This document shows, piece by piece, positions 1 to 64,000 of a stretch of 64,000 nt of DNA. Positions within the stretch are counted from its first letter, which is position 1, and the number at the start of each line of letters is the position of its first letter. The DNA is taken from positions 124,001 to 188,000 of the forward strand of contig NZ_JAAAMU010000008.1 in NCBI RefSeq assembly GCF_009909195.1, read 5' to 3'. The stretch is from Paenibacillus sacheonensis (GTDB lineage: Bacteria; Bacillota; Bacilli; Paenibacillales; Paenibacillaceae). The notes beneath the pieces were generated by a model. It saw only the letters and a list, made by a program, of their open reading frames with translations. It was not told where the DNA came from and searched no databases. The translations under genes and the position numbers were made by a program.

Positions 1-1
1 C

Positions 2-1417
2 GAACTGGCGACGGCGCTGCACTGGTTCCAGCGCATGCCGGCGGAGACCGAAATTTCACTCGAGCTGTCTCTCCTTCGCGCTTTCGTGCTCGTTCTGACC
101 GGGAATCTTGGACAAGCGGAGCAGGAGCTGTCGCGCATTGAACGCGCCTGCCAAAGCATTGACCGTAACGGGAGATGGGAGCAATTGCAGAGTGGAATTC
201 TCTTCGTGACGTCGAATTTGGTCTTCTCGAACGGGGACTTCGGCAGGTGGTTCGCCTTCTCCGAAGGCATACTGGATCGCATTCTTCCGGCTGACCCGAC
301 CTATTACAATTTTAACTACAACACGACCGAACCGCTCGTGCGGCGGACGGCCCTCGGTCTGAAAGGCATGCTATCGCAGGACACGGAAACGATCGGCAGC
401 CTGTTCACGGGCGTTCTGCAATCCCACGGCTGGCAGGAGTCCCTGATTCATCTGTACGTGAAGCAATCCTTGTGCGAAGGCTACTACGAGTGGAATCGGC
501 TGGAGCATTGCCGAGAGCTCCTCGCCGCGCTTCGGAAGTCATCGGCCGCCAGGCAAACGCCCGGCTTGCTCGTTCCGCTCCGCATTACGGAAGCCCGCAT
601 TCATCTAGCCGTGGGCCGCAGCCAGCTGGCCCATGATCGCATCGACGAGGCGCTCTCGGAATTGGCCGGCCTCCCGTCGGCTGACATTCACTGGATCGAC
701 GCGCTGCGCGCGTTCAAGGCCCGGATCTACATGCAGGAAGAGCGGATCCCGCTAGCCAAGAAGGAATTGGCCGCGCTTCGCCTGAACGCCGCAGCCAAGC
801 CGGCGTTCAATCAAGAGTTCCCGTTCCTGACGTTATGCCGCCTGCTGGGCAAACAGCGGCAAGAGAACGAAGCGCTTCGGCTGCTCGAACAGCTTCGGCC
901 CCAATCCGAACGGGAGCAGCTCTATTCAAGCCTGGCGGAGATCTCATGCCTGCAGGCTCTGCTGGAAGCGCAGCGCGGGCAAACCGGCGCCGCGCTGCAA
1001 TACCTGCGCGAAGCGCTTGCGATCGGCGAGAAATTCGGTTACGTCCGGACTTTCCTGGATGAAGGACCGGCGATGGCGGATTTGCTGGCGGCCTATCTGA
1101 CCCGAGGCGGCGAACAAGCCGCCGGCTCCTCTCCGGATGCGATGCACGGCTATGTCCGCAGGCTGCTGGAACTGTTCCCCGAGACGCACGCGCCAATCCC
1201 TCGTCTAGATGCCCAGCCGGCCGAGAGGCTGACCGCAAGGGAGTGCAACCTCCTGCGGCTTCTCCGGCAGGGGGCGACCAATAAACAAATCGCGGCCGGC
1301 CTCGCCTTGTCCGAGGGCACCGTAAGAATCTACCTCTCCCGGCTCTACGATAAGCTCGGCGTCTCGTCCCGCACGCAAGCGCTGATGATCACGCAGGAGC
1401 TGCAGTTATTGGGATAA
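2..1417 (+). CDS. LuxR-type transcriptional regulator, MalT-like (5' part outside window)
   Basis: The reading frame is open to the left edge, so the N-terminus lies upstream; 471 residues are visible. The visible part is mostly helical TPR-like repeats (Ala/Leu-rich, with a pattern such as LAISCLQALLEAQRG). It ends in a LuxR-type helix-turn-helix, with LTARECNLLRLLRQGATN followed by KQIAAGLALSEGTVRIYLSR and a YDKLGVSSR stretch. In this family (MalT/LAL regulators) a nucleotide-binding ATPase precedes the TPR region and senses a small ligand. That ATPase should lie just outside the window. The target genes cannot be read from the sequence. A strong terminator follows, so the gene is the last of its unit. 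Confidence 0.9.
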   Translation, partial: ELATALHWFQRMPAETEISLELSLLRAFVLVLTGNLGQAEQELSRIERACQSIDRNGRWEQLQSGILFVTSNLVFSNGDFGRWFAFSEGILDRILPADPTYYNFNYNTTEPLVRRTALGLKGMLSQDTETIGSLFTGVLQSHGWQESLIHLYVKQSLCEGYYEWNRLEHCRELLAALRKSSAARQTPGLLVPLRITEARIHLAVGRSQLAHDRIDEALSELAGLPSADIHWIDALRAFKARIYMQEERIPLAKKELAALRLNAAAKPAFNQEFPFLTLCRLLGKQRQENEALRLLEQLRPQSEREQLYSSLAEISCLQALLEAQRGQTGAALQYLREALAIGEKFGYVRTFLDEGPAMADLLAAYLTRGGEQAAGSSPDAMHGYVRRLLELFPETHAPIPRLDAQPAERLTARECNLLRLLRQGATNKQIAAGLALSEGTVRIYLSRLYDKLGVSSRTQALMITQELQLLG

Positions 1418-1439
1418 TATCATTCGCGTTACGCAGCAA

Positions 1440-1478
1440 GGGGGCTCGTGCCATCCATCGGATGGCGAGCCCCCTTTT
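1440..1478 (+). terminator. Rho-independent terminator after the LuxR-type gene
   Basis: A 9-bp GC-rich stem (GGGGGCTCG at 1440-1448 with CGAGCCCCC at 1466-1474) encloses a second small stem (CCATCC/GGATGG) and is followed by TTTT. It lies 22 bases after the stop codon of the regulator. Confidence 0.9.
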
Positions 1479-1479
1479 C

Positions 1480-2207
1480 GTCGTCTTCAAACTCCTGCCT
1501 CCGCGATTCCGCTCTCCATGCAAGATCGCGCCCCTTCCGGTTATCACGGATGATGTGATATTCGACAAAAACAGCAATCTACTGACCGCATTCGCCAAGA
1601 ACCCCTTCGGGACCAATACCGTCGAAGACACATCGACGATCGCGGCCAGCCACAATGCCGTATTCGCGATCAACGGCGATTATTACGGCTTCCGTAACGA
1701 CAGCGTCATCATACGCAACGGCACCGTATGCCGCGAATATCCTGCGCATGACGGCCTGGCGCTGCTCGAGAGCGGCACCCTCCAGCCCTATAAAGAAGAG
1801 GAACCCTCTTCGGACGCACTGCTGGCCGGGGGCGTCACGAACACTTCTCCTCCGGTCCGATTCTCATCGAAAACGGCGAGATCGCGGGCGATTTCAGAAG
1901 TGTGAGAATCGATAAAAATTTCGGGAATCATTCCATTTAAGACGCCAATCCGCGCACCGGTACCGGTATGATGGCGCCGAATCACTTTCTGTTCATCGTG
2001 GTTGATGGCAGAAAGAGCGGCTGCAGCCGGGGGATGACGCTGACCGAATTCGCGAATCTATTCCATGAACTGAGTGCCGGGGAGGCTTATAATTTCGACG
2101 GCGGCGGCTCGTCCACGATGTATTTCATGGGCAGAGTGGCGAACGATCCGCTGGGCAAAGGCAATGAACGGGGCGTCAGCGATATTATCTACATTCCCGA
2201 GTCCTAA
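1480..2207 (+). pseudogene. Decayed phosphodiester glycosidase-domain gene
   Basis: Three family blocks are recognisable on the + strand but not in one open frame. A first block (LLTAFAKNPFGTN and FAINGDYYGFRN, around 1575-1700) reads in one frame until about 1830. The expected GPILIENGEIAGDFRSVRID block then continues in another frame, which hits an in-frame TAA at 1938. The last block (NPRTGTG, FIVVDGR, YNFDGGGSSTMYF, GVSDIIYIPES) ends at 2207. The order matches the phosphodiester glycosidase (NAGPA/DUF2233) domain found in secreted Bacillota proteins. The gene lacks its N-terminus, which would overlap the preceding terminator, and carries at least one frameshift and one nonsense change. 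Confidence 0.75.
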
Positions 2208-2210
2208 AAA

Positions 2211-2412
2211 AGAAGGAGGCTCGCAGCATGACGATCATTACGATTATATGGGGCAGTGCGGCAGCGGGGAGGGCGTCGTCTGCGCGAACAGCGACGGACA
2301 GTATCTGGCGAGCGATATCCTGCGGATCACGGACGCCGTTCGCGAGCATCGCGGCCATATCGTCCTGGGCAGCAGGCAGTTCACCGGCAAAGTTCCCTTT
2401 CGCATGCCGCTA
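2211..2412 (+). pseudogene. Fragment of a family 2 (DPM-like) glycosyltransferase
   Basis: A good ribosome binding site (AGAAGGAGG) precedes an ATG at 2228, but the frame from that ATG is not protein-like. In the frame one base away the fragment reads DHYDYMGQCG, then SDGQYLASDILRITDAVREH and GHIVLGSRQFTGKVPFR. This resembles the D-x-D-G-Q and LGSRQF blocks of dolichol-phosphate-mannose-synthase-like glycosyltransferases. The similarity breaks off at the stop of the convergent gene at 2413. I read it as the 5' remnant of a glycosyltransferase once co-transcribed with the decayed gene before it. Confidence 0.6.
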
Positions 2413-3066
2413 TTAGTTATACCGCATCGTTACGACGCCGGCATACTGGGACAGGCTGTCCTTCGACACATTCAGGAGCGGCACATCGGGCGTCGTCCGC
2501 GTACCGGCAGCCGTCAGGAATGGATCCGCCTTCGCGAAAACGATTTTCCCCAGAAGGCCTAGCGCCTTCGTGCGGTAATGCATCGGAATCGCCACCGTCG
2601 CTTGCAGCTGCCGCATCACTTGAGCGGCCTCCGCTCCATCGAGCGTCATCCTTCCGCCTACGGGAACGATGAGCACGTCCGTCCTGCCGATCGCTTCGGC
2701 TTGTTCCGCCGTCAACAAGTGTCCCAGGTCGCCGCAATGGCAGACCGTCAAGCCGTCGATTTGGAAACGAAAAATAATGTTCGGCCCGCGCTTCTTCCCA
2801 TTCACCTTGTCATGGAACGTCTTGAACCCGTCGATGCGCACATCGCCGCGGCCGTATGCCTTCGGCTCGTTCACGAGCAGGTAATCGCCCGATGCCGCTT
2901 TGACTTTATTGTGATCGCCATGATTATGCGTGACGACGACAATGTCCGATTCCACCGGTACCGGCATGCGGTAGCCGAGAAACTTATAATAGGGATCGAT
3001 CAGAATCCTCGTCCCGGCGTCCGAGGTCAACAGAAATGAAGAGTGGCCGAACCATTTAATCTGCAT
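2413..3066 (-). CDS. UPF0173-family metal-dependent hydrolase (metallo-beta-lactamase fold)
   Basis: The 217-residue protein has the usual length for the UPF0173/YtkL family. It carries the metal-binding HNHGDH motif at residues 47-52, an HCGDLGH block with a metal-ligand Asp near 113, and a late His in IPMHYR near 163. The family is predicted to hydrolyse ester or phosphoester bonds using two bound metals; no substrate is established. The start ATG has a GGAGCG-type ribosome binding site. The gene stands alone, converging on the decayed glycosyltransferase fragment. Confidence 0.88.
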   Translation of the reverse strand: MQIKWFGHSSFLLTSDAGTRILIDPYYKFLGYRMPVPVESDIVVVTHNHGDHNKVKAASGDYLLVNEPKAYGRGDVRIDGFKTFHDKVNGKKRGPNIIFRFQIDGLTVCHCGDLGHLLTAEQAEAIGRTDVLIVPVGGRMTLDGAEAAQVMRQLQATVAIPMHYRTKALGLLGKIVFAKADPFLTAAGTRTTPDVPLLNVSKDSLSQYAGVVTMRYN

Positions 3067-3133
3067 GCATGCCGCGCTCCTTGTCTTTCGTTTGGTGGTT
3101 GATGGTTCGTAATTCGCGGTTGAGAGTCGGCGG

Positions 3134-4345
3134 CTAGCGGGCGGCAGTCGCCGTTTGGCGGCTCTGCAGCTTCTTGAACACTTTCAGATACACCCATGCC
3201 GCGTTCGCCAGCAGCAGCATGCCCGTCACGATGAATACGTACCGGCTGCCGAACCAATCCGCTACCTCGCCCCCGAGGACCGCCCCGCCGAAGACGCCCA
3301 GGTACCCGGCCGACATCGTGAAGCCGAACACCCGGCCCGTGATGGCCGTCGGCGTTATTTTCTTGATCAAAATATTGACGGCGGGGGTCAGTCCCGCCGA
3401 TGTCAGCCCTAATAAGAACCGTAGCGCCATTAACTGCCAAGGACTCGTCACGAAGGCTTGCGGGATGAAGATGATGCCCGCCGCTGCGAGCGCGAACAAC
3501 ATTACCTTATGCGCCCCGATTCGGTCGGACAGCTTGCCCAGCCGCGGAGCGGCCACGATATTCGCCAACCCGGAAGCCGAGAACGTGATGCCCGCGATCA
3601 GCGCCACATGACCGAGATTATGGGATAACTCGGCGATGTAGACGGTAATAATCGGCTCCACTGAATACAGGGCCACCGTCAAGACGAAGAACGTCACGAA
3701 CATCGTGATCGTCAGGCTCTTCTCGGGTATCAACGCCCAGATTTCCTTGGCGCCTTGAACTTGCTTCGTTTGGCGCGCGAACGCTTCTTGGACGAATAAC
3801 GCCGTCGTCAGGAAGGCGATCAACATCATCGCCCCCGTGATGAAGAATACGTTTTGCATGCCGAAATTCTCTTCCACGAATCCTCCGACCATCGGTCCGA
3901 GCAGCGAGCCCGCGATGCTTGCCGTCGACAGCGTCCCGAGCGCATAGCCTGCGTGCTCCTTATCGGTCTGCGTCGCGATTAGGGTCGTGCAGGCCGTGCC
4001 GTAACCGGTGATGATGCCCTGCACCAATCTCAGCCCGATCAGCACGTAAACATGATGGGCGAAGCCCATGCATCCGATCACGACCGCCATGCCGAGGCTG
4101 GCTCGCAGCAGCATCGGCTTGCGCCCGAACCGGTCTGCTGCCGCTCCCCAGATCGGGGAGAAAATCGCGGAAACGATAAAGGTCACGCCGAACGCAATGC
4201 CGGATAATTCGGCGATCGAACCCGAATCCTGAACGCCGAGATGCTTAATAAACAGCGGCAATACGGGCGCGATCTGACTCATGCCTATGCCGGTCACGAA
4301 CATGCCGAACCAGCAGACGATTAGATTCCTTTTCCATATCGGCAC
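3134..4345 (-). CDS. MFS transporter, drug-efflux type
   Basis: This is a 12-helix major facilitator of about 403 residues. The cytoplasmic loop 2-3 motif is present as GAAADRFGRKPML and a second copy as GKLSDRIGAHKVM. Overall it resembles MdtG-like multidrug proton antiporters. I place the start at the GTG at 4345 because AAAGAAGG lies 8 bases upstream. An upstream ATG at 4438 would run through the operator region. The gene diverges from a TetR gene and the two share a region with two palindromes, so it is probably repressed by that TetR and induced by a toxic ligand. Confidence 0.88.
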   Translation of the reverse strand: MPIWKRNLIVCWFGMFVTGIGMSQIAPVLPLFIKHLGVQDSGSIAELSGIAFGVTFIVSAIFSPIWGAAADRFGRKPMLLRASLGMAVVIGCMGFAHHVYVLIGLRLVQGIITGYGTACTTLIATQTDKEHAGYALGTLSTASIAGSLLGPMVGGFVEENFGMQNVFFITGAMMLIAFLTTALFVQEAFARQTKQVQGAKEIWALIPEKSLTITMFVTFFVLTVALYSVEPIITVYIAELSHNLGHVALIAGITFSASGLANIVAAPRLGKLSDRIGAHKVMLFALAAAGIIFIPQAFVTSPWQLMALRFLLGLTSAGLTPAVNILIKKITPTAITGRVFGFTMSAGYLGVFGGAVLGGEVADWFGSRYVFIVTGMLLLANAAWVYLKVFKKLQSRQTATAAR

Positions 4346-4400
4346 GGCTAAAGCCTTCTTTCCGCATCTGTTGTACCCGCCTATGTCGTATGCTACAATC

Positions 4401-4446
4401 AAGCGGAGACGTCTCCACTTGATGATAAACGGAGACATCTCCGCTT
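4401..4446. promoter_or_regulatory. Paired palindromic operators between the MFS and TetR genes
   Basis: Two copies of a 12-bp palindrome lie in the divergent intergenic region: GGAGACGTCTCC (perfect, 4405-4416) and GGAGACATCTCC (one central mismatch, 4431-4442). Flanking bases extend the symmetry (AAGC/ACTT and AAAC/GCTT). The centres are 26 bp apart. The position between a pump and a TetR gene fits binding of two TetR dimers that control both genes. Confidence 0.8.
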
Positions 4447-4488
4447 GTCAAGACATCGATCTCCGTATGCGAGGAAGTGAGCCTTATC

Positions 4489-5097
4489 ATGTTTGATTCG
4501 CAGTCAACTCCGCCGCGTTCCGAACGACGCGATGCCGCGGAGAACCGCCAGCGCATCTTGGATGCGGCGCTTCGGCTATTCGAGCAGCAGGGCGTGGAAC
4601 AGGTCAGTATGAACCAAATTGCCGCAGAAGCGCAGATCGGCCCGGGAACGCTGTACCGCCGGTATCGCAACAAAGCCGAACTATGCACGGACTTGATGAA
4701 GGAGAACATCATTCTCCTCTTCGATAATATCGAAGCGTACTTGAACGACAACAAGCCGGAACCCGCGATCGAGCGACTCAAGGGCATTCTGAACCTCTTC
4801 ATCCGCTTTCGGGAGAAGAAGTCCCAATTGCTCGCGGGCGTCGAGGAATCCACGACGACCAACCGTTCACGGTCGCGCACCCATGGCCCGCTCTACCTCG
4901 AGCTTCATCAACTGCTGGTCGATCTCTTCGACGAGATGGCCGATTCCGGGAAGGCCCGTCCGAACAGCGTCTTCAAGGCCGATATGCTCCTGATGGCGCT
5001 GAGCAGCGACTCGTACTCGTTCCAGCGAACGGAACGCGGTTATTCGCCCGAGCTGTTCCTGGAGCAGATCTGCCTGACGTTTGATTTGAACGTTTGA
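4489..5097 (+). CDS. TetR/AcrR-family regulator
   Basis: The protein is about 202 residues. Its N-terminal helix-turn-helix reads ENRQRILDAALRLFEQQG, then VSMNQIAAEAQIGPGTLYRR, typical of TetR DNA-binding domains. The C-terminal ligand-binding half is diverged, as usual. I take the ATG at 4489; a GTG at 4477 is in frame but abuts the GAGGAA site. It is divergent from the MFS gene with two operator palindromes between them, so local repression of the pump and itself is the likely role. Confidence 0.88.
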   Translation: MFDSQSTPPRSERRDAAENRQRILDAALRLFEQQGVEQVSMNQIAAEAQIGPGTLYRRYRNKAELCTDLMKENIILLFDNIEAYLNDNKPEPAIERLKGILNLFIRFREKKSQLLAGVEESTTTNRSRSRTHGPLYLELHQLLVDLFDEMADSGKARPNSVFKADMLLMALSSDSYSFQRTERGYSPELFLEQICLTFDLNV

Positions 5098-5202
5098 TCG
5101 ATCGTTCCGGAATGCGACGCGAGCGTTTCGAAGTCCGGCCCGTTCGAGTTCAGCATGGGCTGCCGAAGGCTTAATCCGCTCCAGACGGAATCGCGGTCCA
5201 AA

Positions 5203-5230
5203 AAAAAGAACCCGGCTCCGGGTTCTTTTT
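5203..5230. terminator. Bidirectional intrinsic terminator
   Basis: The stem AAAAAGAACCCGG (5203-5215) pairs with CCGGGTTCTTTTT (5218-5230). It has A-tracts on one side and T-tracts on the other, so it can terminate the TetR gene on + and anything entering on the minus strand. Confidence 0.8.
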
Positions 5231-5283
5231 GCGTGTGCAGGCCGTACAGGTGCAAGCCGTACAGACCATAACCTGGCGTCTTG

Positions 5284-5520
5284 CTATACCGATTGCCCCG
5301 CCCGCAGCTTCTTCTCTTGGGCGCCATGCAGCCTGACCATCGCATAGCGGGCGATAGGCTGAATCGCGATCGTCTCGGCAATCAGCGCGATCACGAAATT
5401 TCTCGGCCAGCTCGTGCCGGAGCCTATTCCCGTAATCGCGCTGCTCGCGACCTGAAGCTTCGGCGCTGCAAAATGGATGCCGGCGACGAGCGTGATCCAT
5501 GTCGCGACATCGACCCGACA
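5284..5520 (-). pseudogene. Probable relic of a small two-helix membrane protein
   Basis: A minus-strand frame reads VATWITLVAGIHFAAPKLQ, then RNFVIALIAETIAIQPIARY and AMVRLHG. Two hydrophobic segments followed by a QPIAR block resemble DUF2798-like small membrane proteins. No convincing start or ribosome binding site is present, and the upstream part of the frame runs into the terminator of the next gene. I therefore regard it as an N-terminally truncated remnant. The family call is tentative. Confidence 0.35.
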
Positions 5521-5540
5521 CCGTACCTGCGAATAAAAAA

Positions 5541-5563
5541 GACGACCCGCTTGCAGGGTCATC
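5541..5563 (-). terminator. Terminator downstream of the sulfatase gene
   Basis: Read on the minus strand, GATGACCC and GGGTCGTC form an 8-bp stem (one G-U pair) with a 7-base loop, followed directly by TTTTTT. It lies about 55 bases after the sulfatase stop. Confidence 0.75.
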
Positions 5564-5619
5564 TCTTCACGGCGCAATGCGCGATCTTAATCACTCATGC
5601 ACATGACGCACCCGTTATC

Positions 5620-7134
5620 CTACGCTCCCGAGACCCGAGGCATCCACATCGGTTCCTTGCCCAGCTCCGCCCAGATGTAACGAAGCAAGAGCCTGGACTT
5701 CAGCTCCGCCGCCTCGGGATCGTTCCACAGGTTGCGCAGCTCCCCGGGGTCGGAATGAAGGTCGAACAGCTCGCCGTATTCCCGGTTATAGTAGACCGTC
5801 AGCTTGTACCGATCCTCCACGTACGTCTTCAAGTGGATGGCGGTCGGTTCGTGATGGTTCTCGCACAGGATATGGTCCCGTAGTCGCGTCTGCTCCCCCT
5901 GCCATACCGCGCTTTGGTCAAGGCCCGTCATCGCGTTCGGGATCGGCAAGCCTGCAAGGCCAAGGAACGTCGGCGCGTAGTCGACGAGCGACTGAAGCGC
6001 GTCCGAGACCTGCCCCCGCTCCCGCTGCTCCGGATGCCGGACGATCATCGGCACGCGGATTAAGTCCTCGTAGTGGAACGGCCCCTTCGCGATGAGGCCG
6101 TGATGACCGAACGCGTGCCCGTGGTCGGACGTAAACACGACGACCGTGTCGTCCGCCAGCCCGAGCCGTTCCAGCTGATCGAGAATCGTGCCGATGTACT
6201 TATCCATCAGGCTGATCATGCCGTAATAGACGGCGATGTTCTTCCGCAGCTCATGATCGTCGTGCAGGTGGGAATGCATCCCGTGGATGCCTTTGCCCGA
6301 TTCGAGGTAAGCCGAGAAATCCGGGTCGCGCTGCTGCGTCATGCCGAAGTGGGGCGGATTGGCCTCATGCTCGCCCGGGACAACGGCCGGAATCGTGAGC
6401 TTGTTCGGATCGTACATCGTGTCCCACGGCTCGGGCACAAGATACGGCGGATGCGGGTCGAAGAAGCTGGACCAGAGGAAGAACGGCTCTTCGCTCTCGG
6501 TATATTCCGCCAGCAGCGCGTTCGTCCGCTCGGCAATCCAGGCGTCGTAATGATACTGCTCCGGGATTCGCCAGGTATGCTTCTCCGCAGGATCCATCGT
6601 GCCCGCCGGCTGCAGGAAGTAGTCGCGCCAGTTGTCGCAGCCGCTATCCTCCAGCCATATCCCGTAATGCTGCCCCGCATGCCCTTCGTTCGTATGGTTC
6701 CGCGCCAGCTCGACGCGCTGGAAGCCGTAGAACGGCCCGGTGAATGTCCGCCAGTAATCGAGGTCCTGAAGTAATGGATAGGATTCGCTGGACGGGTATT
6801 GTTCCGTGGACGCAAGCGGCTGAAAATGCGCCTTCCCGACAAGCGCCGTCCGATAGCCTGCGGCCGTGAAGTCCTCGCCGACCGTATGCTGCGCTTCGGA
6901 CAGCTTCGTGCCGAGCGTCCACGCGCCGTGCTGGCTCGGATATTGGCCGGTAATGAGGGAAGATCGGGTCGGCGTGCAGGTCGGATTCGGGCAATAGGCA
7001 CGGCTGAACGTCGTCCCTTGCGACGCGAGGCGGTCGAGATTCGGCGTCGACACCTCCGGGTTACGGAATCCGAGCGTGTTCCAATGCTGCTGGTCGCTCG
7101 TTATGAGCAATATATTCTTGCGTTTGCGTGGCAC
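5620..7134 (-). CDS. Sulfatase (type I, formylglycine-dependent)
   Basis: The 504-residue protein has the alkaline-phosphatase-like sulfatase fold signature. An N-terminal NILLITSDQQHW block supplies metal-ligand Asp. It is followed by the activation motif CTPTRSSLITGQ, with the Cys near residue 53 that would be converted to formylglycine. Later it has FTSDHGHAFGHHGL and KGPFHYEDLIRVPMIV. It hydrolyses sulfate esters, probably on carbohydrates. I prefer the GTG at 7134, 8 bases after AAAGGA, over a GTG at 7155. There is no signal peptide, so it acts in the cytoplasm. An AraC regulator lies upstream in the same orientation. No formylglycine-generating enzyme or anSME is in the window. Confidence 0.9.
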   Translation of the reverse strand: MPRKRKNILLITSDQQHWNTLGFRNPEVSTPNLDRLASQGTTFSRAYCPNPTCTPTRSSLITGQYPSQHGAWTLGTKLSEAQHTVGEDFTAAGYRTALVGKAHFQPLASTEQYPSSESYPLLQDLDYWRTFTGPFYGFQRVELARNHTNEGHAGQHYGIWLEDSGCDNWRDYFLQPAGTMDPAEKHTWRIPEQYHYDAWIAERTNALLAEYTESEEPFFLWSSFFDPHPPYLVPEPWDTMYDPNKLTIPAVVPGEHEANPPHFGMTQQRDPDFSAYLESGKGIHGMHSHLHDDHELRKNIAVYYGMISLMDKYIGTILDQLERLGLADDTVVVFTSDHGHAFGHHGLIAKGPFHYEDLIRVPMIVRHPEQRERGQVSDALQSLVDYAPTFLGLAGLPIPNAMTGLDQSAVWQGEQTRLRDHILCENHHEPTAIHLKTYVEDRYKLTVYYNREYGELFDLHSDPGELRNLWNDPEAAELKSRLLLRYIWAELGKEPMWMPRVSGA

Positions 7135-7316
7135 GGCGCACTTCCTTTCACTCACTCGTAAATTGAGGAATCCGCAAAAAGTTTACTTATTATTCACACC
7201 TATTTACTCCCCTATGTAAGCAGAAATACGCCCTTACCCTTTGGCATACCTCAATTCTAATTCGATCGACAGCGCGATAAAATACCAGAATGTCTAGTCG
7301 GCAATTGTCATTTTGT

Positions 7317-8174
7317 CTAGTCCATCCCTTTGTCTCGCGGATAGCGGCTGGGCGGCATCCCGTAATGCTTGCAGAAAGCACGGGAGAACGAGTACAGCTC
7401 GGGGTACCCCAGCGACAACGCGATTTCCGTAATGCTGTACGCCCGCAGCTGCAGCATCTCGGCGGCCCGCTCCATGCGCAGCTTCGTCAGATACTGCTGC
7501 GGCCCCATGCCCGTAAGGCGAGTCAGCTCGCCGTACAGATGGGAGCGATGGACGCCGGCCACCCGCACGACGTCCGCGACCGTAATGCCTTCCATGTAAT
7601 GCGTATGCATATGGTTAAGCGTTCTGGCCGTCCATTTCTCTTCGCCTTTGTCCGACTGCTCGCAGGCCGATGGATCGTGCAGCGCTCCGAATATGCGGTA
7701 GATGGAGGCGGATAACAGGCACTCTTCGCCGGCGTTCCCGCTCCGTATGAAACGAAGCGTCTCCTGAAGCGCGGCTTCCGTATCCGGCGTCAACCGGCCG
7801 CGAAGGTACGGCCGCTCGCGGCTTATGCCGAGACGATCCAGCAGGTAAGGCGCCTGGGGGCCATTGAAGGCAAGCCAGTACATGCGCAGCGGCGCTGTTC
7901 CCCCTTTGCCGAGCTCGTAGCGGTATTTATGATGCGGGTACAGGCAGAACAGGTCGCCGGCCTCGAGCGTCGCCGCGCCGCCTTTGAATTCGAACTCGAC
8001 GGCCCCCTCCGCGACGAAGTGAATGGAGTAGCATTCGATGATTTTCGGCCCGATGGCGTACCCCGGCTTCGCTTGGTTTCTGCCCGCGCGGATGGGCCAG
8101 ATGCCGCCTTTCTTCTCGAATTCCGACGCCGTATAATACAGGCTCTCCGCGAATTCGTATTCGAATTCTTTCAT
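7317..8174 (-). CDS. AraC-family transcriptional regulator with cupin sensor
   Basis: The protein is 285 residues. The N-terminal half is cupin-like (YSIHFVAEGAVEFEFKGG, LEAGDLFCLYPHHKYRY), as in carbohydrate-sensing AraC proteins. The C-terminal hundred residues carry the double helix-turn-helix, ending ITEIALSLGYPELYSFSRAF and GMPPSRYP. The start is the ATG at 8174, eight bases after GGGGGAGG; longer starts lack a site. It sits directly upstream of the sulfatase in the same direction, with about 180 bases between, and probably activates it in response to a sulfated sugar or its product. Confidence 0.9.
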   Translation of the reverse strand: MKEFEYEFAESLYYTASEFEKKGGIWPIRAGRNQAKPGYAIGPKIIECYSIHFVAEGAVEFEFKGGAATLEAGDLFCLYPHHKYRYELGKGGTAPLRMYWLAFNGPQAPYLLDRLGISRERPYLRGRLTPDTEAALQETLRFIRSGNAGEECLLSASIYRIFGALHDPSACEQSDKGEEKWTARTLNHMHTHYMEGITVADVVRVAGVHRSHLYGELTRLTGMGPQQYLTKLRMERAAEMLQLRAYSITEIALSLGYPELYSFSRAFCKHYGMPPSRYPRDKGMD

Positions 8175-8374
8175 GTTCATCGCCTCCCCCGGGCTGCCCG
8201 AATAACCAACGACCATAGACCAAAGAGACCCTTCACGCTTCGTGAAATGTCTCTTGTCGTTACTGCTTCCGTTTTGTCCATGTCCAGCGGTTTTCTTATT
8301 CACCTAGTATAACAGCAGCATTCCGGTACCGTCACCCGCCGTATCGCGATTACTGCGCTCCGCCCGCGATTCTT

Positions 8375-9151
8375 CTAATTCGTATCCACCTGTACCTGTT
8401 TCTTGTTCGATGGCGTGAACCATCCGACCAGCGCAATCGCGATCAAGACGCCGTAGAAGATTAGGGTCCAGGTCGTGCTGTGCGGGAACTCGTGATCCAG
8501 CGCCGCAATATCTTCATGCGCCAGCGTAATGACGGCAAGCTTCACGCCGACCCATGCGACGATCGCATAAGCCGTGGTCTCGAGCGCCGGCCGCTCCCCA
8601 AGCAGCTTGACGAACCATGTCGCCGCGAATTTGATCAAAACGAGACCCGCGATCCCGCCAAGCAGGACAATCAGGAATTTCCCGCCGTCCATGCCGCCGA
8701 AATCGCGAAGCGGCGAATCCGGGAGGCCCAGTGCCAGCGCGACCGCCGCGAGAATCGAATCGATCGCAAAGGCGAGATCCGCGAGGCCGATTTTGCCTAC
8801 GGTCGGCCAGAATGCTTTGCCCGCGGCATCTTTCTTAACGTCCTCATGAACATCCTCGTTCTTCTTGCCGAAACGCGCTTGGATGATGTGCTTTAACCCC
8901 AGATACAGCAGGTAAGCCGCTCCGATCGCTTGAATTTGCCAGACGTTGGCGATGAAGGAAATGGCAAACAATGCGGCGAAACGGAAAACGAATGCCATCA
9001 GAATCCCATAATTAATGGCTTTCTTCTTCTGATCCTCAGGCAAATGCTTGGCGATGACCGCCAATACGAGCGCATTGTCCGCCGACAGCAAGCCTTCCAG
9101 TCCGATAAGAATCAGTAATGCCCAAGCGTACTCTAACCAAAGTGAATCCAC
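8375..9151 (-). CDS. TerC-family membrane protein (YkoY/YceF-like)
   Basis: The protein has 258 residues and about seven hydrophobic helices. The paired TerC signatures are LEGLLSADNALVLAVIA near residue 20 and LADLAFAIDSILAAVALAL near 125, each with a conserved acidic residue inside a membrane helix. Bacillus relatives YceF and YkoY export manganese and help metallate secreted enzymes. The start is a GTG after GGAGAGG. I looked for a yybP-ykoY manganese riboswitch upstream and did not find its conserved bases. Confidence 0.9.
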   Translation of the reverse strand: MDSLWLEYAWALLILIGLEGLLSADNALVLAVIAKHLPEDQKKKAINYGILMAFVFRFAALFAISFIANVWQIQAIGAAYLLYLGLKHIIQARFGKKNEDVHEDVKKDAAGKAFWPTVGKIGLADLAFAIDSILAAVALALGLPDSPLRDFGGMDGGKFLIVLLGGIAGLVLIKFAATWFVKLLGERPALETTAYAIVAWVGVKLAVITLAHEDIAALDHEFPHSTTWTLIFYGVLIAIALVGWFTPSNKKQVQVDTN

Positions 9152-9329
9152 CAGTACCTCTCCTCGCTATATCGAAATGATAGCTGAACGAATCATCGCT
9201 TATTCACGTATACGGCAAGGCCGGCCATCCGTTTCAGGAGCATGGACCGATCGATCGCAATCATGCGCTTTCCTTCCTTAGCCTGTCCCCGATGAAGAGG
9301 ACCTATCACCCCTTGGCCAACGCAAAAAA

Positions 9330-9375
9330 GAGGGTTACCCCGGCGGTCATATCAACCGTCCATCAGGTAACCCTC
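9330..9375 (-). terminator. Terminator of the DEAD-box helicase gene
   Basis: Perfect 10-bp arms, GAGGGTTACC (9330-9339) and GGTAACCCTC (9366-9375), carry an inner CGGT/ACCG stem. Read on the minus strand the hairpin is followed by TTTTTT. Confidence 0.88.
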
Positions 9376-9415
9376 ACCTATCATGCATGCACTTATTCAA
9401 GCGATCCTGAACTGC

Positions 9416-10819
9416 TTACTTGCCAACGGGCCGTCTTCCCCGGAATCCGCCTTTGCTGCCGCCGGAACCCGTGCCTGCACCGCTGCCGCCTTCTCTTCCA
9501 GAGGCGCCTACGCGTGGAGCGCCTGCGCTTTTGCCGCGCGGAGCACCGCCTCCGTTGCCGCGCGGAGCGCCGCCGCCGTTGCCGCGTGGTGCTCCTCCGC
9601 CGTTGCCGCGCGGCGTACCGTTACCGGACGGCGCTCTGCCGGCCTTGGCCGCCATGGCCGGCACCGGAGCAGGCTCCGTCATGGTCAGCGGATACGGATG
9701 ATCCTGAATGACCGGAATCCGCTGCTTGATCAGCTTCTCGATATCCTTCAGAAACGGAATTTCCTCGTGCTCGCAGAACGAGATCGCGATTCCGCTCAAT
9801 CCGGCGCGTCCCGTGCGGCCGATCCGGTGCACGTACGTCTCCGGAATGTTCGGCAGGTTGATGTTGATGACATGCGACAGCTCATCGATATCGATGCCCC
9901 GTGCGGCGATGTCCGTCGCCACCAGCAGGCGCGTCGAGCCGTTCTTGAAGTTGTTCAGCGCCGTCTGGCGGGCGGTCTGCGACTTGTCGCCATGGATCGC
10001 CTGCGCGGTGATATTCGCCTTCGTCAAACCGCGAACGATCCGGTCCGCACCGCGCTTCGTACGGGTGAAGACGAGCGCGCTGGTGATCGATTTGTCCTGC
10101 ATGATATCGATCAAGAGCGGCAGTTTATTCGTCTTGTCCACGTAGTACAGCGATTGCTGGATGCGCTCCGCCGTCGTAGAGACGGGCGTAATCTCGACTT
10201 TCACCGGATTGGTCAGCAGCGAGTCCACTAGGGACTTGATCTCGTTCGGCAGCGTCGCCGAGAAGAACAGCGTCTGCCGCTTGGCGGGCAGTTTGGCGAT
10301 AATCCGCTTCATGTCGTGAATGAAGCCCATATCGAGCATCCGGTCGGCTTCGTCCAGCACCAGAATCTGCACATGCCGCAGATCGGCGAAACCTTGATTC
10401 ATGAGATCGATCAGCCGGCCCGGCGTTGCGATCAGAATATCCATGCCTTGCGCGAGGTCCTGCTCCTGCGCCCGCTGCGAGACGCCGCCCACGATGACGG
10501 CGCTGCGCAGGTTCAAGAAACGTCCGTAGGCTTTGCAATTATCGGCAATCTGAATCGCCAGCTCTCGCGTAGGCGTCAGAATCAACGAGCGGATAACGCG
10601 CTTGCCGTTCGGGCGGTCCTGCTTCGCGCTCAGCAGCTGGAGGATCGGCAGCAAGAACGCAGCCGTCTTGCCGGTTCCCGTCTGGGCGCAGCCAAATATG
10701 TCGCGGCCTGCCAGTACCGGCGGGATCGCCTGGGTTTGAATCGGCGTCGGCTCCGTATAATTTTCCTTGGTCAACGCTTTAAGAATAGGGGAAATAAGTT
10801 GCAATTGTTCGAATGTCAT
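9416..10819 (-). CDS. DEAD-box ATP-dependent RNA helicase with glycine/arginine-rich tail
   Basis: The protein is 467 residues. The helicase core shows AQTGTGKT (about 45-52), PTRELA, TPGRL, the DEAD box in [14 protein letters not shown] (about 156), SAT in FFSATLP, and [10 protein letters not shown] in domain 2. After about residue 375 the sequence becomes low-complexity, with tandem RGNGGGAP units and a [11 protein letters not shown] end. This is a basic tail like those that bind RNA in RhlE/CshA-type helicases. The role is RNA remodelling in mRNA decay, ribosome assembly or cold growth. The start ATG at 10819 follows GAAGGAGAG; a longer start would be less well supported. Confidence 0.93.
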
Positions 10820-10986
10820 AAGCTCTCCTTCGTTCAGCCGCCGTCCATGCGGGGGCTTCCTACTAGCATTATACACTAGATGAGGCGCGGAGCCTGCCTT
10901 AACAATTATCCATCCGTCATCGAGCAGCCGAATTGAAGGTCGTTTTCAGCTCATGAACGTCGTCTATCTGATTGTAATCCGCCGAT

Positions 10987-12558
10987 CTATACCGATTCGA
11001 ATCTGTGAATCAACGCTAACGCTTCTTCGTTATCCGGCTCCAGCTTGATTAATTCTCTCGTGTACTGCAGCCCCTCATCCTCCAAGCCCATCTCGAAGCA
11101 GCAGATCGCAAGACAATAATAGACGGTGGATACGATCTCTTCCCGGTCTTTGCGTACGGAGATTTCGAGGAACCGCTTGGAATCCGCATACATGTCCATC
11201 TCAAACAGCAATAAGCCTGCTTCCAGCGCCAAGTCGTACCGCTGCTCCATCTCGTAGTACGAGGACCACATGATTTCTATGCCCCTCGACAGGTCCTGCA
11301 GTTCTTGGTCCGCAGCCTCAGCCAGCAGGCTCGAGATCTGCTCCGTGCTCTGCATGAAGAACTCCGCGTCATAGCCGCCCAACCGCCAGAAGCTTACCAG
11401 CTGCTGCAGCTCCATACCCGCTATGTTGGGGTCGATCCATTCCTTCAAGCTGAAAAATTCGTCCGGTCCGAACCGTTCGATCACCCGGCGATAGGCCAGC
11501 CTGGTTTGGACGCAGCTCATGGGCTGGTCCACTTGGATGATGCAGCCCACATTTATATTGCGATAATGATGCGGAGGGAATAACGCGAGCGCGCCGTCCC
11601 GCTTCATAACCTGCTCGATGGCATGGTAATTGGCCGTTAACGAGAAGGCGCTTCCGTGCAGCGTCAGCTCCGGCGGTTCCATGAAGGCCCAGTCTTCCAG
11701 CAAATGATCCCCTTTGTCCGCGGTAATAAGCAGCATGCCTGCCTGGGACAGCCGGTTCAAGCGCGCCAAACAATTCAATCCGGCGACCGGGAATAAGATA
11801 TGTGAATCTTCCAATTGCTCCCGATAGAGAGCGATGATATCCCGGTATGGATACGATTCCTGCTCATATTCCGGCGCATGCCGATGCGTATATTGAAACG
11901 AGAGTCGATCGAGCAATTCGGCCGTCTGAAGGGAATCGCTGCCTTCCGGATACTCGATGAGCACGTCGGCCTCATAGATCCGGCCTTCCTTCACGTACAG
12001 CAGCTCCTGCGGGATGCTATCGAAGAAATAGTTGGCCACGATGATCAGCGGCTGCTTCAAATCCCCTCCGCGAATGGTTTCGCCGGACACGATCAGGTTC
12101 AGCTCCGTGTCTTGAACGGCATCGAATCCCGCGAAATCGAGCATGCCTCGGGCAATAAAAGTTTGCAGCGCGGGATGCTCTCTCCATGCCAATACGTTGC
12201 TCATCGCCAAATCCGTCATGATATATCGAAACGAAGGCAGCGCGATCCCCGCGTAGTCGATCAATTGGCTTAGCTCGTGAAGGACGTGAAAAGCGAACCG
12301 GCCCGCTCCCGCGCCAAGCTCCACGATTTGAACCGGCTCCCACGCCGACGCCGAGCGCTCTTCCTTGCCGGCCCGATCTTGAAGAAACCCGAATATCATC
12401 TCTGCATAGGCACCGGCAATCACAGGATTGGAGGTCGCATATTGAGGAATCTTGTCATTGTTCCACGCGTTTAAGCCTACTTCTTCGTAATACGCCCGCT
12501 GCATCTGCCAGATCGGCGCTTCGCTGAAGCGGTAACGCTGTTTATGCTCAACTGTCAT
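10987..12558 (-). CDS. SAM-dependent methyltransferase-like protein with C-terminal TPR
   Basis: The 523-residue protein has a class I SAM-binding motif (VQIVELGAGAGRFAFHVL, near residue 75). A later IIVANYFFDSIPQELLYV block recalls the MidA/NDUFAF7-type methyltransferases. Roughly the last 120 residues are helical TPR repeats (YYEMEQRYDLALEAGLLLFE, YYCLAICCFEMGLEDEGLQY). A TPR tail suggests a protein substrate or partner. It is a single-gene unit and no neighbour hints at the target, so the methylated molecule is unknown. Confidence 0.75.
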   Translation of the reverse strand: MTVEHKQRYRFSEAPIWQMQRAYYEEVGLNAWNNDKIPQYATSNPVIAGAYAEMIFGFLQDRAGKEERSASAWEPVQIVELGAGAGRFAFHVLHELSQLIDYAGIALPSFRYIMTDLAMSNVLAWREHPALQTFIARGMLDFAGFDAVQDTELNLIVSGETIRGGDLKQPLIIVANYFFDSIPQELLYVKEGRIYEADVLIEYPEGSDSLQTAELLDRLSFQYTHRHAPEYEQESYPYRDIIALYREQLEDSHILFPVAGLNCLARLNRLSQAGMLLITADKGDHLLEDWAFMEPPELTLHGSAFSLTANYHAIEQVMKRDGALALFPPHHYRNINVGCIIQVDQPMSCVQTRLAYRRVIERFGPDEFFSLKEWIDPNIAGMELQQLVSFWRLGGYDAEFFMQSTEQISSLLAEAADQELQDLSRGIEIMWSSYYEMEQRYDLALEAGLLLFEMDMYADSKRFLEISVRKDREEIVSTVYYCLAICCFEMGLEDEGLQYTRELIKLEPDNEEALALIHRFESV

Positions 12559-12738
12559 GTAACCTATCCTATCCTGTCCTTGGAGGTAATCGTTCCCTAC
12601 CCTTATTTTATCTCACCTAGATCCATAATAACCTTTACGCCGCGCAATGCCACCTCCTTTGTTGGAAACGCGGGGATAACGACAAGAAACTGCTAGGAAA
12701 ACGATATAAAAACGCAATGAATACGCAAAGAAGACGCA

Positions 12739-12773
12739 AAGAAGAACCCCTGCATGCGCTAAGGGTTCTTCTT
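12739..12773. terminator. Intrinsic terminator after the sigma/membrane-protein operon
   Basis: The 11-bp stem AAGAAGAACCC (12739-12749) pairs with GGGTTCTTCTT (12763-12773). It lies about 65 bases beyond the stop of the minus-strand operon and could work in both directions. Confidence 0.75.
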
Positions 12774-12839
12774 CCGTACTCCACTCGTATTCTGCCGCCG
12801 GCCGATGGCTCGCATGATGCAGCAGCAGCCGTGCGTCGA

Positions 12840-13691
12840 TTACTTTTGCGCTGCAAAGTTGTTGTAGATGCGAGTTGCGTTCACTTTGCCCGAGCTTACG
12901 TCTTCCGTCGTAAAGCCGGATACGAAGTTGCCGACTTTGTATTCCTTCTGCAGCAGCTCTTCGGACGGTGCGGCAGCCGTTGGGCCATCGATGCCCAGCT
13001 GCGTGTCCGGCGTTACCGTAACCCACAGATCGCCGACCTTGAAGCTCTTGCCGTCCGCGCTTACTTCCGTGATTTGGCCGTCGATGTTAGCTGCGGCTTT
13101 GCCCTTGATCGCCGTGTTCGAAGCCGCGTCCTTCTGCGGCGCGATGTTGTTATAGATGACGTCCGCAGTCACTTTGCCGGTGCTGACGTCTTGGGAAGTG
13201 AAACCCGATACCGTGTTGCCGACTTTGAACTCTTTGCCGAGCAATTCTTCCGTCGGCTTCGCTGCCGTAGGTTCTTTGCTGCCCATCGCGGTTTGATCCG
13301 TTACGGTTACCCACAGATCGCCGACCTTGAAGCTCTTGCCGTCCGCGCTCACTTCGGAGATCACGCCATCGATATTGACGGCCACTTTACCCATGATCGG
13401 CGGCTTCGTTCCGACATTGGTCGTTGGAGGCGCCGTAGGCGTCGCCGAGTGCGGCAGCATCGAGAATACCCCGACCGATAGCACTGCAGCTGCTGCAATT
13501 CCGACTGTCCAACCCGTTAGCTTTCTTTTCATAACGTTTTCCATTTTCACTCTCTCCTTTTGATTGCTTGTAGTTGTATGGGTTTGTGCGGTTTTGTCCA
13601 TCTCCGACATCAACTTCTCGTAAGTCGCTTCGTTGAAATCTTCGCTTGTTTTCAAGCGGTCCATAGCGGATTTATATACAGACTTCTTCAT
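12840..13691 (-). CDS. Membrane-anchored protein with two tandem extracellular domains, probable anti-sigma factor
   Basis: The 283-residue protein has about 55 cytoplasmic residues, one membrane helix (LTGWTVGIAAAAVLSVGVFS), then two copies of a roughly 80-residue module. Each copy contains VSADGKSFKVGDLWVTVT and ends in a VIYNNIA or RIYNNFA block. The modules resemble DUF5666-type beta domains. The ATG at 13691 lies inside the end of the sigma-factor gene, an overlap of 20 bases with a GGAGGCC site, implying translational coupling. Anti-sigma function is inferred from this arrangement; the short cytoplasmic segment would have to hold the sigma factor. No zinc-binding HxxxCxxC motif is present. 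Confidence 0.7.
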   Translation of the reverse strand: MKKSVYKSAMDRLKTSEDFNEATYEKLMSEMDKTAQTHTTTSNQKERVKMENVMKRKLTGWTVGIAAAAVLSVGVFSMLPHSATPTAPPTTNVGTKPPIMGKVAVNIDGVISEVSADGKSFKVGDLWVTVTDQTAMGSKEPTAAKPTEELLGKEFKVGNTVSGFTSQDVSTGKVTADVIYNNIAPQKDAASNTAIKGKAAANIDGQITEVSADGKSFKVGDLWVTVTPDTQLGIDGPTAAAPSEELLQKEYKVGNFVSGFTTEDVSSGKVNATRIYNNFAAQK

Positions 13692-14169
13692 CCCCCTGGC
13701 CTCCAATCTGTTCTTTCAGGAGAAACCGTCCCCTGGCCAGCCATGTTCCGACCGTAGCGGGCTTGGCCTGAAGGATCTCCGCGATCTCCTGGATCGAATA
13801 ACCTTCGTAGTAGTGCAGATGAATCGGAATTCGATATTTCTTGTCCAGAGCAAGCACGGCCTGCAGAACCTCGCTTTCTTCTCTGGGGAGGTAGCTCAGG
13901 TCCTCGGGAACAGGATTCCTGCTTTTGAACCAACCGGTTTTCAGCATGTTTTTGCTTTTATTGATCGTCGTGCGAATCAGCCACGCTTTTTCATGCTCGC
14001 TATTTTCGAATACAGGACGTTTCTGCAAATAGGCGAGAAAGACTTCCTGCGTCACTTCTTCCGCATCCGCCGTGTTTTTCAAATAGGCAAAGGCAATTTT
14101 GATCATGCTTTGAGAGTATAGCTCCAAGGCCTTTCGTACAGATTCATTGAGCTCATATGAATTGTACAC
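13672..14169 (-). CDS. ECF-type RNA polymerase sigma factor
   Basis: The 165-residue protein contains region 2 (YSQSMIKIAFAYLKNTADAE then EVTQEVFLAYLQKRP) and region 4 with a helix-turn-helix (YSIQEIAEILQAKPATVGTW then LARGRFLLKEQI). It resembles Bacillus SigV/SigX-class factors. The start is the GTG at 14169, seven bases after AAAGGAGG. Its downstream partner overlaps it and probably acts as the membrane-bound control protein, so the pair would respond to an envelope signal. I could not pick out a convincing autoregulated ECF promoter. Confidence 0.9.
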   Translation of the reverse strand: MYNSYELNESVRKALELYSQSMIKIAFAYLKNTADAEEVTQEVFLAYLQKRPVFENSEHEKAWLIRTTINKSKNMLKTGWFKSRNPVPEDLSYLPREESEVLQAVLALDKKYRIPIHLHYYEGYSIQEIAEILQAKPATVGTWLARGRFLLKEQIGGQGDEEVCI

Positions 14170-14329
14170 CTCAGCACCTCCTTTCACTTGTAATACAATC
14201 GAGCGCCCCGATATTTTTCATTGCGGTCTATTTTTTTTCAAATTAATTCTGTACTGGGCTCTAACAGCGATATAACTAGTGTGCCACGCGGCGGATGAAG
14301 TCATGTCCGAGAACGGTTCACGCCAAAAA

Positions 14330-14351
14330 GGCCACCCTTCGACGGGTGGCC
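14330..14351 (-). terminator. Terminator of the glycosyltransferase gene
   Basis: The stem GGCCACCC/GGGTGGCC has a 6-base loop. Read on the minus strand it is followed by TTTTTGG. It lies just after the glycosyltransferase stop at 14367. Confidence 0.85.
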
Positions 14352-14366
14352 TCTACCTGATTTGCT

Positions 14367-15569
14367 TTAGCTAGACTGGTGATTTCGAAATGCCGCGATT
14401 TCATCAACCGCTTGGCGGTACCCGCCTGTTTGGCGAAGGACCTCCCCCATAGCGGCGGCCGCCTCCTTGAACGAAGAGCGGCTTAACACGCGATCGGCTG
14501 CCTCCCGCAGTTGATCGGCAGTCAGGCTTTGGATAGCCAATTGCATGCCCGCTCCGATCCGTGCAACCTGCCCGGCAATGATCGGCTGATCGGCGCCGAT
14601 CGGGAGGACGATGAGCGGAACCCCATAATAGAGGCCTTCATGGGTGCTGTTCATGCCCCCGTGGGTGATGAATAACCTCGAATGACGCAAAATATCGGTC
14701 TGCGGTACGTAATGGTCGACGATGAAGTTGCTCGGAATGTCCCCCAAATCAGATAGCGCCGTTCGATTGCCGACTGCCATCACGACCGTATGCGCCGTGT
14801 TTCCGAATGCCTCCATACAAAGCTTGTAGAAATCAACGGCTTGGTTGAAGACCGTTCCCAACGAGATGTATAGGGTGGATTTCCCTTCAATCGCGGAGAA
14901 GTCGAAGCTGCCCTGCGATGCGCGCGCCGAGATGGAGGGGCCGACGAATTTATACGTGCGGTCGAACGCCTCGCCGTCAGGCTGAAACTCGCGCGTGGTA
15001 TAGACGATCGTAAGCGGCGCGGGATTGCAAAACGCCTCGTAGGGGGAGAGGATTTCTACGCCGTAGGTTTCCTTGATCTTGGCCGTCAGGCTTTCGAAGC
15101 GATCGGTGATCGGTTCGACGATCTCCGCCGGGACGTTCGCATAGAACTGCTCCAGCTGGTCGTCGAAGGACGCTTGCGTCTGCGCAAACGAGGTGCAGGA
15201 ACTGACGGCGGGAAGCTTGAGAATCTGAGCCAGCAGCCGTCCGCAGCCGAACATGGAATCATGGATGATGTAATCGAATCGCTCGCCTTGGATCTGTTCA
15301 AGGACGCTGGGCAGGACGACCTCCGCCGTCAGCAGCAGCCCGATCGCTCTCTCGAGCACGTACGTTCGTCCGCCCGAGATAAAGGCTTCGATAAAGCGCC
15401 GGCCTTCGATGGTCCGTACGGAGGCTCCCGCCTTCTCCATACGCTCCCGATACGCTTCGACGCAGACGTACACGACCTCGTCGCCGCGCGACACAAGCTC
15501 CTGCACGACGCCGACCGTGGGATTGATATGTCCTTCGGAACCGCCATTAATGAATAACACGCGCGCCAT
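14367..15569 (-). CDS. GT1-family (macrolide-type) glycosyltransferase
   Basis: The protein is 400 residues. It shows an N-terminal acceptor domain start (ARVLFINGGSEGHINPTVGV) and a C-terminal nucleotide-sugar domain with LYISLGTVFN, HYVPQTDILRHSRLFITHGG and MNSTHEGLYYGVPLIVLP. This is the MGT/YjiC pattern of enzymes that glucosylate macrolides, flavonoids and other hydrophobic small molecules with UDP-glucose. The start is the ATG at 15569 after AAGGAGTG. A VOC protein lies upstream in the same orientation about 85 bases away. Drug inactivation or natural-product tailoring are both possible. Confidence 0.88.
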   Translation of the reverse strand: MARVLFINGGSEGHINPTVGVVQELVSRGDEVVYVCVEAYRERMEKAGASVRTIEGRRFIEAFISGGRTYVLERAIGLLLTAEVVLPSVLEQIQGERFDYIIHDSMFGCGRLLAQILKLPAVSSCTSFAQTQASFDDQLEQFYANVPAEIVEPITDRFESLTAKIKETYGVEILSPYEAFCNPAPLTIVYTTREFQPDGEAFDRTYKFVGPSISARASQGSFDFSAIEGKSTLYISLGTVFNQAVDFYKLCMEAFGNTAHTVVMAVGNRTALSDLGDIPSNFIVDHYVPQTDILRHSRLFITHGGMNSTHEGLYYGVPLIVLPIGADQPIIAGQVARIGAGMQLAIQSLTADQLREAADRVLSRSSFKEAAAAMGEVLRQTGGYRQAVDEIAAFRNHQSS

Positions 15570-15654
15570 GTCCGTCACTCCTTAGATTTACAGAAAGGCC
15601 ATCTGGGACGGGATGGCCCGCTCTTGATTTATCGCAAGCGAATGCGTCTTCGGC

Positions 15655-16011
15655 TCAACCTTCCAGGTCGAAGGCCGTAGGATGGAGCGGCTGATAGAGC
15701 GGCAGATCGGCCCCGCTCGGCAGTTTGATGGAGGCGAGCAGTCCCCAGCGCTGGTCGCTGACCGGCTGCGAGATCGTAACGCCCTTGGCGGTTAATTCCT
15801 TTAAAGTCGCCTCGATATCATCGCACATAAAGTAGAACTCGTGCTTGCTCGGCCCCTCCGTAGGGTGCACGGCAATCTCGGCAGGAGGCAATTTATAGAT
15901 CAGCCAGCCGCCTCCGGCGTCAACGCCTGCCAATCCGAGTACCTCTTGGATGAACGTCCGGTCCGCCTCCGCGTCGGTACTGTAAAGAATGATATGTGCG
16001 GCGTTGATCAT
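15655..16011 (-). CDS. VOC-family (glyoxalase/bleomycin resistance-like) protein
   Basis: The 118-residue protein has the VOC half-barrel pattern: AAHIILYSTDAEADRTFIQE at the start, EFYFMCDDIEATLKEL in the middle and a SIKLPSGADLPLYQP strand at the end. A His near the N-terminus and Glu in EFYF are candidate metal ligands. Members sequester or convert small molecules. It may share a transcript with the glycosyltransferase downstream. The substrate is unknown. Confidence 0.85.
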   Translation of the reverse strand: MINAAHIILYSTDAEADRTFIQEVLGLAGVDAGGGWLIYKLPPAEIAVHPTEGPSKHEFYFMCDDIEATLKELTAKGVTISQPVSDQRWGLLASIKLPSGADLPLYQPLHPTAFDLEG

Positions 16012-16182
16012 GCGCTCTCCGTCACTTCCCTTTTCATCGATTGGTTTCTATCCGTTATGCTGCAGTCTACTCCCCTTAGGATAACCACTCTTCTTCAAAC
16101 TTGAAAGCACCCGCGAAGAAAAAGACGCAGCCTCCCCAAAACCTTGAGGAACCGCGCCTGGTGAGTGACCCATTAATTCGTG

Positions 16183-17154
16183 CTAGGTATTTGCTCTCCT
16201 CATTTGCAATGCTTGTATCGTTGAGGCGATTCCTTCCTGGAACGGCGTTGCCACGACCGGACCAACATGAAGCTCGTACTTTTGGCGGCTTAGCGTCAGC
16301 GGTTCTTCGGTCAAATATAGCATTTCCACGACTTCCTTCATGACGGGCAGGCAGATTCCGAGCAAGGATAAGCCCAGCTTCTTCAACGCAATGACCGGTT
16401 TAAAGCTGCCGCTCGACGCTTGCGCGAGCTTAACGATATCTCTTCCGGCAATCATCCCGGCCCCCGGGATATTCCAATTCTGCTCGTAGGCGAAATCCCT
16501 GCCGGCCAGCTCGACGATCATGGCAGCCGCATCCGGCAAATAGATGAATTCGCGGGGAGTATGCATGTTGCCAATGTAGAACGCCATCTTTCCGGCAGCG
16601 ATGGCTTCCAACGTGGAGCCCAGATAGGAGGCCTCATTGGCCGTTGGTCCGTAATAATCGGGCAGCCGGGCAATGAGTACCTTCGCCTTCTTCCACCGTT
16701 TGCTGAACAACATCCGTTCATAGTCCAAGCGTACTTTGCCCTTGCGAGTATGGGGCTGCTTGGGGTGCTCCTCGGTCACCAGTTCTGCCTGTCTCCGGCC
16801 GTAAGGGTAAATGCCGTCGATCGCGACGACTCGGACGGCCAAACGCTCGGCTGCCTCCATCACCGACTCGCCCAGCGGAATCAGCTTGCTCGCCATCTCG
16901 TGGTAGGGAACGTTCGCGCAATGGAACCATACGTCAGCTCCGTTTGCTTGAGAAGCAATATCGTCGGGGCGCGCAGCATCCCCTACGCCAAGCGCCAGAT
17001 TCGGGGGACTGCCCAGCCGCTCGGCAAGCTGCACGAGTTTCTGGCGCGAGCGCCCAAATGCAATCGTGTCGATCCCTCGTCTCACTAGTTCTTCCGTAAT
17101 TGCCATTCCCGTCCCGCCGGTCGCTCCAATTACCATTGCTTTCATCTGCGTCAT
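16183..17154 (-). CDS. NAD(P)-dependent epimerase/reductase (extended SDR type)
   Basis: The 323-residue protein begins with the Rossmann motif MVIGATGGTGMAITEELVRR, followed by GRSRQKLV, which is suited to NADP. DYYGPTA and EFIYLPDAAAMIVEL are typical of atypical or extended SDRs. A YxxxK active site is not clear, so it may be a reductase-like or NmrA-like member. The start ATG at 17154 follows AAGGAG. It lies 63 bases downstream of the copper-oxidase gene in the same direction and probably shares its transcript. Confidence 0.82.
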   Translation of the reverse strand: MTQMKAMVIGATGGTGMAITEELVRRGIDTIAFGRSRQKLVQLAERLGSPPNLALGVGDAARPDDIASQANGADVWFHCANVPYHEMASKLIPLGESVMEAAERLAVRVVAIDGIYPYGRRQAELVTEEHPKQPHTRKGKVRLDYERMLFSKRWKKAKVLIARLPDYYGPTANEASYLGSTLEAIAAGKMAFYIGNMHTPREFIYLPDAAAMIVELAGRDFAYEQNWNIPGAGMIAGRDIVKLAQASSGSFKPVIALKKLGLSLLGICLPVMKEVVEMLYLTEEPLTLSRQKYELHVGPVVATPFQEGIASTIQALQMRRANT

Positions 17155-17217
17155 ATCATCACGTCTCCTTTTAATTATGCGCTCGAGTCTGTTACTCACC
17201 TTTTGGAGTGCTCTATT

Positions 17218-18723
17218 TTACAAATCCGGAAGATTGCCTGACTTGGTACCCACCCGATAAGGTGTCGTGATGCCTTCGTAATCGAGCATCATGCTCATGC
17301 CCATCGAGGCATGCTTGAGATTGTGGCAGTGTGCCATCCAGAGGCCCGGGTTGTTGGCTTCCATGTACAGCTCATAGGTCTCGCCCTTCTTCGTTAGGAG
17401 CGTATCCAGATAAACCGGGCTGCCCTTCAAGGCAACGCCGTTTCTGCTCAGGACGCGAAACGTATGCCCGTGAACGTGAAAAGGATGATCGCCACCGCCC
17501 TCGTTAGAGACCGATATGAGAATATGATCGCCCTCCTTCACGGTCATGGGGGGAATCTCGTGGAAGGACTTTCCGTTAATCGACTTTGCGAACAAGGTCT
17601 GGCCCAGCTTTAACTCGAAATGCCGATCGGGCTCGACGCTCGGGGCGGGGTCGTTAGGTAATGGCATGCCATAGTCGACGAACGAGAACAGCTTCCCGCC
17701 TTCCGAATGCTGCGGGTGGCTTCCGCTGCCGATTCTGATCGACAAGCTCTCGGCCATGGGACTGTAGACGACGGCTTGCCTCGACTCCGGAACTTGGATG
17801 AGCAGATCATATCGCTGTCCCGCTCCGATCGGAATAATCGTTCCGTCCAGCAGCCCGGGGCTGTGCAATTCATGCCCATCCATCGCCAAGACCCGGAAGG
17901 GAGCGCCATCGACATCGAATTCCATCGTTTCATTCCCCGCATTGATCAACCTAAGCCTGACTTGCTCCCCCCGTTTGCCCGGGACAGCCAGCCCATTCGC
18001 GCTTCCGTTCACCAGCATGGCAGAGCCCAACTGTTGATAGAGAGCTGTCGCCTCCACTGTCGAAGGATCGGATACCGGCCGTTGCTTAGGTTCGACGATC
18101 AGCGCGCCCAGAAGCCCTTTGCTTGCCTGAATCGAGCTCATCTGATGGGAGTGGTACCAATACGTGCCCGGGGATGCTGCGATAAAGGTATACGTGAACT
18201 GCCCTCCCGGCGGCACGGCATCCTGCGTAACGCCCGCAATGCCGTCCTGTGAACACGGTACCGCAATCCCGTGCCAATGAATCGTAACGCCGTCCTCGAG
18301 GTCCTTGTTATGGAGCGTTACGACAACCCGGTCGCCCTCCTTAACACGTAGCTCGGGGCCCGGAGAGGAGCCGTTGAAGGTCCATGCTTCGACCGTCTCT
18401 CCGTTATCCAGCTTCAGTATCGTACGTGCCGCCGTTATATCGAACTTTCGAATCGGTGCCGACGATTCCGGGGCCGTGATTGCGGCACAGGACAACATGC
18501 CGTCCTTGTCCTTGGAATCGGAGGCTGCCTTTTTCGCCGCTGTCTCCATATGCTCCATATGCGCCATTCCGGCCATATCCGTCATGTCCGCCATGTTAAC
18601 CTCACCTGGCTTCTGAAGCCGCATCTGCCAAAAATAAGTGGTCACCGCCGCTGCGATCAGCAGGACCGCGACCAAGGGCAGTCCGATAGAGATCAGTCGT
18701 CTTGCGCTTTTTCTTCGAGCCAA
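17218..18723 (-). CDS. Membrane-anchored multicopper oxidase with methionine-rich linker
   Basis: The 501-residue protein has a membrane anchor or signal segment (residues 11-31), then a linker with Met at 44, 47, 50, 53, 56 and 59. Two cupredoxin-type domains follow. All copper-binding motifs are present: HWHG (149-152), WYHSH (189-193), HPFHVHGH (413-420) and HCHNLKHASMGM (465-476), the last supplying the type 1 copper Cys and axial Met. It is a laccase-like oxidase acting outside the membrane on phenols, metals or Cu(I). The start is TTG at 18723 after AAGGGG. A degenerate copy of the local TetR operator lies just upstream. Confidence 0.92.
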   Translation of the reverse strand: MARRKSARRLISIGLPLVAVLLIAAAVTTYFWQMRLQKPGEVNMADMTDMAGMAHMEHMETAAKKAASDSKDKDGMLSCAAITAPESSAPIRKFDITAARTILKLDNGETVEAWTFNGSSPGPELRVKEGDRVVVTLHNKDLEDGVTIHWHGIAVPCSQDGIAGVTQDAVPPGGQFTYTFIAASPGTYWYHSHQMSSIQASKGLLGALIVEPKQRPVSDPSTVEATALYQQLGSAMLVNGSANGLAVPGKRGEQVRLRLINAGNETMEFDVDGAPFRVLAMDGHELHSPGLLDGTIIPIGAGQRYDLLIQVPESRQAVVYSPMAESLSIRIGSGSHPQHSEGGKLFSFVDYGMPLPNDPAPSVEPDRHFELKLGQTLFAKSINGKSFHEIPPMTVKEGDHILISVSNEGGGDHPFHVHGHTFRVLSRNGVALKGSPVYLDTLLTKKGETYELYMEANNPGLWMAHCHNLKHASMGMSMMLDYEGITTPYRVGTKSGNLPDL

Positions 18724-18741
18724 ACGTTATCGCCCCTTTAT

Positions 18742-18760
18742 GTAATTGATTAGTCACTTA
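18742..18760. promoter_or_regulatory. Degenerate TetR operator upstream of the multicopper oxidase
   Basis: GTAATTGATTAGTCACTTA resembles the GTGATTGATCAATCAC palindromes found farther upstream (19394, 19540). It lies about 20 bases before the oxidase TTG start, where a bound repressor would block transcription or elongation. Confidence 0.45.
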
Positions 18761-18764
18761 CTCA

Positions 18765-18794
18765 TGATCAGATTCTTCTTGATCAGATTCTTCT
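18765..18794. repeat. Two tandem copies of a 15-bp unit
   Basis: TGATCAGATTCTTCT occurs twice without a gap in the short intergenic region between the SRPBCC and oxidase genes. Each unit begins with the small palindrome TGATCA. Confidence 0.8.
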
Positions 18795-18828
18795 TTGTTT
18801 TAGCAATCTTTCGAAAGGTGTCCTCGAA

Positions 18829-19350
18829 TCAGTTGGCTGCCTCGGCTGTTGTCTTGAGCGCGGAGAGCCAATCGGCAAGCGAGGATATGAGCGCTGCTCG
18901 CATGCCGCCGGGGTCGGCTGTTACGGCCGGGCCGTTCCAAGACTCCGTGGTATGCACGAGGACGCCTTGAGAAGCGGGGGTGATGCTCCACGCATGAATG
19001 CCCACGATTCCGTGCGCCGGACCTCCCCATACGATACGCCGCATCGGCACAACTTCGCGGATGGTGGAGACAATGTCCAGTCCATGAGTCTCCCAGCGGA
19101 ACGTGCTTCCTGCCGCGATCGAACCGGCTAGCTGCGCTCTAGAGATGTCTTTCTGCCATGTCGGCCACTGCTCAATGCCTGTCTGAATCCTCCATACCGT
19201 CTCTGGTGCGGCATTGATCTCAATGGATAGATGCACGATCACCGGTGCGTCTCGGTCGACATCAACCTCACCCACCTCTTGAATATTGAGTTCTACCGTA
19301 TTCTCCGAACCCAGCTCGCCGCTTGCTCCGATTACCATCGACTTTTGCAT
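18829..19350 (-). CDS. SRPBCC-family (polyketide cyclase/START-like) protein
   Basis: The 173-residue protein has an SRPBCC core from about residue 36: IVHLSIEINAAPETVWRIQT, IEQWPTWQKDI, GSTFRWETHGLDIVSTI, then RIVWGGPAHGIVGIHAWSI. Such proteins bind hydrophobic ligands in a helix-grip cavity and some act as cyclases or aromatases. The first 14 residues (MQKSMVIGASGELG) look instead like the start of a Rossmann-fold protein, similar to the reductase two genes downstream. The gene lies between TetR operators and the copper oxidase. Confidence 0.8.
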   Translation of the reverse strand: MQKSMVIGASGELGSENTVELNIQEVGEVDVDRDAPVIVHLSIEINAAPETVWRIQTGIEQWPTWQKDISRAQLAGSIAAGSTFRWETHGLDIVSTIREVVPMRRIVWGGPAHGIVGIHAWSITPASQGVLVHTTESWNGPAVTADPGGMRAALISSLADWLSALKTTAEAAN

Positions 19351-19393
19351 TTTCTCTACCTCGTTTCGATAAAAGTTTGGATGTGTATTTTTT

Positions 19394-19409
19394 GTGATTG
19401 ATCAATCAC
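19394..19409. promoter_or_regulatory. TetR operator, perfect 16-bp palindrome (copy 1)
   Basis: GTGATTGATCAATCAC is perfectly self-complementary and lies 44 bases upstream of the SRPBCC start codon. An identical copy is found at 19540. Confidence 0.8.
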
Positions 19410-19539
19410 TAACTAAATAGCCGATAATGCCCGATACGGGTGCAACTGCGCGAACGGCCCGTTGCCAAAGACACGGCTGCGCTGAATAACGTCTCACGAT
19501 AACCGACTGCGCCCTGGAGAAGTGCAGCTCTTATAATTT

Positions 19540-19555
19540 GTGATTGATCAATCAC
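19540..19555. promoter_or_regulatory. TetR operator, perfect 16-bp palindrome (copy 2)
   Basis: GTGATTGATCAATCAC is identical to the copy at 19394 and continues with CTA as that copy does with TAA. It lies 70 bases beyond the stop of the TetR gene, in the region that must drive the downstream genes. Confidence 0.8.
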
Positions 19556-19581
19556 TAGCTCTGAATTCAATATAACGGATA

Positions 19582-19601
19582 GTTATTGATTGGTCAATAA
19601 C
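19582..19601. promoter_or_regulatory. TetR operator, diverged copy
   Basis: GTTATTGATTGGTCAATAAC has 8-bp inverted arms and aligns with the TGATTGATCAATCACTA core with a few changes. It is the third site in 200 bases. Confidence 0.6.
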
Positions 19602-19625
19602 TAATTTACAGAATACGCTCCCTCC

Positions 19626-20147
19626 TTATCCCTTCATCAATTCGGGCAGATTAATCGCGACCGCAACATTGCACAGTACTCCCCGTGCGAGGAACAACAT
19701 CGACCGCTCTTCTGCATTCTCCACACCGGCATCACGGAAGGCCGTTAGGACCAGATCGCGGATTTCCTTGTAGGCGCTGCGCATCGTCTGCTGGATGGCT
19801 GTCTCCCGAATCGTCTGCGCTTGCATCTGCAAGAGCATCTCGTTCTCGTACTTCATCTGTATGTTCACGTACTCCTGAACGAGCTCCGTCTCCAGCAATT
19901 CCGGTGCAGTTGTTTCTACCACCTTGCGGAACGATTCGATTACCCTATTCCAGGAAGCCTCCAGCGCGGCTAACAGCAGCGCTTCCTTGGTCGCGAAGAA
20001 ACGGAATACGTAGGGCTGCGAGATGCTCGCCCGTTCGGCCACCTGCGCCGTCGTAGCCCGAAAATAACCAACTTCCGCGAATATTGCAATCGCCGCCGAG
20101 ATAATGTCCGATTTGCGATTCACCGACGTCGTATCGGATTTTGCCAT
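19626..20147 (-). CDS. TetR/AcrR-family regulator
   Basis: The 173-residue protein has the TetR helix-turn-helix (SDIISAAIAIFAEVGYFRAT, then TAQVAERASISQPYVFRFFA) and a helical C-terminal half of usual length. Operator-like sites flank it: one 24 bases before its start (20172) and three after its stop (19540-19601, 19394). It therefore probably represses itself and the SRPBCC, copper-oxidase and reductase genes downstream on the same strand. The inducer is unknown, perhaps an aromatic or phenolic compound. Confidence 0.88.
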   Translation of the reverse strand: MAKSDTTSVNRKSDIISAAIAIFAEVGYFRATTAQVAERASISQPYVFRFFATKEALLLAALEASWNRVIESFRKVVETTAPELLETELVQEYVNIQMKYENEMLLQMQAQTIRETAIQQTMRSAYKEIRDLVLTAFRDAGVENAEERSMLFLARGVLCNVAVAINLPELMKG

Positions 20148-20171
20148 CGTTTGTTTGCCTCCTGCTTATAA

Positions 20172-20187
20172 GTGATTGATCAATAAT
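20172..20187. promoter_or_regulatory. TetR autoregulatory operator
   Basis: GTGATTGATCAATAAT keeps 13 of the 16 bases of the perfect palindrome and lies directly upstream of the TetR start codon. Confidence 0.65.
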
Positions 20188-20434
20188 GAACTCACTCAGT
20201 ATACAAATGCTTCCTCGACAATGCAACCGCTCTGCAAATGATTTCCGATTACGAAAAGCCTTTTTCTGCGCCGAGTAGGGGTTATCGCCAACAATGCTCT
20301 TCAAACAGCGAACCGAAGCCATCCGGAATTCCAGAGGCTTCGGCTCATGTGTTTTACTATTCCCGTGACTCGTTTATACGTTTCATTCTGAATGGAGCGA
20401 ATCGGCCGTCCCGTGGAGTCCGGTTGACCGCCCT

Positions 20435-22363
20435 CTATTCTCCCTGCTCCGCCATCCACTGCTCCATCAGCCGATCCAGGCGCCCCTGCAGCGCCTCTCG
20501 CTCGGACCACATCTTCTCCATGCTTTCCATGGGAGATGCCGCCTCGGCGCCTTGCTCCGGTTCGTACAGCGCGGCATCAAGCTCCGCCAGCTTCCGTTCC
20601 GCCTCGTTGATCTCCGCTTCGAGCTTTGCGCTGTGCATTCCGCCCTTCGCGCTCGGCACGGCGTTCGACGGCGCGCGGCTCGGCTCCGGCCGCAATCGAC
20701 GCCGCTCTTCCGCTTCGCTCGCGATGTCGCGGGCCTTCCTTCGTCCGCTCTCCGCCGTGTATTCGCCGAAGCTGCCCAGGTAGACCCCGAGACGCCCAAG
20801 GTCCAGCTCCCAGATTTTCTGCGCCAGCCGGTTGATGAGATACCGATCATGCGTCACGATCAGAATCGTACCCGGATAATCCTCCAGCGCTTCCTCGAGC
20901 GCCTCCCTCGACGCGATGTCCATATGGTTCGTCGGTTCGTCCAGAATGAGCAGGTTCGGCTTCCGTAGCACGAGCAGCGCCAGCCTCAGTCGCGTCCACT
21001 CCCCGCCGGACAGCAGGCTGACCGGCTTGAAGACATCCGCGCCATAGAACAGGTAAGCCGCCAGCCGGTTGCGGGCTTCGCCTTCCTCCATGCCGGCCTC
21101 CATTCGGAAATAGTCCAGCACGGACTGTTCCGGATGCTCCGGGAGCTGCTGCTGCGCGAGATAACCGACCTCTACTCTCGAACCGAGCCGCACTTCTCCT
21201 CCGTCCGCGCGGGCTTCCCCGAGAATAAGCTTCAATAAGGTCGACTTGCCGGAGCCGTTGTCGCCGACCAGCATCACCTTCTCGCCGTAGAGAAGCTCTC
21301 CCGTGACTCCTCCCAAGATCGTCTTCGTCCCGAAACGCTTCTCCACGTCATGCAAGACAACGACTTGCTTGCCGGACCGCTCGGAAGGCCGCAGTTCGAA
21401 CTCCGCCTCCTTGCGATCGATCGCAGGGCGCTTCAGCTTCTCCATCCGATCCAGCGCTCGCTGCATGCTGGCCGCTCTGCGGAAGAATTTCCCGTTGTCG
21501 CCCATCCGCCCCCATTCCAACAGCTGCTTTATCGTCTCCCGCATCTTCTTGAGCTTCTTCTGCTGCTCCTGGTAATCCGCGAACTGCCGGAGAATCAGCT
21601 CTTCCTTCTCCTTCGCGTAGCGCGAGTAGTTGCCATGGAACACGGTCGACTCCCCGTCCTCGAGCTCTACGATCTTCGTCACGACCCGGTCGAGGAAGTA
21701 TCGGTCATGTGAGACGATCAGGCAGGCTCCCGCATACTTCAACAGGAATTCCTCCAGCCATTCCACGGCGGTCATGTCGAGGTGGTTGGTCGGTTCATCG
21801 AGCAGCAGAAGCTCGGGCTCCCGCAGCAGCTGAGAGGCGAGGCCGACCTTCGTCTTCTCTCCGCCGGACAGCGATGCGTACTCCCGCCCATACCACTCCC
21901 GGGGGATGCGCAGGCCTTCGGCGACCTGATCGATGCGGGCCTCGAGCTCATAGCCGCCGTCCAGCTCGAAGCGTTCCTGCAGCTTCGCGTACTCCGCGAG
22001 CAGCGACGCCAATCGTGCCGGACTCAGGTCCGGCGACGACATCGCCGACTCGATCGCCGTCATCCGATCCCGGCATTCGATTAAATCCCGGAAGCCTACC
22101 ACCAGCAGGTCGCGGACCGTCATGCCGGCTTCCAAACCCGGAACTTGCCGGAGATAGCCGATGCGCGCGTTCTTCCGAATGGCCACCAAGCCGTCGTCCG
22201 GGTGATCCAGCTTGGCAAGCATGCGCAGCAGCGTAGTCTTGCCGGAGCCGTTGCGGCCGACAAGCCCCGCTTTCTCGCCGTGATGCAGCTCGAAGGTGAC
22301 GTTTTCCAGGACGAGCTGGGCGGCGTTGTATTTCTTCACTTGTTGGCAATTGATCGTTAACAT
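20435..22363 (-). CDS. ABC-F family ATPase, probable antibiotic ribosome-protection protein
   Basis: The 642-residue soluble protein has two ATPase domains and no membrane segment. Walker A motifs are GRNGSGKT (36-43) and GDNGSGKS (367-374). LSGGE signatures are near 165 and 451, and DEPTNHLD/DEPTNHMD near 189 and 475. Between the domains lies the charged ABC-F linker (about 245-325), and a coiled C-terminal extension ends the protein. ABC-F proteins act in the ribosomal E site; one branch displaces lincosamide, pleuromutilin or streptogramin drugs. The Paenibacillus protein TaeA is a possible relative, not verified. The leader upstream has an attenuator layout, which favours a resistance role over housekeeping. 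Confidence 0.88.
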   Translation of the reverse strand: MLTINCQQVKKYNAAQLVLENVTFELHHGEKAGLVGRNGSGKTTLLRMLAKLDHPDDGLVAIRKNARIGYLRQVPGLEAGMTVRDLLVVGFRDLIECRDRMTAIESAMSSPDLSPARLASLLAEYAKLQERFELDGGYELEARIDQVAEGLRIPREWYGREYASLSGGEKTKVGLASQLLREPELLLLDEPTNHLDMTAVEWLEEFLLKYAGACLIVSHDRYFLDRVVTKIVELEDGESTVFHGNYSRYAKEKEELILRQFADYQEQQKKLKKMRETIKQLLEWGRMGDNGKFFRRAASMQRALDRMEKLKRPAIDRKEAEFELRPSERSGKQVVVLHDVEKRFGTKTILGGVTGELLYGEKVMLVGDNGSGKSTLLKLILGEARADGGEVRLGSRVEVGYLAQQQLPEHPEQSVLDYFRMEAGMEEGEARNRLAAYLFYGADVFKPVSLLSGGEWTRLRLALLVLRKPNLLILDEPTNHMDIASREALEEALEDYPGTILIVTHDRYLINRLAQKIWELDLGRLGVYLGSFGEYTAESGRRKARDIASEAEERRRLRPEPSRAPSNAVPSAKGGMHSAKLEAEINEAERKLAELDAALYEPEQGAEAASPMESMEKMWSEREALQGRLDRLMEQWMAEQGE

Positions 22364-22425
22364 GAGGGTTCCTCCTAAGCGGAGGCCCTACCCGTACGAT
22401 TGGCACCATGGAGAACCATATAAAA

Positions 22426-22453
22426 AGGACGCAGGGAAAAATCCCTACGTCCT
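22426..22453 (-). terminator. Intrinsic terminator inside the ABC-F leader (attenuator)
   Basis: A 12-bp stem (arms 22426-22437 and 22442-22453, one G-U pair, loop of four) is followed on the minus strand by TTTTTATA. It lies between the upstream ORF and the ABC-F start and points the same way as the gene. Transcription must read through it to express ABC-F. Confidence 0.85.
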
Positions 22454-22474
22454 CTCCGGTACAATCCGTTCAGG

Positions 22475-22618
22475 TTAAGGTAGGAGCCTCTTCGCGAGTT
22501 GTGATTTCGTATGATTAGAACAAGACAGAGCTCTCGCGTCTTGGGCAAAACCATGAGCGATGCCAGCCATCGCGATGGGCAGCCGGCTCACTTGATTATT
22601 CACAACCTCTCGATTCAT
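22475..22618 (-). CDS. 47-residue leader peptide (uORF) of the ABC-F gene
   Basis: An ATG at 22618 follows AAGGAGGTGAAGGTAGG, an excellent ribosome binding site, and opens a frame of 47 codons ending with TAA at 22475. The peptide begins MNREVVNNQVSRLPIAMAG and ends KSQLAKRLLP. The stop is 22 bases before the terminator stem. In known ABC-F resistance genes, drug-stalled ribosomes on such a uORF prevent the terminator from forming. The peptide has no recognisable family. Its role as sensor is inferred from position. Confidence 0.65.
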   Translation of the reverse strand: MNREVVNNQVSRLPIAMAGIAHGFAQDARALSCSNHTKSQLAKRLLP

Positions 22619-22651
22619 CCTACCTTCACCTCCTTGTCTATACGTAGTTCG

Positions 22652-22681
22652 AGTATACTACATCCCCGTCCGCTGCCGCAA
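22652..22681 (-). promoter_or_regulatory. Candidate sigma-A promoter of the ABC-F leader
   Basis: On the minus strand TTGCGG (22681-22676) and TATACT (22657-22652) are separated by 18 bases. The start would be about 25 bases upstream of the uORF ribosome binding site. Confidence 0.5.
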
Positions 22682-22774
22682 ACGATTCGCTGCGGCAAGG
22701 CCAATTTCCGTTAAGGAAATAATACCCCTTTCCTTGTGTATGGATATTCATTCTCGCGCGGACTTGTTCCTCTT

Positions 22775-23368
22775 CTAGTCGTTCAATCCCTTGCCCTCGA
22801 GAATGCGCGGCATGTACTTCTCCACCCTTGCCGTTCGCGTCTTGGACTGCTTCGGCTCCGAGAAATGAAGCAGGTAAGCTCTCTGTCGGCCCGGCGTCAG
22901 CGCTTCGAAGGCCGATTTCAGAGCAGGGACTTCTTCGAGCTTCGCTTGGAACTCCTCGGATACGGCGAACTCGGCGGGCTTCTTGTATTCGACCTCCAAG
23001 CCGGCTTTCTCCGCCTCGATCGCCTCATAGATATAGGCTCTTATCGTGAGCTCCAGATCGACGATTTCCTGCGCGTTCTTGAATCGAATCTGGCGCGCCG
23101 CCTGCACGTTCTCCGTTTGTTGAATGAGGATGCCATGCTTGTCCTTCAACAGCACGCCTTTATGGAACAGGAGCGCGCAGTATTCTTTGAACCCGTGGAT
23201 CAGCACGACGTTCTTATCCTCGTACATGTAACAAGGGTGCATCCACTTGATGTCCTCGGTCAGCCCGCAGTCCAGCACGATCTCGCGGAGCAGTTCGAAC
23301 TCGGCCTTCCACTGCTTGGCCTTCCTCATGAATCCGTCAACCTTGGGATTTCTGACTTGCTGCGTCAT
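22775..23368 (-). CDS. YdeI/OmpD-associated (DUF1801) family protein
   Basis: The 197-residue protein matches the YdeI type: an N-terminal DUF1801 domain (LTEDIKWMHPCYMYEDKNVV, LIHGFKEYCALLFHKGVLL) and a C-terminal helical bacteriocin-protection-like domain (ALTPGRQRAYLLHFSEPKQS, TRTARVEKYMPRIL). The fold is frataxin-like and its function is not settled. It is a single gene with its own start at 23368. Confidence 0.85.
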   Translation of the reverse strand: MTQQVRNPKVDGFMRKAKQWKAEFELLREIVLDCGLTEDIKWMHPCYMYEDKNVVLIHGFKEYCALLFHKGVLLKDKHGILIQQTENVQAARQIRFKNAQEIVDLELTIRAYIYEAIEAEKAGLEVEYKKPAEFAVSEEFQAKLEEVPALKSAFEALTPGRQRAYLLHFSEPKQSKTRTARVEKYMPRILEGKGLND

Positions 23369-23518
23369 CGGCGAACGCTCCTCTTCTATCGCGTCAGCAT
23401 CTCCCGTCGATGACGCGGACGCTGCAATCTCGATTTTTCGTTATTCCTACTATACCACGCCATGCCTGCCCGGTTGAACTTCAACGGGTTTCCGGCATAA
23501 GGTCGTCCTTACGGCCGA

Positions 23519-23546
23519 AAAGGCCATCCTGGTTGGAATGGCCTTT
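23519..23546 (-). terminator. Terminator of the SigJ-type sigma factor gene
   Basis: The stem AAAGGCCAT/ATGGCCTTT lies 14 bases after the sigma-factor stop. On the minus strand it continues into TTTTCGG. Confidence 0.75.
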
Positions 23547-23559
23547 GCTCGCTTCGTAT

Positions 23560-24477
23560 TCAGCTTAGCAAGCTCAAGTTCAAATGCTGCATTTTATCCG
23601 GATTGCGCAGGATATATATCCGCTGCACGCGCCCATCCCGCAGCTCCAGGCTGACAATGGTCGGGTACGATTCGGAAGGGCTGCTAAGCACGACGCCCAG
23701 TTGGCCGTTAATCTTGACCATTCGCATGCGGCCCAAGCCATTGTCCTTGGACAGGATCCCTTGAATAAACGCAAGCGCGCGCCGGCTGGATACGATCGGC
23801 TTGACCGCCGCGAATACCTTGCCGCCGCCGTCGTTGTACAGCACGATGTCGTCAGCGAGCATCGCGAAGAGCCCTTCCATGTCGCCGGTAGCCGTCGCAT
23901 GGAGAAATCGGAGTACGAGCTGCTCGGACCGCTCGCTGGCTATTGCCTCCGGCTGCGGCCGGTCTTCCTGGATTTTTCGTTTGAGGCGGCTGAAGATTTG
24001 GCGGCAGCCGAGCTCGGTCTTATCGACGAAGTCCGCGATATCGCGATACTCGAATTCGAAGGCCTCCCGCAGTATGAATACGGCCCGCTCGATCGGGGTC
24101 AGCCTCTCGAGCATGATGAGGAAGGCATACGATATCGTATCCTCCAGGACGATGCGTTGGAGAGGATCCTGTCCTGCAGCGGTCCCTGGATGGAGCACGT
24201 AATCCTGCACGAGAGGCTCCGGCAGCCAAGGTCCGACGTAGACCTCTCTATTCTTGCGGGCGGACTTCAAGTCATCCAAGCAGCGGTTCGTCACGATTTT
24301 GCATAAGTACGCCTTCAGGTTGCGGATGGAACCGCCCTCTTGATGGATGTTCTGCTGCTGAACCGTTACGAACGCGTCCTGCACCAAATCCTCGGCCTGC
24401 GTGACCGACCCCAGCATGCGGTACGCGATGGAGAGCAGAAGCGGCCTGTACGTCTTATACACGGAATCAAGCTCCAC
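23560..24477 (-). CDS. SigJ-type ECF sigma factor with SnoaL-like C-terminal domain
   Basis: The 305-residue protein has sigma region 2 (LLLSIAYRMLGSVTQAEDLV), region 4 (LTPIERAVFILREAFEFEYR then DIADFVDKTELGCRQIFSRL) and a C-terminal SnoaL-like domain of about 110 residues. That tail replaces a separate anti-sigma factor in ECF41-like groups and modulates activity. Such factors are often next to oxidoreductase or carboxymuconolactone decarboxylase genes. Here the upstream neighbour is a decayed thioredoxin-reductase-like gene. I use the GTG at 24477, after AAGGAAGG. Confidence 0.88.
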   Translation of the reverse strand: MELDSVYKTYRPLLLSIAYRMLGSVTQAEDLVQDAFVTVQQQNIHQEGGSIRNLKAYLCKIVTNRCLDDLKSARKNREVYVGPWLPEPLVQDYVLHPGTAAGQDPLQRIVLEDTISYAFLIMLERLTPIERAVFILREAFEFEYRDIADFVDKTELGCRQIFSRLKRKIQEDRPQPEAIASERSEQLVLRFLHATATGDMEGLFAMLADDIVLYNDGGGKVFAAVKPIVSSRRALAFIQGILSKDNGLGRMRMVKINGQLGVVLSSPSESYPTIVSLELRDGRVQRIYILRNPDKMQHLNLSLLS

Positions 24478-24489
24478 GATGGATCCCTT

Positions 24490-24700
24490 CCTTAACGTTA
24501 TCCTTCCATGCCAGTATACCATTTGCTGGCTGTTTGGCGCCGGACAATGAGGCATTAAGCAGCATCCCGGATGCTCCGGCCCCATAAGAACAAAAGCGCG
24601 GATTTGCTGCCCGTGCCAAGCAGGCGGAGGCCGTTAATTCCGCTGCGCCGGTCCCGATAATGACAACGTCCCTGGCGCGCTCGCTGTCGTTAGGCGTCAT
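24490..24700 (-). pseudogene. Remnant of a thioredoxin-reductase-like FAD oxidoreductase
   Basis: From an ATG at 24700 with GGAGAGG upstream, the frame reads SERARDVVIIGTGAAELTAS then ACLARAANP, an FAD-binding GxGxxG start in which the last Gly is Glu. It then loses the pattern, but the overlapping frame supplies LVLMGPEHPGCCLM, which resembles the expected block (compare GP-PGGQLM in TrxB). Only about 70 residues survive before the sigma-factor gene. A likely former partner of that sigma factor. Confidence 0.5.
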
Positions 24701-24793
24701 GTACATCATTCCTCTCCGGATGGATACGTACATGACGATTAACGATTTCGGTTTGTGACGCAGGGGTTTGTCCTTATCGTTCTTGCCCGCCTA

Positions 24794-25294
24794 TCAAAGC
24801 GGCGGTTTCACGCCCAGCTGCGCCCATCCCTCTTTGGATGGACCGTAAACGGCCGGAATAAGCAGGCCCGCTTGGCGCATCAGTACCGTAACCTGGCCGC
24901 GATGATGGACGATATGCTTGATCAATCCCATCAAGATCGTCACCCCAGACTCCATTCTTCCGAACGCTCGTTGGATTTGCCGCAACGTATCGTCCGTCCA
25001 CTGCTCCTCCAGCGCCCGGATGACTTGGGAGCTTACCGTTCTGAAGGTCTCGGCGATTTCCTTTGCGGAGGGCGGCACTTCGTCCGGATGCGGTACTTTC
25101 GCGATCGAGAGGCCGAATTCCGCCAAATATTCCGGGATGTTCGTAACGAAATGCCATGCGATCCTGCCTAGCGTGCGACCTTCGGGATAAACCTGCTGCA
25201 GGAGCGACTGATCGGTCAAACCGTCTAAGATCTTCTCCGTCAATCCGGCCTCCCGCTTCCACTCCGCAATGAAATCTTCGACTGTGCTGTACAT
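24794..25294 (-). CDS. DinB-family protein
   Basis: The 166-residue protein has the DinB/YfiT four-helix pattern, with metal-site histidines in LGRIAWHFVTNIPEYL and LIKHIVHHRGQVTVLMRQAG. Family members are thiol- or metal-dependent transferases of largely unknown substrate. The ATG at 25294 follows TTAGGAGATGAG. It lies 11 bases after the hydrolase gene on the same strand, so the two form an operon. Confidence 0.88.
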   Translation of the reverse strand: MYSTVEDFIAEWKREAGLTEKILDGLTDQSLLQQVYPEGRTLGRIAWHFVTNIPEYLAEFGLSIAKVPHPDEVPPSAKEIAETFRTVSSQVIRALEEQWTDDTLRQIQRAFGRMESGVTILMGLIKHIVHHRGQVTVLMRQAGLLIPAVYGPSKEGWAQLGVKPPL

Positions 25295-25305
25295 GTTCTC
25301 ATCTC

Positions 25306-26127
25306 CTAAGTTCGATTTAATTCCGTCAGATAATCGTTTACCGCGCGATAATACCCGTTCACGTCCTCGGCGTGGACGCCGTGCCCGCATTGCTCGAACA
25401 CGACCAGCTTCGTGCCCGGTCTGCGCGCTTCCATCCGTTTTGCCTGCTCGGTATCCAGAATGAAGCTCTTCGCGCCATGAATAAGCAGGATCGGGCAGCT
25501 CGAGCCCAGCCAATCCGCCCACCAGACCCCGTTCGACTGGGGAACGGATACCCGCAGTCCCTTCAAATCCGTGCGGAATCCCCAGCCGCGTTCATCCTCC
25601 AGCACGCTCTCGGAGAAATAATCGATGGCCCGCAGCCCTGCGCTTACAAGCGAAGCGCGCAGCTCCTTCAAGGAGGCCGACCGGTAGGGAAGCTTGTCCG
25701 CAAAGGAGAAGTCGGCGTTAATCTCCGCGCCGATATCTTCGACGATTAGCGCTTTGACCAATTCCGGATAACGGGCCGCGAATTGATACCCGTTCAGTCC
25801 GCCCAGGGAATGCCCGAGAATCGTGACAGGCTGCCCTCCAAGCTCCGATTGAATCAGATGCAGAATATCGTTTATATAATCTTCTCTTGCATACGCGTTA
25901 CCGGAAGAATGGCCGCTCCAACCATGTCCGCGTTGATCGAGCGCAATGACCCGCCAATCTTGGAAACGGACGGCCAACTCCGAGAACGACCGCGCATTCG
26001 CCATATACCCATGCAGCATAATCATCACTCGCTTGCTATCCCCGCCGTAATCTAGGTAAGACAACCGAAGATTCCCCGATTGATAAAACTTCCTCTCGGC
26101 TAAGGCGTTAGGACCGGCATTCACCAT
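25306..26127 (-). CDS. Alpha/beta-fold hydrolase
   Basis: The 273-residue protein has the oxyanion-hole block VMIMLHGYMANARSFSEL, a DQRGHGWSGH block, the nucleophile elbow GHSLGG (Ser near 107), an Asp-bearing strand (ILLIHGAKSFILDTEQ) and the catalytic His in FEQCGHGVHAED. The role is hydrolysis of an ester or related bond, substrate unknown. It is the first gene of a two-gene operon with DinB. Confidence 0.88.
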   Translation of the reverse strand: MVNAGPNALAERKFYQSGNLRLSYLDYGGDSKRVMIMLHGYMANARSFSELAVRFQDWRVIALDQRGHGWSGHSSGNAYAREDYINDILHLIQSELGGQPVTILGHSLGGLNGYQFAARYPELVKALIVEDIGAEINADFSFADKLPYRSASLKELRASLVSAGLRAIDYFSESVLEDERGWGFRTDLKGLRVSVPQSNGVWWADWLGSSCPILLIHGAKSFILDTEQAKRMEARRPGTKLVVFEQCGHGVHAEDVNGYYRAVNDYLTELNRT

Positions 26128-26252
26128 CTCGCGTCACTCCTCATTAGTGGTTTCAAGCTCCATGAACCCATTCTAATCGTTAATAGTGACAGGTATTGTC
26201 ATGGATATACAGAACATGAATTGCCGCGAAGAAAACCTTGGGCCTCTTGGCT

Positions 26253-27509
26253 TTATTGGCGTGTTTGGCTTGTTTGGCTCTGCTGAAATCGTTGTCTATG
26301 CTCCCGCCGTTGTCCGTGTCCATATATACCCGCCAGCAAGGCAGCGATCGCCATGAAGATCGCACTGGACGCGACGCCGAATTGCAAGCCGTACCTGCCA
26401 ACCGCAGCGCCTCCAACGATCGGACCTATAATCTGCCCGGAGGCAAAACAGGCCGTGGCTAGGCTAAGGCATGCCGCATTGGCGTGATGCGGAACATGGC
26501 GCCGAAGAAGCGCGGTCGTCATCAGCGGCGGCGTGATGAAGGAGACCAGTCCAATCGTAATCGCGCCCGCTGCCGTACCGATCATACTGCCGGTGGTCAC
26601 GCCGAACACGCCGATCGTCCCGAGCGTTAACCCCGCCGCAAGCGTATAGCCGCTCGGCCAGCGGTCGATGGCCTTCCCGCCGATCCACCCGTTGAATAGG
26701 CCCGCCGCTCCGATCCCCGACCAGACCAACCCGGCATCGAGAGAAGGAATGCCTTTGCTCACCAGATAGGGAATCAGATACGTGAAATAGATGATGTAGC
26801 CCCAGCCGAAGAAGAAGTAGGAGCCGATCAGGAACAGCAGCTTCTTCGGATGCAGCAGCAGACGGTACACATTCATGCGTTCATGGTCTTTCGAATCTGC
26901 TTCTGCCCCAGATGGTTCCGCCGCTGGTTCCCGTCTTCTTGCGGCGTACTCGAAACCGACCGCCGCGATGACGCCGAACGCGCCCATACCCGCCCACGCA
27001 TACCGCCAGCCCTCCAATCGCGAGGGGTCGATGGTAAAGGGGGCGAACAGGCCCGTCACGAGAATGCCGGCAGAGCCGCCCAACCAGATGAGACCCGACG
27101 CCGCGCCTCGTTCCGCAGGCCGAACGGCATCCATGGCAATGGACAGGACTAACACGGTAGCGATGGCCGATAATAAGCCGATTGCGAACCGCCACAGGCC
27201 GAGTTGAATGAAATGCTGGCTGCTTGCCGAGCCGATCATGGTCAATCCGAGCAGGAGACACGTAATTCGATTGATGATCGGCTTGCGATCCGGGAACCGC
27301 GAGAGGATTGGAGAGAGGCACAAGGTACCGATCAAGTATCCGACGAAATTGACCGTTCCCAAGATGCCCAGCTGCCCGTAGCTCCCTCCGATCTCCCGCT
27401 GTATTCCGGGCAAGAACATGCCGTATGACAACCGGGAGAAACCGAGAATGACGACAAACATCAGTGATGCCCACAGCGTGATCCAGTTCCATGCGGATTT
27501 CGTACCCAT
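26253..27509 (-). CDS. MFS transporter (YbfB-like)
   Basis: The 418-residue protein has twelve hydrophobic helices (for example LWASLMFVVILGFSRLSYGM, IGSYFFFGWGYIIYFTYLIP). The family resembles YbfB/YjiJ-type transporters. The Gln/Arg-rich C-terminal tail (HRQRFQQSQTSQTRQ) is low-complexity. It is divergent from a LysR gene with a candidate LysR box between, so that regulator probably controls it. The substrate is unknown. Confidence 0.88.
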   Translation of the reverse strand: MGTKSAWNWITLWASLMFVVILGFSRLSYGMFLPGIQREIGGSYGQLGILGTVNFVGYLIGTLCLSPILSRFPDRKPIINRITCLLLGLTMIGSASSQHFIQLGLWRFAIGLLSAIATVLVLSIAMDAVRPAERGAASGLIWLGGSAGILVTGLFAPFTIDPSRLEGWRYAWAGMGAFGVIAAVGFEYAARRREPAAEPSGAEADSKDHERMNVYRLLLHPKKLLFLIGSYFFFGWGYIIYFTYLIPYLVSKGIPSLDAGLVWSGIGAAGLFNGWIGGKAIDRWPSGYTLAAGLTLGTIGVFGVTTGSMIGTAAGAITIGLVSFITPPLMTTALLRRHVPHHANAACLSLATACFASGQIIGPIVGGAAVGRYGLQFGVASSAIFMAIAALLAGIYGHGQRREHRQRFQQSQTSQTRQ

Positions 27510-27584
27510 TGCCCCATCTTCCCCTAAAATAATGTTGTTGACCCTAGTGTAAATTCAGCGGAAAGTTTTGTAAAATTGAATTAT

Positions 27585-27601
27585 ATGAATGAATGGTTCA
27601 T
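27585..27601. promoter_or_regulatory. Candidate LysR-type binding site
   Basis: ATGAATGAATGGTTCAT is an interrupted inverted repeat (ATGAA/TTCAT) and contains a T-N11-A spacing. It lies between the divergent MFS and LysR genes, 27 bases before the LysR start. Confidence 0.45.
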
Positions 27602-27627
27602 AAAACTTAAACCAAAGGTGATGACAA

Positions 27628-28524
27628 ATGGATCTTCGAGCGCTCAAGACCTTCGAAGCTTGCGTGCGTCTTGGCCATTTTCAGAAGGCTGCCGAGGAAC
27701 TTCAATATGCGCCTTCTACGGTAACCCTCCAGATTCAGCGTCTCGAAGCCGATCTTGGCGTATCCTTATTCGTGCGCGACGGCAAGCGCGTGATCGTATC
27801 CGAAGCCGGCCGCTGGCTCCATCAGGAGGCCGCGGCGCTGCTGAAGTCGATCGGCTCCATCAGGCAGACCGTCTCCGATATCGCGGCGGGCGATGACGGC
27901 ACCGTTCGTTTCGCCGCCATTGAACCCCTCGCAAGCCAGAGACTGGCGCCCGTTATCGCCGGCTTCTGCAAGTCGCGACCGAAAGTGGAGTTAACGATGG
28001 AAGTGAGCGGTAGTAAATCGATTCTGGACAGGGTTCGAGCCGGCGAACTGGATTTCGGTATCTGCTCGGCTCCTCACGCGAGTCTCATGCTGGAATTCGA
28101 GCCGCTGGTCGAGGAGCGATTAGGGGTGATGCTGCCGGCGAACCATCCTCTTGCCGAGCGGGACAGCATCGAGGCGAGTGATCTCGCGGGGCTGACGGTG
28201 CTGGTCAAAGAGCCGACTTGTATCTATAGGGAGCTCTGGGAAACGACGTTCTGTCCCGCCGGTCGGAGCCGCTTCTCGAGCATCGAGGTCGGGAGTTTCT
28301 TCGTGATCCAACAAATGGTCAACGCATCGGCCGGGGTGGGCATCGTTCCGATTTACGGCGGTCTCGAGCTCGCGGGTTCCACGGTCATCAGGCCCTTCGC
28401 CGACCTGAATCCCGTCCTCGGCATCGGCATCGTTTATAGGGACAAGAACCTCTTGGGGAAGGCGGCGTTGTTATTGATGAACGCCGTCAGAGAGGTCTGC
28501 GCGTCCGAGCCTAGTGCATCATGA
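27628..28524 (+). CDS. LysR-family transcriptional regulator
   Basis: The 298-residue protein has the winged helix-turn-helix at its N-terminus (MDLRALKTFEACVRLGHFQK, AAEELQYAPSTVTLQIQRLE) and a periplasmic-binding-protein-like effector domain (VRFAAIEPLASQRLAPVIAG, ELDFGICSAPH). It is divergent from an MFS gene and probably regulates it in response to a small ligand. Confidence 0.92.
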   Translation: MDLRALKTFEACVRLGHFQKAAEELQYAPSTVTLQIQRLEADLGVSLFVRDGKRVIVSEAGRWLHQEAAALLKSIGSIRQTVSDIAAGDDGTVRFAAIEPLASQRLAPVIAGFCKSRPKVELTMEVSGSKSILDRVRAGELDFGICSAPHASLMLEFEPLVEERLGVMLPANHPLAERDSIEASDLAGLTVLVKEPTCIYRELWETTFCPAGRSRFSSIEVGSFFVIQQMVNASAGVGIVPIYGGLELAGSTVIRPFADLNPVLGIGIVYRDKNLLGKAALLLMNAVREVCASEPSAS

Positions 28525-28574
28525 AGCCGGCATGCGGCGGCGGGTAAAAAGAAAATCTCGCAATAAGCCTCCTG

Positions 28575-28636
28575 ACAACCGTTAGCGCTTATAAGGCGCC
28601 ATTTTGAGCCGATTAGCCATCCGTACAACCGTTAGC
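28575..28636. repeat. Direct repeats ACAACCGTTAGC, 50 bp apart
   Basis: The 12-mer ACAACCGTTAGC occurs at 28575-28586 and 28625-28636 in the gap between two convergent genes. A related GATTAGCC lies between the copies. No coding or hairpin function is evident. Confidence 0.6.
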
Positions 28637-28646
28637 CGCTCTTGCT

Positions 28647-29111
28647 CTAATATTGCCCTTTAATGACAAAGAACGAACCCCGAATCGTTCCGGCCAGCTT
28701 CGACTTCTGCCGGGCGAACTTAAATTTCTCCGCCAGCTCCGCCGGAATCTCCATCCCCTCGCTCAGCTTGAAACCAACCGCCCGCTTCTTCGGGTCATCC
28801 ACCGTATACATGACGTTGATCGACAGCCCGTCCTCGTAGAACACGTAGGTGAATTGGATGTTCTCCACTTGAAAGCGCGACGTTTCCAAGGGCTTGGCCG
28901 CGAATACGATATCGCGTTCTTCTTTCAAAATGCGGTGCGCGTAGTCAAGGTCCTCTTGACTTTCGCTAGCCGGCACAACCGTAAATTCATGCTTGTACTT
29001 GTTCATGAAGTAGCGGGCTTCGTTCGCGCGCAGTCCGGCCAGCGCCTCGGCGACGGGCGAAGATTCCAAGCCTACGGTAGACACGTTTTTAAAATCAACG
29101 ACATACGACAT
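28647..29111 (-). CDS. Conserved hypothetical protein
   Basis: The 154-residue protein starts MSYVVDFKNVSTVGLESSPV and ends KSKLAGTIRGSFFVIKGQY. It is well-behaved (mixed charged/aromatic, no membrane helix, no signal peptide), with GAGG seven bases before the ATG at 29111. I recognise no domain motif and assign no function. Confidence 0.8.
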   Translation of the reverse strand: MSYVVDFKNVSTVGLESSPVAEALAGLRANEARYFMNKYKHEFTVVPASESQEDLDYAHRILKEERDIVFAAKPLETSRFQVENIQFTYVFYEDGLSINVMYTVDDPKKRAVGFKLSEGMEIPAELAEKFKFARQKSKLAGTIRGSFFVIKGQY

Positions 29112-29264
29112 AGCCATCCCTCGTTTTCTATGATTTCATGCAACTATTGCCTTCTCGCAATCTACCAACCAGTATACCAAAAAATAAATGGATATAAACG
29201 CCAAAACCGATTCCGATCGATTGGCTGCTCCGCGCGCGGATCAAAAATTACTGTATATTGCTTC

Positions 29265-29293
29265 TTACATTCGCGCAGCTTATTCCATATAAT
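29265..29293 (+). promoter_or_regulatory. Candidate promoter of the TVP38-family gene
   Basis: TATAAT at 29288-29293 is a consensus -10 box. TTACAT lies 17 bases upstream as a weak -35. The gene starts about 36 bases downstream. Confidence 0.5.
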
Positions 29294-29328
29294 ATAGTTA
29301 GTTTGGTAACCTAAAGGAGTTTGGATAC

Positions 29329-30015
29329 GTGATGAATAAGCGCAAATTAATCATTCGCTTGATCGGCTACATCGCCTTCCTGCTTTGCTTGTTCTTGGTC
29401 TTGCAGCACAGCGGTCTTACCGTATCCGACATAACGCCGGATACCATTCGCGAGATCGCTCACGATGATATTATATTGCTCATGCTTATCATGTTGGTCA
29501 TTATGACGCTGCAGAACATCTTCACGTTCATTCCGCTTATCCTCGTCATAACGGCGAATATCACCTTATTCGGTTTTTGGCGAGGGTATTTGTTCGGTTG
29601 TCTATGCAGCGTCATCGGCAGCACGCTGGTCTTCCTATCGATTCGGCATCTCTTCCATGATGCGTTCGCCAACTTGAAGAAAATGCGGCAATTTCAAGCG
29701 AGGATCGAGAAGAACGGCTTTGCCTTCGTTCTATTCGGGCGCATCCTGCCGCTTATGCCTACGAATCTAATCAATATCTCATCCGGACTAAGCTCGATCA
29801 AGACGCTGCACTTTATTGCCGCCACGACGATCGGGAACTTGATCTATGGCCTTGTCCTATCCTCCGTATCCTTCGGCATGCTATCGGCAACGGACCATCA
29901 TCGTCTCTATCTGCTGCTGACCGTCGCCGTGGCCGCAGCGATCGCGTTGTTCTACCGGTTAAACAAAAGAAGGCTGAAACAGCTAATTGCATTGGACACG
30001 ACTAAGGCGCCCTAA
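29329..30015 (+). CDS. TVP38/TMEM64 (VTT/DedA-superfamily) membrane protein
   Basis: The 228-residue protein has about six hydrophobic segments. The VTT-domain signature is seen in NITLFGFWRGYLFGCLCSVI followed by GSTLVFLSIRH, and in FGRILPLMPTNLINISSGLS followed by an HFIAATTIGNLIYG block. The Arg and Pro pattern fits phospholipid or undecaprenyl-phosphate flippase-related DedA relatives. AAAGGAG lies before the start at 29329/29332. It is a single gene with its own terminator. Confidence 0.88.
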   Translation: MMNKRKLIIRLIGYIAFLLCLFLVLQHSGLTVSDITPDTIREIAHDDIILLMLIMLVIMTLQNIFTFIPLILVITANITLFGFWRGYLFGCLCSVIGSTLVFLSIRHLFHDAFANLKKMRQFQARIEKNGFAFVLFGRILPLMPTNLINISSGLSSIKTLHFIAATTIGNLIYGLVLSSVSFGMLSATDHHRLYLLLTVAVAAAIALFYRLNKRRLKQLIALDTTKAP

Positions 30016-30028
30016 TGGGCGCCTTAGT
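30001..30028 (+). terminator. Terminator overlapping the end of the TVP38-family gene
   Basis: ACTAAGGCGCCC and GGGCGCCTTAGT form a perfect 12-bp stem whose four-base loop contains the stop codon. TTT and CGTTTT follow. Confidence 0.88.
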
Positions 30029-30059
30029 TTCGTTTTCTGGATAGCCTAATCACAGACTC

Positions 30060-30245
30060 GTCGGCCATGCAGCCAATTCTTCGGTCTGGCTCAGAATCGC
30101 GATCGGGTCCCGGCTTTCCATACAAAGACACGGTCGTTGTTGGCGGCCGGCAGCGCGCCGCTGATCGGGTCCGCTTTAATCGTATCCAGCGTGTCCGAGT
30201 CGGAGGTCGGCGGGCAGCCGGCCGGTGCCCTTCTTCGAGAGGTCG
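30060..30245 (-). pseudogene. C-terminal fragment of a siderophore-type ABC substrate-binding protein
   Basis: On the minus strand the translation reads DTLDTIKADPISGALPAANN then DRVFVWKAG. One frame over, it continues as RDPIAILSQTEELAAWPTSL and stops. This is the typical C-terminus of iron-siderophore binding lipoproteins (LPA...NRVY, DPIA...Q.E). The fragment is frameshifted and begins at the end of the MBL gene, so it is a relic. Confidence 0.5.
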
Positions 30246-30249
30246 TCCG

Positions 30250-31170
30250 CTATTTTAATTCGAAGACCATCAAGTCGCGGCCGACCGTGATCGGGCCGTC
30301 GTATATGTCGGCCATCCCCTCGATGTACGCTTGCTCCGCCGCCGGGTTCGCCTCCGGCGCGGGAATGTGATGCGTAAGCAGGAGATGCTTGACGCCAGCC
30401 CGCTGCGCGATCCCCGCCGCTTCGAGCGTCGTCGTATGATACTTCGCCGGATTCGCCAGCGCCTTCTCGTGCTCCGGATGCTGCGCGATCAGGGCGTCCA
30501 GCCACGGCTTGTTGTACGCCTCATGAACAAGCAGATCCGCCCCGGCCGCTTGCTTCTCCATGCTGGCCACCGGGACCGTATCGCCCGAGATCACGACCGT
30601 CTTCCCGTTATACTCGAACTTGTAGGCGACAGCCGGATAGACGGGGCGATGATCCACTTCGAAGGCGGTAATGCGAATGCCGTCCTTGTCGTATATTACG
30701 CCCTCGTTGCACTCCGTATACTCGATTCGCGAGCCCGCTTCGTCCGAGAGGTTATAGCTGATCCGGAGCTTGACGTCGAACTCGAAGGACTCCCGCATTT
30801 TTCCGATGATCGCCTTCGTCGTTTCCGGTCCGTACACTTGCATGGGCACCGAACGGCCTTCGAAGACGCGTTCCGCGGTAATATGCGTGCGCCAGCTCGT
30901 GATGAAGACGTCGAAGAATCCGCCGTTATGATCGTAATGATGATGGGTGAACAGAACATCGGATATCCGTTGGGGCATGATGCCCGCCTTGATCAGTTGG
31001 TCCACCGCCGCTCCCCCGCAATCGACGAGGAACGCCTTGTCTCCCGCTAGCACCGCGACTCCGGGCTTCGCGCGGCCATAGAAGGCGCGGGGCGAGCCCG
31101 TTCCGAGCAGAACGACGGTCAGGTCCGGGTGATAGTCGGGCCGCAAATTCTCTTGTGGCTGGATATGCAT
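30250..31170 (-). CDS. Metallo-beta-lactamase-fold hydrolase (RNase Z/arylsulfatase-like)
   Basis: The 306-residue protein shows VVLLGTGSPRAF at the N-terminus, a metal motif written THHHYDHNGG (Tyr in place of the usual Ser), a GDTV block with metal-ligand Asp and a final TTTLEAAGIAQRAGVKHLLL followed by THHIP. The overall pattern matches the RNase Z-like branch that includes MBL-type arylsulfatases. It is 19 bases downstream of the substrate-binding protein of a sulfonate-type importer, so a role in releasing sulfite or sulfate from an imported compound is plausible but inferred. The ATG at 31170 follows GAGAGG. Confidence 0.82.
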   Translation of the reverse strand: MHIQPQENLRPDYHPDLTVVLLGTGSPRAFYGRAKPGVAVLAGDKAFLVDCGGAAVDQLIKAGIMPQRISDVLFTHHHYDHNGGFFDVFITSWRTHITAERVFEGRSVPMQVYGPETTKAIIGKMRESFEFDVKLRISYNLSDEAGSRIEYTECNEGVIYDKDGIRITAFEVDHRPVYPAVAYKFEYNGKTVVISGDTVPVASMEKQAAGADLLVHEAYNKPWLDALIAQHPEHEKALANPAKYHTTTLEAAGIAQRAGVKHLLLTHHIPAPEANPAAEQAYIEGMADIYDGPITVGRDLMVFELK

Positions 31171-31189
31171 CGCTGTCATTCCTCTCGAT

Positions 31190-32236
31190 TTATTTGCCTT
31201 CCTGCATCTCTTCCAACAACGATAAGTCATATAAGCCTGTCAGATCCAAGCCGCCTGCTCCGACATCCTTGATGTAGCCGGCATCGACCGCGACCTGTGC
31301 CATGGTCTTCAAAGCATCTTGGTCGATGTTCGTCGTCAGGCTCAGATGGGCTAGCGCGGCCTTGACTAACTCGGGGGCCAGTCCCTTGCCGGTCAATTCC
31401 TTCAGCTCGTCGCTGACGAGGGAATACGTGTCGGCCGGACTATCCTTGATGAACTTGATCGCGTCCTCGTTGGTGAGCAGTACGGATTTGGCCAGATCCC
31501 GATGCTTCTTCAGGAAGTCATCGCTCGATACGATGATCGTGAGCGGATAATTCCCCTTGTTCGGCGGGATTTGGTCCCAATCGACGGCGATGTCGCCGAT
31601 GCCTTCGTTCGCAATCTGCGTGCCCCATGGCTCCGGCAGCAGCGCCGCGTCTATCTGGCCTTGCTTCATGGCCGTCAGCGTATCCGCCGGCGCCATCGCG
31701 ATGAGCTGCGCCCCGCTCTTGTCCGTGGTCGCCTTCAAACCTTGCTCCTGAAGCAGCAGACGAAGCGAGATCTCGTTCGTGCTCCCCTTGGTCGGAATTG
31801 CGACCAGTTTGCCAGCCAGGTCCTTGACGCTCGTCACGCCGGAGCCCTTCCTCGCCACCAACACGGCGCCGCCATTGTTCGCCCCGGACAGAATCTTGAT
31901 ATTCTTGCTTCTGACGTATTGATTGATTACCGGGCTTGGCCCGACGTAGCCGATGTCGATCTGGCCGGTTGCCATCGCGGTCGAGAAGTCGGAGCCGTTG
32001 TTGAAGCCTTGAACTTCGATCTTCGCGTTGGCGCCGAGGCGTTCCTGCAGATAGCCCTTCTTGATCGCTACGAAGGCAGGCGCATGGGTTACGTTCTTAA
32101 GCAAGCCAATCCTCACCGTAATGGGGCTGGCCGAACTGGAGCTCCCGTTATTCCCCGAATCAGAGGAGCCACAGCCGGATAGCAGAGTCAAAGTCAAGAT
32201 GATTGCGAGACTCGAAAACACCGCTTTTTTAAACAT
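31190..32236 (-). CDS. ABC transporter substrate-binding lipoprotein (sulfonate/nitrate/taurine type)
   Basis: The 348-residue protein has a signal peptide ending in the lipobox LLSGC (Cys 22). The NMT1/SsuA-like fold follows: TVRIGLLKNVTHAPAFVAIK, GQIDIGYVGPSPVINQYV, AGKLVAIPTKGSTNEISLRL and AALLPEPWGTQIA. It captures an organic anion outside the cell for the adjacent permease and ATPase. The exact ligand (alkanesulfonate, taurine, nitrate or a pyrimidine precursor) cannot be read from motifs. Confidence 0.88.
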   Translation of the reverse strand: MFKKAVFSSLAIILTLTLLSGCGSSDSGNNGSSSSASPITVRIGLLKNVTHAPAFVAIKKGYLQERLGANAKIEVQGFNNGSDFSTAMATGQIDIGYVGPSPVINQYVRSKNIKILSGANNGGAVLVARKGSGVTSVKDLAGKLVAIPTKGSTNEISLRLLLQEQGLKATTDKSGAQLIAMAPADTLTAMKQGQIDAALLPEPWGTQIANEGIGDIAVDWDQIPPNKGNYPLTIIVSSDDFLKKHRDLAKSVLLTNEDAIKFIKDSPADTYSLVSDELKELTGKGLAPELVKAALAHLSLTTNIDQDALKTMAQVAVDAGYIKDVGAGGLDLTGLYDLSLLEEMQEGK

Positions 32237-32263
32237 GGATCATTCCCCTTTTCTTAAGTAAGC

Positions 32264-33028
32264 TTACGATTTGGCAGCATTCAGGCCGTATTGGGTCCAG
32301 ATCCGGTCCTCGATGCGCTTGAAAACGAGATGGTCGGAGATCGTACCGAGAATCGCGATCACGAGCACGATGCAGAGCATGAGGGAAGTGTCTCCGAGGC
32401 TTCGTCCCTCCTCCAGCATCTGCCCCAGCCCGATCCCGCGCGCGATGAGCTCGCCGGAGACGAGCGCACGCCAGGCGAATGCCCAGGCCATGCGCATGCC
32501 CGTAATAAGCTGAGGGATGGCGGCGGGGACCATGACTTGATAGAAAAGCCGGAAACCGCGGCCCGTTCCGAACATTTGCGCCGACTTCAGATAAATCGGA
32601 GGGATGTTCTTGATCCCGCTTCGGCTCGCGATCGTCATCGTCCACGTCGCCCCGCTCGTCGTGATGAACACGACGGCGAAGTCGTTCAGCCCGAACCAGA
32701 TGATCGCGAAAGGCAGCCAGGCGATGCTCGGCACCGTCTGCAGCGCGACGACCGCAAAGCCGAACGTCTCGTCCAACAGCCGGCTCCGGGCGAACAAGAC
32801 GCCGAGCGTCATGCCGAGGAGGCATGAGAGGGCGAACGCGACGAGGATTCGCCTCAGGCTGCTAAGCGTCGCTTGGAGCAGCTGCCCGTCGGCGATCCCA
32901 TCGTAGAACGTATGCATCGTCTGCAGCGCCGATGGGAAGCGCCAGCCCCAATGCATCGTCCTATATGCCGTCTCCCAGATTACGAGCAGCAGAATGAGAA
33001 AAAGGGCCTTTCTCCAGAGCGTAGTCAT
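32264..33028 (-). CDS. ABC transporter permease (SsuC/TauC type)
   Basis: The 254-residue protein has about six helices and the BPD transporter loop EAA-like region (KSAQMFGTGRGFRLFYQVMV then PAAIPQLITGMRMAWAFAW). The ATG at 33028 lies inside the 3' end of the ATPase gene (68-base overlap), showing translational coupling. It forms the membrane channel of the importer. Confidence 0.9.
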   Translation of the reverse strand: MTTLWRKALFLILLLVIWETAYRTMHWGWRFPSALQTMHTFYDGIADGQLLQATLSSLRRILVAFALSCLLGMTLGVLFARSRLLDETFGFAVVALQTVPSIAWLPFAIIWFGLNDFAVVFITTSGATWTMTIASRSGIKNIPPIYLKSAQMFGTGRGFRLFYQVMVPAAIPQLITGMRMAWAFAWRALVSGELIARGIGLGQMLEEGRSLGDTSLMLCIVLVIAILGTISDHLVFKRIEDRIWTQYGLNAAKS

Positions 33029-33800
33029 TGCCGTATTCCTCCTTCGCCACCTTCTCCAGCTCGGCAGCCAACGTATCCATGATCTGACTTTCGATCTGGT
33101 GCAGAACGGAATCGCCGGGCGCTCGCGGCCGGGTCGCCTGGACGCGAAACTCCTTCTTGATCCGTCCGGGCCGGGTCGACATGACGAGTACCCTCTCCGA
33201 CAGCGTGACCGCTTCACGGATGTTATGCGTAATGAACAGGATGGTCTTCCTCGTGTTCAGCCAGATCTGCTCCAATTCCTTGTGCAGCAGCAGCCTCGTC
33301 TGTTCGTCCAGCGCCGCGAACGGCTCATCCATGAGCAGGATCTCCGGGTCCAGGACGAGCGCCCGCGCTATCGCCACCCGCTGCTTCATCCCGCCCGACA
33401 GCTCATGGGGATAGCGGTCCGCGAACTTGCCCAGATGGACGGTCCGGATCTGCTCCATGGCCCGCTCGCGGCGCTCCTTCTTGTTGATTCCCTTCTGCTT
33501 GAGGCCGAATGCGACGTTCTCCAGCACGGTGAGCCAAGGATACAGCGCATGCTCCTGAAACACGACGATCCGATCGGGTCCCGGGGCCGTGACTTCCTTT
33601 CCGTTCGCTTCGACGCGGCCTTGATCCGCCCGCTCCAGCCCCGCCACCAAATTCAGCAGCGTGGACTTGCCGCATCCGGAAGGACCGAGGATGGAGACGA
33701 ACTCTCCCTTGCCGATCTCGAATGTAATGTCATCCAACGCGGTGTAGCCCGCTCCGCCCCGCTGCGCGAACGTCTTGCCGACTCTCTCTACTCGGATCAT
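32961..33800 (-). CDS. ABC transporter ATP-binding protein (SsuB/TauB type)
   Basis: The 279-residue protein has Walker A GPSGCGKST (about residues 39-47), Q-loop VVFQEHALYPWLTV, signature LSGGMKQRVAIARAL, Walker B ILLMDEPFAALD and the H-loop in LFITHNIREAV. It powers the sulfonate-type importer. It is the first gene of the operon ATPase-permease-binding protein-MBL hydrolase. Confidence 0.92.
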   Translation of the reverse strand: MIRVERVGKTFAQRGGAGYTALDDITFEIGKGEFVSILGPSGCGKSTLLNLVAGLERADQGRVEANGKEVTAPGPDRIVVFQEHALYPWLTVLENVAFGLKQKGINKKERRERAMEQIRTVHLGKFADRYPHELSGGMKQRVAIARALVLDPEILLMDEPFAALDEQTRLLLHKELEQIWLNTRKTILFITHNIREAVTLSERVLVMSTRPGRIKKEFRVQATRPRAPGDSVLHQIESQIMDTLAAELEKVAKEEYGNDYALEKGPFSHSAARNLGDGI

Positions 33801-33831
33801 GCTCTGCCCCCCATGTTGATGTCTTCTATCG

Positions 33832-34512
33832 TTACAAGTGCTGTTGGAACTCGTCGGTATCGAGAATGACGACCGTCTTCTTCTCGTAACGAACGATGCC
33901 TTCGTCACGCCATCGGCCCAATGTCTCCGTAACCGTCTGCCTGCTGCAGCCGATGACATAGGAGATCTCCTCATGGCTAAGCGGAAGCTTGACCACCGTC
34001 TCCTTGCCCGCGCGAACTCCGAGCTGCATCAATAGCTGAGCCAGCCTCCAGGCAACCGGTCTCGAGATGAGCGTTTCCACATACCGCTGCGTCTGCAGCA
34101 GGCGGCGGGCGTTGGCCACCGTAAGCGCGTAGAGGGCTTCCGGATGTCCCTTCAGCAAGCCGGTGAATTGGGATGCCGGAATGGAGAGAATGCAGCTGTC
34201 CGTGATACATCGCGCATAGCGCTGCCTCTTCTGCCCCGTCAGCACCTCTGCCGCGCCGAACACCTCGCCCTTGCGCCGCAGGAACAAGGTAATGCTCTGG
34301 CCCTCTTGCGCAAACTGCGAGATTTTCACCAGCCCGTCTCGGACGAAATAGATCTCCTGGCTTTCCTCCTCGCTGCTGAAGATAAAGGCGTTCTTCCTCA
34401 TGTCGCGGGAAGTGCCGAATTCCTCAAAGAGCTTCGCTAACGCGATTTGCTCCGCTTCGCCGTTATCGGTTAGGGTTACTTCCGAATAGGAGGACATGCC
34501 CTCTTGGTCCAT
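33832..34512 (-). CDS. Crp/Fnr-family transcriptional regulator
   Basis: The 226-residue protein has a cyclic-nucleotide-binding-type beta roll (IYFVRDGLVKISQFAQEGQS, ITLFLRRKGEVFGAAEVLTG) and a C-terminal winged helix (LSHEEISYVIGCSRQTVTET, LGRWRDEGIV). There are no N-terminal cysteines for an iron-sulfur cluster. It lies 31 bases upstream of the importer operon on the same strand, so it is probably the local regulator and may share the transcript. Confidence 0.9.
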   Translation of the reverse strand: MDQEGMSSYSEVTLTDNGEAEQIALAKLFEEFGTSRDMRKNAFIFSSEEESQEIYFVRDGLVKISQFAQEGQSITLFLRRKGEVFGAAEVLTGQKRQRYARCITDSCILSIPASQFTGLLKGHPEALYALTVANARRLLQTQRYVETLISRPVAWRLAQLLMQLGVRAGKETVVKLPLSHEEISYVIGCSRQTVTETLGRWRDEGIVRYEKKTVVILDTDEFQQHL

Positions 34513-34541
34513 CGCCCTTGCGCCCCTCTCTGGCTGTTCGA

Positions 34542-34590
34542 GTAAATCATAGTTTACTTATCGGTATTTACGATTATAGTTCATAGTTTA
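34542..34590. promoter_or_regulatory. Repeats in the upstream region of the Crp/Fnr gene
   Basis: TCATAGTTTA occurs at 34547-34556 and 34581-34590, and the first copy is part of GTAAATCATAGTTTAC (arms GTAAA/TTTAC). The spacing and position before the regulator start suggest an autoregulatory site. Confidence 0.4.
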
Positions 34591-34671
34591 TAACAAAACA
34601 GTCGGCTAGCCGACAAAATAACAGGCGTGACGATGGCTTATTAGCCGAAAACGGTATAGAAAACAAAAAAA

Positions 34672-34707
34672 GGTTGTCCCAAAGGCCGGCAGGCCTTCGA
34701 GACAACC
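34672..34707 (-). terminator. Strong hairpin/terminator upstream of the Crp/Fnr gene
   Basis: GGTTGTC/GACAACC arms with an inner AAGGCC/GGCCTT stem are followed on the minus strand by TTTTTTTG. It would stop transcripts coming from the carbohydrate operon and insulate the Crp/Fnr promoter. Confidence 0.85.
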
Positions 34708-34938
34708 GATATGAGATCCCATTGAACTGAATGCCTTGGAGGGCGACCACAGAATCGATTTCAGGGCGGGTTTGAGATTTTGACGTCCTTCAAAATAAAA
34801 GACACCCATTCGCTGGGTGCCTTTTGCGTATACCATACCTTCCGCTTACCTATACGGTTCGAATCTCCGATAAAGCCAAATGCTTTCGCTTCGGCCTGCT
34901 TCTTCGCCATGCGTGCCGCATCGCAGCGACGATCGTAC
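34708..34938. other. Intergenic stretch between two terminators
   Basis: The region from the terminator at 34707 to the stop of the binding-protein gene holds the second terminator at 34797. Minus-strand frames (for example KKQAEAKAFGFIGDSNR) have no start site, and I see no supported gene. Confidence 0.5.
34797..34825 (-). terminator. Terminator of the carbohydrate ABC operon
   Basis: AAAAGACACCCA pairs with TGGGTGCCTTTT (one wobble), with a five-base loop. On the minus strand it ends in CTTTTATTTTG. It lies about 110 bases after the second binding-protein gene. Confidence 0.82.
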
Positions 34939-36276
34939 TCACTCCCGCAATGCTTGGTTTTCATTCTTAATCGCCGCATCATGCGCCTTGGCGAAGCCCG
35001 CCGGAGTAATCTCGCGGCCGAACAGCGCTTGAATCTGGTTTAGATGGACCTCGGCGGCGTCGTTCGGCATCTGGATGTCGGCAAACAACGTCATGTTCGT
35101 CGCCTTGTTCACTTCCTTGAGCAAATCCACGTAAAGCTGCGGCAGCTGATTTTTCGACGTGTCCACCTTCGTTGCGGGAAGGATTCCCGCGCCGTTCACG
35201 GATTCCTCGCCCCATCGCTTCACGAAATACCGCACGAACTTCTTCGCCTCTTCCTTGACCGGCGAATTCTCGGCAACGAACAAGCCGACGCCGGGACCGC
35301 CCACCCAGCTGTCGACATTGCCCTTGCCCCCGGCGACGGCCGGGAATTTGAAGAATCCCATGCTGTCGCGGAAGGACTGCGGAACGGCCGTGCTGGTCGT
35401 ATAGTTCGGGAGCTCCCACGTACCCATCAAATACATGGCCGCCTGGCTGTCCATGAACTGCGCTTTCGCTTCATCGTTGGAGAGACCGTTGAACCCGTTG
35501 CTGAACGCGTGCATGCCGGCCAAATCCTGGATCCGCTTCGCCGCTTGGATCAGACCCGGGCCGGTGAAGGAGGCGGTGCCGTTGAGGGCGCTCGCCAAAT
35601 TCTCCGTACCGGCGATGCGGTCCGCCAGATACATATACCAGAGAGACCCCGTCCAACGATCCTTGTCGCCCAGCGCGATCGGCACGACGCCGCGATCCGC
35701 GAGCTTCTTAACGATCCGCAGGAGCTCTTCGTACGTAGCGGGAGGCTCCAGGCCGTACCGCGCAAAAATGCGTTTGTTGTAATATACGGGTGCAATATTG
35801 AACTCCAGCGGGAGCGCATAGGTCTTGCCTCCAACGTTGTAAGCCTCCGTCGCTCCCGGAAGGAACGCATTCTCCAGATCGCCGTGCAGGAGGTCGTCGA
35901 GGGGCGTGAACAGATCGCCTCGGACGAAATCCTGCAAGTAGCCGGCCGGCCAAGTCAAGCCGACGTCCGGCAGATCGTTGACCGCGGAGAGCACGCGTAT
36001 CTTCGCCTTGTACCGCTCGTTGTCCAGGACTTCCTGCTTGATCGTGACGTTCGGATTCTCCGTCTGATACTCGGCGATAATCTTGTTCACGATTTGATGC
36101 TGGCCGGGCGCGCCGCCCTCCGGCCACAGATGCATCATATGAATCGTCAGCTTTCCGGCCGTCTCTTCGCTTGCCCACTGCGGTTCCTCGCCCGATTCCT
36201 TGGCGCAACCGGGTTGAAGCAGCGCCAGACCGATGAGAAGGGCCGTCAGCGTTCGGTATTTCATACGTGCTTTCAT
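34939..36276 (-). CDS. Carbohydrate ABC transporter substrate-binding lipoprotein (second)
   Basis: The 445-residue protein has a signal peptide and lipobox LLQPGC. The family 1 solute-binding fold follows (LTIHMMHLWPEGGAPGQHQI, YALPLEFNIAPVYYNKRIFA, MYLMGTWELPNYT). It probably binds an oligosaccharide. Its length and sequence differ clearly from the other binding protein of the same operon (38221-39672), so the two may feed different ligands to one channel. It is the last gene of the operon. Confidence 0.88.
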   Translation of the reverse strand: MKARMKYRTLTALLIGLALLQPGCAKESGEEPQWASEETAGKLTIHMMHLWPEGGAPGQHQIVNKIIAEYQTENPNVTIKQEVLDNERYKAKIRVLSAVNDLPDVGLTWPAGYLQDFVRGDLFTPLDDLLHGDLENAFLPGATEAYNVGGKTYALPLEFNIAPVYYNKRIFARYGLEPPATYEELLRIVKKLADRGVVPIALGDKDRWTGSLWYMYLADRIAGTENLASALNGTASFTGPGLIQAAKRIQDLAGMHAFSNGFNGLSNDEAKAQFMDSQAAMYLMGTWELPNYTTSTAVPQSFRDSMGFFKFPAVAGGKGNVDSWVGGPGVGLFVAENSPVKEEAKKFVRYFVKRWGEESVNGAGILPATKVDTSKNQLPQLYVDLLKEVNKATNMTLFADIQMPNDAAEVHLNQIQALFGREITPAGFAKAHDAAIKNENQALRE

Positions 36277-36330
36277 CGATCCACCCACCCAACTCGTTCG
36301 GCAAGGCGGGTTTTGGCGGCAGCGAGCCTC

Positions 36331-37188
36331 TTACTCCTTCACGCCGCCAAGCGCCACGCCGGCGATTATATATCTCGACAGCAGGAAGTATATCACAAAC
36401 AAAGGGAGCACCGTTAAGGAGAGGCCCATGTAGATGGATCCGAACTCCGTCTTATAGATATCCCCTTTGAGCAGGCTCACCATAATCGGCAGCGTATATT
36501 TGCTCTTCTCCGTCAGCAGGATGAGCGGCATGAACAAGTTGTTCCAGCTGGCCACGAAGGCGAAGATCGCCTGCGTCGCGATCGCCGGCACCATAATCGG
36601 CATGACGATGCGGTTGAAGGTGTAAAACTCGCCGGCGCCGTCGATGCGCGATGCCTCCACGATCTCCATCGACAGCGTCGCGAGCAAATATTGGCGCATG
36701 AAGAACACGATCGCCGGCGCCGCGATGGACGGCAGGATGAGCGGGAGGAAATTGTTCGTCCAGTGCAGCTGGTACATCATTTTGTAGAAGCCGATGGCGC
36801 TGGCTTGAGCCGGAATCATCATGACCAGCATGATCACGGTGAAGAAGGCCTGGCGCATTTTCCAGTTGTAGGCCACCAGCGCATAGGCGGTCAGGGACGA
36901 GAAGTAGACCGCGCAGATCGTGGAGAAGCCCGAGATCATCAGGGAATTGAAAAATCCCTTGAGGGGATCGAAGCTCTTGCTGAGCAGTACGTCCAGATTG
37001 GTTTTGAAGTGCATAGACGGAATTAAGGACAGACCGCTTTGGATCTCCTCCGTCGAACGGGTCGCATTGACGAACATGATCCAGAATGGCAAAATGCTCA
37101 GCAGCGCCAGAACGATGCACACCACATAGACGACCGTTTTGTTCAACGTAAGGGAGACCGTGGAGCCGGACCGATTCTTTTTCGCCAT
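36331..37188 (-). CDS. Carbohydrate ABC transporter permease (MsmG/LplC type)
   Basis: The 285-residue protein has six helices and the coupling-loop motif EASRIDGAGEFYTFNRIVMP. It is the second half of the permease pair. Its start lies three bases from the stop of the first permease, and it ends with GGVKE as usual for the CUT1 family. Confidence 0.92.
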   Translation of the reverse strand: MAKKNRSGSTVSLTLNKTVVYVVCIVLALLSILPFWIMFVNATRSTEEIQSGLSLIPSMHFKTNLDVLLSKSFDPLKGFFNSLMISGFSTICAVYFSSLTAYALVAYNWKMRQAFFTVIMLVMMIPAQASAIGFYKMMYQLHWTNNFLPLILPSIAAPAIVFFMRQYLLATLSMEIVEASRIDGAGEFYTFNRIVMPIMVPAIATQAIFAFVASWNNLFMPLILLTEKSKYTLPIMVSLLKGDIYKTEFGSIYMGLSLTVLPLFVIYFLLSRYIIAGVALGGVKE

Positions 37189-37190
37189 GG

Positions 37191-38159
37191 TTATACCCCC
37201 CTTGCCGCTGCTTTGGCAGCTTTGTTGCGAATTCGGTTTGCTTTCCTCGCTCTAGCCGCGTCCCGATCGCGCATCAGGTAGAACAGAAGTCCCGCCAGAA
37301 CCGCCGCGATGGCGAACATGATCATGCTGGCCGCCGCTGCCCGGTTGAACATATAGCTGCCCTTGAACGCCTGGCCGTAAATAAACACCGAGGTCGTGAG
37401 CGTCGCATCGTCCGGCCCTCCGTACAGGAAGAGCTGCGGAATATCGAACAGCTGCAAGCCGCCGATCGTAGAGGTAATCAAGGTGTAGAGCATGATTGTC
37501 CGCAGGCTCGGGAGCGTGACGCGGAAGAAGATCTGCCACCCGCTTGCGCCGTCGATGGATGCGGCCTCGAACAACGCGGGATTGATTCCCATGACGCCGG
37601 CGATCAGGATAATCATCGTATTCCCGTACCACATCCAGAACTGGATGAAGGCTACGATCCCCCGTGCCGTCGTCTTGTCCTGCAGGAAATTAACGGGCTC
37701 ATGAATCCATCCGAACGTCTCGAACAAGCTGTTTATCGGCCCCATCGGGTAAGAGAACAGGGAGTTGAACAGCACGGCGATCGTGCTCGCCGTGATGATA
37801 TTTGGCATATAGAGCAGCACTTTGAAGGCGCCTTGCCCCCGCACTTTCAAGCGCTGGTTGGTGAACCAAGCGGTGAGCAGCAGCGCGAACGCCATCTGGG
37901 GAATGAAGTTCAGGATCCAGATAAGCGCGGTATTGGAGAGCGACGTCCGAAAGGAAACGTTGTCGAACAGCAGATATTTAAAGTTATCGAAAGGGTGATC
38001 CAAGATATGAACCGGCTTGGGGATGACCCCCTTCATGTCGGTAAAGCCGATGACCGCGGTGTACAGAACGGGATAAAAAGAGAACACCAGAAACGCGAGC
38101 AGGAACGGAAGACTGAACAAATAGCCGAATTTTGAATAATTGATGCCCTTGCGGCGCAT
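37191..38159 (-). CDS. Carbohydrate ABC transporter permease (MsmF/LplB type)
   Basis: The 322-residue protein has six helices and the loop motif EAASIDGASGWQIFFRVTLP. The GTG/ATG region favours the ATG at 38159 after GAGGTGAG. With the following permease it forms the CUT1 oligosaccharide channel. No ATPase is encoded here, as is common in Paenibacillus, where a shared MsmK-type ATPase energises many importers. Confidence 0.92.
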   Translation of the reverse strand: MRRKGINYSKFGYLFSLPFLLAFLVFSFYPVLYTAVIGFTDMKGVIPKPVHILDHPFDNFKYLLFDNVSFRTSLSNTALIWILNFIPQMAFALLLTAWFTNQRLKVRGQGAFKVLLYMPNIITASTIAVLFNSLFSYPMGPINSLFETFGWIHEPVNFLQDKTTARGIVAFIQFWMWYGNTMIILIAGVMGINPALFEAASIDGASGWQIFFRVTLPSLRTIMLYTLITSTIGGLQLFDIPQLFLYGGPDDATLTTSVFIYGQAFKGSYMFNRAAAASMIMFAIAAVLAGLLFYLMRDRDAARARKANRIRNKAAKAAARGV

Positions 38160-38187
38160 GGCACTCACCTCGTCGATGATCAAAATA

Positions 38188-38213
38188 GGAGGGGCGGGAA
38201 CTCCCGCCCCTCC
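38188..38213 (-). terminator. Intercistronic hairpin between binding protein and permeases
   Basis: A perfect 11-bp GC-rich stem (GGAGGGGCGGG/CCCGCCCCTCC, four-base loop) is followed on the minus strand by TATTTTG. It lies between genes of the same operon, where it would lower permease expression relative to the binding protein or stabilise the upstream mRNA. Confidence 0.8.
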
Positions 38214-38220
38214 GGTACTA

Positions 38221-39672
38221 TTACTCGCTGTCGATGCCGAGCTGGTCCTGAACCTTTTGCTTGAAGTCCTTCAACGTCTGCTCCCGGCTCTTCTTGCCTT
38301 CGGCATACTGACGGACCTGGTCGCGCCAGATCAGGTTGATCGATTCGTCGTATTGGGTGAGGTTCTTGCCCGTCGCGTTGGCGTTGGCCGGAACGAAGAC
38401 GTCGAACATGTTCTGTCCGCCGAGCAGATCGACCGTGCCGTCCGACTTGGACATGACCACGGAAGAAGCGACGCTGTCCTTCGTGCCTTGCTCGCCCGCC
38501 TTCATGGTTCCGTTCGCCCAGAAATGCTGGAGGCCCGTATCGGTGGAGTCGAGCGTAACCCATTTAATGAAATCGGCTACGGCCGCTTTCTTGGCATCGT
38601 CTTTCACGACGTCTTTGTTCGCGAGCAGCCACGTGCCGCCCCAGAAGAAGCCGGTCGGCGGTTCGGTTACGGCCCAGTCGCCTTTCGTGGCTTTGACTTG
38701 GCCGCTCATCACGTAATTGATGAGCCAAGCGGGTCCGAAGAAGCCGAATATCGGTTGTTTGCCGGTGCCGGACATATCGGCGTACCAAGCCTCGGTCCAG
38801 TCAGTCGTGCCATTGGAGTATCCTTTGTCCTTCAGCTGCTTGGAGAAGTCCAGGAACTGCTCCCGCTTCGGATCGATATGCAGCTTGCCGTCCACGATCC
38901 AGCCCTTGTCGGAGCTATTCTCGATCGGGTGCCAGATGTCGCCGTCGCCGGAAACGATGCCGTAGCCTTTCGCCTTCAGCTTCGCGGCGGCGTCGAAGAA
39001 TTTATCCCAGCCCGGTCCGACATTCGTCTTGATCGTTGCCGGATCATCCGTGCCGAACACTTCCTTGGCGATCGAGCGGCGGTAGATGAAGGCCCCGCCG
39101 GTAGCTTGGTAAGCGAGGCCTTTCAACTGGCCGTCCTTGCTGCCGATATCGACCGAATACTGGGCGATGCCGGCGTCCTTCACCTGCTGATCGTCGAGGC
39201 CGAGATCGGAATAATTCGCCGCGTAGTCGGACGCGTCGCCCTGCGTGTACTTGAGAACGAAGGCCGACTCGGCCGCGTACAGATCGGGAGCATCCTTGCC
39301 GCCGCCGGCGAGCGCCTGGTCGAGAGCCGGCTGGTAAGCGCCGTCCGTCGTCGCGATGACCGTCGTCTTGAAATCCACGTTCGCGTCCGGATGGGTCTCG
39401 AGGTATTTCTTCGTCATGTTCGGGATCTCGTCGGTGAAGCTCCAGAGGTTAATCGTGATTTTTTCCCCGGTCTTGTCCGGCGTGCCGCCCGCATCGGCAT
39501 TCGCCGCGGCGTTGCCGGCATCCGCCTTGGTATTCGACTCGGTATTGCTGGCGCCCGCGTTGCCTGCGTTTGCGGTGCCGGCATCGTTCGAAGCGTTCGG
39601 GTTCCCTCCGCATGCGGTAAGAACAGAAGACAATAAGACAATGGCCGTCGAAATGGATAAAGCGCGTTTCAT
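38221..39672 (-). CDS. Carbohydrate ABC transporter substrate-binding lipoprotein (first)
   Basis: The 483-residue protein has a signal peptide with lipobox LTAC, then a roughly 50-residue Asn/Ala/Gly-rich linker, then a family 1 solute-binding domain (ITINLWSFTDEIPNMTKKYL, DAPDLYAAESAFVLKY, GDWAVTEPPTGFFWGGTWLL). It binds a carbohydrate for the two downstream permeases. It is encoded just after the kinase/response-regulator pair, which probably controls it from a promoter in 39673-39778. Confidence 0.92.
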   Translation of the reverse strand: MKRALSISTAIVLLSSVLTACGGNPNASNDAGTANAGNAGASNTESNTKADAGNAAANADAGGTPDKTGEKITINLWSFTDEIPNMTKKYLETHPDANVDFKTTVIATTDGAYQPALDQALAGGGKDAPDLYAAESAFVLKYTQGDASDYAANYSDLGLDDQQVKDAGIAQYSVDIGSKDGQLKGLAYQATGGAFIYRRSIAKEVFGTDDPATIKTNVGPGWDKFFDAAAKLKAKGYGIVSGDGDIWHPIENSSDKGWIVDGKLHIDPKREQFLDFSKQLKDKGYSNGTTDWTEAWYADMSGTGKQPIFGFFGPAWLINYVMSGQVKATKGDWAVTEPPTGFFWGGTWLLANKDVVKDDAKKAAVADFIKWVTLDSTDTGLQHFWANGTMKAGEQGTKDSVASSVVMSKSDGTVDLLGGQNMFDVFVPANANATGKNLTQYDESINLIWRDQVRQYAEGKKSREQTLKDFKQKVQDQLGIDSE

Positions 39673-39778
39673 GTTTCTTCCTCCCCTTTTTTACGCTCGG
39701 TATGTTGTAACCGCATACATCATTATAAAATCTGCGATGTAAGCGCAACAGTAACGGCGATTGGGAGAAATTCCACTT

Positions 39779-40567
39779 TTATCGGATGGATCGGTCTTCC
39801 TCGAGCACCTGCACGCGGTACTGCCTCGGGCTGCTGCCCTCGTTGTCTTTGAACACCTTGATGAAATACTTGGCCGTGCCGTAGCCGACCTTCTCGGCGA
39901 TATCCGAGATCGGCAGCCGCGTCGAAACGAGCAGCTCCTTGGCTTTCTGCAGCCGGATGCGGGTCAGATAATCGCTGAACGTAACGCCGGTCTGCTCCTT
40001 GAACAGCACGCTGAAATAACTCGCGTTGAGATGCATGAGATCGGCTACCTGCTTCATGCTGATCGGCTCCTCCAAATGGGCCTCGATATAGCCGATGGCA
40101 TCCTTGATCGGCGCGCCGAGCCGCGCTTCGCTGCGTCCCACCTCCAGCAGCTTCGCGTCCACCAGCTTCTCCATGGCCTGCATCCGCTCGCGGCCCTCTT
40201 CGAGCTGCAGCGCCCGCTGCACGGTTTCCATCAGAATATCCTTGTCGAGCGGCTTAAGAATATAGTCGAACGCGCCCAGCTGAAGCGCCTTTCTCGCATA
40301 GTCGAACTCGGCATGGCCGGAGATGACGACGATGACGGGCAGCGGTCCGCGCCGAGCCAATGCCTCCAGCATTTGCAAGCCGTCAATTTCCGGCATTCGC
40401 ACATCCGTGATGATGACATGTGCTGTATTCGCTTTCAACCATTCCAGTGCCTCTACCCCGCTCGCCGCCGTCTCGATTCTGTGCCGGCCTGCCGACCAGG
40501 CGGTGAGCGTCTTCTGGATGCCCAGGCGCGTGCGCGGCTCGTCATCCACGATCAGCAATGTTCTCAT
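39779..40567 (-). CDS. Response regulator with AraC-type output (YesN-like)
   Basis: The 262-residue protein has a receiver domain with acidic DDE near residues 8-10, phospho-acceptor Asp 55 in IITDVRMPEIDG and a Lys in ILKPLDKD. A C-terminal AraC double helix-turn-helix follows (MKQVADLMHLNASYFSVLFK, ISDIAEKVGYGTAKYFIKVF). The start overlaps the kinase stop by four bases (ATGA). It likely activates the ABC operon and GH43 gene. Confidence 0.93.
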   Translation of the reverse strand: MRTLLIVDDEPRTRLGIQKTLTAWSAGRHRIETAASGVEALEWLKANTAHVIITDVRMPEIDGLQMLEALARRGPLPVIVVISGHAEFDYARKALQLGAFDYILKPLDKDILMETVQRALQLEEGRERMQAMEKLVDAKLLEVGRSEARLGAPIKDAIGYIEAHLEEPISMKQVADLMHLNASYFSVLFKEQTGVTFSDYLTRIRLQKAKELLVSTRLPISDIAEKVGYGTAKYFIKVFKDNEGSSPRQYRVQVLEEDRSIR

Positions 40568-42360
40568 AGGAGCGCCTCCCCTTTCGAAGTCATCGTAATT
40601 TCAAAGCTTACCGTCGTGCCCGCTCCGGGCTTGCTCTCGATATGCAGCCCGCCGCTTGGCCCGGAGACGGCCGGATAGTGGAGCTTCAGGCGGCGCTGCA
40701 CGTTGAACATGGCCACGCCGGCCCCTTTCTTGGACGCCTGGGGAGCGGCGGCGTCCAAGCTTTGAACGAGCCTTGCCAGCGTCTCCGCGTCCATGCCGGC
40801 CCCGTCGTCGCTGACAGAGATCATGACCAAGCCAGGCAGCGACGACCGGATGCGAACCGTGACCGATCCCGGCCCGATGCGGCTCTCCACGCCATGCAGG
40901 ATGGCGTTCTCCACGAGCGGCTGCAGGATCAGCTTCGGAATCGGCACGTGCAGCAGCTCTTCCTCCGCGTCGATCTCATAGTGCAGCCGGTCGATCAAAC
41001 GCATCTTCATGATTTGCAGGTAACGCCGCGTATGCTCGACTTCGTCGCGAACGGTCACCCACTCTTCGTGGGCTTCGGCGCTGCCGATGACGTAACGGAA
41101 CAAACCCGACATCGCGAGAATCGTCCTGGCGAGCTCGCTCTCTTCTTTTTCCTCCAGCGACCAATAGAAAGCCTCCAGCGTGTTGAACAGGAAATGCGGG
41201 TTGATCTGCGCTTGCAGCGCCTTCAGCTCGGTGCGGCTCTGCGTAATCTCCTTCTCGTAGACGACCTGGATCAGCTCGTTCATATGGGTGACCATACGGT
41301 TGTAGGTATGATTCAGTTCATTGATTTCCATCGTCCGCAAAGGGTTGCGGGTCGCCGGAAGCGGCTTAAGCCCGCCGAACCGCGCGCTGCGCATGCTTCT
41401 CATCAGCTGCTGGATCGGCCGGGTAATCATCGTGGACAGCAGCAGCGTCAGCAGCAGGAAGGCCAAGGCCGCGATGCCGATCGACACGTAAATCGCCGTG
41501 CGCAGCACCGATATTCCCTCGGTAGCCGCCTCGACCGGCAGGAGCATGACGAGCTTCCAGTCCGTGACGTCGGAATGCTGCCGAACGGCGAGCATTCGCT
41601 GCCCGCCGACCGTTACCGTGCTGCCCGTCTGGGCGGCGACGGCCTGCGCGGTCTCGTCGTTCATGTCCGAGAGAATCGGATTGCCTTCGCTGTCGCTCAG
41701 CAGCATGGACTCCCGCGCTTCGGAGCGGTCTGCGGAATCGGACGCGAACATATTGAAATAATCCCGGTTGACGCGGACGACCACGTAGCCTCCGGGCGAA
41801 TAGGCATGGTCGAGCAGGTTAATGCGGCGGACCGCCAGCACCGTGTCCGGCGAACGCGGATCGATGCCGATCCAGGCAAGCCGTCCTTTCTTCTCGTCCG
41901 CCGCGGCAAGCGCGTCCCCGGAGATGCGGTTCAGGCTGGAGTCGTCGAGCGGGAACAGGCGCTTGTTATCGATCGTATACAGCTCCAGGGAACTGATGCC
42001 CGAGGAGTATGCCATGTAGTTGTTGGCGATTTGCAGCAGCGACTGGCGCTCGTTGAAATTGGACCGGCTTCCTTCCGCCTCCCGGGAAAGGAGCTTCTGT
42101 ACGTAGGCATCCACGGCAATCTGGGTCGTGAGCGAATCGACCTGCTTCAGGAGCGCGTCCAGCCTTCCATTGGCCTGGATCGCCGTCTGTTGAATATGCT
42201 TCTCCGCGCTATTCTTGAGGAGCACGGACACTTCGCCATAGATGAACGCTCCCGCGAAGGTAAGCACGAGAATGATCGTCAGGGTGAAGCTGATAAAAAT
42301 TTGATTCCGTAGGGTATTACGTTCCCGCAGCTGGATGAACCTTATTCCCCGTATTTTCAC
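40564..42360 (-). CDS. Sensor histidine kinase (YesM-like)
   Basis: The 598-residue protein has an N-terminal membrane helix, an extracellular sensor of about 250 residues, a second helix (YVSIGIAALAFLLLTLLLST), HAMP, then the His_kinase block with the phospho-His (ALQAQINPHFLFNTLEAFYW) and an ATPase domain (LILQPLVENAILHGV, VSDDGAGMD). The start is the GTG at 42360 after GGCAGGG. Such kinases sense extracellular oligosaccharides, often through a binding protein. Confidence 0.92.
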   Translation of the reverse strand: MKIRGIRFIQLRERNTLRNQIFISFTLTIILVLTFAGAFIYGEVSVLLKNSAEKHIQQTAIQANGRLDALLKQVDSLTTQIAVDAYVQKLLSREAEGSRSNFNERQSLLQIANNYMAYSSGISSLELYTIDNKRLFPLDDSSLNRISGDALAAADEKKGRLAWIGIDPRSPDTVLAVRRINLLDHAYSPGGYVVVRVNRDYFNMFASDSADRSEARESMLLSDSEGNPILSDMNDETAQAVAAQTGSTVTVGGQRMLAVRQHSDVTDWKLVMLLPVEAATEGISVLRTAIYVSIGIAALAFLLLTLLLSTMITRPIQQLMRSMRSARFGGLKPLPATRNPLRTMEINELNHTYNRMVTHMNELIQVVYEKEITQSRTELKALQAQINPHFLFNTLEAFYWSLEEKEESELARTILAMSGLFRYVIGSAEAHEEWVTVRDEVEHTRRYLQIMKMRLIDRLHYEIDAEEELLHVPIPKLILQPLVENAILHGVESRIGPGSVTVRIRSSLPGLVMISVSDDGAGMDAETLARLVQSLDAAAPQASKKGAGVAMFNVQRRLKLHYPAVSGPSGGLHIESKPGAGTTVSFEITMTSKGEALL

Positions 42361-42550
42361 AGGCAACCCTGCCTCGCTTATAAATGCTAAAGACAACGTA
42401 ATGGATTCCCCAAAGCGTGTCAAGTAACGTCAAATTCCAAAAAACCCAATGATATCGGTATTTTTCACAAGCACAGGAGACGCCGCGAGGCGGAGCAGGT
42501 TTGCTAGAATAAATCAGGAAGATTACTCTTTGCTGCGGGGGATGATCAAA

Positions 42551-43525
42551 ATGAAAACGCTTAAATGGGGCGAGCCTCTCGTGACCCATATCTATACCGC
42601 CGATCCGTCGGCGCATGTCTTCGAGGGCAAGCTCTATATTTATCCGTCGCATGATCTGGACCATGAACAGGCGTCCAACGACAACGGCGACCAATACGAC
42701 ATGGAAGATTATCATATTCTCTCGATGGACGGGTTCGACGCGGCTTGCGTCGATCACGGAGAGGCGCTGCATCTGCGCGATATTCCTTGGGCCAAGCAGC
42801 AGCTGTGGGCGCCGGACGCGGCCTATAAGGACGGTACCTACTACTTGTTCTTTCCGGCCCGCGACCAGGACTCCGTCTTCCGCATCGGCGTCGCGACAGG
42901 CTCGTCGCCCGCCGGCCCGTTCGAGCCGCAGCCAAGCTATATGCCGGGCAGCTTCAGTATCGACCCGGCCGTATTCGTCGAAGGGGACGAGGCCTATATG
43001 TATTTCGGCGGCCTCTGGGGCGGGCAGCTCGAGAAGTGGCAGACGGGCGCGTTCATCGCGAATGCCGAAGGGCCCGCTCCCGATGCGCCGGCCCTCGGTC
43101 CGCGCGTCGCCCGGCTCAGCCGCGACATGCTGACGTTCGAGGAGGAGCCGCGCGAAGTCTCCATCGTCGGCGAGGACGGCCTGCCCATTCTGGCCGGCGA
43201 CGAGGATCGCCGTTATTTCGAAGGGCCGTGGATGCATACCTATAACGGCAAGTACTACCTCTCCTACTCGACCGGCACGACGCACAAGCTGGTCTACGCG
43301 ATCGGCGATCATCCCTACGGTCCGTTCACGTTCCAAGGCACGATTCTGACCCCGGTCGTCGGCTGGACGACCCACCATTCCATCGTGGAGTTCCAGGGCC
43401 GATGGCTGCTGTTCTACCACGACAGCTCCCTCTCCGGCGGCGCCGACAATAAGCGCTGCGTGAAATGCGCCGAGCTGCAGTACAACGAGGATGGCACGAT
43501 TCGGACGATCGATCCGTACGCGTGA
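42551..43525 (+). CDS. Glycoside hydrolase family 43 protein
   Basis: The 324-residue protein has a five-bladed propeller pattern typical of GH43: HIYTADPSAHVFEGKLYIYP near the start (catalytic base Asp in ADPSA), WAPDAAYKDGTYYLFFPARD, SIDPAVFVEGDEAYMYFGG, then FEGPWMHTYNGKYYLSYSTG with the catalytic acid Glu. Members cleave arabinose or xylose linkages. There is no signal peptide, so it would act on imported oligosaccharides. It diverges from the kinase and importer operon, which fits a xylan- or arabinan-oligomer pathway. The ATG at 42551 follows GGGGGATG. Confidence 0.92.
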   Translation: MKTLKWGEPLVTHIYTADPSAHVFEGKLYIYPSHDLDHEQASNDNGDQYDMEDYHILSMDGFDAACVDHGEALHLRDIPWAKQQLWAPDAAYKDGTYYLFFPARDQDSVFRIGVATGSSPAGPFEPQPSYMPGSFSIDPAVFVEGDEAYMYFGGLWGGQLEKWQTGAFIANAEGPAPDAPALGPRVARLSRDMLTFEEEPREVSIVGEDGLPILAGDEDRRYFEGPWMHTYNGKYYLSYSTGTTHKLVYAIGDHPYGPFTFQGTILTPVVGWTTHHSIVEFQGRWLLFYHDSSLSGGADNKRCVKCAELQYNEDGTIRTIDPYA

Positions 43526-43625
43526 CGTAAATAGCCAGTGCAGCTGCGCCAGTCCACGCCCTGTCGGGAGCGGCGCGACTGTCTCGCATAATCGGTTGCT
43601 AAGCCTCGCTAAGGATAGTTAACGT

Positions 43626-43665
43626 ATAAGAGCCGTTAAGGAGGCATCTCCTTGACGGCTCTTAT
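43626..43665. terminator. Long hairpin between convergent genes
   Basis: Arms 43626-43643 and 43648-43665 form a 17-pair stem (ATAAGAGCCGT plus AAGGAG) with one mismatch and a GCAT loop. The sequence is nearly symmetric, so it can act for the GH43 gene and for the convergent F5/8C gene, though no long T-tract follows. Confidence 0.65.
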
Positions 43666-43732
43666 GCGTGTGGATCACGAACGGTTATCTAGATCAAACT
43701 CCCGCAGTAACAATATCGCTTTGCTTGTCATG

Positions 43733-45613
43733 TCAATTTGGAGGGCCGTATACCTCAAACTCATAGATCCTTGCCGCGGCGTTCGCCGTTTGCGTAGGCG
43801 TCGTGACGTCTAACTTGATATAGCGGGCCGATACGACGGTAACCTTATCTACCGATATGCCGCTCGTATTGTTCGTTACATTCACTACCGAAGTCCAATT
43901 GGTACCGTCGGTGCTGACCAGGATTTTATACGCCTTCGTGTTGTAGGCGGCGGTCTCTCCGCCCTCCGATGCGTGCTTGATGACGAATTGGTTCACTTGC
44001 TTCACGGAGCCGAGATCGATCTTCAGCCAACGGTTACTGGACTTGGAGCACCATTTGCTATCGTTGATGACGCTGCCGTCCACGGCTCTTGCCGCGGTTT
44101 GCGGGGCATTGCACGTACTGTCGACCGTCGCGGGTTTATTGAAGGCCAAATTGGAAGGGCCGAATACTTGAAACTCATAAATCCTCGCCGCCTGGTTCGC
44201 GGTTTGCGTTGGCGTCGTGACGTTCAACTTGATATAGCGGGCCGATACGGAAGCGATACTATCCACGGTTACGCTAGCCGTATTACCGGTTACTTTGACT
44301 ACGGTGCTCCATGCCGTGCCGTCGCTGCTGACCTGGATGTTGTAAGCTTTCGTGTTGTAGGAGACGGTTTCTCCGCCCTCCGATGCGTGCTTGATGACGA
44401 ATCGGTTCACTTGCTTCACCGTGCCGAGATCGATCTGCAGCCAACGGTTGCCCGACAAGGAACACCATTTGCTATCGTTGGTATCGCTCCCGTCCACGGC
44501 TTTGGCCGCCGTCTGCGAGACGTTGCACGTGCTGTCGGCCTTTGCGGGTTTATTCAGTGCCAAATTCTGATGCTCATAGACCTCGAACTCATAGATTCTC
44601 GCCGCGGCATCCGAAGTTTGGGTAGGCGTCGTGACGTTCAATCTGATATAACGGGCCTGCGCATCCGATATGTTGTCTACCGTAACGCCGCTCGTATTAT
44701 TGTTTACGTTAACGACCGTGCTCCAGCTCTTCGCGTCGGCACTGATTTGGATATTGTAAGCCTTCGTGTTATAGGAAGCGGGCTGTCCGCCTTCCGATGC
44801 GTGCCTGATGACGAATTGGCTTACTTGCTTCACCGAGCCAAGATCCACCTGCAACCAGCGGCTGCCGGACATGGAGCACCATTTGCTGTCATTGCTTACT
44901 TGGTCGTCCACGGCTTTGGCCGCATTTTGCGAGGGAGTGCACATGCTGTCGGCCGTCGCGGGTCGATTTAACGCTACGTTCGGAGAAGTCACCGTAATCG
45001 CGTACGTCGTCTTGCTCGATCCGGTTTGCGAGGTGACAATGATCTTCATGCCCGTCTCCAGCGTCGTCGCTTTCGTTACGCCGTCCGCATTGTAGATCTC
45101 GAACGTCGCATTCGCCGAAGGCGTGATCGCCGCCTTCAAGGCAGCCAGCTTGATGTCGCTTCCGAAGGTGATCGTCTCGTTGGCCGTCCCGCCGGTACTC
45201 ACCGTACCGATACTCGAGGTTATTACGGCAGCGCTGCACGTCCCGGTTGTTCCCGATGCCGTCCATTTGGCATACAACGTCAAGCTGTTATAAATCGGAT
45301 CCGATGCCTTGTAGGCTTGCGTCAGTGCGCTGTCGTAGTACCAGCCCGCGAAGCTGTAGCACTCCCTCTGCGGCGTATGCTGGAACAGTACCTTACCTCC
45401 GGGCGACGATACAAACTCAGGGTTAACCAGCGAACCCCCGTTCGAGTCGTACGTCACGGCGACTTGGGCGGGGACGTCCCCCTCATCCAGTCCGGCAAGT
45501 GCCGGGGCCCCGAATGCCATTAACGAAACGATGAACGTTGCCGCGAGCAAATAACCTCTTATCTTTGCTTTAAATTTTTTCTTTCCCTGAGTGCGTCTTG
45601 GCCTCTCCATCAA
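43733..45613 (-). CDS. Secreted protein with InlB-type repeat and three F5/8C (discoidin) domains
   Basis: The 626-residue protein has a signal peptide (to about residue 41), one Listeria-Bacteroides (InlB B) repeat (VTYDSNGG to LTLYAKW, about 48-116) and a DUF5018-like beta domain (about 125-208). Three F5/8C domains of about 138 residues begin near 212, 350 and 488. Each carries a Cys pair (DSTC...SKWCS) and the ARYI(K/R)L block. F5/8C domains bind sugars on cell surfaces or polysaccharides. No catalytic domain is present, so it is probably a carbohydrate-binding or adhesive protein. Confidence 0.88.
   Translation of the reverse strand: MMERPRRTQGKKKFKAKIRGYLLAATFIVSLMAFGAPALAGLDEGDVPAQVAVTYDSNGGSLVNPEFVSSPGGKVLFQHTPQRECYSFAGWYYDSALTQAYKASDPIYNSLTLYAKWTASGTTGTCSAAVITSSIGTVSTGGTANETITFGSDIKLAALKAAITPSANATFEIYNADGVTKATTLETGMKIIVTSQTGSSKTTYAITVTSPNVALNRPATADSMCTPSQNAAKAVDDQVSNDSKWCSMSGSRWLQVDLGSVKQVSQFVIRHASEGGQPASYNTKAYNIQISADAKSWSTVVNVNNNTSGVTVDNISDAQARYIRLNVTTPTQTSDAAARIYEFEVYEHQNLALNKPAKADSTCNVSQTAAKAVDGSDTNDSKWCSLSGNRWLQIDLGTVKQVNRFVIKHASEGGETVSYNTKAYNIQVSSDGTAWSTVVKVTGNTASVTVDSIASVSARYIKLNVTTPTQTANQAARIYEFQVFGPSNLAFNKPATVDSTCNAPQTAARAVDGSVINDSKWCSKSSNRWLKIDLGSVKQVNQFVIKHASEGGETAAYNTKAYKILVSTDGTNWTSVVNVTNNTSGISVDKVTVVSARYIKLDVTTPTQTANAAARIYEFEVYGPPN
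43736..44977 (-). repeat. Three tandem copies of an F5/8C coding unit, about 414 bp each
   Basis: The three domains are encoded by consecutive units of about 414 bases with strong DNA similarity (for example the recurring GATGCGTGCTTGATGACGAA and CCGCCCTCCGATGCGTG segments). The last two units are more alike than the first. Confidence 0.75.
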
Positions 45614-45839
45614 TCATTCCCCTTTCTCCTGCTCAAATGATCGGCGCTAGTGAAACTGCGAGCTCGCCCGCAGAAGTAGCCAGCCGTCCGTGGAGTTTTT
45701 CCGTGGCGGCTCTTATGTTTTTGATGATCACCCAACTATTGAACCGTTGATTGGCCCTGGCTCCTTCTTTCTACATGGCAACCTGACTTTATAGGAACGG
45801 CCCTCATGGCGAGTCGACTCCGTCCCGTCAGGCTTGCTG

Positions 45840-46062
45840 TTCAAGTACATCGGTATTAACACTTCGTCGACCAACATGATCAAGTAGGACTCGCTCAAGT
45901 TGGGGTTCCCTATTGGCGATATAATACCGTTCGGCTCGTTTTGGCTTTTTTGGCGATATTCTGGAATGTCATCTCTGGATAGCCGGAAGTTTGGAAGATC
46001 TCGAAGGCCGCTTCCAATATGGCATTCTCGAGCTCTTTCCCTCGTTTTCTGGTACTCGGCAT
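45840..46062 (-). pseudogene. Truncated and internally deleted TetR-family gene
   Basis: From an ATG at 46062 the frame reads MPSTRKRGKELENAILEAAF, then SGYPEMTFQNIAKKAKTSRT and VLYRQ before a stop at about 45910. The expected C-terminal block appears in another frame as LSESYLIMLVDEVLIPMYLN (about 45850-45895). The central ligand-binding part is missing. It lies downstream of the drug-exporter gene and is a relic of a TetR regulator. Confidence 0.6.
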
Positions 46063-46103
46063 GTGGAAGCAGAAGGATGTCTGATCCATCCATAAAGCAA
46101 AAA

Positions 46104-46130
46104 GCCTCTGAAACATAACGTTTCAGAGGC
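46104..46130 (-). terminator. Terminator of the DHA2 exporter gene
   Basis: GCCTCTGAAAC pairs with GTTTCAGAGGC in a perfect 11-bp stem with a five-base loop, followed on the minus strand by TTTTTGC. Confidence 0.85.
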
Positions 46131-46199
46131 ACTGCCTAGCTTTATCGTATCCGCCTTCCATTCATGCAAGCAACATGATTTCCCATGACGAGCTGCCTC

Positions 46200-47657
46200 T
46201 CAATGACCTGCGTCCATGACGACGGTCGGCTGTACGGCTTGTTCCTTTGCCGGCCGTCGGAGCGTGAGTGCCAGCAGCAATCCCGCCAGCGCGAACGTGG
46301 CGATCAAGAGATAAGCGTTGTGAAACGCATGCGACATCGCGTCCGGAACCGGCTTCTCGCCCTGGTTCGCATAATGATTCGTCCGGCTGACGAGCAGCGT
46401 CGTCAATCCCGCTATGGCGAACGATCCGAAGACCTGCTGGGCAGCGCTTGTCAACGAGGTCACCTTGCCGACCAGTTCCTTGGGCGCGGTCTGGATCAAG
46501 TGCGTATTCAGGGCGATAAAGGACATTCCCGTCCCGAACCCGATCAGCGCGCGGGGAACCAAGAACAACCACGGGCTGTCGCTCGGATCGATAAGCGAGA
46601 ACAAGTAGGCGCCTATCGCAACCAAGATCAACCCGCCGACGACCAATGGACGCGCGCCGATTCGGTCGAACAACCGCCCGCTGAACGGCATCATGGTCGC
46701 GGAAGCTAACGCCTGCGGCAACGTCCATAATCCGGCCTCGAACGCGCTCATGCCCATCAGACGCTGCATGAAATACGGGATGGCGAAGATCAACCCGAAC
46801 ATGGTGAACTGCATGATCCACTGCACAATGATCCCGCGAGTGAATTGCATGGATCGGAACACCCTCAGCTCCAGCAATGGCTCTTTCTTCCGGTTGAGCT
46901 CGATGATGACGAACAGGACCATGGCGACGCCGCCTACGATAAGACCGGCGATCGTCTTCGCGGAAGTCCACCCCTCCCCCGCTTCGCTTAACCCGTACGA
47001 TAATCCGCCGAATGCGAACGGCGCAAGCGCGATGCCCGCGTAATCGAGCGGCGCCGACGCTTTTTTCGGGAGATTCGGCAATGACAGCACGCTCATGGTC
47101 ACGCCGACGATTCCGACCGGAATATTGATGAGGAAGATCCACTGCCAGTTCACGTAGTCGACCAGATAGCCGGATACGACCGGACCAAGCGCCGGCGCAA
47201 GCAGGACCGGCACGCCCATCATGCCCATGATTTTGCCCACCGACTCGGGAGGGCTGATTCGGTAGGTCATCGCGAAGGCGATCGGCATAACCATCCCGCC
47301 GCCCAGGCCCTGTATGACGCGGAAAGCGATTAACTGCTCTGCCGTGCCCGCGAACGCGCAAAGAATCGAACCAAGCGTGAATAAGACAATGGATACGATG
47401 AACGTCTGCTTCGCCCCGAAGCGGTCGGAGAACCAGCCCGCCATCGGAATCACGACGGCCTGAGCCAGCGAATAGCCCGTGATCGTCCATTGGATGAGGC
47501 TTAATGAGCCGTGCAGATCGTCGGCAAGCACTGGAATCGCGACATTGACCGCCGTCGTATCCAAGATTACCATGAACATCCCTACGACAATCGCGATCAG
47601 TGGAGCAAGGATCGAACGGACGGGCGCAGACTCGGTGGCAAGAACTTTCGTGGACAT
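46200..47657 (-). CDS. MFS drug exporter, DHA2 family (EmrB/QacA-like)
   Basis: The 485-residue protein has fourteen predicted helices. It carries the DHA2 motif C region (MGMMGVPVLLAPALGPVVSG), the motif A loop GWFSDRFGAKQTF and LDTTAVNVAIPVLADDLHGS in helix 1. It exports lipophilic cations or drugs against a proton gradient. It is divergent from a TetR gene with an AT-rich inverted repeat between them. Confidence 0.93.
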   Translation of the reverse strand: MSTKVLATESAPVRSILAPLIAIVVGMFMVILDTTAVNVAIPVLADDLHGSLSLIQWTITGYSLAQAVVIPMAGWFSDRFGAKQTFIVSIVLFTLGSILCAFAGTAEQLIAFRVIQGLGGGMVMPIAFAMTYRISPPESVGKIMGMMGVPVLLAPALGPVVSGYLVDYVNWQWIFLINIPVGIVGVTMSVLSLPNLPKKASAPLDYAGIALAPFAFGGLSYGLSEAGEGWTSAKTIAGLIVGGVAMVLFVIIELNRKKEPLLELRVFRSMQFTRGIIVQWIMQFTMFGLIFAIPYFMQRLMGMSAFEAGLWTLPQALASATMMPFSGRLFDRIGARPLVVGGLILVAIGAYLFSLIDPSDSPWLFLVPRALIGFGTGMSFIALNTHLIQTAPKELVGKVTSLTSAAQQVFGSFAIAGLTTLLVSRTNHYANQGEKPVPDAMSHAFHNAYLLIATFALAGLLLALTLRRPAKEQAVQPTVVMDAGH

Positions 47658-47719
47658 GTTAAACTCCCCCAGGCATAATCAATTTCTTGCCCTAAAAATA
47701 GCACACCTCGCCATACAAA

Positions 47720-47756
47720 GTAAACTAATTTAATAAAAAAAGTTAAATTAATAAAC
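47720..47756. promoter_or_regulatory. AT-rich inverted repeat between exporter and TetR gene
   Basis: TAATTTAA (47726-47733) and TTAAATTA (47743-47750) are exact inverted arms, and outer bases (GTAAAC/ATAAAC) extend the symmetry partly. The location between divergent pump and TetR genes suggests the repressor site. Confidence 0.55.
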
Positions 47757-47820
47757 CAGTGTTTCTAATAACCTCGAGATGTTCTATACTTAGAGTTGGT
47801 CTTCCTGGAGGTGTTGCGAA

Positions 47821-48525
47821 ATGTCGGAAACCGATTGCGACCCGTTATTCGAGAAACGGGAGAAGCTCGTGATGCGCTTGATGCCCTACGTCCAAAAGAA
47901 CGGCTTAAGCGCGTTGAAAATGGACGATGCGGCCAAATATATGGATATCAGCAAACCGACGATGTATAAATATTTTGCGTCGAAAACCGAGATCGCGGAA
48001 AGTATCATCGATAAGTTCGTCTTGTACGTGTCCAATCAAATGCTGGCGGAAGCCCCGCCTTCCTTGTCGCCGGAGCAGCCCTCGCAGCCGTCCGCAGAAG
48101 AGCTGAAGTTCTACGGCGAGTCTTTCGCCCGCGCGTTCAAGCTCACGATCAAGCTGTCGTTCTATTTGACCGACATCCTGCTTCAGGATCTGAGCGCGGC
48201 CTATCCCGACTTGTACGCCAAGCTTGCCGGGGCCGTGGAGCTCTGCAAGAACAAGCTCGCCGACTACTTCGACAGCGGCATTGCGCTTGGCGTTTTCTAT
48301 CCGATCAATGCACGCATTTATTTGACCCAAGTGGATCTCGTCTTCCGCAAGATCTTGGACCCCAAATGGCTGATGCTGCAGAACATGACGATGAAGCAGG
48401 CTCTCATGGACTTCTACAAGACCATGAAGCACCAAGTTTTCTACGAGAAATGGCTGGACGATAACGACTCCGCGATGGGCGCTTATTTCGATGCCTTGAT
48501 CGCCGGCATGCGCGCGTATGATTAA
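47821..48525 (+). CDS. TetR/AcrR-family regulator
   Basis: The 234-residue protein has a TetR helix-turn-helix (VMRLMPYVQKNGLSALKMDD, AAKYMDISKPTMYKYFASK) and a longer C-terminal half typical of drug-sensing members. CTGGAGGTG precedes the start. Part of its coding sequence (48151-48220) has a decayed duplicate at 50521-50590. It likely represses the divergent DHA2 exporter. Confidence 0.9.
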   Translation: MSETDCDPLFEKREKLVMRLMPYVQKNGLSALKMDDAAKYMDISKPTMYKYFASKTEIAESIIDKFVLYVSNQMLAEAPPSLSPEQPSQPSAEELKFYGESFARAFKLTIKLSFYLTDILLQDLSAAYPDLYAKLAGAVELCKNKLADYFDSGIALGVFYPINARIYLTQVDLVFRKILDPKWLMLQNMTMKQALMDFYKTMKHQVFYEKWLDDNDSAMGAYFDALIAGMRAYD

Positions 48526-48564
48526 GAAAGAGCCTTCCTCGCTTAGCGAGGAAGGCTCTTTCTT
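48524..48564. terminator. Bidirectional terminator between convergent TetR and ABC-F genes
   Basis: A 19-bp perfect stem (AAGAAAGAGCCTTCCTCGC and its complement, three-base loop) begins at the TetR stop codon. T-rich and A-rich flanks allow function on both strands. Confidence 0.9.
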
Positions 48565-48603
48565 ATTTCTACTATTCGTTAATGTGACATGCAAGGTTAT
48601 CAT

Positions 48604-50343
48604 TTAAAGCAGCTTAATCAGCTCTTCGAGCTCATCGACCAACTTTTTTGCAAGTTCAAAATGAGTATCTTTCAAAGCCAGTTCGATTTTCATTTCGACC
48701 GCTCGTTTATTTTGTTCCTTCTCCAGATAGTCCCGATCGAAATGGCTCGCATAGATCATCTGTCTGAATTTGCGCATACTCATTTTTCTGATCGTCTTAT
48801 CGTCAATGATCAGCACATAATCCATGCCGTTTACGACCGAATAGAAATCATGGGAAATCATGAGAATCGCGCCTTTGTAGTCTACAATGGCTTTCTCCAG
48901 CGCGATTTGCGTATACGTGTCCAAATGGCTTGTCGGCTCATCCAGAAGCAATACGTTCGCCTTGCTGGCCGAAACTTTCGCGATTTGAAGCAAATTTTTC
49001 TCTCCGCCGGATAAGGAGGCTATCTTTTGATCGACGATTTCTCCTTCAAAGCCATAATCCGAGAGATACGATCTAACTTCATCGTACGTTTTAAATCCAG
49101 CCTCGATGAATTCTTCTAGGATCGTATTCGAATCCTTCAGCACTTCGTCTTGAATCTGGGATAAATAAGCCACTTTAGCGGCAGCATGGATTTCAATCGA
49201 ATCCCGATTATGTTTAAAGATATCTCGGAGCAAAGTCGTTTTCCCGGTTCCGTTGGGACCGATAATGGCTACTTTATCCGTCGCTTTTATCTCGAAGTTC
49301 ACATTGTCCAAGAGCAGCTCGTCGAAGCCAGCCCGATAATTCGTGACCCTTACAACGATGGCGTCTTCCAAGTCATTATCCATCCCAAAACTGATCTTCG
49401 GCTGCTTGATATCCACGAACGGCGCTTTAATTCTCCGCGCTTCCAACCGTTCTTGATATCTGACTCTGGCCTTTAACGCTCGCCCTCTGGATGCCTCCGA
49501 ATTATAAGTTGCGATCGCTCTTAGATTATTGATGATGGCATCGTTTCTCTCGATGTCTTCTTGTTCGGCGACGGCGAGTTCTTGCAGCTCGATTTTGGTC
49601 TGAAGCAGCGAGAAGTTATACTCCATATATCGGCCATCGAACTCTTGGAGCTCCTTGTTTTCCAGATGCAGGATTTTGTTGAAACAATGATTCAATAGAT
49701 ACCGGTTGTGCGTCACGACTAACAGGATTCCCTTGTGGGCGTTAATGAGTTTTTTTAGCGCATTGAGGTTATCGAAGTCCAAGAATACATCCGGCTCGTC
49801 CATGATCATCACGTCCGGGCTGCGGAGCATTTCCTTCATCACTTGAATAAGCTTGAATTCCCCGCCGCTCAGGTCGGACACCTTATGGTCCCTCAGCTTC
49901 ATGAGGTTGGCAAGATTCAGCTTTTTATTGATGCTGCTTTCAAAATCGTCCCCGCCGATGGCATCGAATGCGTCCAATGCGGCCTGATACTTTTCAAATA
50001 ACGGTTCAAGATCCGATGACGTTTCCATTTCCGTACAAATCGATGCGATTTCATTTTGGATTTGGATGAATGCTTCCCCGATATAGTCAAACACCGTTGT
50101 TTCTTTCGTTTTATCCAGCTGCGAAAATTGGCTTACATACCCGATTTTGCAAGTCGGGTCTATTTCTACCTTGCCCTCGTACAGATATTTTTCCGGATCC
50201 ATCAGGATGTCGATCAAGGTGCTTTTCCCATTGCCGCTTGTGCCGATAAATGCGCAATGCTGCCCCTCTTCAAGCGTAAATGAAATATCATCATAGAGTT
50301 CTTTTTGCGGAAACGAGAAGGATAGTCCAACAACTTTTATCAT
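48604..50343 (-). CDS. ABC-F family ATPase (second), with atypical first Walker B
   Basis: The 579-residue protein has two ATPase domains: Walker A GTSGNGKS (about 35-42) and GPNGTGKT, signatures LSGGEFKLIQV and LSGGEKNLLQIAK, and an inter-domain charged linker. The second Walker B is the usual LLLDEPTSHLD. The first reads IMDEPDVFLD, where Thr-Asn/Ser-His is replaced by Asp-Val-Phe. There are no membrane helices, so it acts on ribosomes rather than as a transporter. It could be a resistance or translation factor. The ATG at 50343 follows AAGAAAGG. Confidence 0.85.
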   Translation of the reverse strand: MIKVVGLSFSFPQKELYDDISFTLEEGQHCAFIGTSGNGKSTLIDILMDPEKYLYEGKVEIDPTCKIGYVSQFSQLDKTKETTVFDYIGEAFIQIQNEIASICTEMETSSDLEPLFEKYQAALDAFDAIGGDDFESSINKKLNLANLMKLRDHKVSDLSGGEFKLIQVMKEMLRSPDVMIMDEPDVFLDFDNLNALKKLINAHKGILLVVTHNRYLLNHCFNKILHLENKELQEFDGRYMEYNFSLLQTKIELQELAVAEQEDIERNDAIINNLRAIATYNSEASRGRALKARVRYQERLEARRIKAPFVDIKQPKISFGMDNDLEDAIVVRVTNYRAGFDELLLDNVNFEIKATDKVAIIGPNGTGKTTLLRDIFKHNRDSIEIHAAAKVAYLSQIQDEVLKDSNTILEEFIEAGFKTYDEVRSYLSDYGFEGEIVDQKIASLSGGEKNLLQIAKVSASKANVLLLDEPTSHLDTYTQIALEKAIVDYKGAILMISHDFYSVVNGMDYVLIIDDKTIRKMSMRKFRQMIYASHFDRDYLEKEQNKRAVEMKIELALKDTHFELAKKLVDELEELIKLL

Positions 50344-50520
50344 CGTATGACCTTTCTTGATAACTAAAATAGTCGAATCGTAAAGGTATCGCAAACCATG
50401 AATGCAGCGTTTACCGTTGTTAGAGTAACACTGTTTGCTACCAACTTCAATCGGAGTTGTATCCCATCCGCCGGCGGTCGATGTGGCATACTCTCGACTA
50501 TCCGCACAATAGGCAGCCCC

Positions 50521-50590
50521 AAGCTGTCGTTTTCTTGACCGACGTCCTGCTTCAGGATCCGTGCGGGGCTTATCCGATCTCGTACGGCCG
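50521..50590 (+). pseudogene. Vestige of a TetR gene, paralogous to 48151-48220
   Basis: About 70 bases starting AAGCTGTCGT align closely with the TetR gene at 48151, including the shared stretch TCCTGCTTCAGGATC. Restoring one missing base gives KLSF-LTDVLLQDPCGAYPI against KLSFYLTDILLQDLSAAYPD. The rest of the gene is absent. It lies between the second ABC-F gene and the S-layer gene terminator. Confidence 0.65.
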
Positions 50591-50636
50591 AGTTTCACGG
50601 TCCATGCCATTGCTGTACTACAACGATCATAAAAAA

Positions 50637-50660
50637 GAAGACGCCCGTTAGGGCGCCTTC
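50637..50660 (-). terminator. Terminator of the S-layer-type gene
   Basis: GAAGACGCCC and GGGCGCCTTC pair (one wobble) around a GTTA loop, followed on the minus strand by TTTTTTATG. Confidence 0.85.
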
Positions 50661-50675
50661 CATGATTGATTGACA

Positions 50676-53021
50676 TCAAGCTTCCTGGAACGTGTATTGG
50701 CTATTTCCACGACCAGGTAATATCGGATCGTTCGGCTTGGTGGCGGATGCGACGTTCGATACGTCAACCCGAATGTTCTTGCCCGTCCCCACAAAGCTCG
50801 CCAAGCTGTCGACTTCCAGCGTCACTTCGTTCTCATGGCCAACGCCGCCCAAGGTCGCGGCATGTACGAGTACAGGCAGCAGCATCGGCATCGGCATCAT
50901 CATTTCATTCCAGACGAGGTAGTTGGCGTACGCTTCCGCCGAGCTCGAATCCACGGGCATGTTGAACGTTACCTTCAGCAGACTCTTATCCCCTGATTCG
51001 CCGATATACGTCAGACCGGTTACGGCAAGCGGTATTGTAGCGGGATTAATCGTATAGTTCCGCTCCAATACGTTGCTAGCTGCCACGCCCGATTGGAAAG
51101 CAACAACTTTGAGCGTCATATCGTTCACCACGTAAAATGGCATCTCGCCATAATACGTAAAGCTATTCATATCCATATTGTCGTTGGTGGGCGTCGCGCC
51201 GTTTGTCGTATACCGAATCGTCGCTCCCGGTGCCGCGCTCAAGTGGATGTTCGTGCCGTAACTAACCTCGCCGCTAGCAACGTCCGCCGTCGGCGTCGCC
51301 GCTTGCGTGAGAAGCGTGTAGCTCAGCGTCAATACGCCGCTGTCCGTCATCCCGCTCTGCACCGCGATCGCTTTGATCGTCATCGCTTCCGAGATCGAGA
51401 TCGGTTCGGCGTATGCCGTGCCGTTCGAAGCGCTCGGCGCGCTGCCGTCCGTCGTGTAGTAGATCGTCGCTCCTGAAGCCGCGCTCAGCGACACGCTCGT
51501 GCCGGACACCACGGCTCCGCTCGCGACATCCGCTATCGGCGTCGCCGCTTGCGCGAGAAGCGTGTAGCTCAGCGTCAATACGCCGCTGTCCGTCATCCCG
51601 CTCTGCACCGCGATCGCTTTGATCGTCATCGCTTCCGAGATCGAGATCGGTTCGGAATATGCCGTGCCGTTCGAAGCGCTCGGCGCGCTGCCGTCCGTCG
51701 TGTAGTAGATCGTCGCTCCTGAAGCCGCGCTCAGCGACACGCTCGTGCCGGATGCGACGGCTCCGCTCGCGACATCCGCCGTCGGCGTCGCCGCCACGCT
51801 TGGCACGCTAACGACCGGAGGGGTCTCAACGGCGTCTCTGACCGTGAATACTTTGGTTGCGGAAACGCTGCTAGCCTGTTCCGTCACGGTGACCGAGACT
51901 CGCTCTCCCTTTGCCGCGGACAACGTATTCACTGCGACGGACGTCCCGCCGGAGACGACCGTGGCGTTGGAGCCTGCCGAGAATTTAAACTTCGTCACGT
52001 CTTGGGGCTTCTCGCCGAATTGATTGGTCACTTGGAACGACACTGTGGCCGCAAGCGCACGGTCGATCATGTCGCCGGCGGACGTAAATTCGATTTTCGC
52101 GATTTTCTCTTGCGACGCGGATAAGGACGTAGAAGTCGTCGTCCACTTCGCGGGATCAAAGCCGGTTACGGAGATGTCGACTTGTTCGTCTTTCAAATCT
52201 TCGCCAAACGTCAGCGTTGCGCTTTTAGAGTCCGCCGCCCACGACACGTTCGCGCTGCCGCCGCTGCCTTTCTTGGCGGAAAGGGAGATCCCGGCCGTAT
52301 CGACGGCAGTATTGAAACTCACGGTAATTTTCCTCGTGCCGACTTGGGTCGCTCCCACAAGCGAAACTTTCCCCGGCGCAACGTATTGCGCCTTGGCTTC
52401 GTATGCGCCCGTCAAGAGCAAATCGCGCGTTGCGTTGGCTTTGCCCCCGAATTTCCCGTCCGCTCCGTTCGTCAGCAGCTTAAGCTCGATCGCCAACGCC
52501 ACGTAGCCTTGCGCCCAATCGGACACCGTCGTATCGCTGCCTGTTTTCTTCTTGGCGTCCGCGTCGTCTCCCAACACCCGTACCAGGAAAGCAGCCAATT
52601 GTTCTTTGGTCACTTTACCGGCCGGATTATACGTCCCCTCGCCATAACCGTCGGTGATACCGGCATTTTTAAGCGCTTCGATGTAGGGCAGCGCGTAGCC
52701 GTTGGCGGCATCGTCCGATTTGACGTCGCTGAAGCTGGAGGTCTTGAGGTCCTTGTTCACTTCTATGCCCGTTATTAACGCGGCTACTTTGGCGAATTGA
52801 GCGCGGTTCATCTCGTCTTTCAGTCCGAACGTCGTGTCGCTGACGCCGTCGAATATCCCCGCGCTGATCAGCGCGTCGAACTTGGCTTTGGTCGCCGCGT
52901 CCAAATCCTTCAGATCGGTAAAGTCCGCGGATGTCTTCGCCATTGCCGTATTCGGGTAGACTGCGGCCGCGCCGGTGCCCAACAGTACCGCCAGCGACAA
53001 ACTTACTACTTGCTTCTTCAT
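50676..53021 (-). CDS. SLH-domain cell-surface protein with chitobiase-type C-terminal repeats
   Basis: The 781-residue protein has a signal peptide (MKKQVVSLSLAVLLGTGAAA ... NTAMA), then three SLH-like segments (about residues 28-205, with FTDLKDLDAATKAKFDALIS and DGYGEGTYNPAGKVTKEQLA). SLH domains attach to pyruvylated cell-wall polymer. Two Ig-like beta domains follow, then three copies of a CHB_HEX_C-type module (TPTADVASGAVASGTSVSLS, GATIYYTTDGSAPSASNGTA), two of them nearly identical. The last part has a Met-rich MMMPMPM stretch. It is a surface-layer or adhesive protein. The ATG at 53021 follows GAAGGG. Confidence 0.9.
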   Translation of the reverse strand: MKKQVVSLSLAVLLGTGAAAVYPNTAMAKTSADFTDLKDLDAATKAKFDALISAGIFDGVSDTTFGLKDEMNRAQFAKVAALITGIEVNKDLKTSSFSDVKSDDAANGYALPYIEALKNAGITDGYGEGTYNPAGKVTKEQLAAFLVRVLGDDADAKKKTGSDTTVSDWAQGYVALAIELKLLTNGADGKFGGKANATRDLLLTGAYEAKAQYVAPGKVSLVGATQVGTRKITVSFNTAVDTAGISLSAKKGSGGSANVSWAADSKSATLTFGEDLKDEQVDISVTGFDPAKWTTTSTSLSASQEKIAKIEFTSAGDMIDRALAATVSFQVTNQFGEKPQDVTKFKFSAGSNATVVSGGTSVAVNTLSAAKGERVSVTVTEQASSVSATKVFTVRDAVETPPVVSVPSVAATPTADVASGAVASGTSVSLSAASGATIYYTTDGSAPSASNGTAYSEPISISEAMTIKAIAVQSGMTDSGVLTLSYTLLAQAATPIADVASGAVVSGTSVSLSAASGATIYYTTDGSAPSASNGTAYAEPISISEAMTIKAIAVQSGMTDSGVLTLSYTLLTQAATPTADVASGEVSYGTNIHLSAAPGATIRYTTNGATPTNDNMDMNSFTYYGEMPFYVVNDMTLKVVAFQSGVAASNVLERNYTINPATIPLAVTGLTYIGESGDKSLLKVTFNMPVDSSSAEAYANYLVWNEMMMPMPMLLPVLVHAATLGGVGHENEVTLEVDSLASFVGTGKNIRVDVSNVASATKPNDPILPGRGNSQYTFQEA
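51301..51792 (-). repeat. Two near-identical 246-bp tandem units in the S-layer-type gene
   Basis: The units 51301-51546 and 51547-51792 each encode 82 residues of the chitobiase-type module and differ at only a handful of positions. The third, more diverged copy lies just before 51301. Confidence 0.85.
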
Positions 53022-53090
53022 TGGATTCGTCCCTTCGTATGCAGCATTCATCATTTTTCTACACGATACAACATCGTTACTCAACATTTC

Positions 53091-56000
53091 CTAAACACGT
53101 TCTAGCAGCTTGCCCACGGCTTCTCTCGGTTCCATTCCGAATTCGGAGCGCAGCATCGTCCTTAGCGCTTCGTACTGCTTCACGGCCGATATGCGATCAT
53201 CCGCCAACACCAGCATCCGAATAAGGCGCTCATAAAGACGCTCGTTCAGCGGATCGTGCGCGAGCGCTTGACGCACGAACTCGGCTGCGGCATCGTACCG
53301 TCCCCGCTTTTCTTCCCTCTCCTGGAGGCGGATCAATACGCCGACGAATTCGCCTTCGATGCGATTGCGCGTCGGTTCCGCCCATGCATACGCGTGGCCG
53401 GCCAGATAACCCTCGCCATATAAAGCGATGAGCTCCGCGGCTTCTTGGTCCGCCGCGTTGTCCTCTGCCTGTACCGCGGAAGCCCGCAAGCGTTCCCACT
53501 CGTCGAGATCGCAATCCAATCGGCTCGTCTCGATGCGATAGCCGCCCTTGGCATGCTGTACGAGTCCCTCAAGTCCGATGCGCTGCAAGGCCTTTCTCAA
53601 ATAATGCGTCGTCGTATGGAACTGGGCTCCCGCCCGCTCCACGTCCACTTCCGGCCATAACGCATCGAGAATCCGCTCTCGGCTCGCCGTTTCGCCTCGG
53701 TGGTGAAGGAGCAGCGCCATCAGCTCCTCGGTTTTGGAAGTTCGCCACTTGATCGTCTCCCCGCCGTCCGTTTCCACACGCAGCCGCCCGAAACAATGGA
53801 TCTTCGTGCGTCGGGGAGAATGTTCGGACGTAAAAGTCCGCAATACCTGCCTGGCATAACGGGCTTCCGCCGCCGGGCTCTCCCCGATCGTCAACAACAA
53901 CTCCGCCAGCGCAGGGCCTTCGTCCGCGAAGCTGCGAATGAACCCCTGAGGCTCGGCAAGACGCAAGGCGATCTCCAGCTTCTCCAGCGCCTCCTCCCTC
54001 CGGCCTGCCTTATGCAATGTCAGGCTAAGCACGATCAGAACGTGCACGCAATCCCGCAGCCTGTCTTCCTTCGTAAGCAGCCGGTACAGCCGCTCCCCAA
54101 GGGACATCGCCGGATCGAGCCGTCCATCCGCGGCCAGGACGCGAACGAATGCCAGCTGCTCGGATACTTGCCCGAGAGCCGCTTCGTCCTCGTGCGAAAG
54201 GCCGCATGCCGCCATCCATGCGCGAGCGGAGGCGAGGTCGCCTTGCCGAACCGCCAGGCTAGCCTGTTCCGCCTCGATCTTGCGCATGAATATCGCATAA
54301 TCGGGAGAATCGATCATCAGCTTCAGTCTTTCGAGCATGGACGCGGCTTCCCGTCCGTTTCCCTTCGCTTGTTGAATCCTCGATGCGGCCAACACGAGTT
54401 GATACCGGTTGCTCGCAGTCGGCGCGAACCTTGTCGCCTGCATGATACGGTTAATCCACGCTTCCGCTTCGTCAAGCCGATTCCATTCGTACAAGAGCTT
54501 GGCATAAGAGGCGTACATGGGCGTCGCAAACGGATGGTTCTCATAGTCGCGCCAATGGTCCATCATCCGGGTCAAGAATCGGGCCGCGCCGTCGTAGTCG
54601 TTCACGTAACTCAGATGGTCGTCGAACTCTCCGACCGAAAAATGCTTGTTATTGCCGCCTTGCAGAAAAAAGCTGTTCTCGCGTGCATGCGCGTCTCCTC
54701 GGATGAAGTAGTCCGCGGCACCCGCAAGGTCTTTACCGATATAGGCAGCCGTCGCGCAAATATAATAAATCTCCCCCATCATGTTCCGCCATGATTCCTT
54801 GTCCATGCCGTCCGCCAGCGCTTCGAACCGAATACGAAGACGCTCCGCGCGATCCGGAACGACGTCGAACTGTCGAATGCCGACCATCGCGTACAAATAA
54901 AAAAGTTCGACTAGCGGCCTGTCCGAAAAATACGGCTCCGGTACTTGCATCGCCCAGCGGGCGATCGCGACATTCCTGCCCCTGCTCAGCAATTCGTTCA
55001 TGTGCGCCTCGATCAGGCGAACCACGGCCTCATATTGCCTCCCGGCCAAATAATGCTCGGCCGCCTCCTCGACGAAGCCCTGATGCTCGAACCACTGCGC
55101 GGCCCGCACGTTCGCCCGCTCCCACAACCCGGGGGCGTTGCGCGCGAGCATCGTCTGCAGAAAGTCGGCTAACAGATGATGATAGCGATACCACTCGCGT
55201 TGCTCGTCCAGCGGTACGATGAAGAGCTGCAACTGCTCCAATTGTTCCAGCTGCCGCTGAGCCCCCGCCTGTCCGGTTACCGCCTCGCACAAGGCATAGT
55301 TCATCTGGCTTAGAACGCAGGTTTGCAGCAAGAAATCGCGAATCGCTTCCGGTAGATCGCGATAGACTTCTTGGAGCAAATAATCGGCAATATGCTGCTG
55401 ATGGCCGCTGAATCGGCGGATCGATCTCGCCGCGTCGCCGCTTCTCTCCATAGAGAGCGCCGCAAGCCGCAGGCCGGTTATCCAACCCTCGGTCTGGTCG
55501 TACAGCTGGTCGAGCTGCTCCGCCGTCAATCGCAATTCTGTCGTCTCCAGGAAGAATTCCGCGGCTTCCTCCTGCCGAAACCGCAGCTGCTCGGTCGTAA
55601 TCCGCCGCAGCTTGCCTTCCGTGAACCATTTGCTCGTCGGAAAAGAAAGGTCGTTACGGCTTGCGATATACAGATGAATCGAATCGGGAAGGCGTTCGAT
55701 GAGATAATTCATGGATTGGTGGATGGCGGGCAGCGTAATCAGATGGAAATCGTCGAAGACAATGGCCAGTTCCCCCGGCAACCGTTCCAACTCGTTCAGC
55801 AGCGCCGTCATCGCCGGCTCCCTCGAGACGGATGACGAGGACGGCCCCTCGGCCAACAACGGCATTACCGTGCCGCCGAAGCCGTCCGCTCGATTCCGCA
55901 GCGACTCGACGGCCGCTTTCCAGAACAAGGTCCAATCGTCGTCCTGCTTGTCCAGCGAAACCCATGCCACGAGCGTTCCTCTCTGCAATGCCCATTGGCT

Positions 56001-56147
56001 AAGCGCCGTCGACTTCCCGTAACCGGACGGGGCGGATACGAGCGTCAGCTTCGCACGCATACCCTCGTCCAATAGCCGAAGCAGCTCGGGGCGAACGACC
56101 AAGGCGTGCCGTACCTGCGGGATGTGGGTCTTCGTTATTGCAATCAT
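53091..56147 (-). CDS. Large MalT-like ATPase/SARP-BTAD hybrid regulator
   Basis: The 1018-residue protein has a STAND-type ATPase at its N-terminus (Walker A APSGYGKST at about 39-47, LAIVFDDFHLI as Walker B). About 400 residues of helical TPR-like repeats follow. A C-terminal OmpR-type winged helix (KIHCFGRLRVETDGGETIKW, RERILDALWPEVDVERAGAQ) and a bacterial transcriptional activation domain (BTAD) complete it. The start ATG at 56147 follows GGAGG. It lies upstream of the S-layer-type gene on the same strand and may control surface-protein expression. The ligand is unknown. Confidence 0.9.
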   Translation of the reverse strand: MIAITKTHIPQVRHALVVRPELLRLLDEGMRAKLTLVSAPSGYGKSTALSQWALQRGTLVAWVSLDKQDDDWTLFWKAAVESLRNRADGFGGTVMPLLAEGPSSSSVSREPAMTALLNELERLPGELAIVFDDFHLITLPAIHQSMNYLIERLPDSIHLYIASRNDLSFPTSKWFTEGKLRRITTEQLRFRQEEAAEFFLETTELRLTAEQLDQLYDQTEGWITGLRLAALSMERSGDAARSIRRFSGHQQHIADYLLQEVYRDLPEAIRDFLLQTCVLSQMNYALCEAVTGQAGAQRQLEQLEQLQLFIVPLDEQREWYRYHHLLADFLQTMLARNAPGLWERANVRAAQWFEHQGFVEEAAEHYLAGRQYEAVVRLIEAHMNELLSRGRNVAIARWAMQVPEPYFSDRPLVELFYLYAMVGIRQFDVVPDRAERLRIRFEALADGMDKESWRNMMGEIYYICATAAYIGKDLAGAADYFIRGDAHARENSFFLQGGNNKHFSVGEFDDHLSYVNDYDGAARFLTRMMDHWRDYENHPFATPMYASYAKLLYEWNRLDEAEAWINRIMQATRFAPTASNRYQLVLAASRIQQAKGNGREAASMLERLKLMIDSPDYAIFMRKIEAEQASLAVRQGDLASARAWMAACGLSHEDEAALGQVSEQLAFVRVLAADGRLDPAMSLGERLYRLLTKEDRLRDCVHVLIVLSLTLHKAGRREEALEKLEIALRLAEPQGFIRSFADEGPALAELLLTIGESPAAEARYARQVLRTFTSEHSPRRTKIHCFGRLRVETDGGETIKWRTSKTEELMALLLHHRGETASRERILDALWPEVDVERAGAQFHTTTHYLRKALQRIGLEGLVQHAKGGYRIETSRLDCDLDEWERLRASAVQAEDNAADQEAAELIALYGEGYLAGHAYAWAEPTRNRIEGEFVGVLIRLQEREEKRGRYDAAAEFVRQALAHDPLNERLYERLIRMLVLADDRISAVKQYEALRTMLRSEFGMEPREAVGKLLERV

Positions 56148-56340
56148 GTCCGGGCCTCCATTCCATCCGAGCAAGAGATGTAGATGTTGGAATTTACCAT
56201 TCGACACGAAACAACAAAAATCCTACTTTTTTCCCATATCCCTTTCGCTGTCTACAAAAAAGCTGCCTGCCCGACACGATGGATATGTCATCATGTGCTG
56301 ATATGCCACCGCCTTGTCGGCATGTCCTTGTATTGGCTCT

Positions 56341-56374
56341 GCCGGAAATGTAAAGCACGCTTTACATTTCCGGC
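56341..56374. promoter_or_regulatory. 34-base perfect inverted repeat over the XRE promoter
   Basis: Two 16-base arms (56341-56356 and 56359-56374, core GTAAAGC/GCTTTAC) are separated by AC. The right arm contains the -35 box, so a bound dimer would block RNA polymerase. Autoregulation by the adjacent XRE protein is the likely use. Confidence 0.8.
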
Positions 56375-56389
56375 GTCGTACGGTATATT
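56361..56389 (+). promoter_or_regulatory. Promoter of the XRE/membrane-protein pair
   Basis: TTTACA at 56361-56366 and TATATT at 56384-56389 are separated by exactly 17 bases. Confidence 0.7.
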
Positions 56390-56393
56390 AAGC

Positions 56394-56417
56394 CCATGGA
56401 AAGCCAACTTTCCATGG
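56394..56417 (+). promoter_or_regulatory. Second inverted repeat in the 5' leader of the XRE gene
   Basis: CCATGGAAAG and CTTTCCATGG form a perfect 10-bp hairpin with a CCAA loop, lying between the -10 box and the GAGAGG ribosome binding site. It may be a second operator or an RNA structure affecting translation. Confidence 0.65.
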
Positions 56418-56428
56418 AGAGGTGACGC

Positions 56429-56635
56429 ATGAACAACCGTTTAGAAGAAATTCGCAAGAAGCGCGGTATTAAGCAGGAAGAATTGGCAGCCGCTCTTGAG
56501 GTGTCCAGGCAAACGGTCGGTTCGCTGGAGAACGGGCGTTATAACCCTTCGATCCTTCTGGCGTTCAAGATAGCCCGCTTTTTTGATTTGCGAATCGAGG
56601 AGATCTTTATTTACGAGGAGGATGAACGGGTTTGA
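56429..56635 (+). CDS. Small XRE-family helix-turn-helix regulator
   Basis: The 68-residue protein is almost only a helix-turn-helix (LEEIRKKRGIKQEELAAALE then VSRQTVGSLENGRYNPSILL) with a short FKIARFFDLRIEEIFIYEED tail, the YozG/YgzD type. GAGAGG lies eight bases before the ATG. Its stop overlaps the start of the next gene, so the two are translationally coupled. Palindromes upstream suggest autorepression. Confidence 0.92.
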   Translation: MNNRLEEIRKKRGIKQEELAAALEVSRQTVGSLENGRYNPSILLAFKIARFFDLRIEEIFIYEEDERV

Positions 56636-57063
56636 ATAAAAGCATCTCGCCTTATTTTTTCGCCCTTGCAGGCGTTGCGCTGCTAGCAGTTGGCGTATAC
56701 TTCATCAAAACTACCGATGATCCGCATGGATTGCTGCGAGCGCTGCCTTATATCTTCGTTGGGATCGGCAGTGGATCGTTCGGTCACGGCATGGAGGGAA
56801 TCTTGCTTCGATACGCGAAGAACCACGCTCCCGCCGCAGCAAAGCAATTAGAGATCGAACGGAACGATGAGCGCAATACGGCACTCGCCAATCGGGCGAA
56901 AGCGAAAGCCTATGACATGATATCCTTTGTGTTTGGAGCCTTAATCTTGGCATTCTCCATAATGGGCATAGACTTTACAGTGCTCGTGCTATTGGTGTGT
57001 GCCTACCTGTTTATGCTTGTATATAACTCCTATTACCGTTACAAGTACCATAAAGAGATGTAA
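56632..57063 (+). CDS. Small four-helix membrane protein coupled to the XRE regulator
   Basis: The 143-residue protein starts with TTG at 56632, overlapping the stop of the XRE gene by four bases. It has four hydrophobic segments (YFFALAGVALLAVGVYFI; LPYIFVGIGSGSFGHGM; MISFVFGALILAFSIMGI; TVLVLLVCAYLFMLVYN) with a charged cytoplasmic loop (KQLEIERNDERNTALANRAK) between pairs. It resembles DUF2178/DUF6442-type proteins that accompany small XRE regulators. Their function is unknown; a membrane signal partner or immunity role is possible. Confidence 0.8.
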   Translation: MNKSISPYFFALAGVALLAVGVYFIKTTDDPHGLLRALPYIFVGIGSGSFGHGMEGILLRYAKNHAPAAAKQLEIERNDERNTALANRAKAKAYDMISFVFGALILAFSIMGIDFTVLVLLVCAYLFMLVYNSYYRYKYHKEM

Positions 57064-57171
57064 ACAGGGCTTCGTCAAGAGATAATGCGCGCATGAGTGG
57101 CATCACGGAGAATCCCCCTATGCTTTCTCTATACGATGCGTGTACACGGAGCTGACAGCCATAGGGAATGT

Positions 57172-58800
57172 TTACGTTCGTGGCAGCCATATGGTAAAGG
57201 CAGTCCCTTTTCCGTTCTCGCTCTCTACCGTTATCCTTCCTTTATGCAACTCGATAATGCTATAGCTCATCGATAACCCTAGACCCAATCCGTATTTTTT
57301 CGTCGAGTGAAAAGGAGTGGCCAGCTTTTCCACCGTATCGCGGTCCATTCCGAATCCATCATCGCTGATTACGATTTCAATCCCCTTATCAACTTGGCTC
57401 TGCCGAATAACAACGGATATGTTTCCGTCAAAGTCGATTGCATCAAAGGCGTTTTGTAAGATATTCAGAATGACTTGTTTTATTTTATCCTTATCGATCT
57501 CCAGGTTCTCTTTATACAAAGGTTGATAATGAATCTTTATGTTTTTATCCTGGAAGTCATATTCCATTAAAGCCAGTATATCTTCAATGAGTTCATGCAG
57601 GCCTATTCTGGTTTTCGCAACTTCTTTCCGATCGGGCTTAGCCATCATGACGAATTGCTGAACCAGATTTTTTATTCGTTCCAATTCACTGAAGATGATT
57701 CGAAAATAGTCCTTTTGCTTATGGTCGGCTGGTCTAAAATTTTCTTTAAGAAGCGCTAATAAACCTATGATCGACGTAAGCGGATTTCTAATCTCATGAG
57801 CAAGTCCTGCGCCGATTTTGCCGATAGCCGACAATTTCTCGCTTAACATGAGTTGTCTTTCTAACACCAGTCTTTCTGTAATATCCCTAAACTGGGCGAA
57901 CACGCCGATAATTCGGTTGGACTCGTCATAGATTGGAAAAGAGTCAAACAAAAACGTATTATGGGATAGAGATATTTCTACATCTTCAACCTTTTTATTA
58001 CCGCTCAAAACACTTCCCATGTATGGTCCGATAACGGCTACTTCTGTAATTTGACGATTGCATAGTTCACCGTTGCAGCTGGACAAAACTTTCTCCGCAT
58101 AAGGATTGATTTCAATTATTCTTCCGTCCTCATCGGTCAAGATGACCCCGGTTCGACTGTTTTCCATTAGCACTTGATTCAAGACTAATAATTTTTTATT
58201 CTGCTTCTTCGCCAATACCTCTCGCTCTATCGAATCCACGGCGGACTGAAGCAGTGCGGGATGGTATGGACTTACATGATGAGCGGCCATCATCATCGTG
58301 ATGGTCCCGCATATCTTACCGGAAGCGTGCAAGGGCACTGAGAAACAAGCGCTTTTATGTAGACAACGGAAGAAATGGTCTGACCCGATGGTATGGGCGG
58401 ATTGTCCCATTTTCAATGCCATTTCAATACTATTCGTTCCTACTTGCTCTTCCTCGAATAGGATCCCGGGGGATAATCCTAACGACTCGATTTGCCACTT
58501 AATCATTTCATCGCCGTACGTTTCTAATATGTACCCTTCATGATCCGTGATACAGATTACTACAGCCGTCCCTTGTAGATTGGATATTAACCTCGTCATA
58601 AATATCCTTGCTACAGAAATGGTATCATCGAGCATCCTCTTCTTTTGCTCCAAATCGCCCTTCGGCAATTTTTCTTTAGGAGCCGGCAAATCATCAGGAT
58701 TCAGTTTCGCATCCAAACAGTTTTGGTGTGATTGATGAATATATGTATGTCTCGATTCTATCTTCACTATAGTCACCAACCGAATTATATTCCGATCCAT
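57172..58800 (-). CDS. Orphan sensor histidine kinase with GAF and PAS domains
   Basis: The protein of about 542 residues has a GAF-like domain with the pattern of sigma-54 activator sensors (GILFEEEQVGTNSIEMALKM, ICGTITMMMAAHHV). A PAS domain (GVILTDEDGRIIEINPYAEK) follows, then HisKA with the phospho-His (SAIGKIGAGLAHEIRNPLTS) and an ATPase domain (ILNILQNAFDAIDF, DDGFGMD, KYGLGLGLSMSYSI). It has no membrane segment, so it senses a cytoplasmic signal. The start is uncertain: the ATG at 58800 and a TTG at 58878 both lack a good site. No response regulator is adjacent, as with sporulation-type kinases. Confidence 0.85.
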   Translation of the reverse strand: MDRNIIRLVTIVKIESRHTYIHQSHQNCLDAKLNPDDLPAPKEKLPKGDLEQKKRMLDDTISVARIFMTRLISNLQGTAVVICITDHEGYILETYGDEMIKWQIESLGLSPGILFEEEQVGTNSIEMALKMGQSAHTIGSDHFFRCLHKSACFSVPLHASGKICGTITMMMAAHHVSPYHPALLQSAVDSIEREVLAKKQNKKLLVLNQVLMENSRTGVILTDEDGRIIEINPYAEKVLSSCNGELCNRQITEVAVIGPYMGSVLSGNKKVEDVEISLSHNTFLFDSFPIYDESNRIIGVFAQFRDITERLVLERQLMLSEKLSAIGKIGAGLAHEIRNPLTSIIGLLALLKENFRPADHKQKDYFRIIFSELERIKNLVQQFVMMAKPDRKEVAKTRIGLHELIEDILALMEYDFQDKNIKIHYQPLYKENLEIDKDKIKQVILNILQNAFDAIDFDGNISVVIRQSQVDKGIEIVISDDGFGMDRDTVEKLATPFHSTKKYGLGLGLSMSYSIIELHKGRITVESENGKGTAFTIWLPRT

Positions 58801-58954
58801 CTCAGGTTCTAACCTATTGTACACATTTCCCAAAAAGCTTGTATAGATGCGATTCGCAAAACTCCAAAATATCTGCAATAGCCAATTCTGCCGCGTCGGA
58901 ATTCTTTAACCCTCGGCAAAAGACGTAGCTGCCCTCAATTCTAGCCCATTAAAA

Positions 58955-58983
58955 AGAGGTTAACCATTGAATGGCGAACCTCT
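58955..58983 (-). terminator. Terminator of the MacB-type ABC exporter operon
   Basis: AGAGGTT/AACCTCT arms with an inner CCAT/ATGG stem are followed on the minus strand by TTTTTAATGG. It lies about 70 bases after the ATPase gene. Confidence 0.78.
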
Positions 58984-59050
58984 CTTAGCTAAAGGATAAT
59001 GCTTGCCGGATTACTTGCAGCGATGCAACTTCTCATGCGCCATTAAGAAC

Positions 59051-59761
59051 TCAAACATGCGTGACCTCTAATTTTGCCGGTTCGGCAAGCGACAATCTGC
59101 CATCTTCCATCCGGTATACTTTATCGCAATATTCCAGCATGCGTTCATCGTGCGTGACCATGATTGCCGCTTTTCGACGCGATTTTACCTCATTCGCGAT
59201 CAGGCTGACCACTTCATGGGCACGCTTGGTATCCAGGCTAGCCGTAGGCTCATCCGCCAATATAACGTTGGGATTGTTTATTAAAGCTCGCGCGATAGCC
59301 GTACGCTGTTTCTCGCCGCCTGACAGTTCCGCCGGGAAGCTCTTCAGCTTCGAACCCAATCCCAATTCTTCGAGCAATTGAACGGCGAACGCTCGATCTG
59401 CGGCTCTAACCCTGCCAGACATCTTCTTGACTACAAGCAATTGGTCAAGAACGTTCAAATAGGGGACCAGATTAGACGATTGCATAATAAAGCCGATTTC
59501 CTTCAATCTTACGTTGGAAAGTTTTTTATCGGAAAGCTTAGAGAGAAGATGCCCATTCAAGTTGACTTCCCCTTCCGAAGCTTTGAGCAGTGCGCCTGCA
59601 ATCGATAAAAACGTACTCTTGCCCGATCCGGAAGGTCCCACGACGGCTACAAGCTCCCCAGGCTCCACTGAAATAGATACGCGCTCAAGCGCTGATATCT
59701 TGTTGCTTCCCTCGGTATAGTACTTCGTAACGTTACTAATGTGCAGTCCCGATGTTGTCAT
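59051..59761 (-). CDS. ABC transporter ATP-binding protein (MacB/LolD type)
   Basis: The 236-residue protein has Walker A GPSGSGKST (about 42-50), signature LSGGEKQRTAIARAL, Walker B VILADEPTASLD and an H-loop in MVTHDERML. Its start codon overlaps or abuts the permease stop at 59761, so they are coupled. It energises the adjacent FtsX-type permease in exporting a peptide, drug or lipid. Confidence 0.92.
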   Translation of the reverse strand: MTTSGLHISNVTKYYTEGSNKISALERVSISVEPGELVAVVGPSGSGKSTFLSIAGALLKASEGEVNLNGHLLSKLSDKKLSNVRLKEIGFIMQSSNLVPYLNVLDQLLVVKKMSGRVRAADRAFAVQLLEELGLGSKLKSFPAELSGGEKQRTAIARALINNPNVILADEPTASLDTKRAHEVVSLIANEVKSRRKAAIMVTHDERMLEYCDKVYRMEDGRLSLAEPAKLEVTHV

Positions 59762-60882
59762 TATTCTATCCTCCCCAGCGCCTTCAGCGGATCAATTGTA
59801 GTTATTTTTCTTACCGAAACCAGTGAGCTGAGCACGGCTATAACGAGAAGGATAACCGAGTACTCGATAACGAGGTTCGTCTTCAGCTTGAATGGCATTC
59901 CCTTCGGCATGATGGCCGCAGTCCCATAAGTGAGCAGAACGGCAGCGACGATGCTCGTCAACGATAGAACAACGACCTGCGAAACAATGGCCTTGCCGAG
60001 AAAGCCGTTTCTGGCTCCGATTGCTTTCATTATGCCGAATTGACTGGTCTTCTGTATCGTAATGACATAGAAGAATACGCCGAGCACGAAGGCGGATATC
60101 ACAAGCAAGAAGCCCAGCATCATCATAATGGAGCCGTTCTCTTCCTTGTACCCCGGCATGCCGTGAATCGCCGCTCCGCGCGTGACGGTATCGGTATTGG
60201 AGAGCTTGCTGCTAATAAACGCAGGATCGATATGCTTGCCTTGCAGCATGATTGCATTAACCGGACCCGCAACTCCCTTATCTGATTCGGGCGCGGCAAA
60301 CGTAATCGTTCGCCATTCGGACATCGGAACGAATACAGCCGAGAGGTGGTTGTAAGTTTGGTTATCGACGAATCCGATTATCTTCAAGGTTTGTGTCGAG
60401 CCGTCCAGCTGAAAAGTATCCCCAAGCTGAAAGCCGTCATCCTTCATCGTCTTGTTTACGAGGACGCCTGTTGGATTCTCCGCAGATAAGCCTTCGCCTT
60501 CGATTACAGACGGCTCTAGGAAACTGCCGGGAAGAATCCCTAAGATTGCGATATCGACCTTATCTTCGTTCTTCGTGCTATTACCTTTCAAAGCAGTGGC
60601 CATTGTACTGCCCATTGGGGACGCGGCCGTTACATGAGGCAATTTCTCCGCTTGCGCCGCCAGTTCATCGGATAACAGAGATTTTCCCATACTCGATTGC
60701 GACCCTTGTTCAAAGACGACATAATCGGCTTTCATGTTTTGGAAAGTGGACGCCGCAAGCGACGATAACCCATTGCCGAGTCCCGATAGGATGAATACCA
60801 ACCAAGCAACCAAGACAAAAATAATGATGATCATCGAAAATTTCATTTTGCTGTGCTTCAATTCCTTTAAAGCTAAAAACAT
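59761..60882 (-). CDS. FtsX-type ABC transporter permease
   Basis: The 373-residue protein has one N-terminal helix, a large extracellular domain of about 230 residues (MacB-PCD type) and three C-terminal helices (MMMLGFLLVISAFVLGVFFY; VVVLSLTSIVAAVLLTYGTA; EYSVILLVIAVLSSLVSVRK). It ends KALGRIE as expected. AGAAGGAGTGG precedes the start. It works with the ATPase and is controlled by the TetR gene upstream through two palindromes. Confidence 0.9.
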   Translation of the reverse strand: MFLALKELKHSKMKFSMIIIIFVLVAWLVFILSGLGNGLSSLAASTFQNMKADYVVFEQGSQSSMGKSLLSDELAAQAEKLPHVTAASPMGSTMATALKGNSTKNEDKVDIAILGILPGSFLEPSVIEGEGLSAENPTGVLVNKTMKDDGFQLGDTFQLDGSTQTLKIIGFVDNQTYNHLSAVFVPMSEWRTITFAAPESDKGVAGPVNAIMLQGKHIDPAFISSKLSNTDTVTRGAAIHGMPGYKEENGSIMMMLGFLLVISAFVLGVFFYVITIQKTSQFGIMKAIGARNGFLGKAIVSQVVVLSLTSIVAAVLLTYGTAAIMPKGMPFKLKTNLVIEYSVILLVIAVLSSLVSVRKITTIDPLKALGRIE

Positions 60883-60908
60883 GCTTTTCCACTCCTTCTT
60901 TGCCGTTT

Positions 60909-60924
60909 ATGACACTTGTGTCAT
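60909..60924. promoter_or_regulatory. TetR operator near the permease start
   Basis: ATGACACTTGTGTCAT is an inverted repeat with 7-base arms, lying just before the permease ribosome binding site. It shares the GACAC/GTGTC half-site with 60980. Confidence 0.7.
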
Positions 60925-60963
60925 TTTTATTCTAAGCCGTTGCATTAATTCCGTCTCCACCTA

Positions 60964-60993
60964 ATTAAACTATATATTCGACACATGTGTCAA
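60964..60993 (-). promoter_or_regulatory. Promoter of the ABC exporter operon with overlapping operator
   Basis: On the minus strand TTGACA (60993-60988) and TTTAAT (60969-60964) are 18 bases apart. The perfect palindrome GACACATGTGTC (60980-60991) overlaps the -35 box, a standard repressor position. Confidence 0.72.
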
Positions 60994-61009
60994 ATTAATA
61001 AAAGAACCC

Positions 61010-61576
61010 CTACTGCTGCGCACCTCCCATCCACATTTGAAACAATAGCTTGCTCCATTCGGGAGTAGGGATGTTTATCATGTTTGGCGTGTTAATGAGG
61101 TTGAAAAAGCCGCCGATCAGTACGGGGAGCGGAATGTCTTCTCTAAGATTTTTGTCTTGTTGCGCTCTTTGGAAGAGACGCGTTAGCTGAACCTTTAGCG
61201 TTGCATGGGCTTGCTCAACGACATCGAGATCCCGGCTGGCGGCAGCAGAATTCGTTGTATTGATTTTATGAGCATCGCCTAACAGTTGATGGAGCTTGGA
61301 TTCTTCGACATAAATGCCAAGCAGTACTTGAAGGGCTTGCATGGTGTCGGACTCATCGATTGCCGAAGCCTTCTCGATGACGCTCGTAATCACTCGCTTC
61401 ATGCAGGCAGCCACGATTTCTTCCTTATTGGCATAGTACTGATAAATCGTACTTCTGGCACCGGGTAAATGCTGCGAAAGCAGCTTGAGATGAAAGCCAT
61501 CATACCCATGCTCAAGCACTAACCTTTTTGTAAGATCCAATAGTTCCGATTCCGTATAGGATTGTTTTCTGCCCAT
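61010..61576 (-). CDS. TetR/AcrR-family regulator of the ABC exporter
   Basis: The 188-residue protein has a TetR helix-turn-helix (LLDLTKRLVLEHGYDGFHLK, LLSQHLPGARSTIYQYYANK). It lies directly upstream of the permease gene on the same strand. Two GACAC-type palindromes sit between them, so it probably represses the exporter until its ligand is present. Confidence 0.9.
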   Translation of the reverse strand: MGRKQSYTESELLDLTKRLVLEHGYDGFHLKLLSQHLPGARSTIYQYYANKEEIVAACMKRVITSVIEKASAIDESDTMQALQVLLGIYVEESKLHQLLGDAHKINTTNSAAASRDLDVVEQAHATLKVQLTRLFQRAQQDKNLREDIPLPVLIGGFFNLINTPNMINIPTPEWSKLLFQMWMGGAQQ

Positions 61577-61870
61577 GATTGCTTTCCTTTCGCATAAATA
61601 AATTATTAAATCAACAGTATTATGATTAAGAAAAGGAGGAGCGAGTGAGTGAGTAAAGTGAGCGAGCGAACTTCGACTCCTCGAACTTTAGTCTAACATA
61701 CCCGCATTTGAAATTATAAGATGAAAAGATTTCACTTCCATGCGTCCACCTAAGAACTCAACAAAGATTTTTCGCCGTCCATTCAGGTTCGGTTCACCTC
61801 GCTGTCTATGAAGGCAAGTTTAAGACCATTCTTATGGTATGACCTTAAATGAGAACAAGGAGTCCGCCCC
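61577..61870. other. Intergenic region with a GAG(C/T)GAG-rich tract
   Basis: Nothing coding is supported. Around 61640-61670 the sequence is low-complexity (GAGCGAGTGAGTGAGTAAAG then TGAGCGAGCG), and GGAG/CTCC ends could fold weakly. It separates two divergent units. Confidence 0.5.
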
Positions 61871-62575
61871 ATGCAACTATACGTTGAAGTTATCTTTCGA
61901 ACGATCGCTGCTTTCGTCCTCCTGATGATCACGTCGAGAATTCTTGGTAAGCAGACGATATCCAATATGACTTTCCATGACTTCGTGAGCGGCATCACGC
62001 TGGGCTCCATTGCGGCGAATTTGGCGTTTAACGATAAGCTCACCCATTGGACCATCGCTGTATCGCTGCTGACCTTCTTCGGTATCTCTTTTCTCGTGTC
62101 CAGGACCGCGCTTGAAAATCGGACATGGAACCGGTTAGTATCCGGCACTCCGACCGTCGTCATCGAGAACGGCAAAATTCTCGATGACAACATGCGAAAA
62201 ATCCGCTATACGCTGGACTCCCTGACCCAATCTTTGCGAGAAAAAGATATTTTCGATATCGAGGAGATCGAGTACGCTTGCTTGGAGGATCACGGGAAGC
62301 TGTCCGTCAAGAAGAAAAGCGAGTATGAGTGGGTGACGCGCAAAGATCTGAAGCTGCACGCCGCGGCCGTCCAGTCGTTCCCCGTCGAGCTGATTATGGA
62401 CGGCAGAATCATGGAAGACAATCTCGCCCACAACGGGCTGACCGTCCTATGGCTGGAGCAGGTGCTGCGCCAGAAGAACAAGTCTGTCTCCGATGTGTTC
62501 TATGCCGTGAGAGGTACGCAAAATAAGTTGTATTTTGACTACTATCAGGATCACATTGACAATCCTATCGATTAG
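61871..62575 (+). CDS. DUF421 membrane protein (YetF-like)
   Basis: The 234-residue protein has three N-terminal helices (EVIFRTIAAFVLLMITSRIL and following) and a soluble DUF421 domain (TVVIENGKILDDNMRKIRYT, IDFIEEIEYACLEDHGKLSV-like pattern, FPVELIMDGRIMEDNLAHNG). YetF-type proteins are linked to Bacillus spores and membranes, and their activity is unknown. AACAAGGAG precedes the ATG at 61871. Confidence 0.88.
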   Translation: MQLYVEVIFRTIAAFVLLMITSRILGKQTISNMTFHDFVSGITLGSIAANLAFNDKLTHWTIAVSLLTFFGISFLVSRTALENRTWNRLVSGTPTVVIENGKILDDNMRKIRYTLDSLTQSLREKDIFDIEEIEYACLEDHGKLSVKKKSEYEWVTRKDLKLHAAAVQSFPVELIMDGRIMEDNLAHNGLTVLWLEQVLRQKNKSVSDVFYAVRGTQNKLYFDYYQDHIDNPID

Positions 62576-62906
62576 CTGCGACCTCCGCAAGACCCTCATG
62601 AAGATCAGTTGACCCTACGGCATCGTGGCCGGTTCTATTACCCAATCGCAGACAGCGGTCCTCAAGCGCGCGTATTCGGCTTGGCTACGTCGATGCGGAA
62701 CTCGAAGATGACAGCGTGATAAATCGCTGCCAATATTTTATTCCGCGTTACTTATGTATTTGTCACGAAATTTTTCGCCGTTACTTGTGGTAGGGTTCAG
62801 CGTAACGGGTCTATCGGCGAAAACAAAGTGCGGCCCTGCGGCCGCCCATCCTTTGAACGTATTGAATTGAGAGCCGAATGTCACTTATAGCCGCAACCTG
62901 GCACCA
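62576..62906. other. Intergenic region with no supported gene
   Basis: About 330 bases between a + strand gene and a convergent minus-strand gene. It holds a GC-rich GCGGCC/GGCCGC segment near 62833, but no start site, no long frame and no clear terminator. Confidence 0.5.
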
Positions 62907-63497
62907 TCAACACATCCCGTTGTGGGAGGCGTCCGCCTGAACGGTGCCAAAGATATGAAACGGCTTTATCCCATTTGCGAATAGGCTATCTATCAGCTTG
63001 ACCAATTCTTCGGACGATAAATCTTTGCCGTTGCGTATCCAAAGGCGAAACAAAGATAGTAATGTTGATATGTAAAACTCAATCAGGTATGGCGCTAAGA
63101 TATCATTTGTTGGAAGATTTACAATCAATCTCTCAAAGGGAATTTCTCTTTTTAGGCGTTCAACAAAATGAACAGAACCATAGTCACCTAGGAGGGCTTT
63201 TAAGACAGAAATATCTTCTGTACTTTCCAAGCATTGAAGCGCATCTTGGAAAGTATGCGCAGAAAGCTCCCTGCTTGCCATTTCCTCGTTAATGGATTTC
63301 AAAACCTTCTCTTCAACGTAGTTCAGCAACTCATAAATATCTGTAAAGTATTGATAAAATGTACTGCGGTTATATCCTGACTTGTTGGCAATCTCTTGAA
63401 TAGATATTTTTTCAATTGGCTTTTGGCTATATAAATCACAGAACGCATTTATAAAGGTCTGCCTGGTTTTGTCTGTAATTTCAGGCTGCTTGTTCAT
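62907..63497 (-). CDS. TetR/AcrR-family regulator (TetR_C_7 type)
   Basis: The 196-residue protein has a TetR helix-turn-helix (RQTFINAFCDLYSQKPIEKI, IQEIANKSGYNRSTFYQYFT) and a helical C-terminus with the IEFYISTLLSLFRLWIRNGK block. GGAGGG precedes the ATG at 63497; upstream starts lack one. It is divergent from the ketopantoate-reductase-like gene and probably regulates it. Confidence 0.9.
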   Translation of the reverse strand: MNKQPEITDKTRQTFINAFCDLYSQKPIEKISIQEIANKSGYNRSTFYQYFTDIYELLNYVEEKVLKSINEEMASRELSAHTFQDALQCLESTEDISVLKALLGDYGSVHFVERLKREIPFERLIVNLPTNDILAPYLIEFYISTLLSLFRLWIRNGKDLSSEELVKLIDSLFANGIKPFHIFGTVQADASHNGMC

Positions 63498-63645
63498 AAT
63501 TCCCTCCATTTCCGGTTCAATTGATGATCCGACAGATATTAAAAATCTGATGGTTGATGACCGTATAGTGAATCCATACAATATTATCATACAACACGTT
63601 GTTTGATCATCAATAAGGATTATCAACTCTTTGGGGGAGTCTAAC

Positions 63646-64000
63646 ATGAAAATTTTATTCTTCGGTAGAGGTGTAATATCGACCCAATATGCGTGGGCTT
63701 TCGAACAGGCGGGGCATACAGTTGACTTTTACGTTAGAAAGGGGAGGAAAGAAACCTTCGGAAGCAGTATAAAGCTTGAAATGTGGGACGCTCGAAAAGG
63801 GAAAAAGCTAATAAAAGAAAGCTGGAACATTAAACTGCATGAGGAGATCCTTCCAAATTATGATCTCATTATTGTGAGCGTCAACACGGAACAACTTCCA
63901 GGAGCAGCACAATTCCTATCAACTGCTGCAGGAAATGCCCCTATCCTCATATTCAATAACATTTGGCAAGATTTGAAATCATCGATCGCACCATTGTCTA
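63646..64000 (+). CDS. Ketopantoate reductase-family protein (3' part outside window)
   Basis: The 118 visible residues begin MKILFFGRGVISTQYAWAFE, a Rossmann dinucleotide-binding start, then AGHTVDFYVRKGRKE, DLIIVSVNTEQLPGAA and ILIFNNIWQDL. This matches the N-terminal NADPH domain of PanE/ApbA-like reductases. GGGGGAG lies upstream. The family includes 2-dehydropantoate reductase and many relatives of unknown substrate. The frame runs off the right edge. Confidence 0.85.
   Translation, partial: MKILFFGRGVISTQYAWAFEQAGHTVDFYVRKGRKETFGSSIKLEMWDARKGKKLIKESWNIKLHEEILPNYDLIIVSVNTEQLPGAAQFLSTAAGNAPILIFNNIWQDLKSSIAPLS

Follow-up and report, generated by a model that had tools for sequence, protein, structure and literature searches.

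A conserved uORF-containing leader as a probable ribosome-sensing attenuator of an ABC-F gene in Paenibacillus, with a core sequence found in leaders of antibiotic-resistance genes

The leader of vmlR in B. subtilis, as described in PMC9226507, comprises an upstream open reading frame (uORF) with its own Shine-Dalgarno (SD) sequence, an anti-antiterminator that holds the uORF, a terminator, and a hairpin that masks the SD of the gene, together with an alternative pairing by which that SD is freed. Pausing of RNA polymerase acts in the same leader (PMC9226507). The tlrB (yxjB) leader of B. subtilis requires a NusG-dependent pause, according to PMC6851288, with a pause hairpin that forms the apex of larger hairpins. 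The uORFs that have been described for ABC-F genes contain 3-4 codons in VmlR, VmlR2, CplR and LsaA, on the account given in PMC10201436, and 6 codons in MsrD on that of PMC10314930. A table in PMC4335068 lists RLR-type leader peptides for erm(D) and erm(K). In Listeria, a review (PMC8079631) cites term-seq results by which RliI is a putative conditional terminator of lmo2760. Inducible resistance leaders have so far been studied mostly one gene at a time.

We have analyzed a 64,000-nt stretch of DNA from Paenibacillus sacheonensis (the window), taken from a 7.4-Mb genome assembled in 46 contigs. A leader upstream of an ABC-F gene in the window is predicted to have the same set of elements as vmlR, together with an alternative pairing that would free the SD of the gene. 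It differs in the length of its uORF (47 codons, compared with 3 in vmlR), in being selected at the level of the peptide, and in the ABC-F subfamily to which the gene belongs. The tlrB leader is similar by description, with a leader peptide, a terminator and an SD-masking hairpin; there the peptide is a 9-codon RYR peptide and the gene is a different one. The first-pass annotation had stated that the uORF was unlike known ones and longer, and this is borne out, with 47 codons set against 3-6 in the described ABC-F uORFs.

Elements and pairings of the leader

The leader elements and the ABC-F gene all lie on the minus strand, and are located as follows.

22676..22681, minus: -35 hexamer TTGCGG; TTGC is present in most of 31 aligned leaders
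22652..22657, minus: -10 hexamer TATACT; aligns with TATGGTA-like sequences of orthologues
22619..22635, minus: SD region of the uORF, AAGGAGGTGAAGGTAGG (leader alignment and window sequence)
22618..22631, minus: P1a, predicted anti-antiterminator partner of P1b, -20.2 kcal/mol (exchange test, window fold)
22475..22618, minus: 47-codon uORF, MNREVVNNQVSRLPIAMAGIAHGFAQDARALSCSNHTKSQLAKRLLP (ORF list, conservation, 22 database homologues)
22550..22582, minus: uORF codons 13-23, peptide-selected (synonymous-fraction test)
22523..22539, minus: site of the core motif, here ACGCGAGAGCTCTGTCT, within CAAGAC...GTCTTG
22472..22490, minus: P1b, the end of the uORF, GAGGCTCCTACCTTAACCT (exchange tests, window fold)
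22422..22456, minus: intrinsic terminator (covariation, exchange test, shuffles)
22382..22393, minus: post-terminator strand, GGGTAGGGCCTC; predicted to pair with P1b (-24.7 kcal/mol) or to mask the gene SD (-14.3 kcal/mol)
22366..22388, minus: predicted SD-masking hairpin, GGGCCTCCGCTTAGGAGGAACCC (comparative pairing tests, window fold)
20435..22363, minus: ABC-F ATPase, 642 aa (NF000355)

The two promoter hexamers are separated by an 18-nt spacer. A strict promoter scan of the window leader called no promoter; a TTGC...TATGGTA-like pair is visible in most of the 31 aligned orthologous leaders. The order of promoter, ribosome binding site, 47-codon uORF, terminator and ABC-F gene given in the first-pass annotation is recovered with every element present, and its gap of 22 bases between uORF and terminator holds with 22452 taken as the first base of the stem; the stem as predicted begins a few bases sooner.

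The start codon of the uORF is at the same position in all 31 orthologous leaders, and in 20 of these the uORF is exactly 47 codons long (range 43-56), so that the arrangement is more than chance. One further orthologue (L034) was excluded from the count because its leader sits ~730 nt upstream. Database searching returned 22 homologues of the uORF besides the query, 47-49 aa in length in all but one, and those bearing names are called hypothetical or uncharacterized. Codon changes were analyzed in 29 leaders, two with early indels having been removed. Within codons 13-23 the synonymous fraction is 0.444, compared with 0.046 and 0.064 in the shifted frames; shuffling of columns gives a mean of 19%, and none of 300 shuffles reaches the observed value. 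Judged from these changes codons 13-23 are under selection at the level of the peptide, and we take it from the codon-level selection that the uORF is probably translated. In codons 2-12 the synonymous fraction is 29%, a value reached by 4 of 300 column shuffles. It is 6% in codons 24-33 (29 leaders; reached by 295 of 300 shuffles) and 8% in codons 34-46 (20 leaders; reached by 290 of 300), and this scarcity of synonymous changes indicates that the constraint in these two sections is on the RNA, not the peptide. In three leaders (L019, L021 and L024) the frame shifts near the 3' end of the uORF while the RNA stays conserved. A conserved peptide in the last third of the uORF was ruled out, since synonymous changes are few in this section and conservation is highest at third codon positions.

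RNAalifold applied to the leaders gives 25 pairs, nine of which have changed on both sides, five of the nine being in the terminator. We also compared the energy of each pairing with that obtained when the partners were swapped between leaders, using leaders clustered at 85% identity, a step that corrects only partially for relatedness. In this exchange test the arms of the terminator give z = -24.5 (66 leaders). A lenient finder locates a terminator in 78 of 78 leaders, with a median of -21.0 kcal/mol; that of the window has an energy of -26.6 kcal/mol (z = -6.7), which none of 200 shuffles equals. P1, the helix between the SD region of the uORF and the region preceding the terminator, gives z = -15.8 (66 leaders), and a helix flanking the core motif gives z = -9.0 (78 ABC-F leaders). 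Both the terminator and P1 are directly supported by these data, and P1 is predicted to hold the uORF in an anti-antiterminator helix, just as expected of an attenuator of the vmlR kind. The pre-terminator side also pairs with the region following the terminator (66 leaders; z = -5.8 relative to exchanged partners and -5.1 relative to shuffled ones), and two scanned segments at the end of the uORF give z = -7.3 and -8.8 with that region, which directly supports a helix between the uORF end and the masking strand. The post-terminator strand pairs with the gene SD better than exchanged partners do (z = -5.2, 61 leaders) and hardly better than shuffles (z = -1.4), and the SD-masking hairpin of the window taken alone is no better than shuffles (z = -0.98).

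The putative antiterminator is less clear than the terminator, P1 and the pairing between uORF end and masking strand. Taken as a whole, the pre-terminator region pairs with the 5' arm of the terminator no better than with exchanged partners (z = -0.5). One scanned segment gives z = -7.4 with the terminator flank; it was selected out of a scan in which each segment had 12 exchanges and another segment gave +4.9.

In the window P1b has three rival partners, as the 5' flank of the terminator (-13.8 kcal/mol) is added to P1a and the post-terminator strand. When the SD and the first seven codons of the uORF are blocked the predicted window fold shifts P1b onto the masking strand, a shift that is partly by construction because the block covers P1a itself. 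The freed gene SD still forms a 4-bp hairpin in the blocked fold. Blocks at the core or at the stop codon of the uORF do not switch the predicted window fold.

Its set of elements makes the window leader a probable attenuator of the vmlR type, distinguished by a long uORF, and we place at roughly 85% the probability that it acts as a ribosome-sensing attenuator of both transcription and translation for a ribosome-protection-like ABC-F gene. An attenuator had been proposed from the first reading of the sequence, with alignment of orthologous leaders as a check, and the conserved and partly covarying uORF, terminator and alternative pairings now support it. We infer the following order of events. 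In the absence of drug the ribosome would read through the uORF and P1b would re-pair with P1a; with P1 formed the terminator would form, and RNA that was nevertheless read through would have its gene SD masked by the post-terminator strand. An inhibitor would halt ribosomes on the early uORF, either by acting on them there or because they queue upstream of others stalled within the peptide-selected codons 13-23, and P1a would be covered. The free P1b would then pair first with the 5' flank of the terminator and subsequently with the masking strand, whereupon transcription would continue and the gene SD would be released. The core probably times the switch, through a pause of RNA polymerase within the uORF hairpin.

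The ABC-F gene and the RNA family of its leader

The ABC-F protein of the window passes NF000355 (ribosomal protection-like ABC-F) with 475 bits against a cut-off of 380, and is far below the NCBIfam cut-offs for the named resistance subfamilies Vga, Msr, Lsa, OptrA, CplR and Sal. We regard it as a probable ribosome-protection-like protein with a putative role in resistance. A pleuromutilin resistance protein of Paenibacillus, TaeA, is described in PMC5155152 and PMC6723617. At E<=1e-170, 27 of 59 genomes from its genus, family and order (own genome included) carry the window gene, as do five Paenibacillaceae records of the genome collection (L035-L039). A tree built from 42 ABC-F proteins unites the window subfamily in one group of 27 rows that includes the Listeria and Staphylococcus plasmid copies, with support of 97/93; some long branches of the tree meet at other lineages, not in this group. 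Uncharacterized ABC-F genes of ~41% identity are borne on staphylococcal plasmids (L293 and matches H6-H15), and the copy that was read (L293) groups with the window subfamily and is preceded by a uORF-containing leader in which the core is degenerate. Near the window locus, a sigma factor of the TIGR02957/SigJ type is encoded on the same strand at 23560-24585.

The protein could have a role other than resistance. The leader might sense translation stress or the activity of the ABC-F protein, which would relieve a stall on the uORF peptide and so limit itself. Such a scheme would sit well with a protein outside the named resistance subfamilies, with the peptide selection on codons 13-23 and with a gene as common as this one (27 of 59 genomes), and MsrD is reported in PMC10314930 to be able to regulate its own expression negatively. 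However, the core is also present in the leaders of drug-resistance genes, namely Erm, Cfr, FexA, Msr and others, and we consider self-sensing possible but unlikely.

The leader belongs to an RNA family that is absent from Rfam 15. The window has no match at gathering score in Rfam 15, only weak ones below it, and the covariance models for ncr1575 (RF02452) and rliI (RF01487) do not reach their gathering scores on it. A covariance model built from 19 leaders and used to scan genomes at E<=1e-3 has matches in 148 of 197 genomes from the family to which the window belongs, in 99 of 149 from its order, and in 87 of 299 from its class, other Bacilli included; these counts nest, so that 27 of the 87 are from the family itself, and the remaining 60 include many weak matches. 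Eighty divergent matches were retrieved, and an ABC-F gene follows the leader in 67 of these (35 of 40 in a first batch and 32 of 40 in a second). Within the first batch three matches look spurious (L201, L208 and L209) and two decayed (L211 and L212), and four of the 32 ABC-F loci of the second are a short-uORF paralogue. One group of the family (L206, L207 and L210) has a longer leader with repeated copies of the core, the ABC-F start lying 260-390 nt beyond the matched part. Interrupted or decayed-looking ABC-F copies follow an intact or partial leader in two loci (L220 in genome G014 and L212 in G063).

The leader of the Listeria orthologue is itself rliI (RF01487), matched at gathering score (L292:2197-2435). 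Thus rliI, which is annotated as a Listeria sRNA, sits where the window leader sits, before an ABC-F gene of the same subfamily (lmo2760 in the literature). Like the window leader it precedes an ABC-F gene of that clade (97/93) and has a uORF, here of 36 codons, and a terminator; it differs in that its Rfam model misses the window, its core is degenerate with two mismatches, and it is annotated as an sRNA. In a further locus (L332:1206-1413, minus strand) the gene behind ncr1575 encodes a VmlR-like ABC-F protein (6ha8 as best PDB match, 627 bits), and we therefore take ncr1575 to be a vmlR-type leader. In the same locus a Cfr gene with its own core leader immediately precedes it, which gives a tandem of two resistance-type genes, each with an attenuator-like leader.

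A core sequence in the leaders of unrelated genes

The consensus of the 17-base core, ACGGGA-N3-GTNTGYCC, was derived from 147 distinct instances upstream of ABC-F genes with <=3 mismatches allowed. The window core differs from ACGGGANNNGTNTGYCC at 3 of 13 fixed positions, counted by eye; scored with a pattern that is a little looser, the Listeria copy shows 2 mismatches and the Staphylococcus plasmid copy 3. Four instances that were misplaced or doubtful (L001, L004, L007 and L219) were dropped before the structure tests, to which the window leader was added by hand. Sequence located 45-130 nt downstream (e.g. GGACGGAT) was rejected as a pairing partner of the core, with z = 1.0 against exchanged and -1.2 against shuffled partners.

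Of 398 Bacilli genomes, 111 contain the exact pattern ACGGGANNNGTNTGYCCNWTTT, at 134 places in all, and none contains the reversed pattern. The window's own genome has no match to the exact core. We classified 93 of the 134 places by the downstream gene, the shares not being representative because retrieval favored places not yet tied to ABC-F. The window's ABC-F subfamily follows at 55 places and other ABC-F genes at 10 (5 Msr-type and 5 with a short uORF). Elsewhere the core precedes genes for RlmA/TlrB-like (4), Erm (3), Mef-like (3), FexA or FexA-like (3), other MFS (4) and GNAT (2) proteins, and for Cfr, Mph-like, methyltransferase and RibD proteins at one place each, with 5 unclassified; in L327 and L329 the core and the gene start are >1 kb apart. 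FexA of L304 (1043 bits), Msr of L319 (745), Erm of L297 (235) and Cfr of L332 (606, and 592 for CfrAB) pass their NCBIfam cut-offs, and the Mef-, Mph- and RlmA-like proteins tested fall below theirs. The FexA leader of L304 recurs in 162 plasmid records, 154 of which match it over >=80% of its length. In the 42-protein tree, two further ABC-F lineages carry the core in exact or near-exact form.

Leaders of the erm(D)/erm(K) type and of fexA carry the same core as the ABC-F leaders, before genes unrelated to ABC-F. The fexA leader also resembles that of the window in having a long uORF, of 53 codons, with an SD region that pairs with the uORF end, whereas the RLR-type peptides of the erm(D)/erm(K) type, of 13-16 codons, stop ahead of the core. 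Peptides of RLR type precede the core in many of the non-ABC-F loci. An Rfam scan of 29 further loci found rliI, ncr1575, FMN and cobalamin elements, of which only rliI is a core-carrying leader. The accessible part of the literature on attenuation and resistance leaders, searched by topic and not by the letters of the core, yielded no account of a shared core.

Read as a peptide, the core would give T-G-x-V-C-P-F-L in the +1 frame with wobble-like freedom. Yet a TAG lies inside the N3 in L189 and L198, the core occupies a different uORF frame in L191, L225, L249 and L250 (and in L231, where the start codon is doubtful), and it follows the uORF stop in L228, L240, L252 and L260. The peptide reading was therefore dropped, and the core is treated as a nucleic-acid element. 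It fits the elemental pause consensus at G-10, Y-1 and G+1, and is followed by a T-rich stretch in many Bacilli, more weakly in Paenibacillaceae; the consensus, and the T-rich stretch of NusG pauses, are as given in PMC12288461. The core may thus be a pause signal for RNA polymerase, and its recurrence before many unrelated resistance genes of Bacilli suggests one shared, still unnamed control element.

We lean slightly toward a broader proposal, in which the portable ACGGGA-N3-GTNTGYCC, likeliest a programmed pause of RNA polymerase, would define a single superfamily of uORF attenuators, with the window as the long-uORF branch having a selected nascent peptide. Leaders of the proposed superfamily cover three ABC-F lineages and Erm, Cfr, FexA, Mef-like, Mph-like and TlrB-like genes across Bacilli. 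If the core is indeed shared, unknown inducible resistance genes could be found from sequence alone, the induction of resistance would be tied to a defined signal for the timing of transcription, and the ABC-F subfamily, with its uncharacterized copies in Listeria and on staphylococcal plasmids, would be marked as probably drug-regulated.

Alternatively the core might be an RNA structure that is bound by a protein or small molecule in the manner of a riboswitch, the uORF being secondary. In the ABC-F leaders it is near-invariant and lies between covarying arms (the exchange z of -9.0), it is independent of frame, and in six core loci (L307, L308, L309, L313, L317 and L334) the script called no uORF. 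However, an SD-preceded uORF was called in the remaining core loci of that scan, and 26 non-ABC-F leaders support a wider flanking helix (z = -5.5) but not the close one (z = -0.4 and -1.7). A bound structure therefore seems doubtful, and we prefer a programmed pause. That the uORF is a free-standing small protein owning the terminator, with regulation of the ABC-F gene incidental, is most improbable, since its conserved peptide stretch and strong SD have to be set against the close linkage to ABC-F (67 of 80 divergent matches), the shifts of reading frame in its last third despite a conserved RNA, and the pairing with the SD-masking strand.

In one locus (L317, ~458-640) the core lies just after an FMN riboswitch, upstream of ribD. 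RNA polymerase pausing acts in ribD. In two genomes of the family (L307 and L334) an exact core, with no uORF called by the script, lies upstream of a gene for a GNAT-type acetyltransferase.
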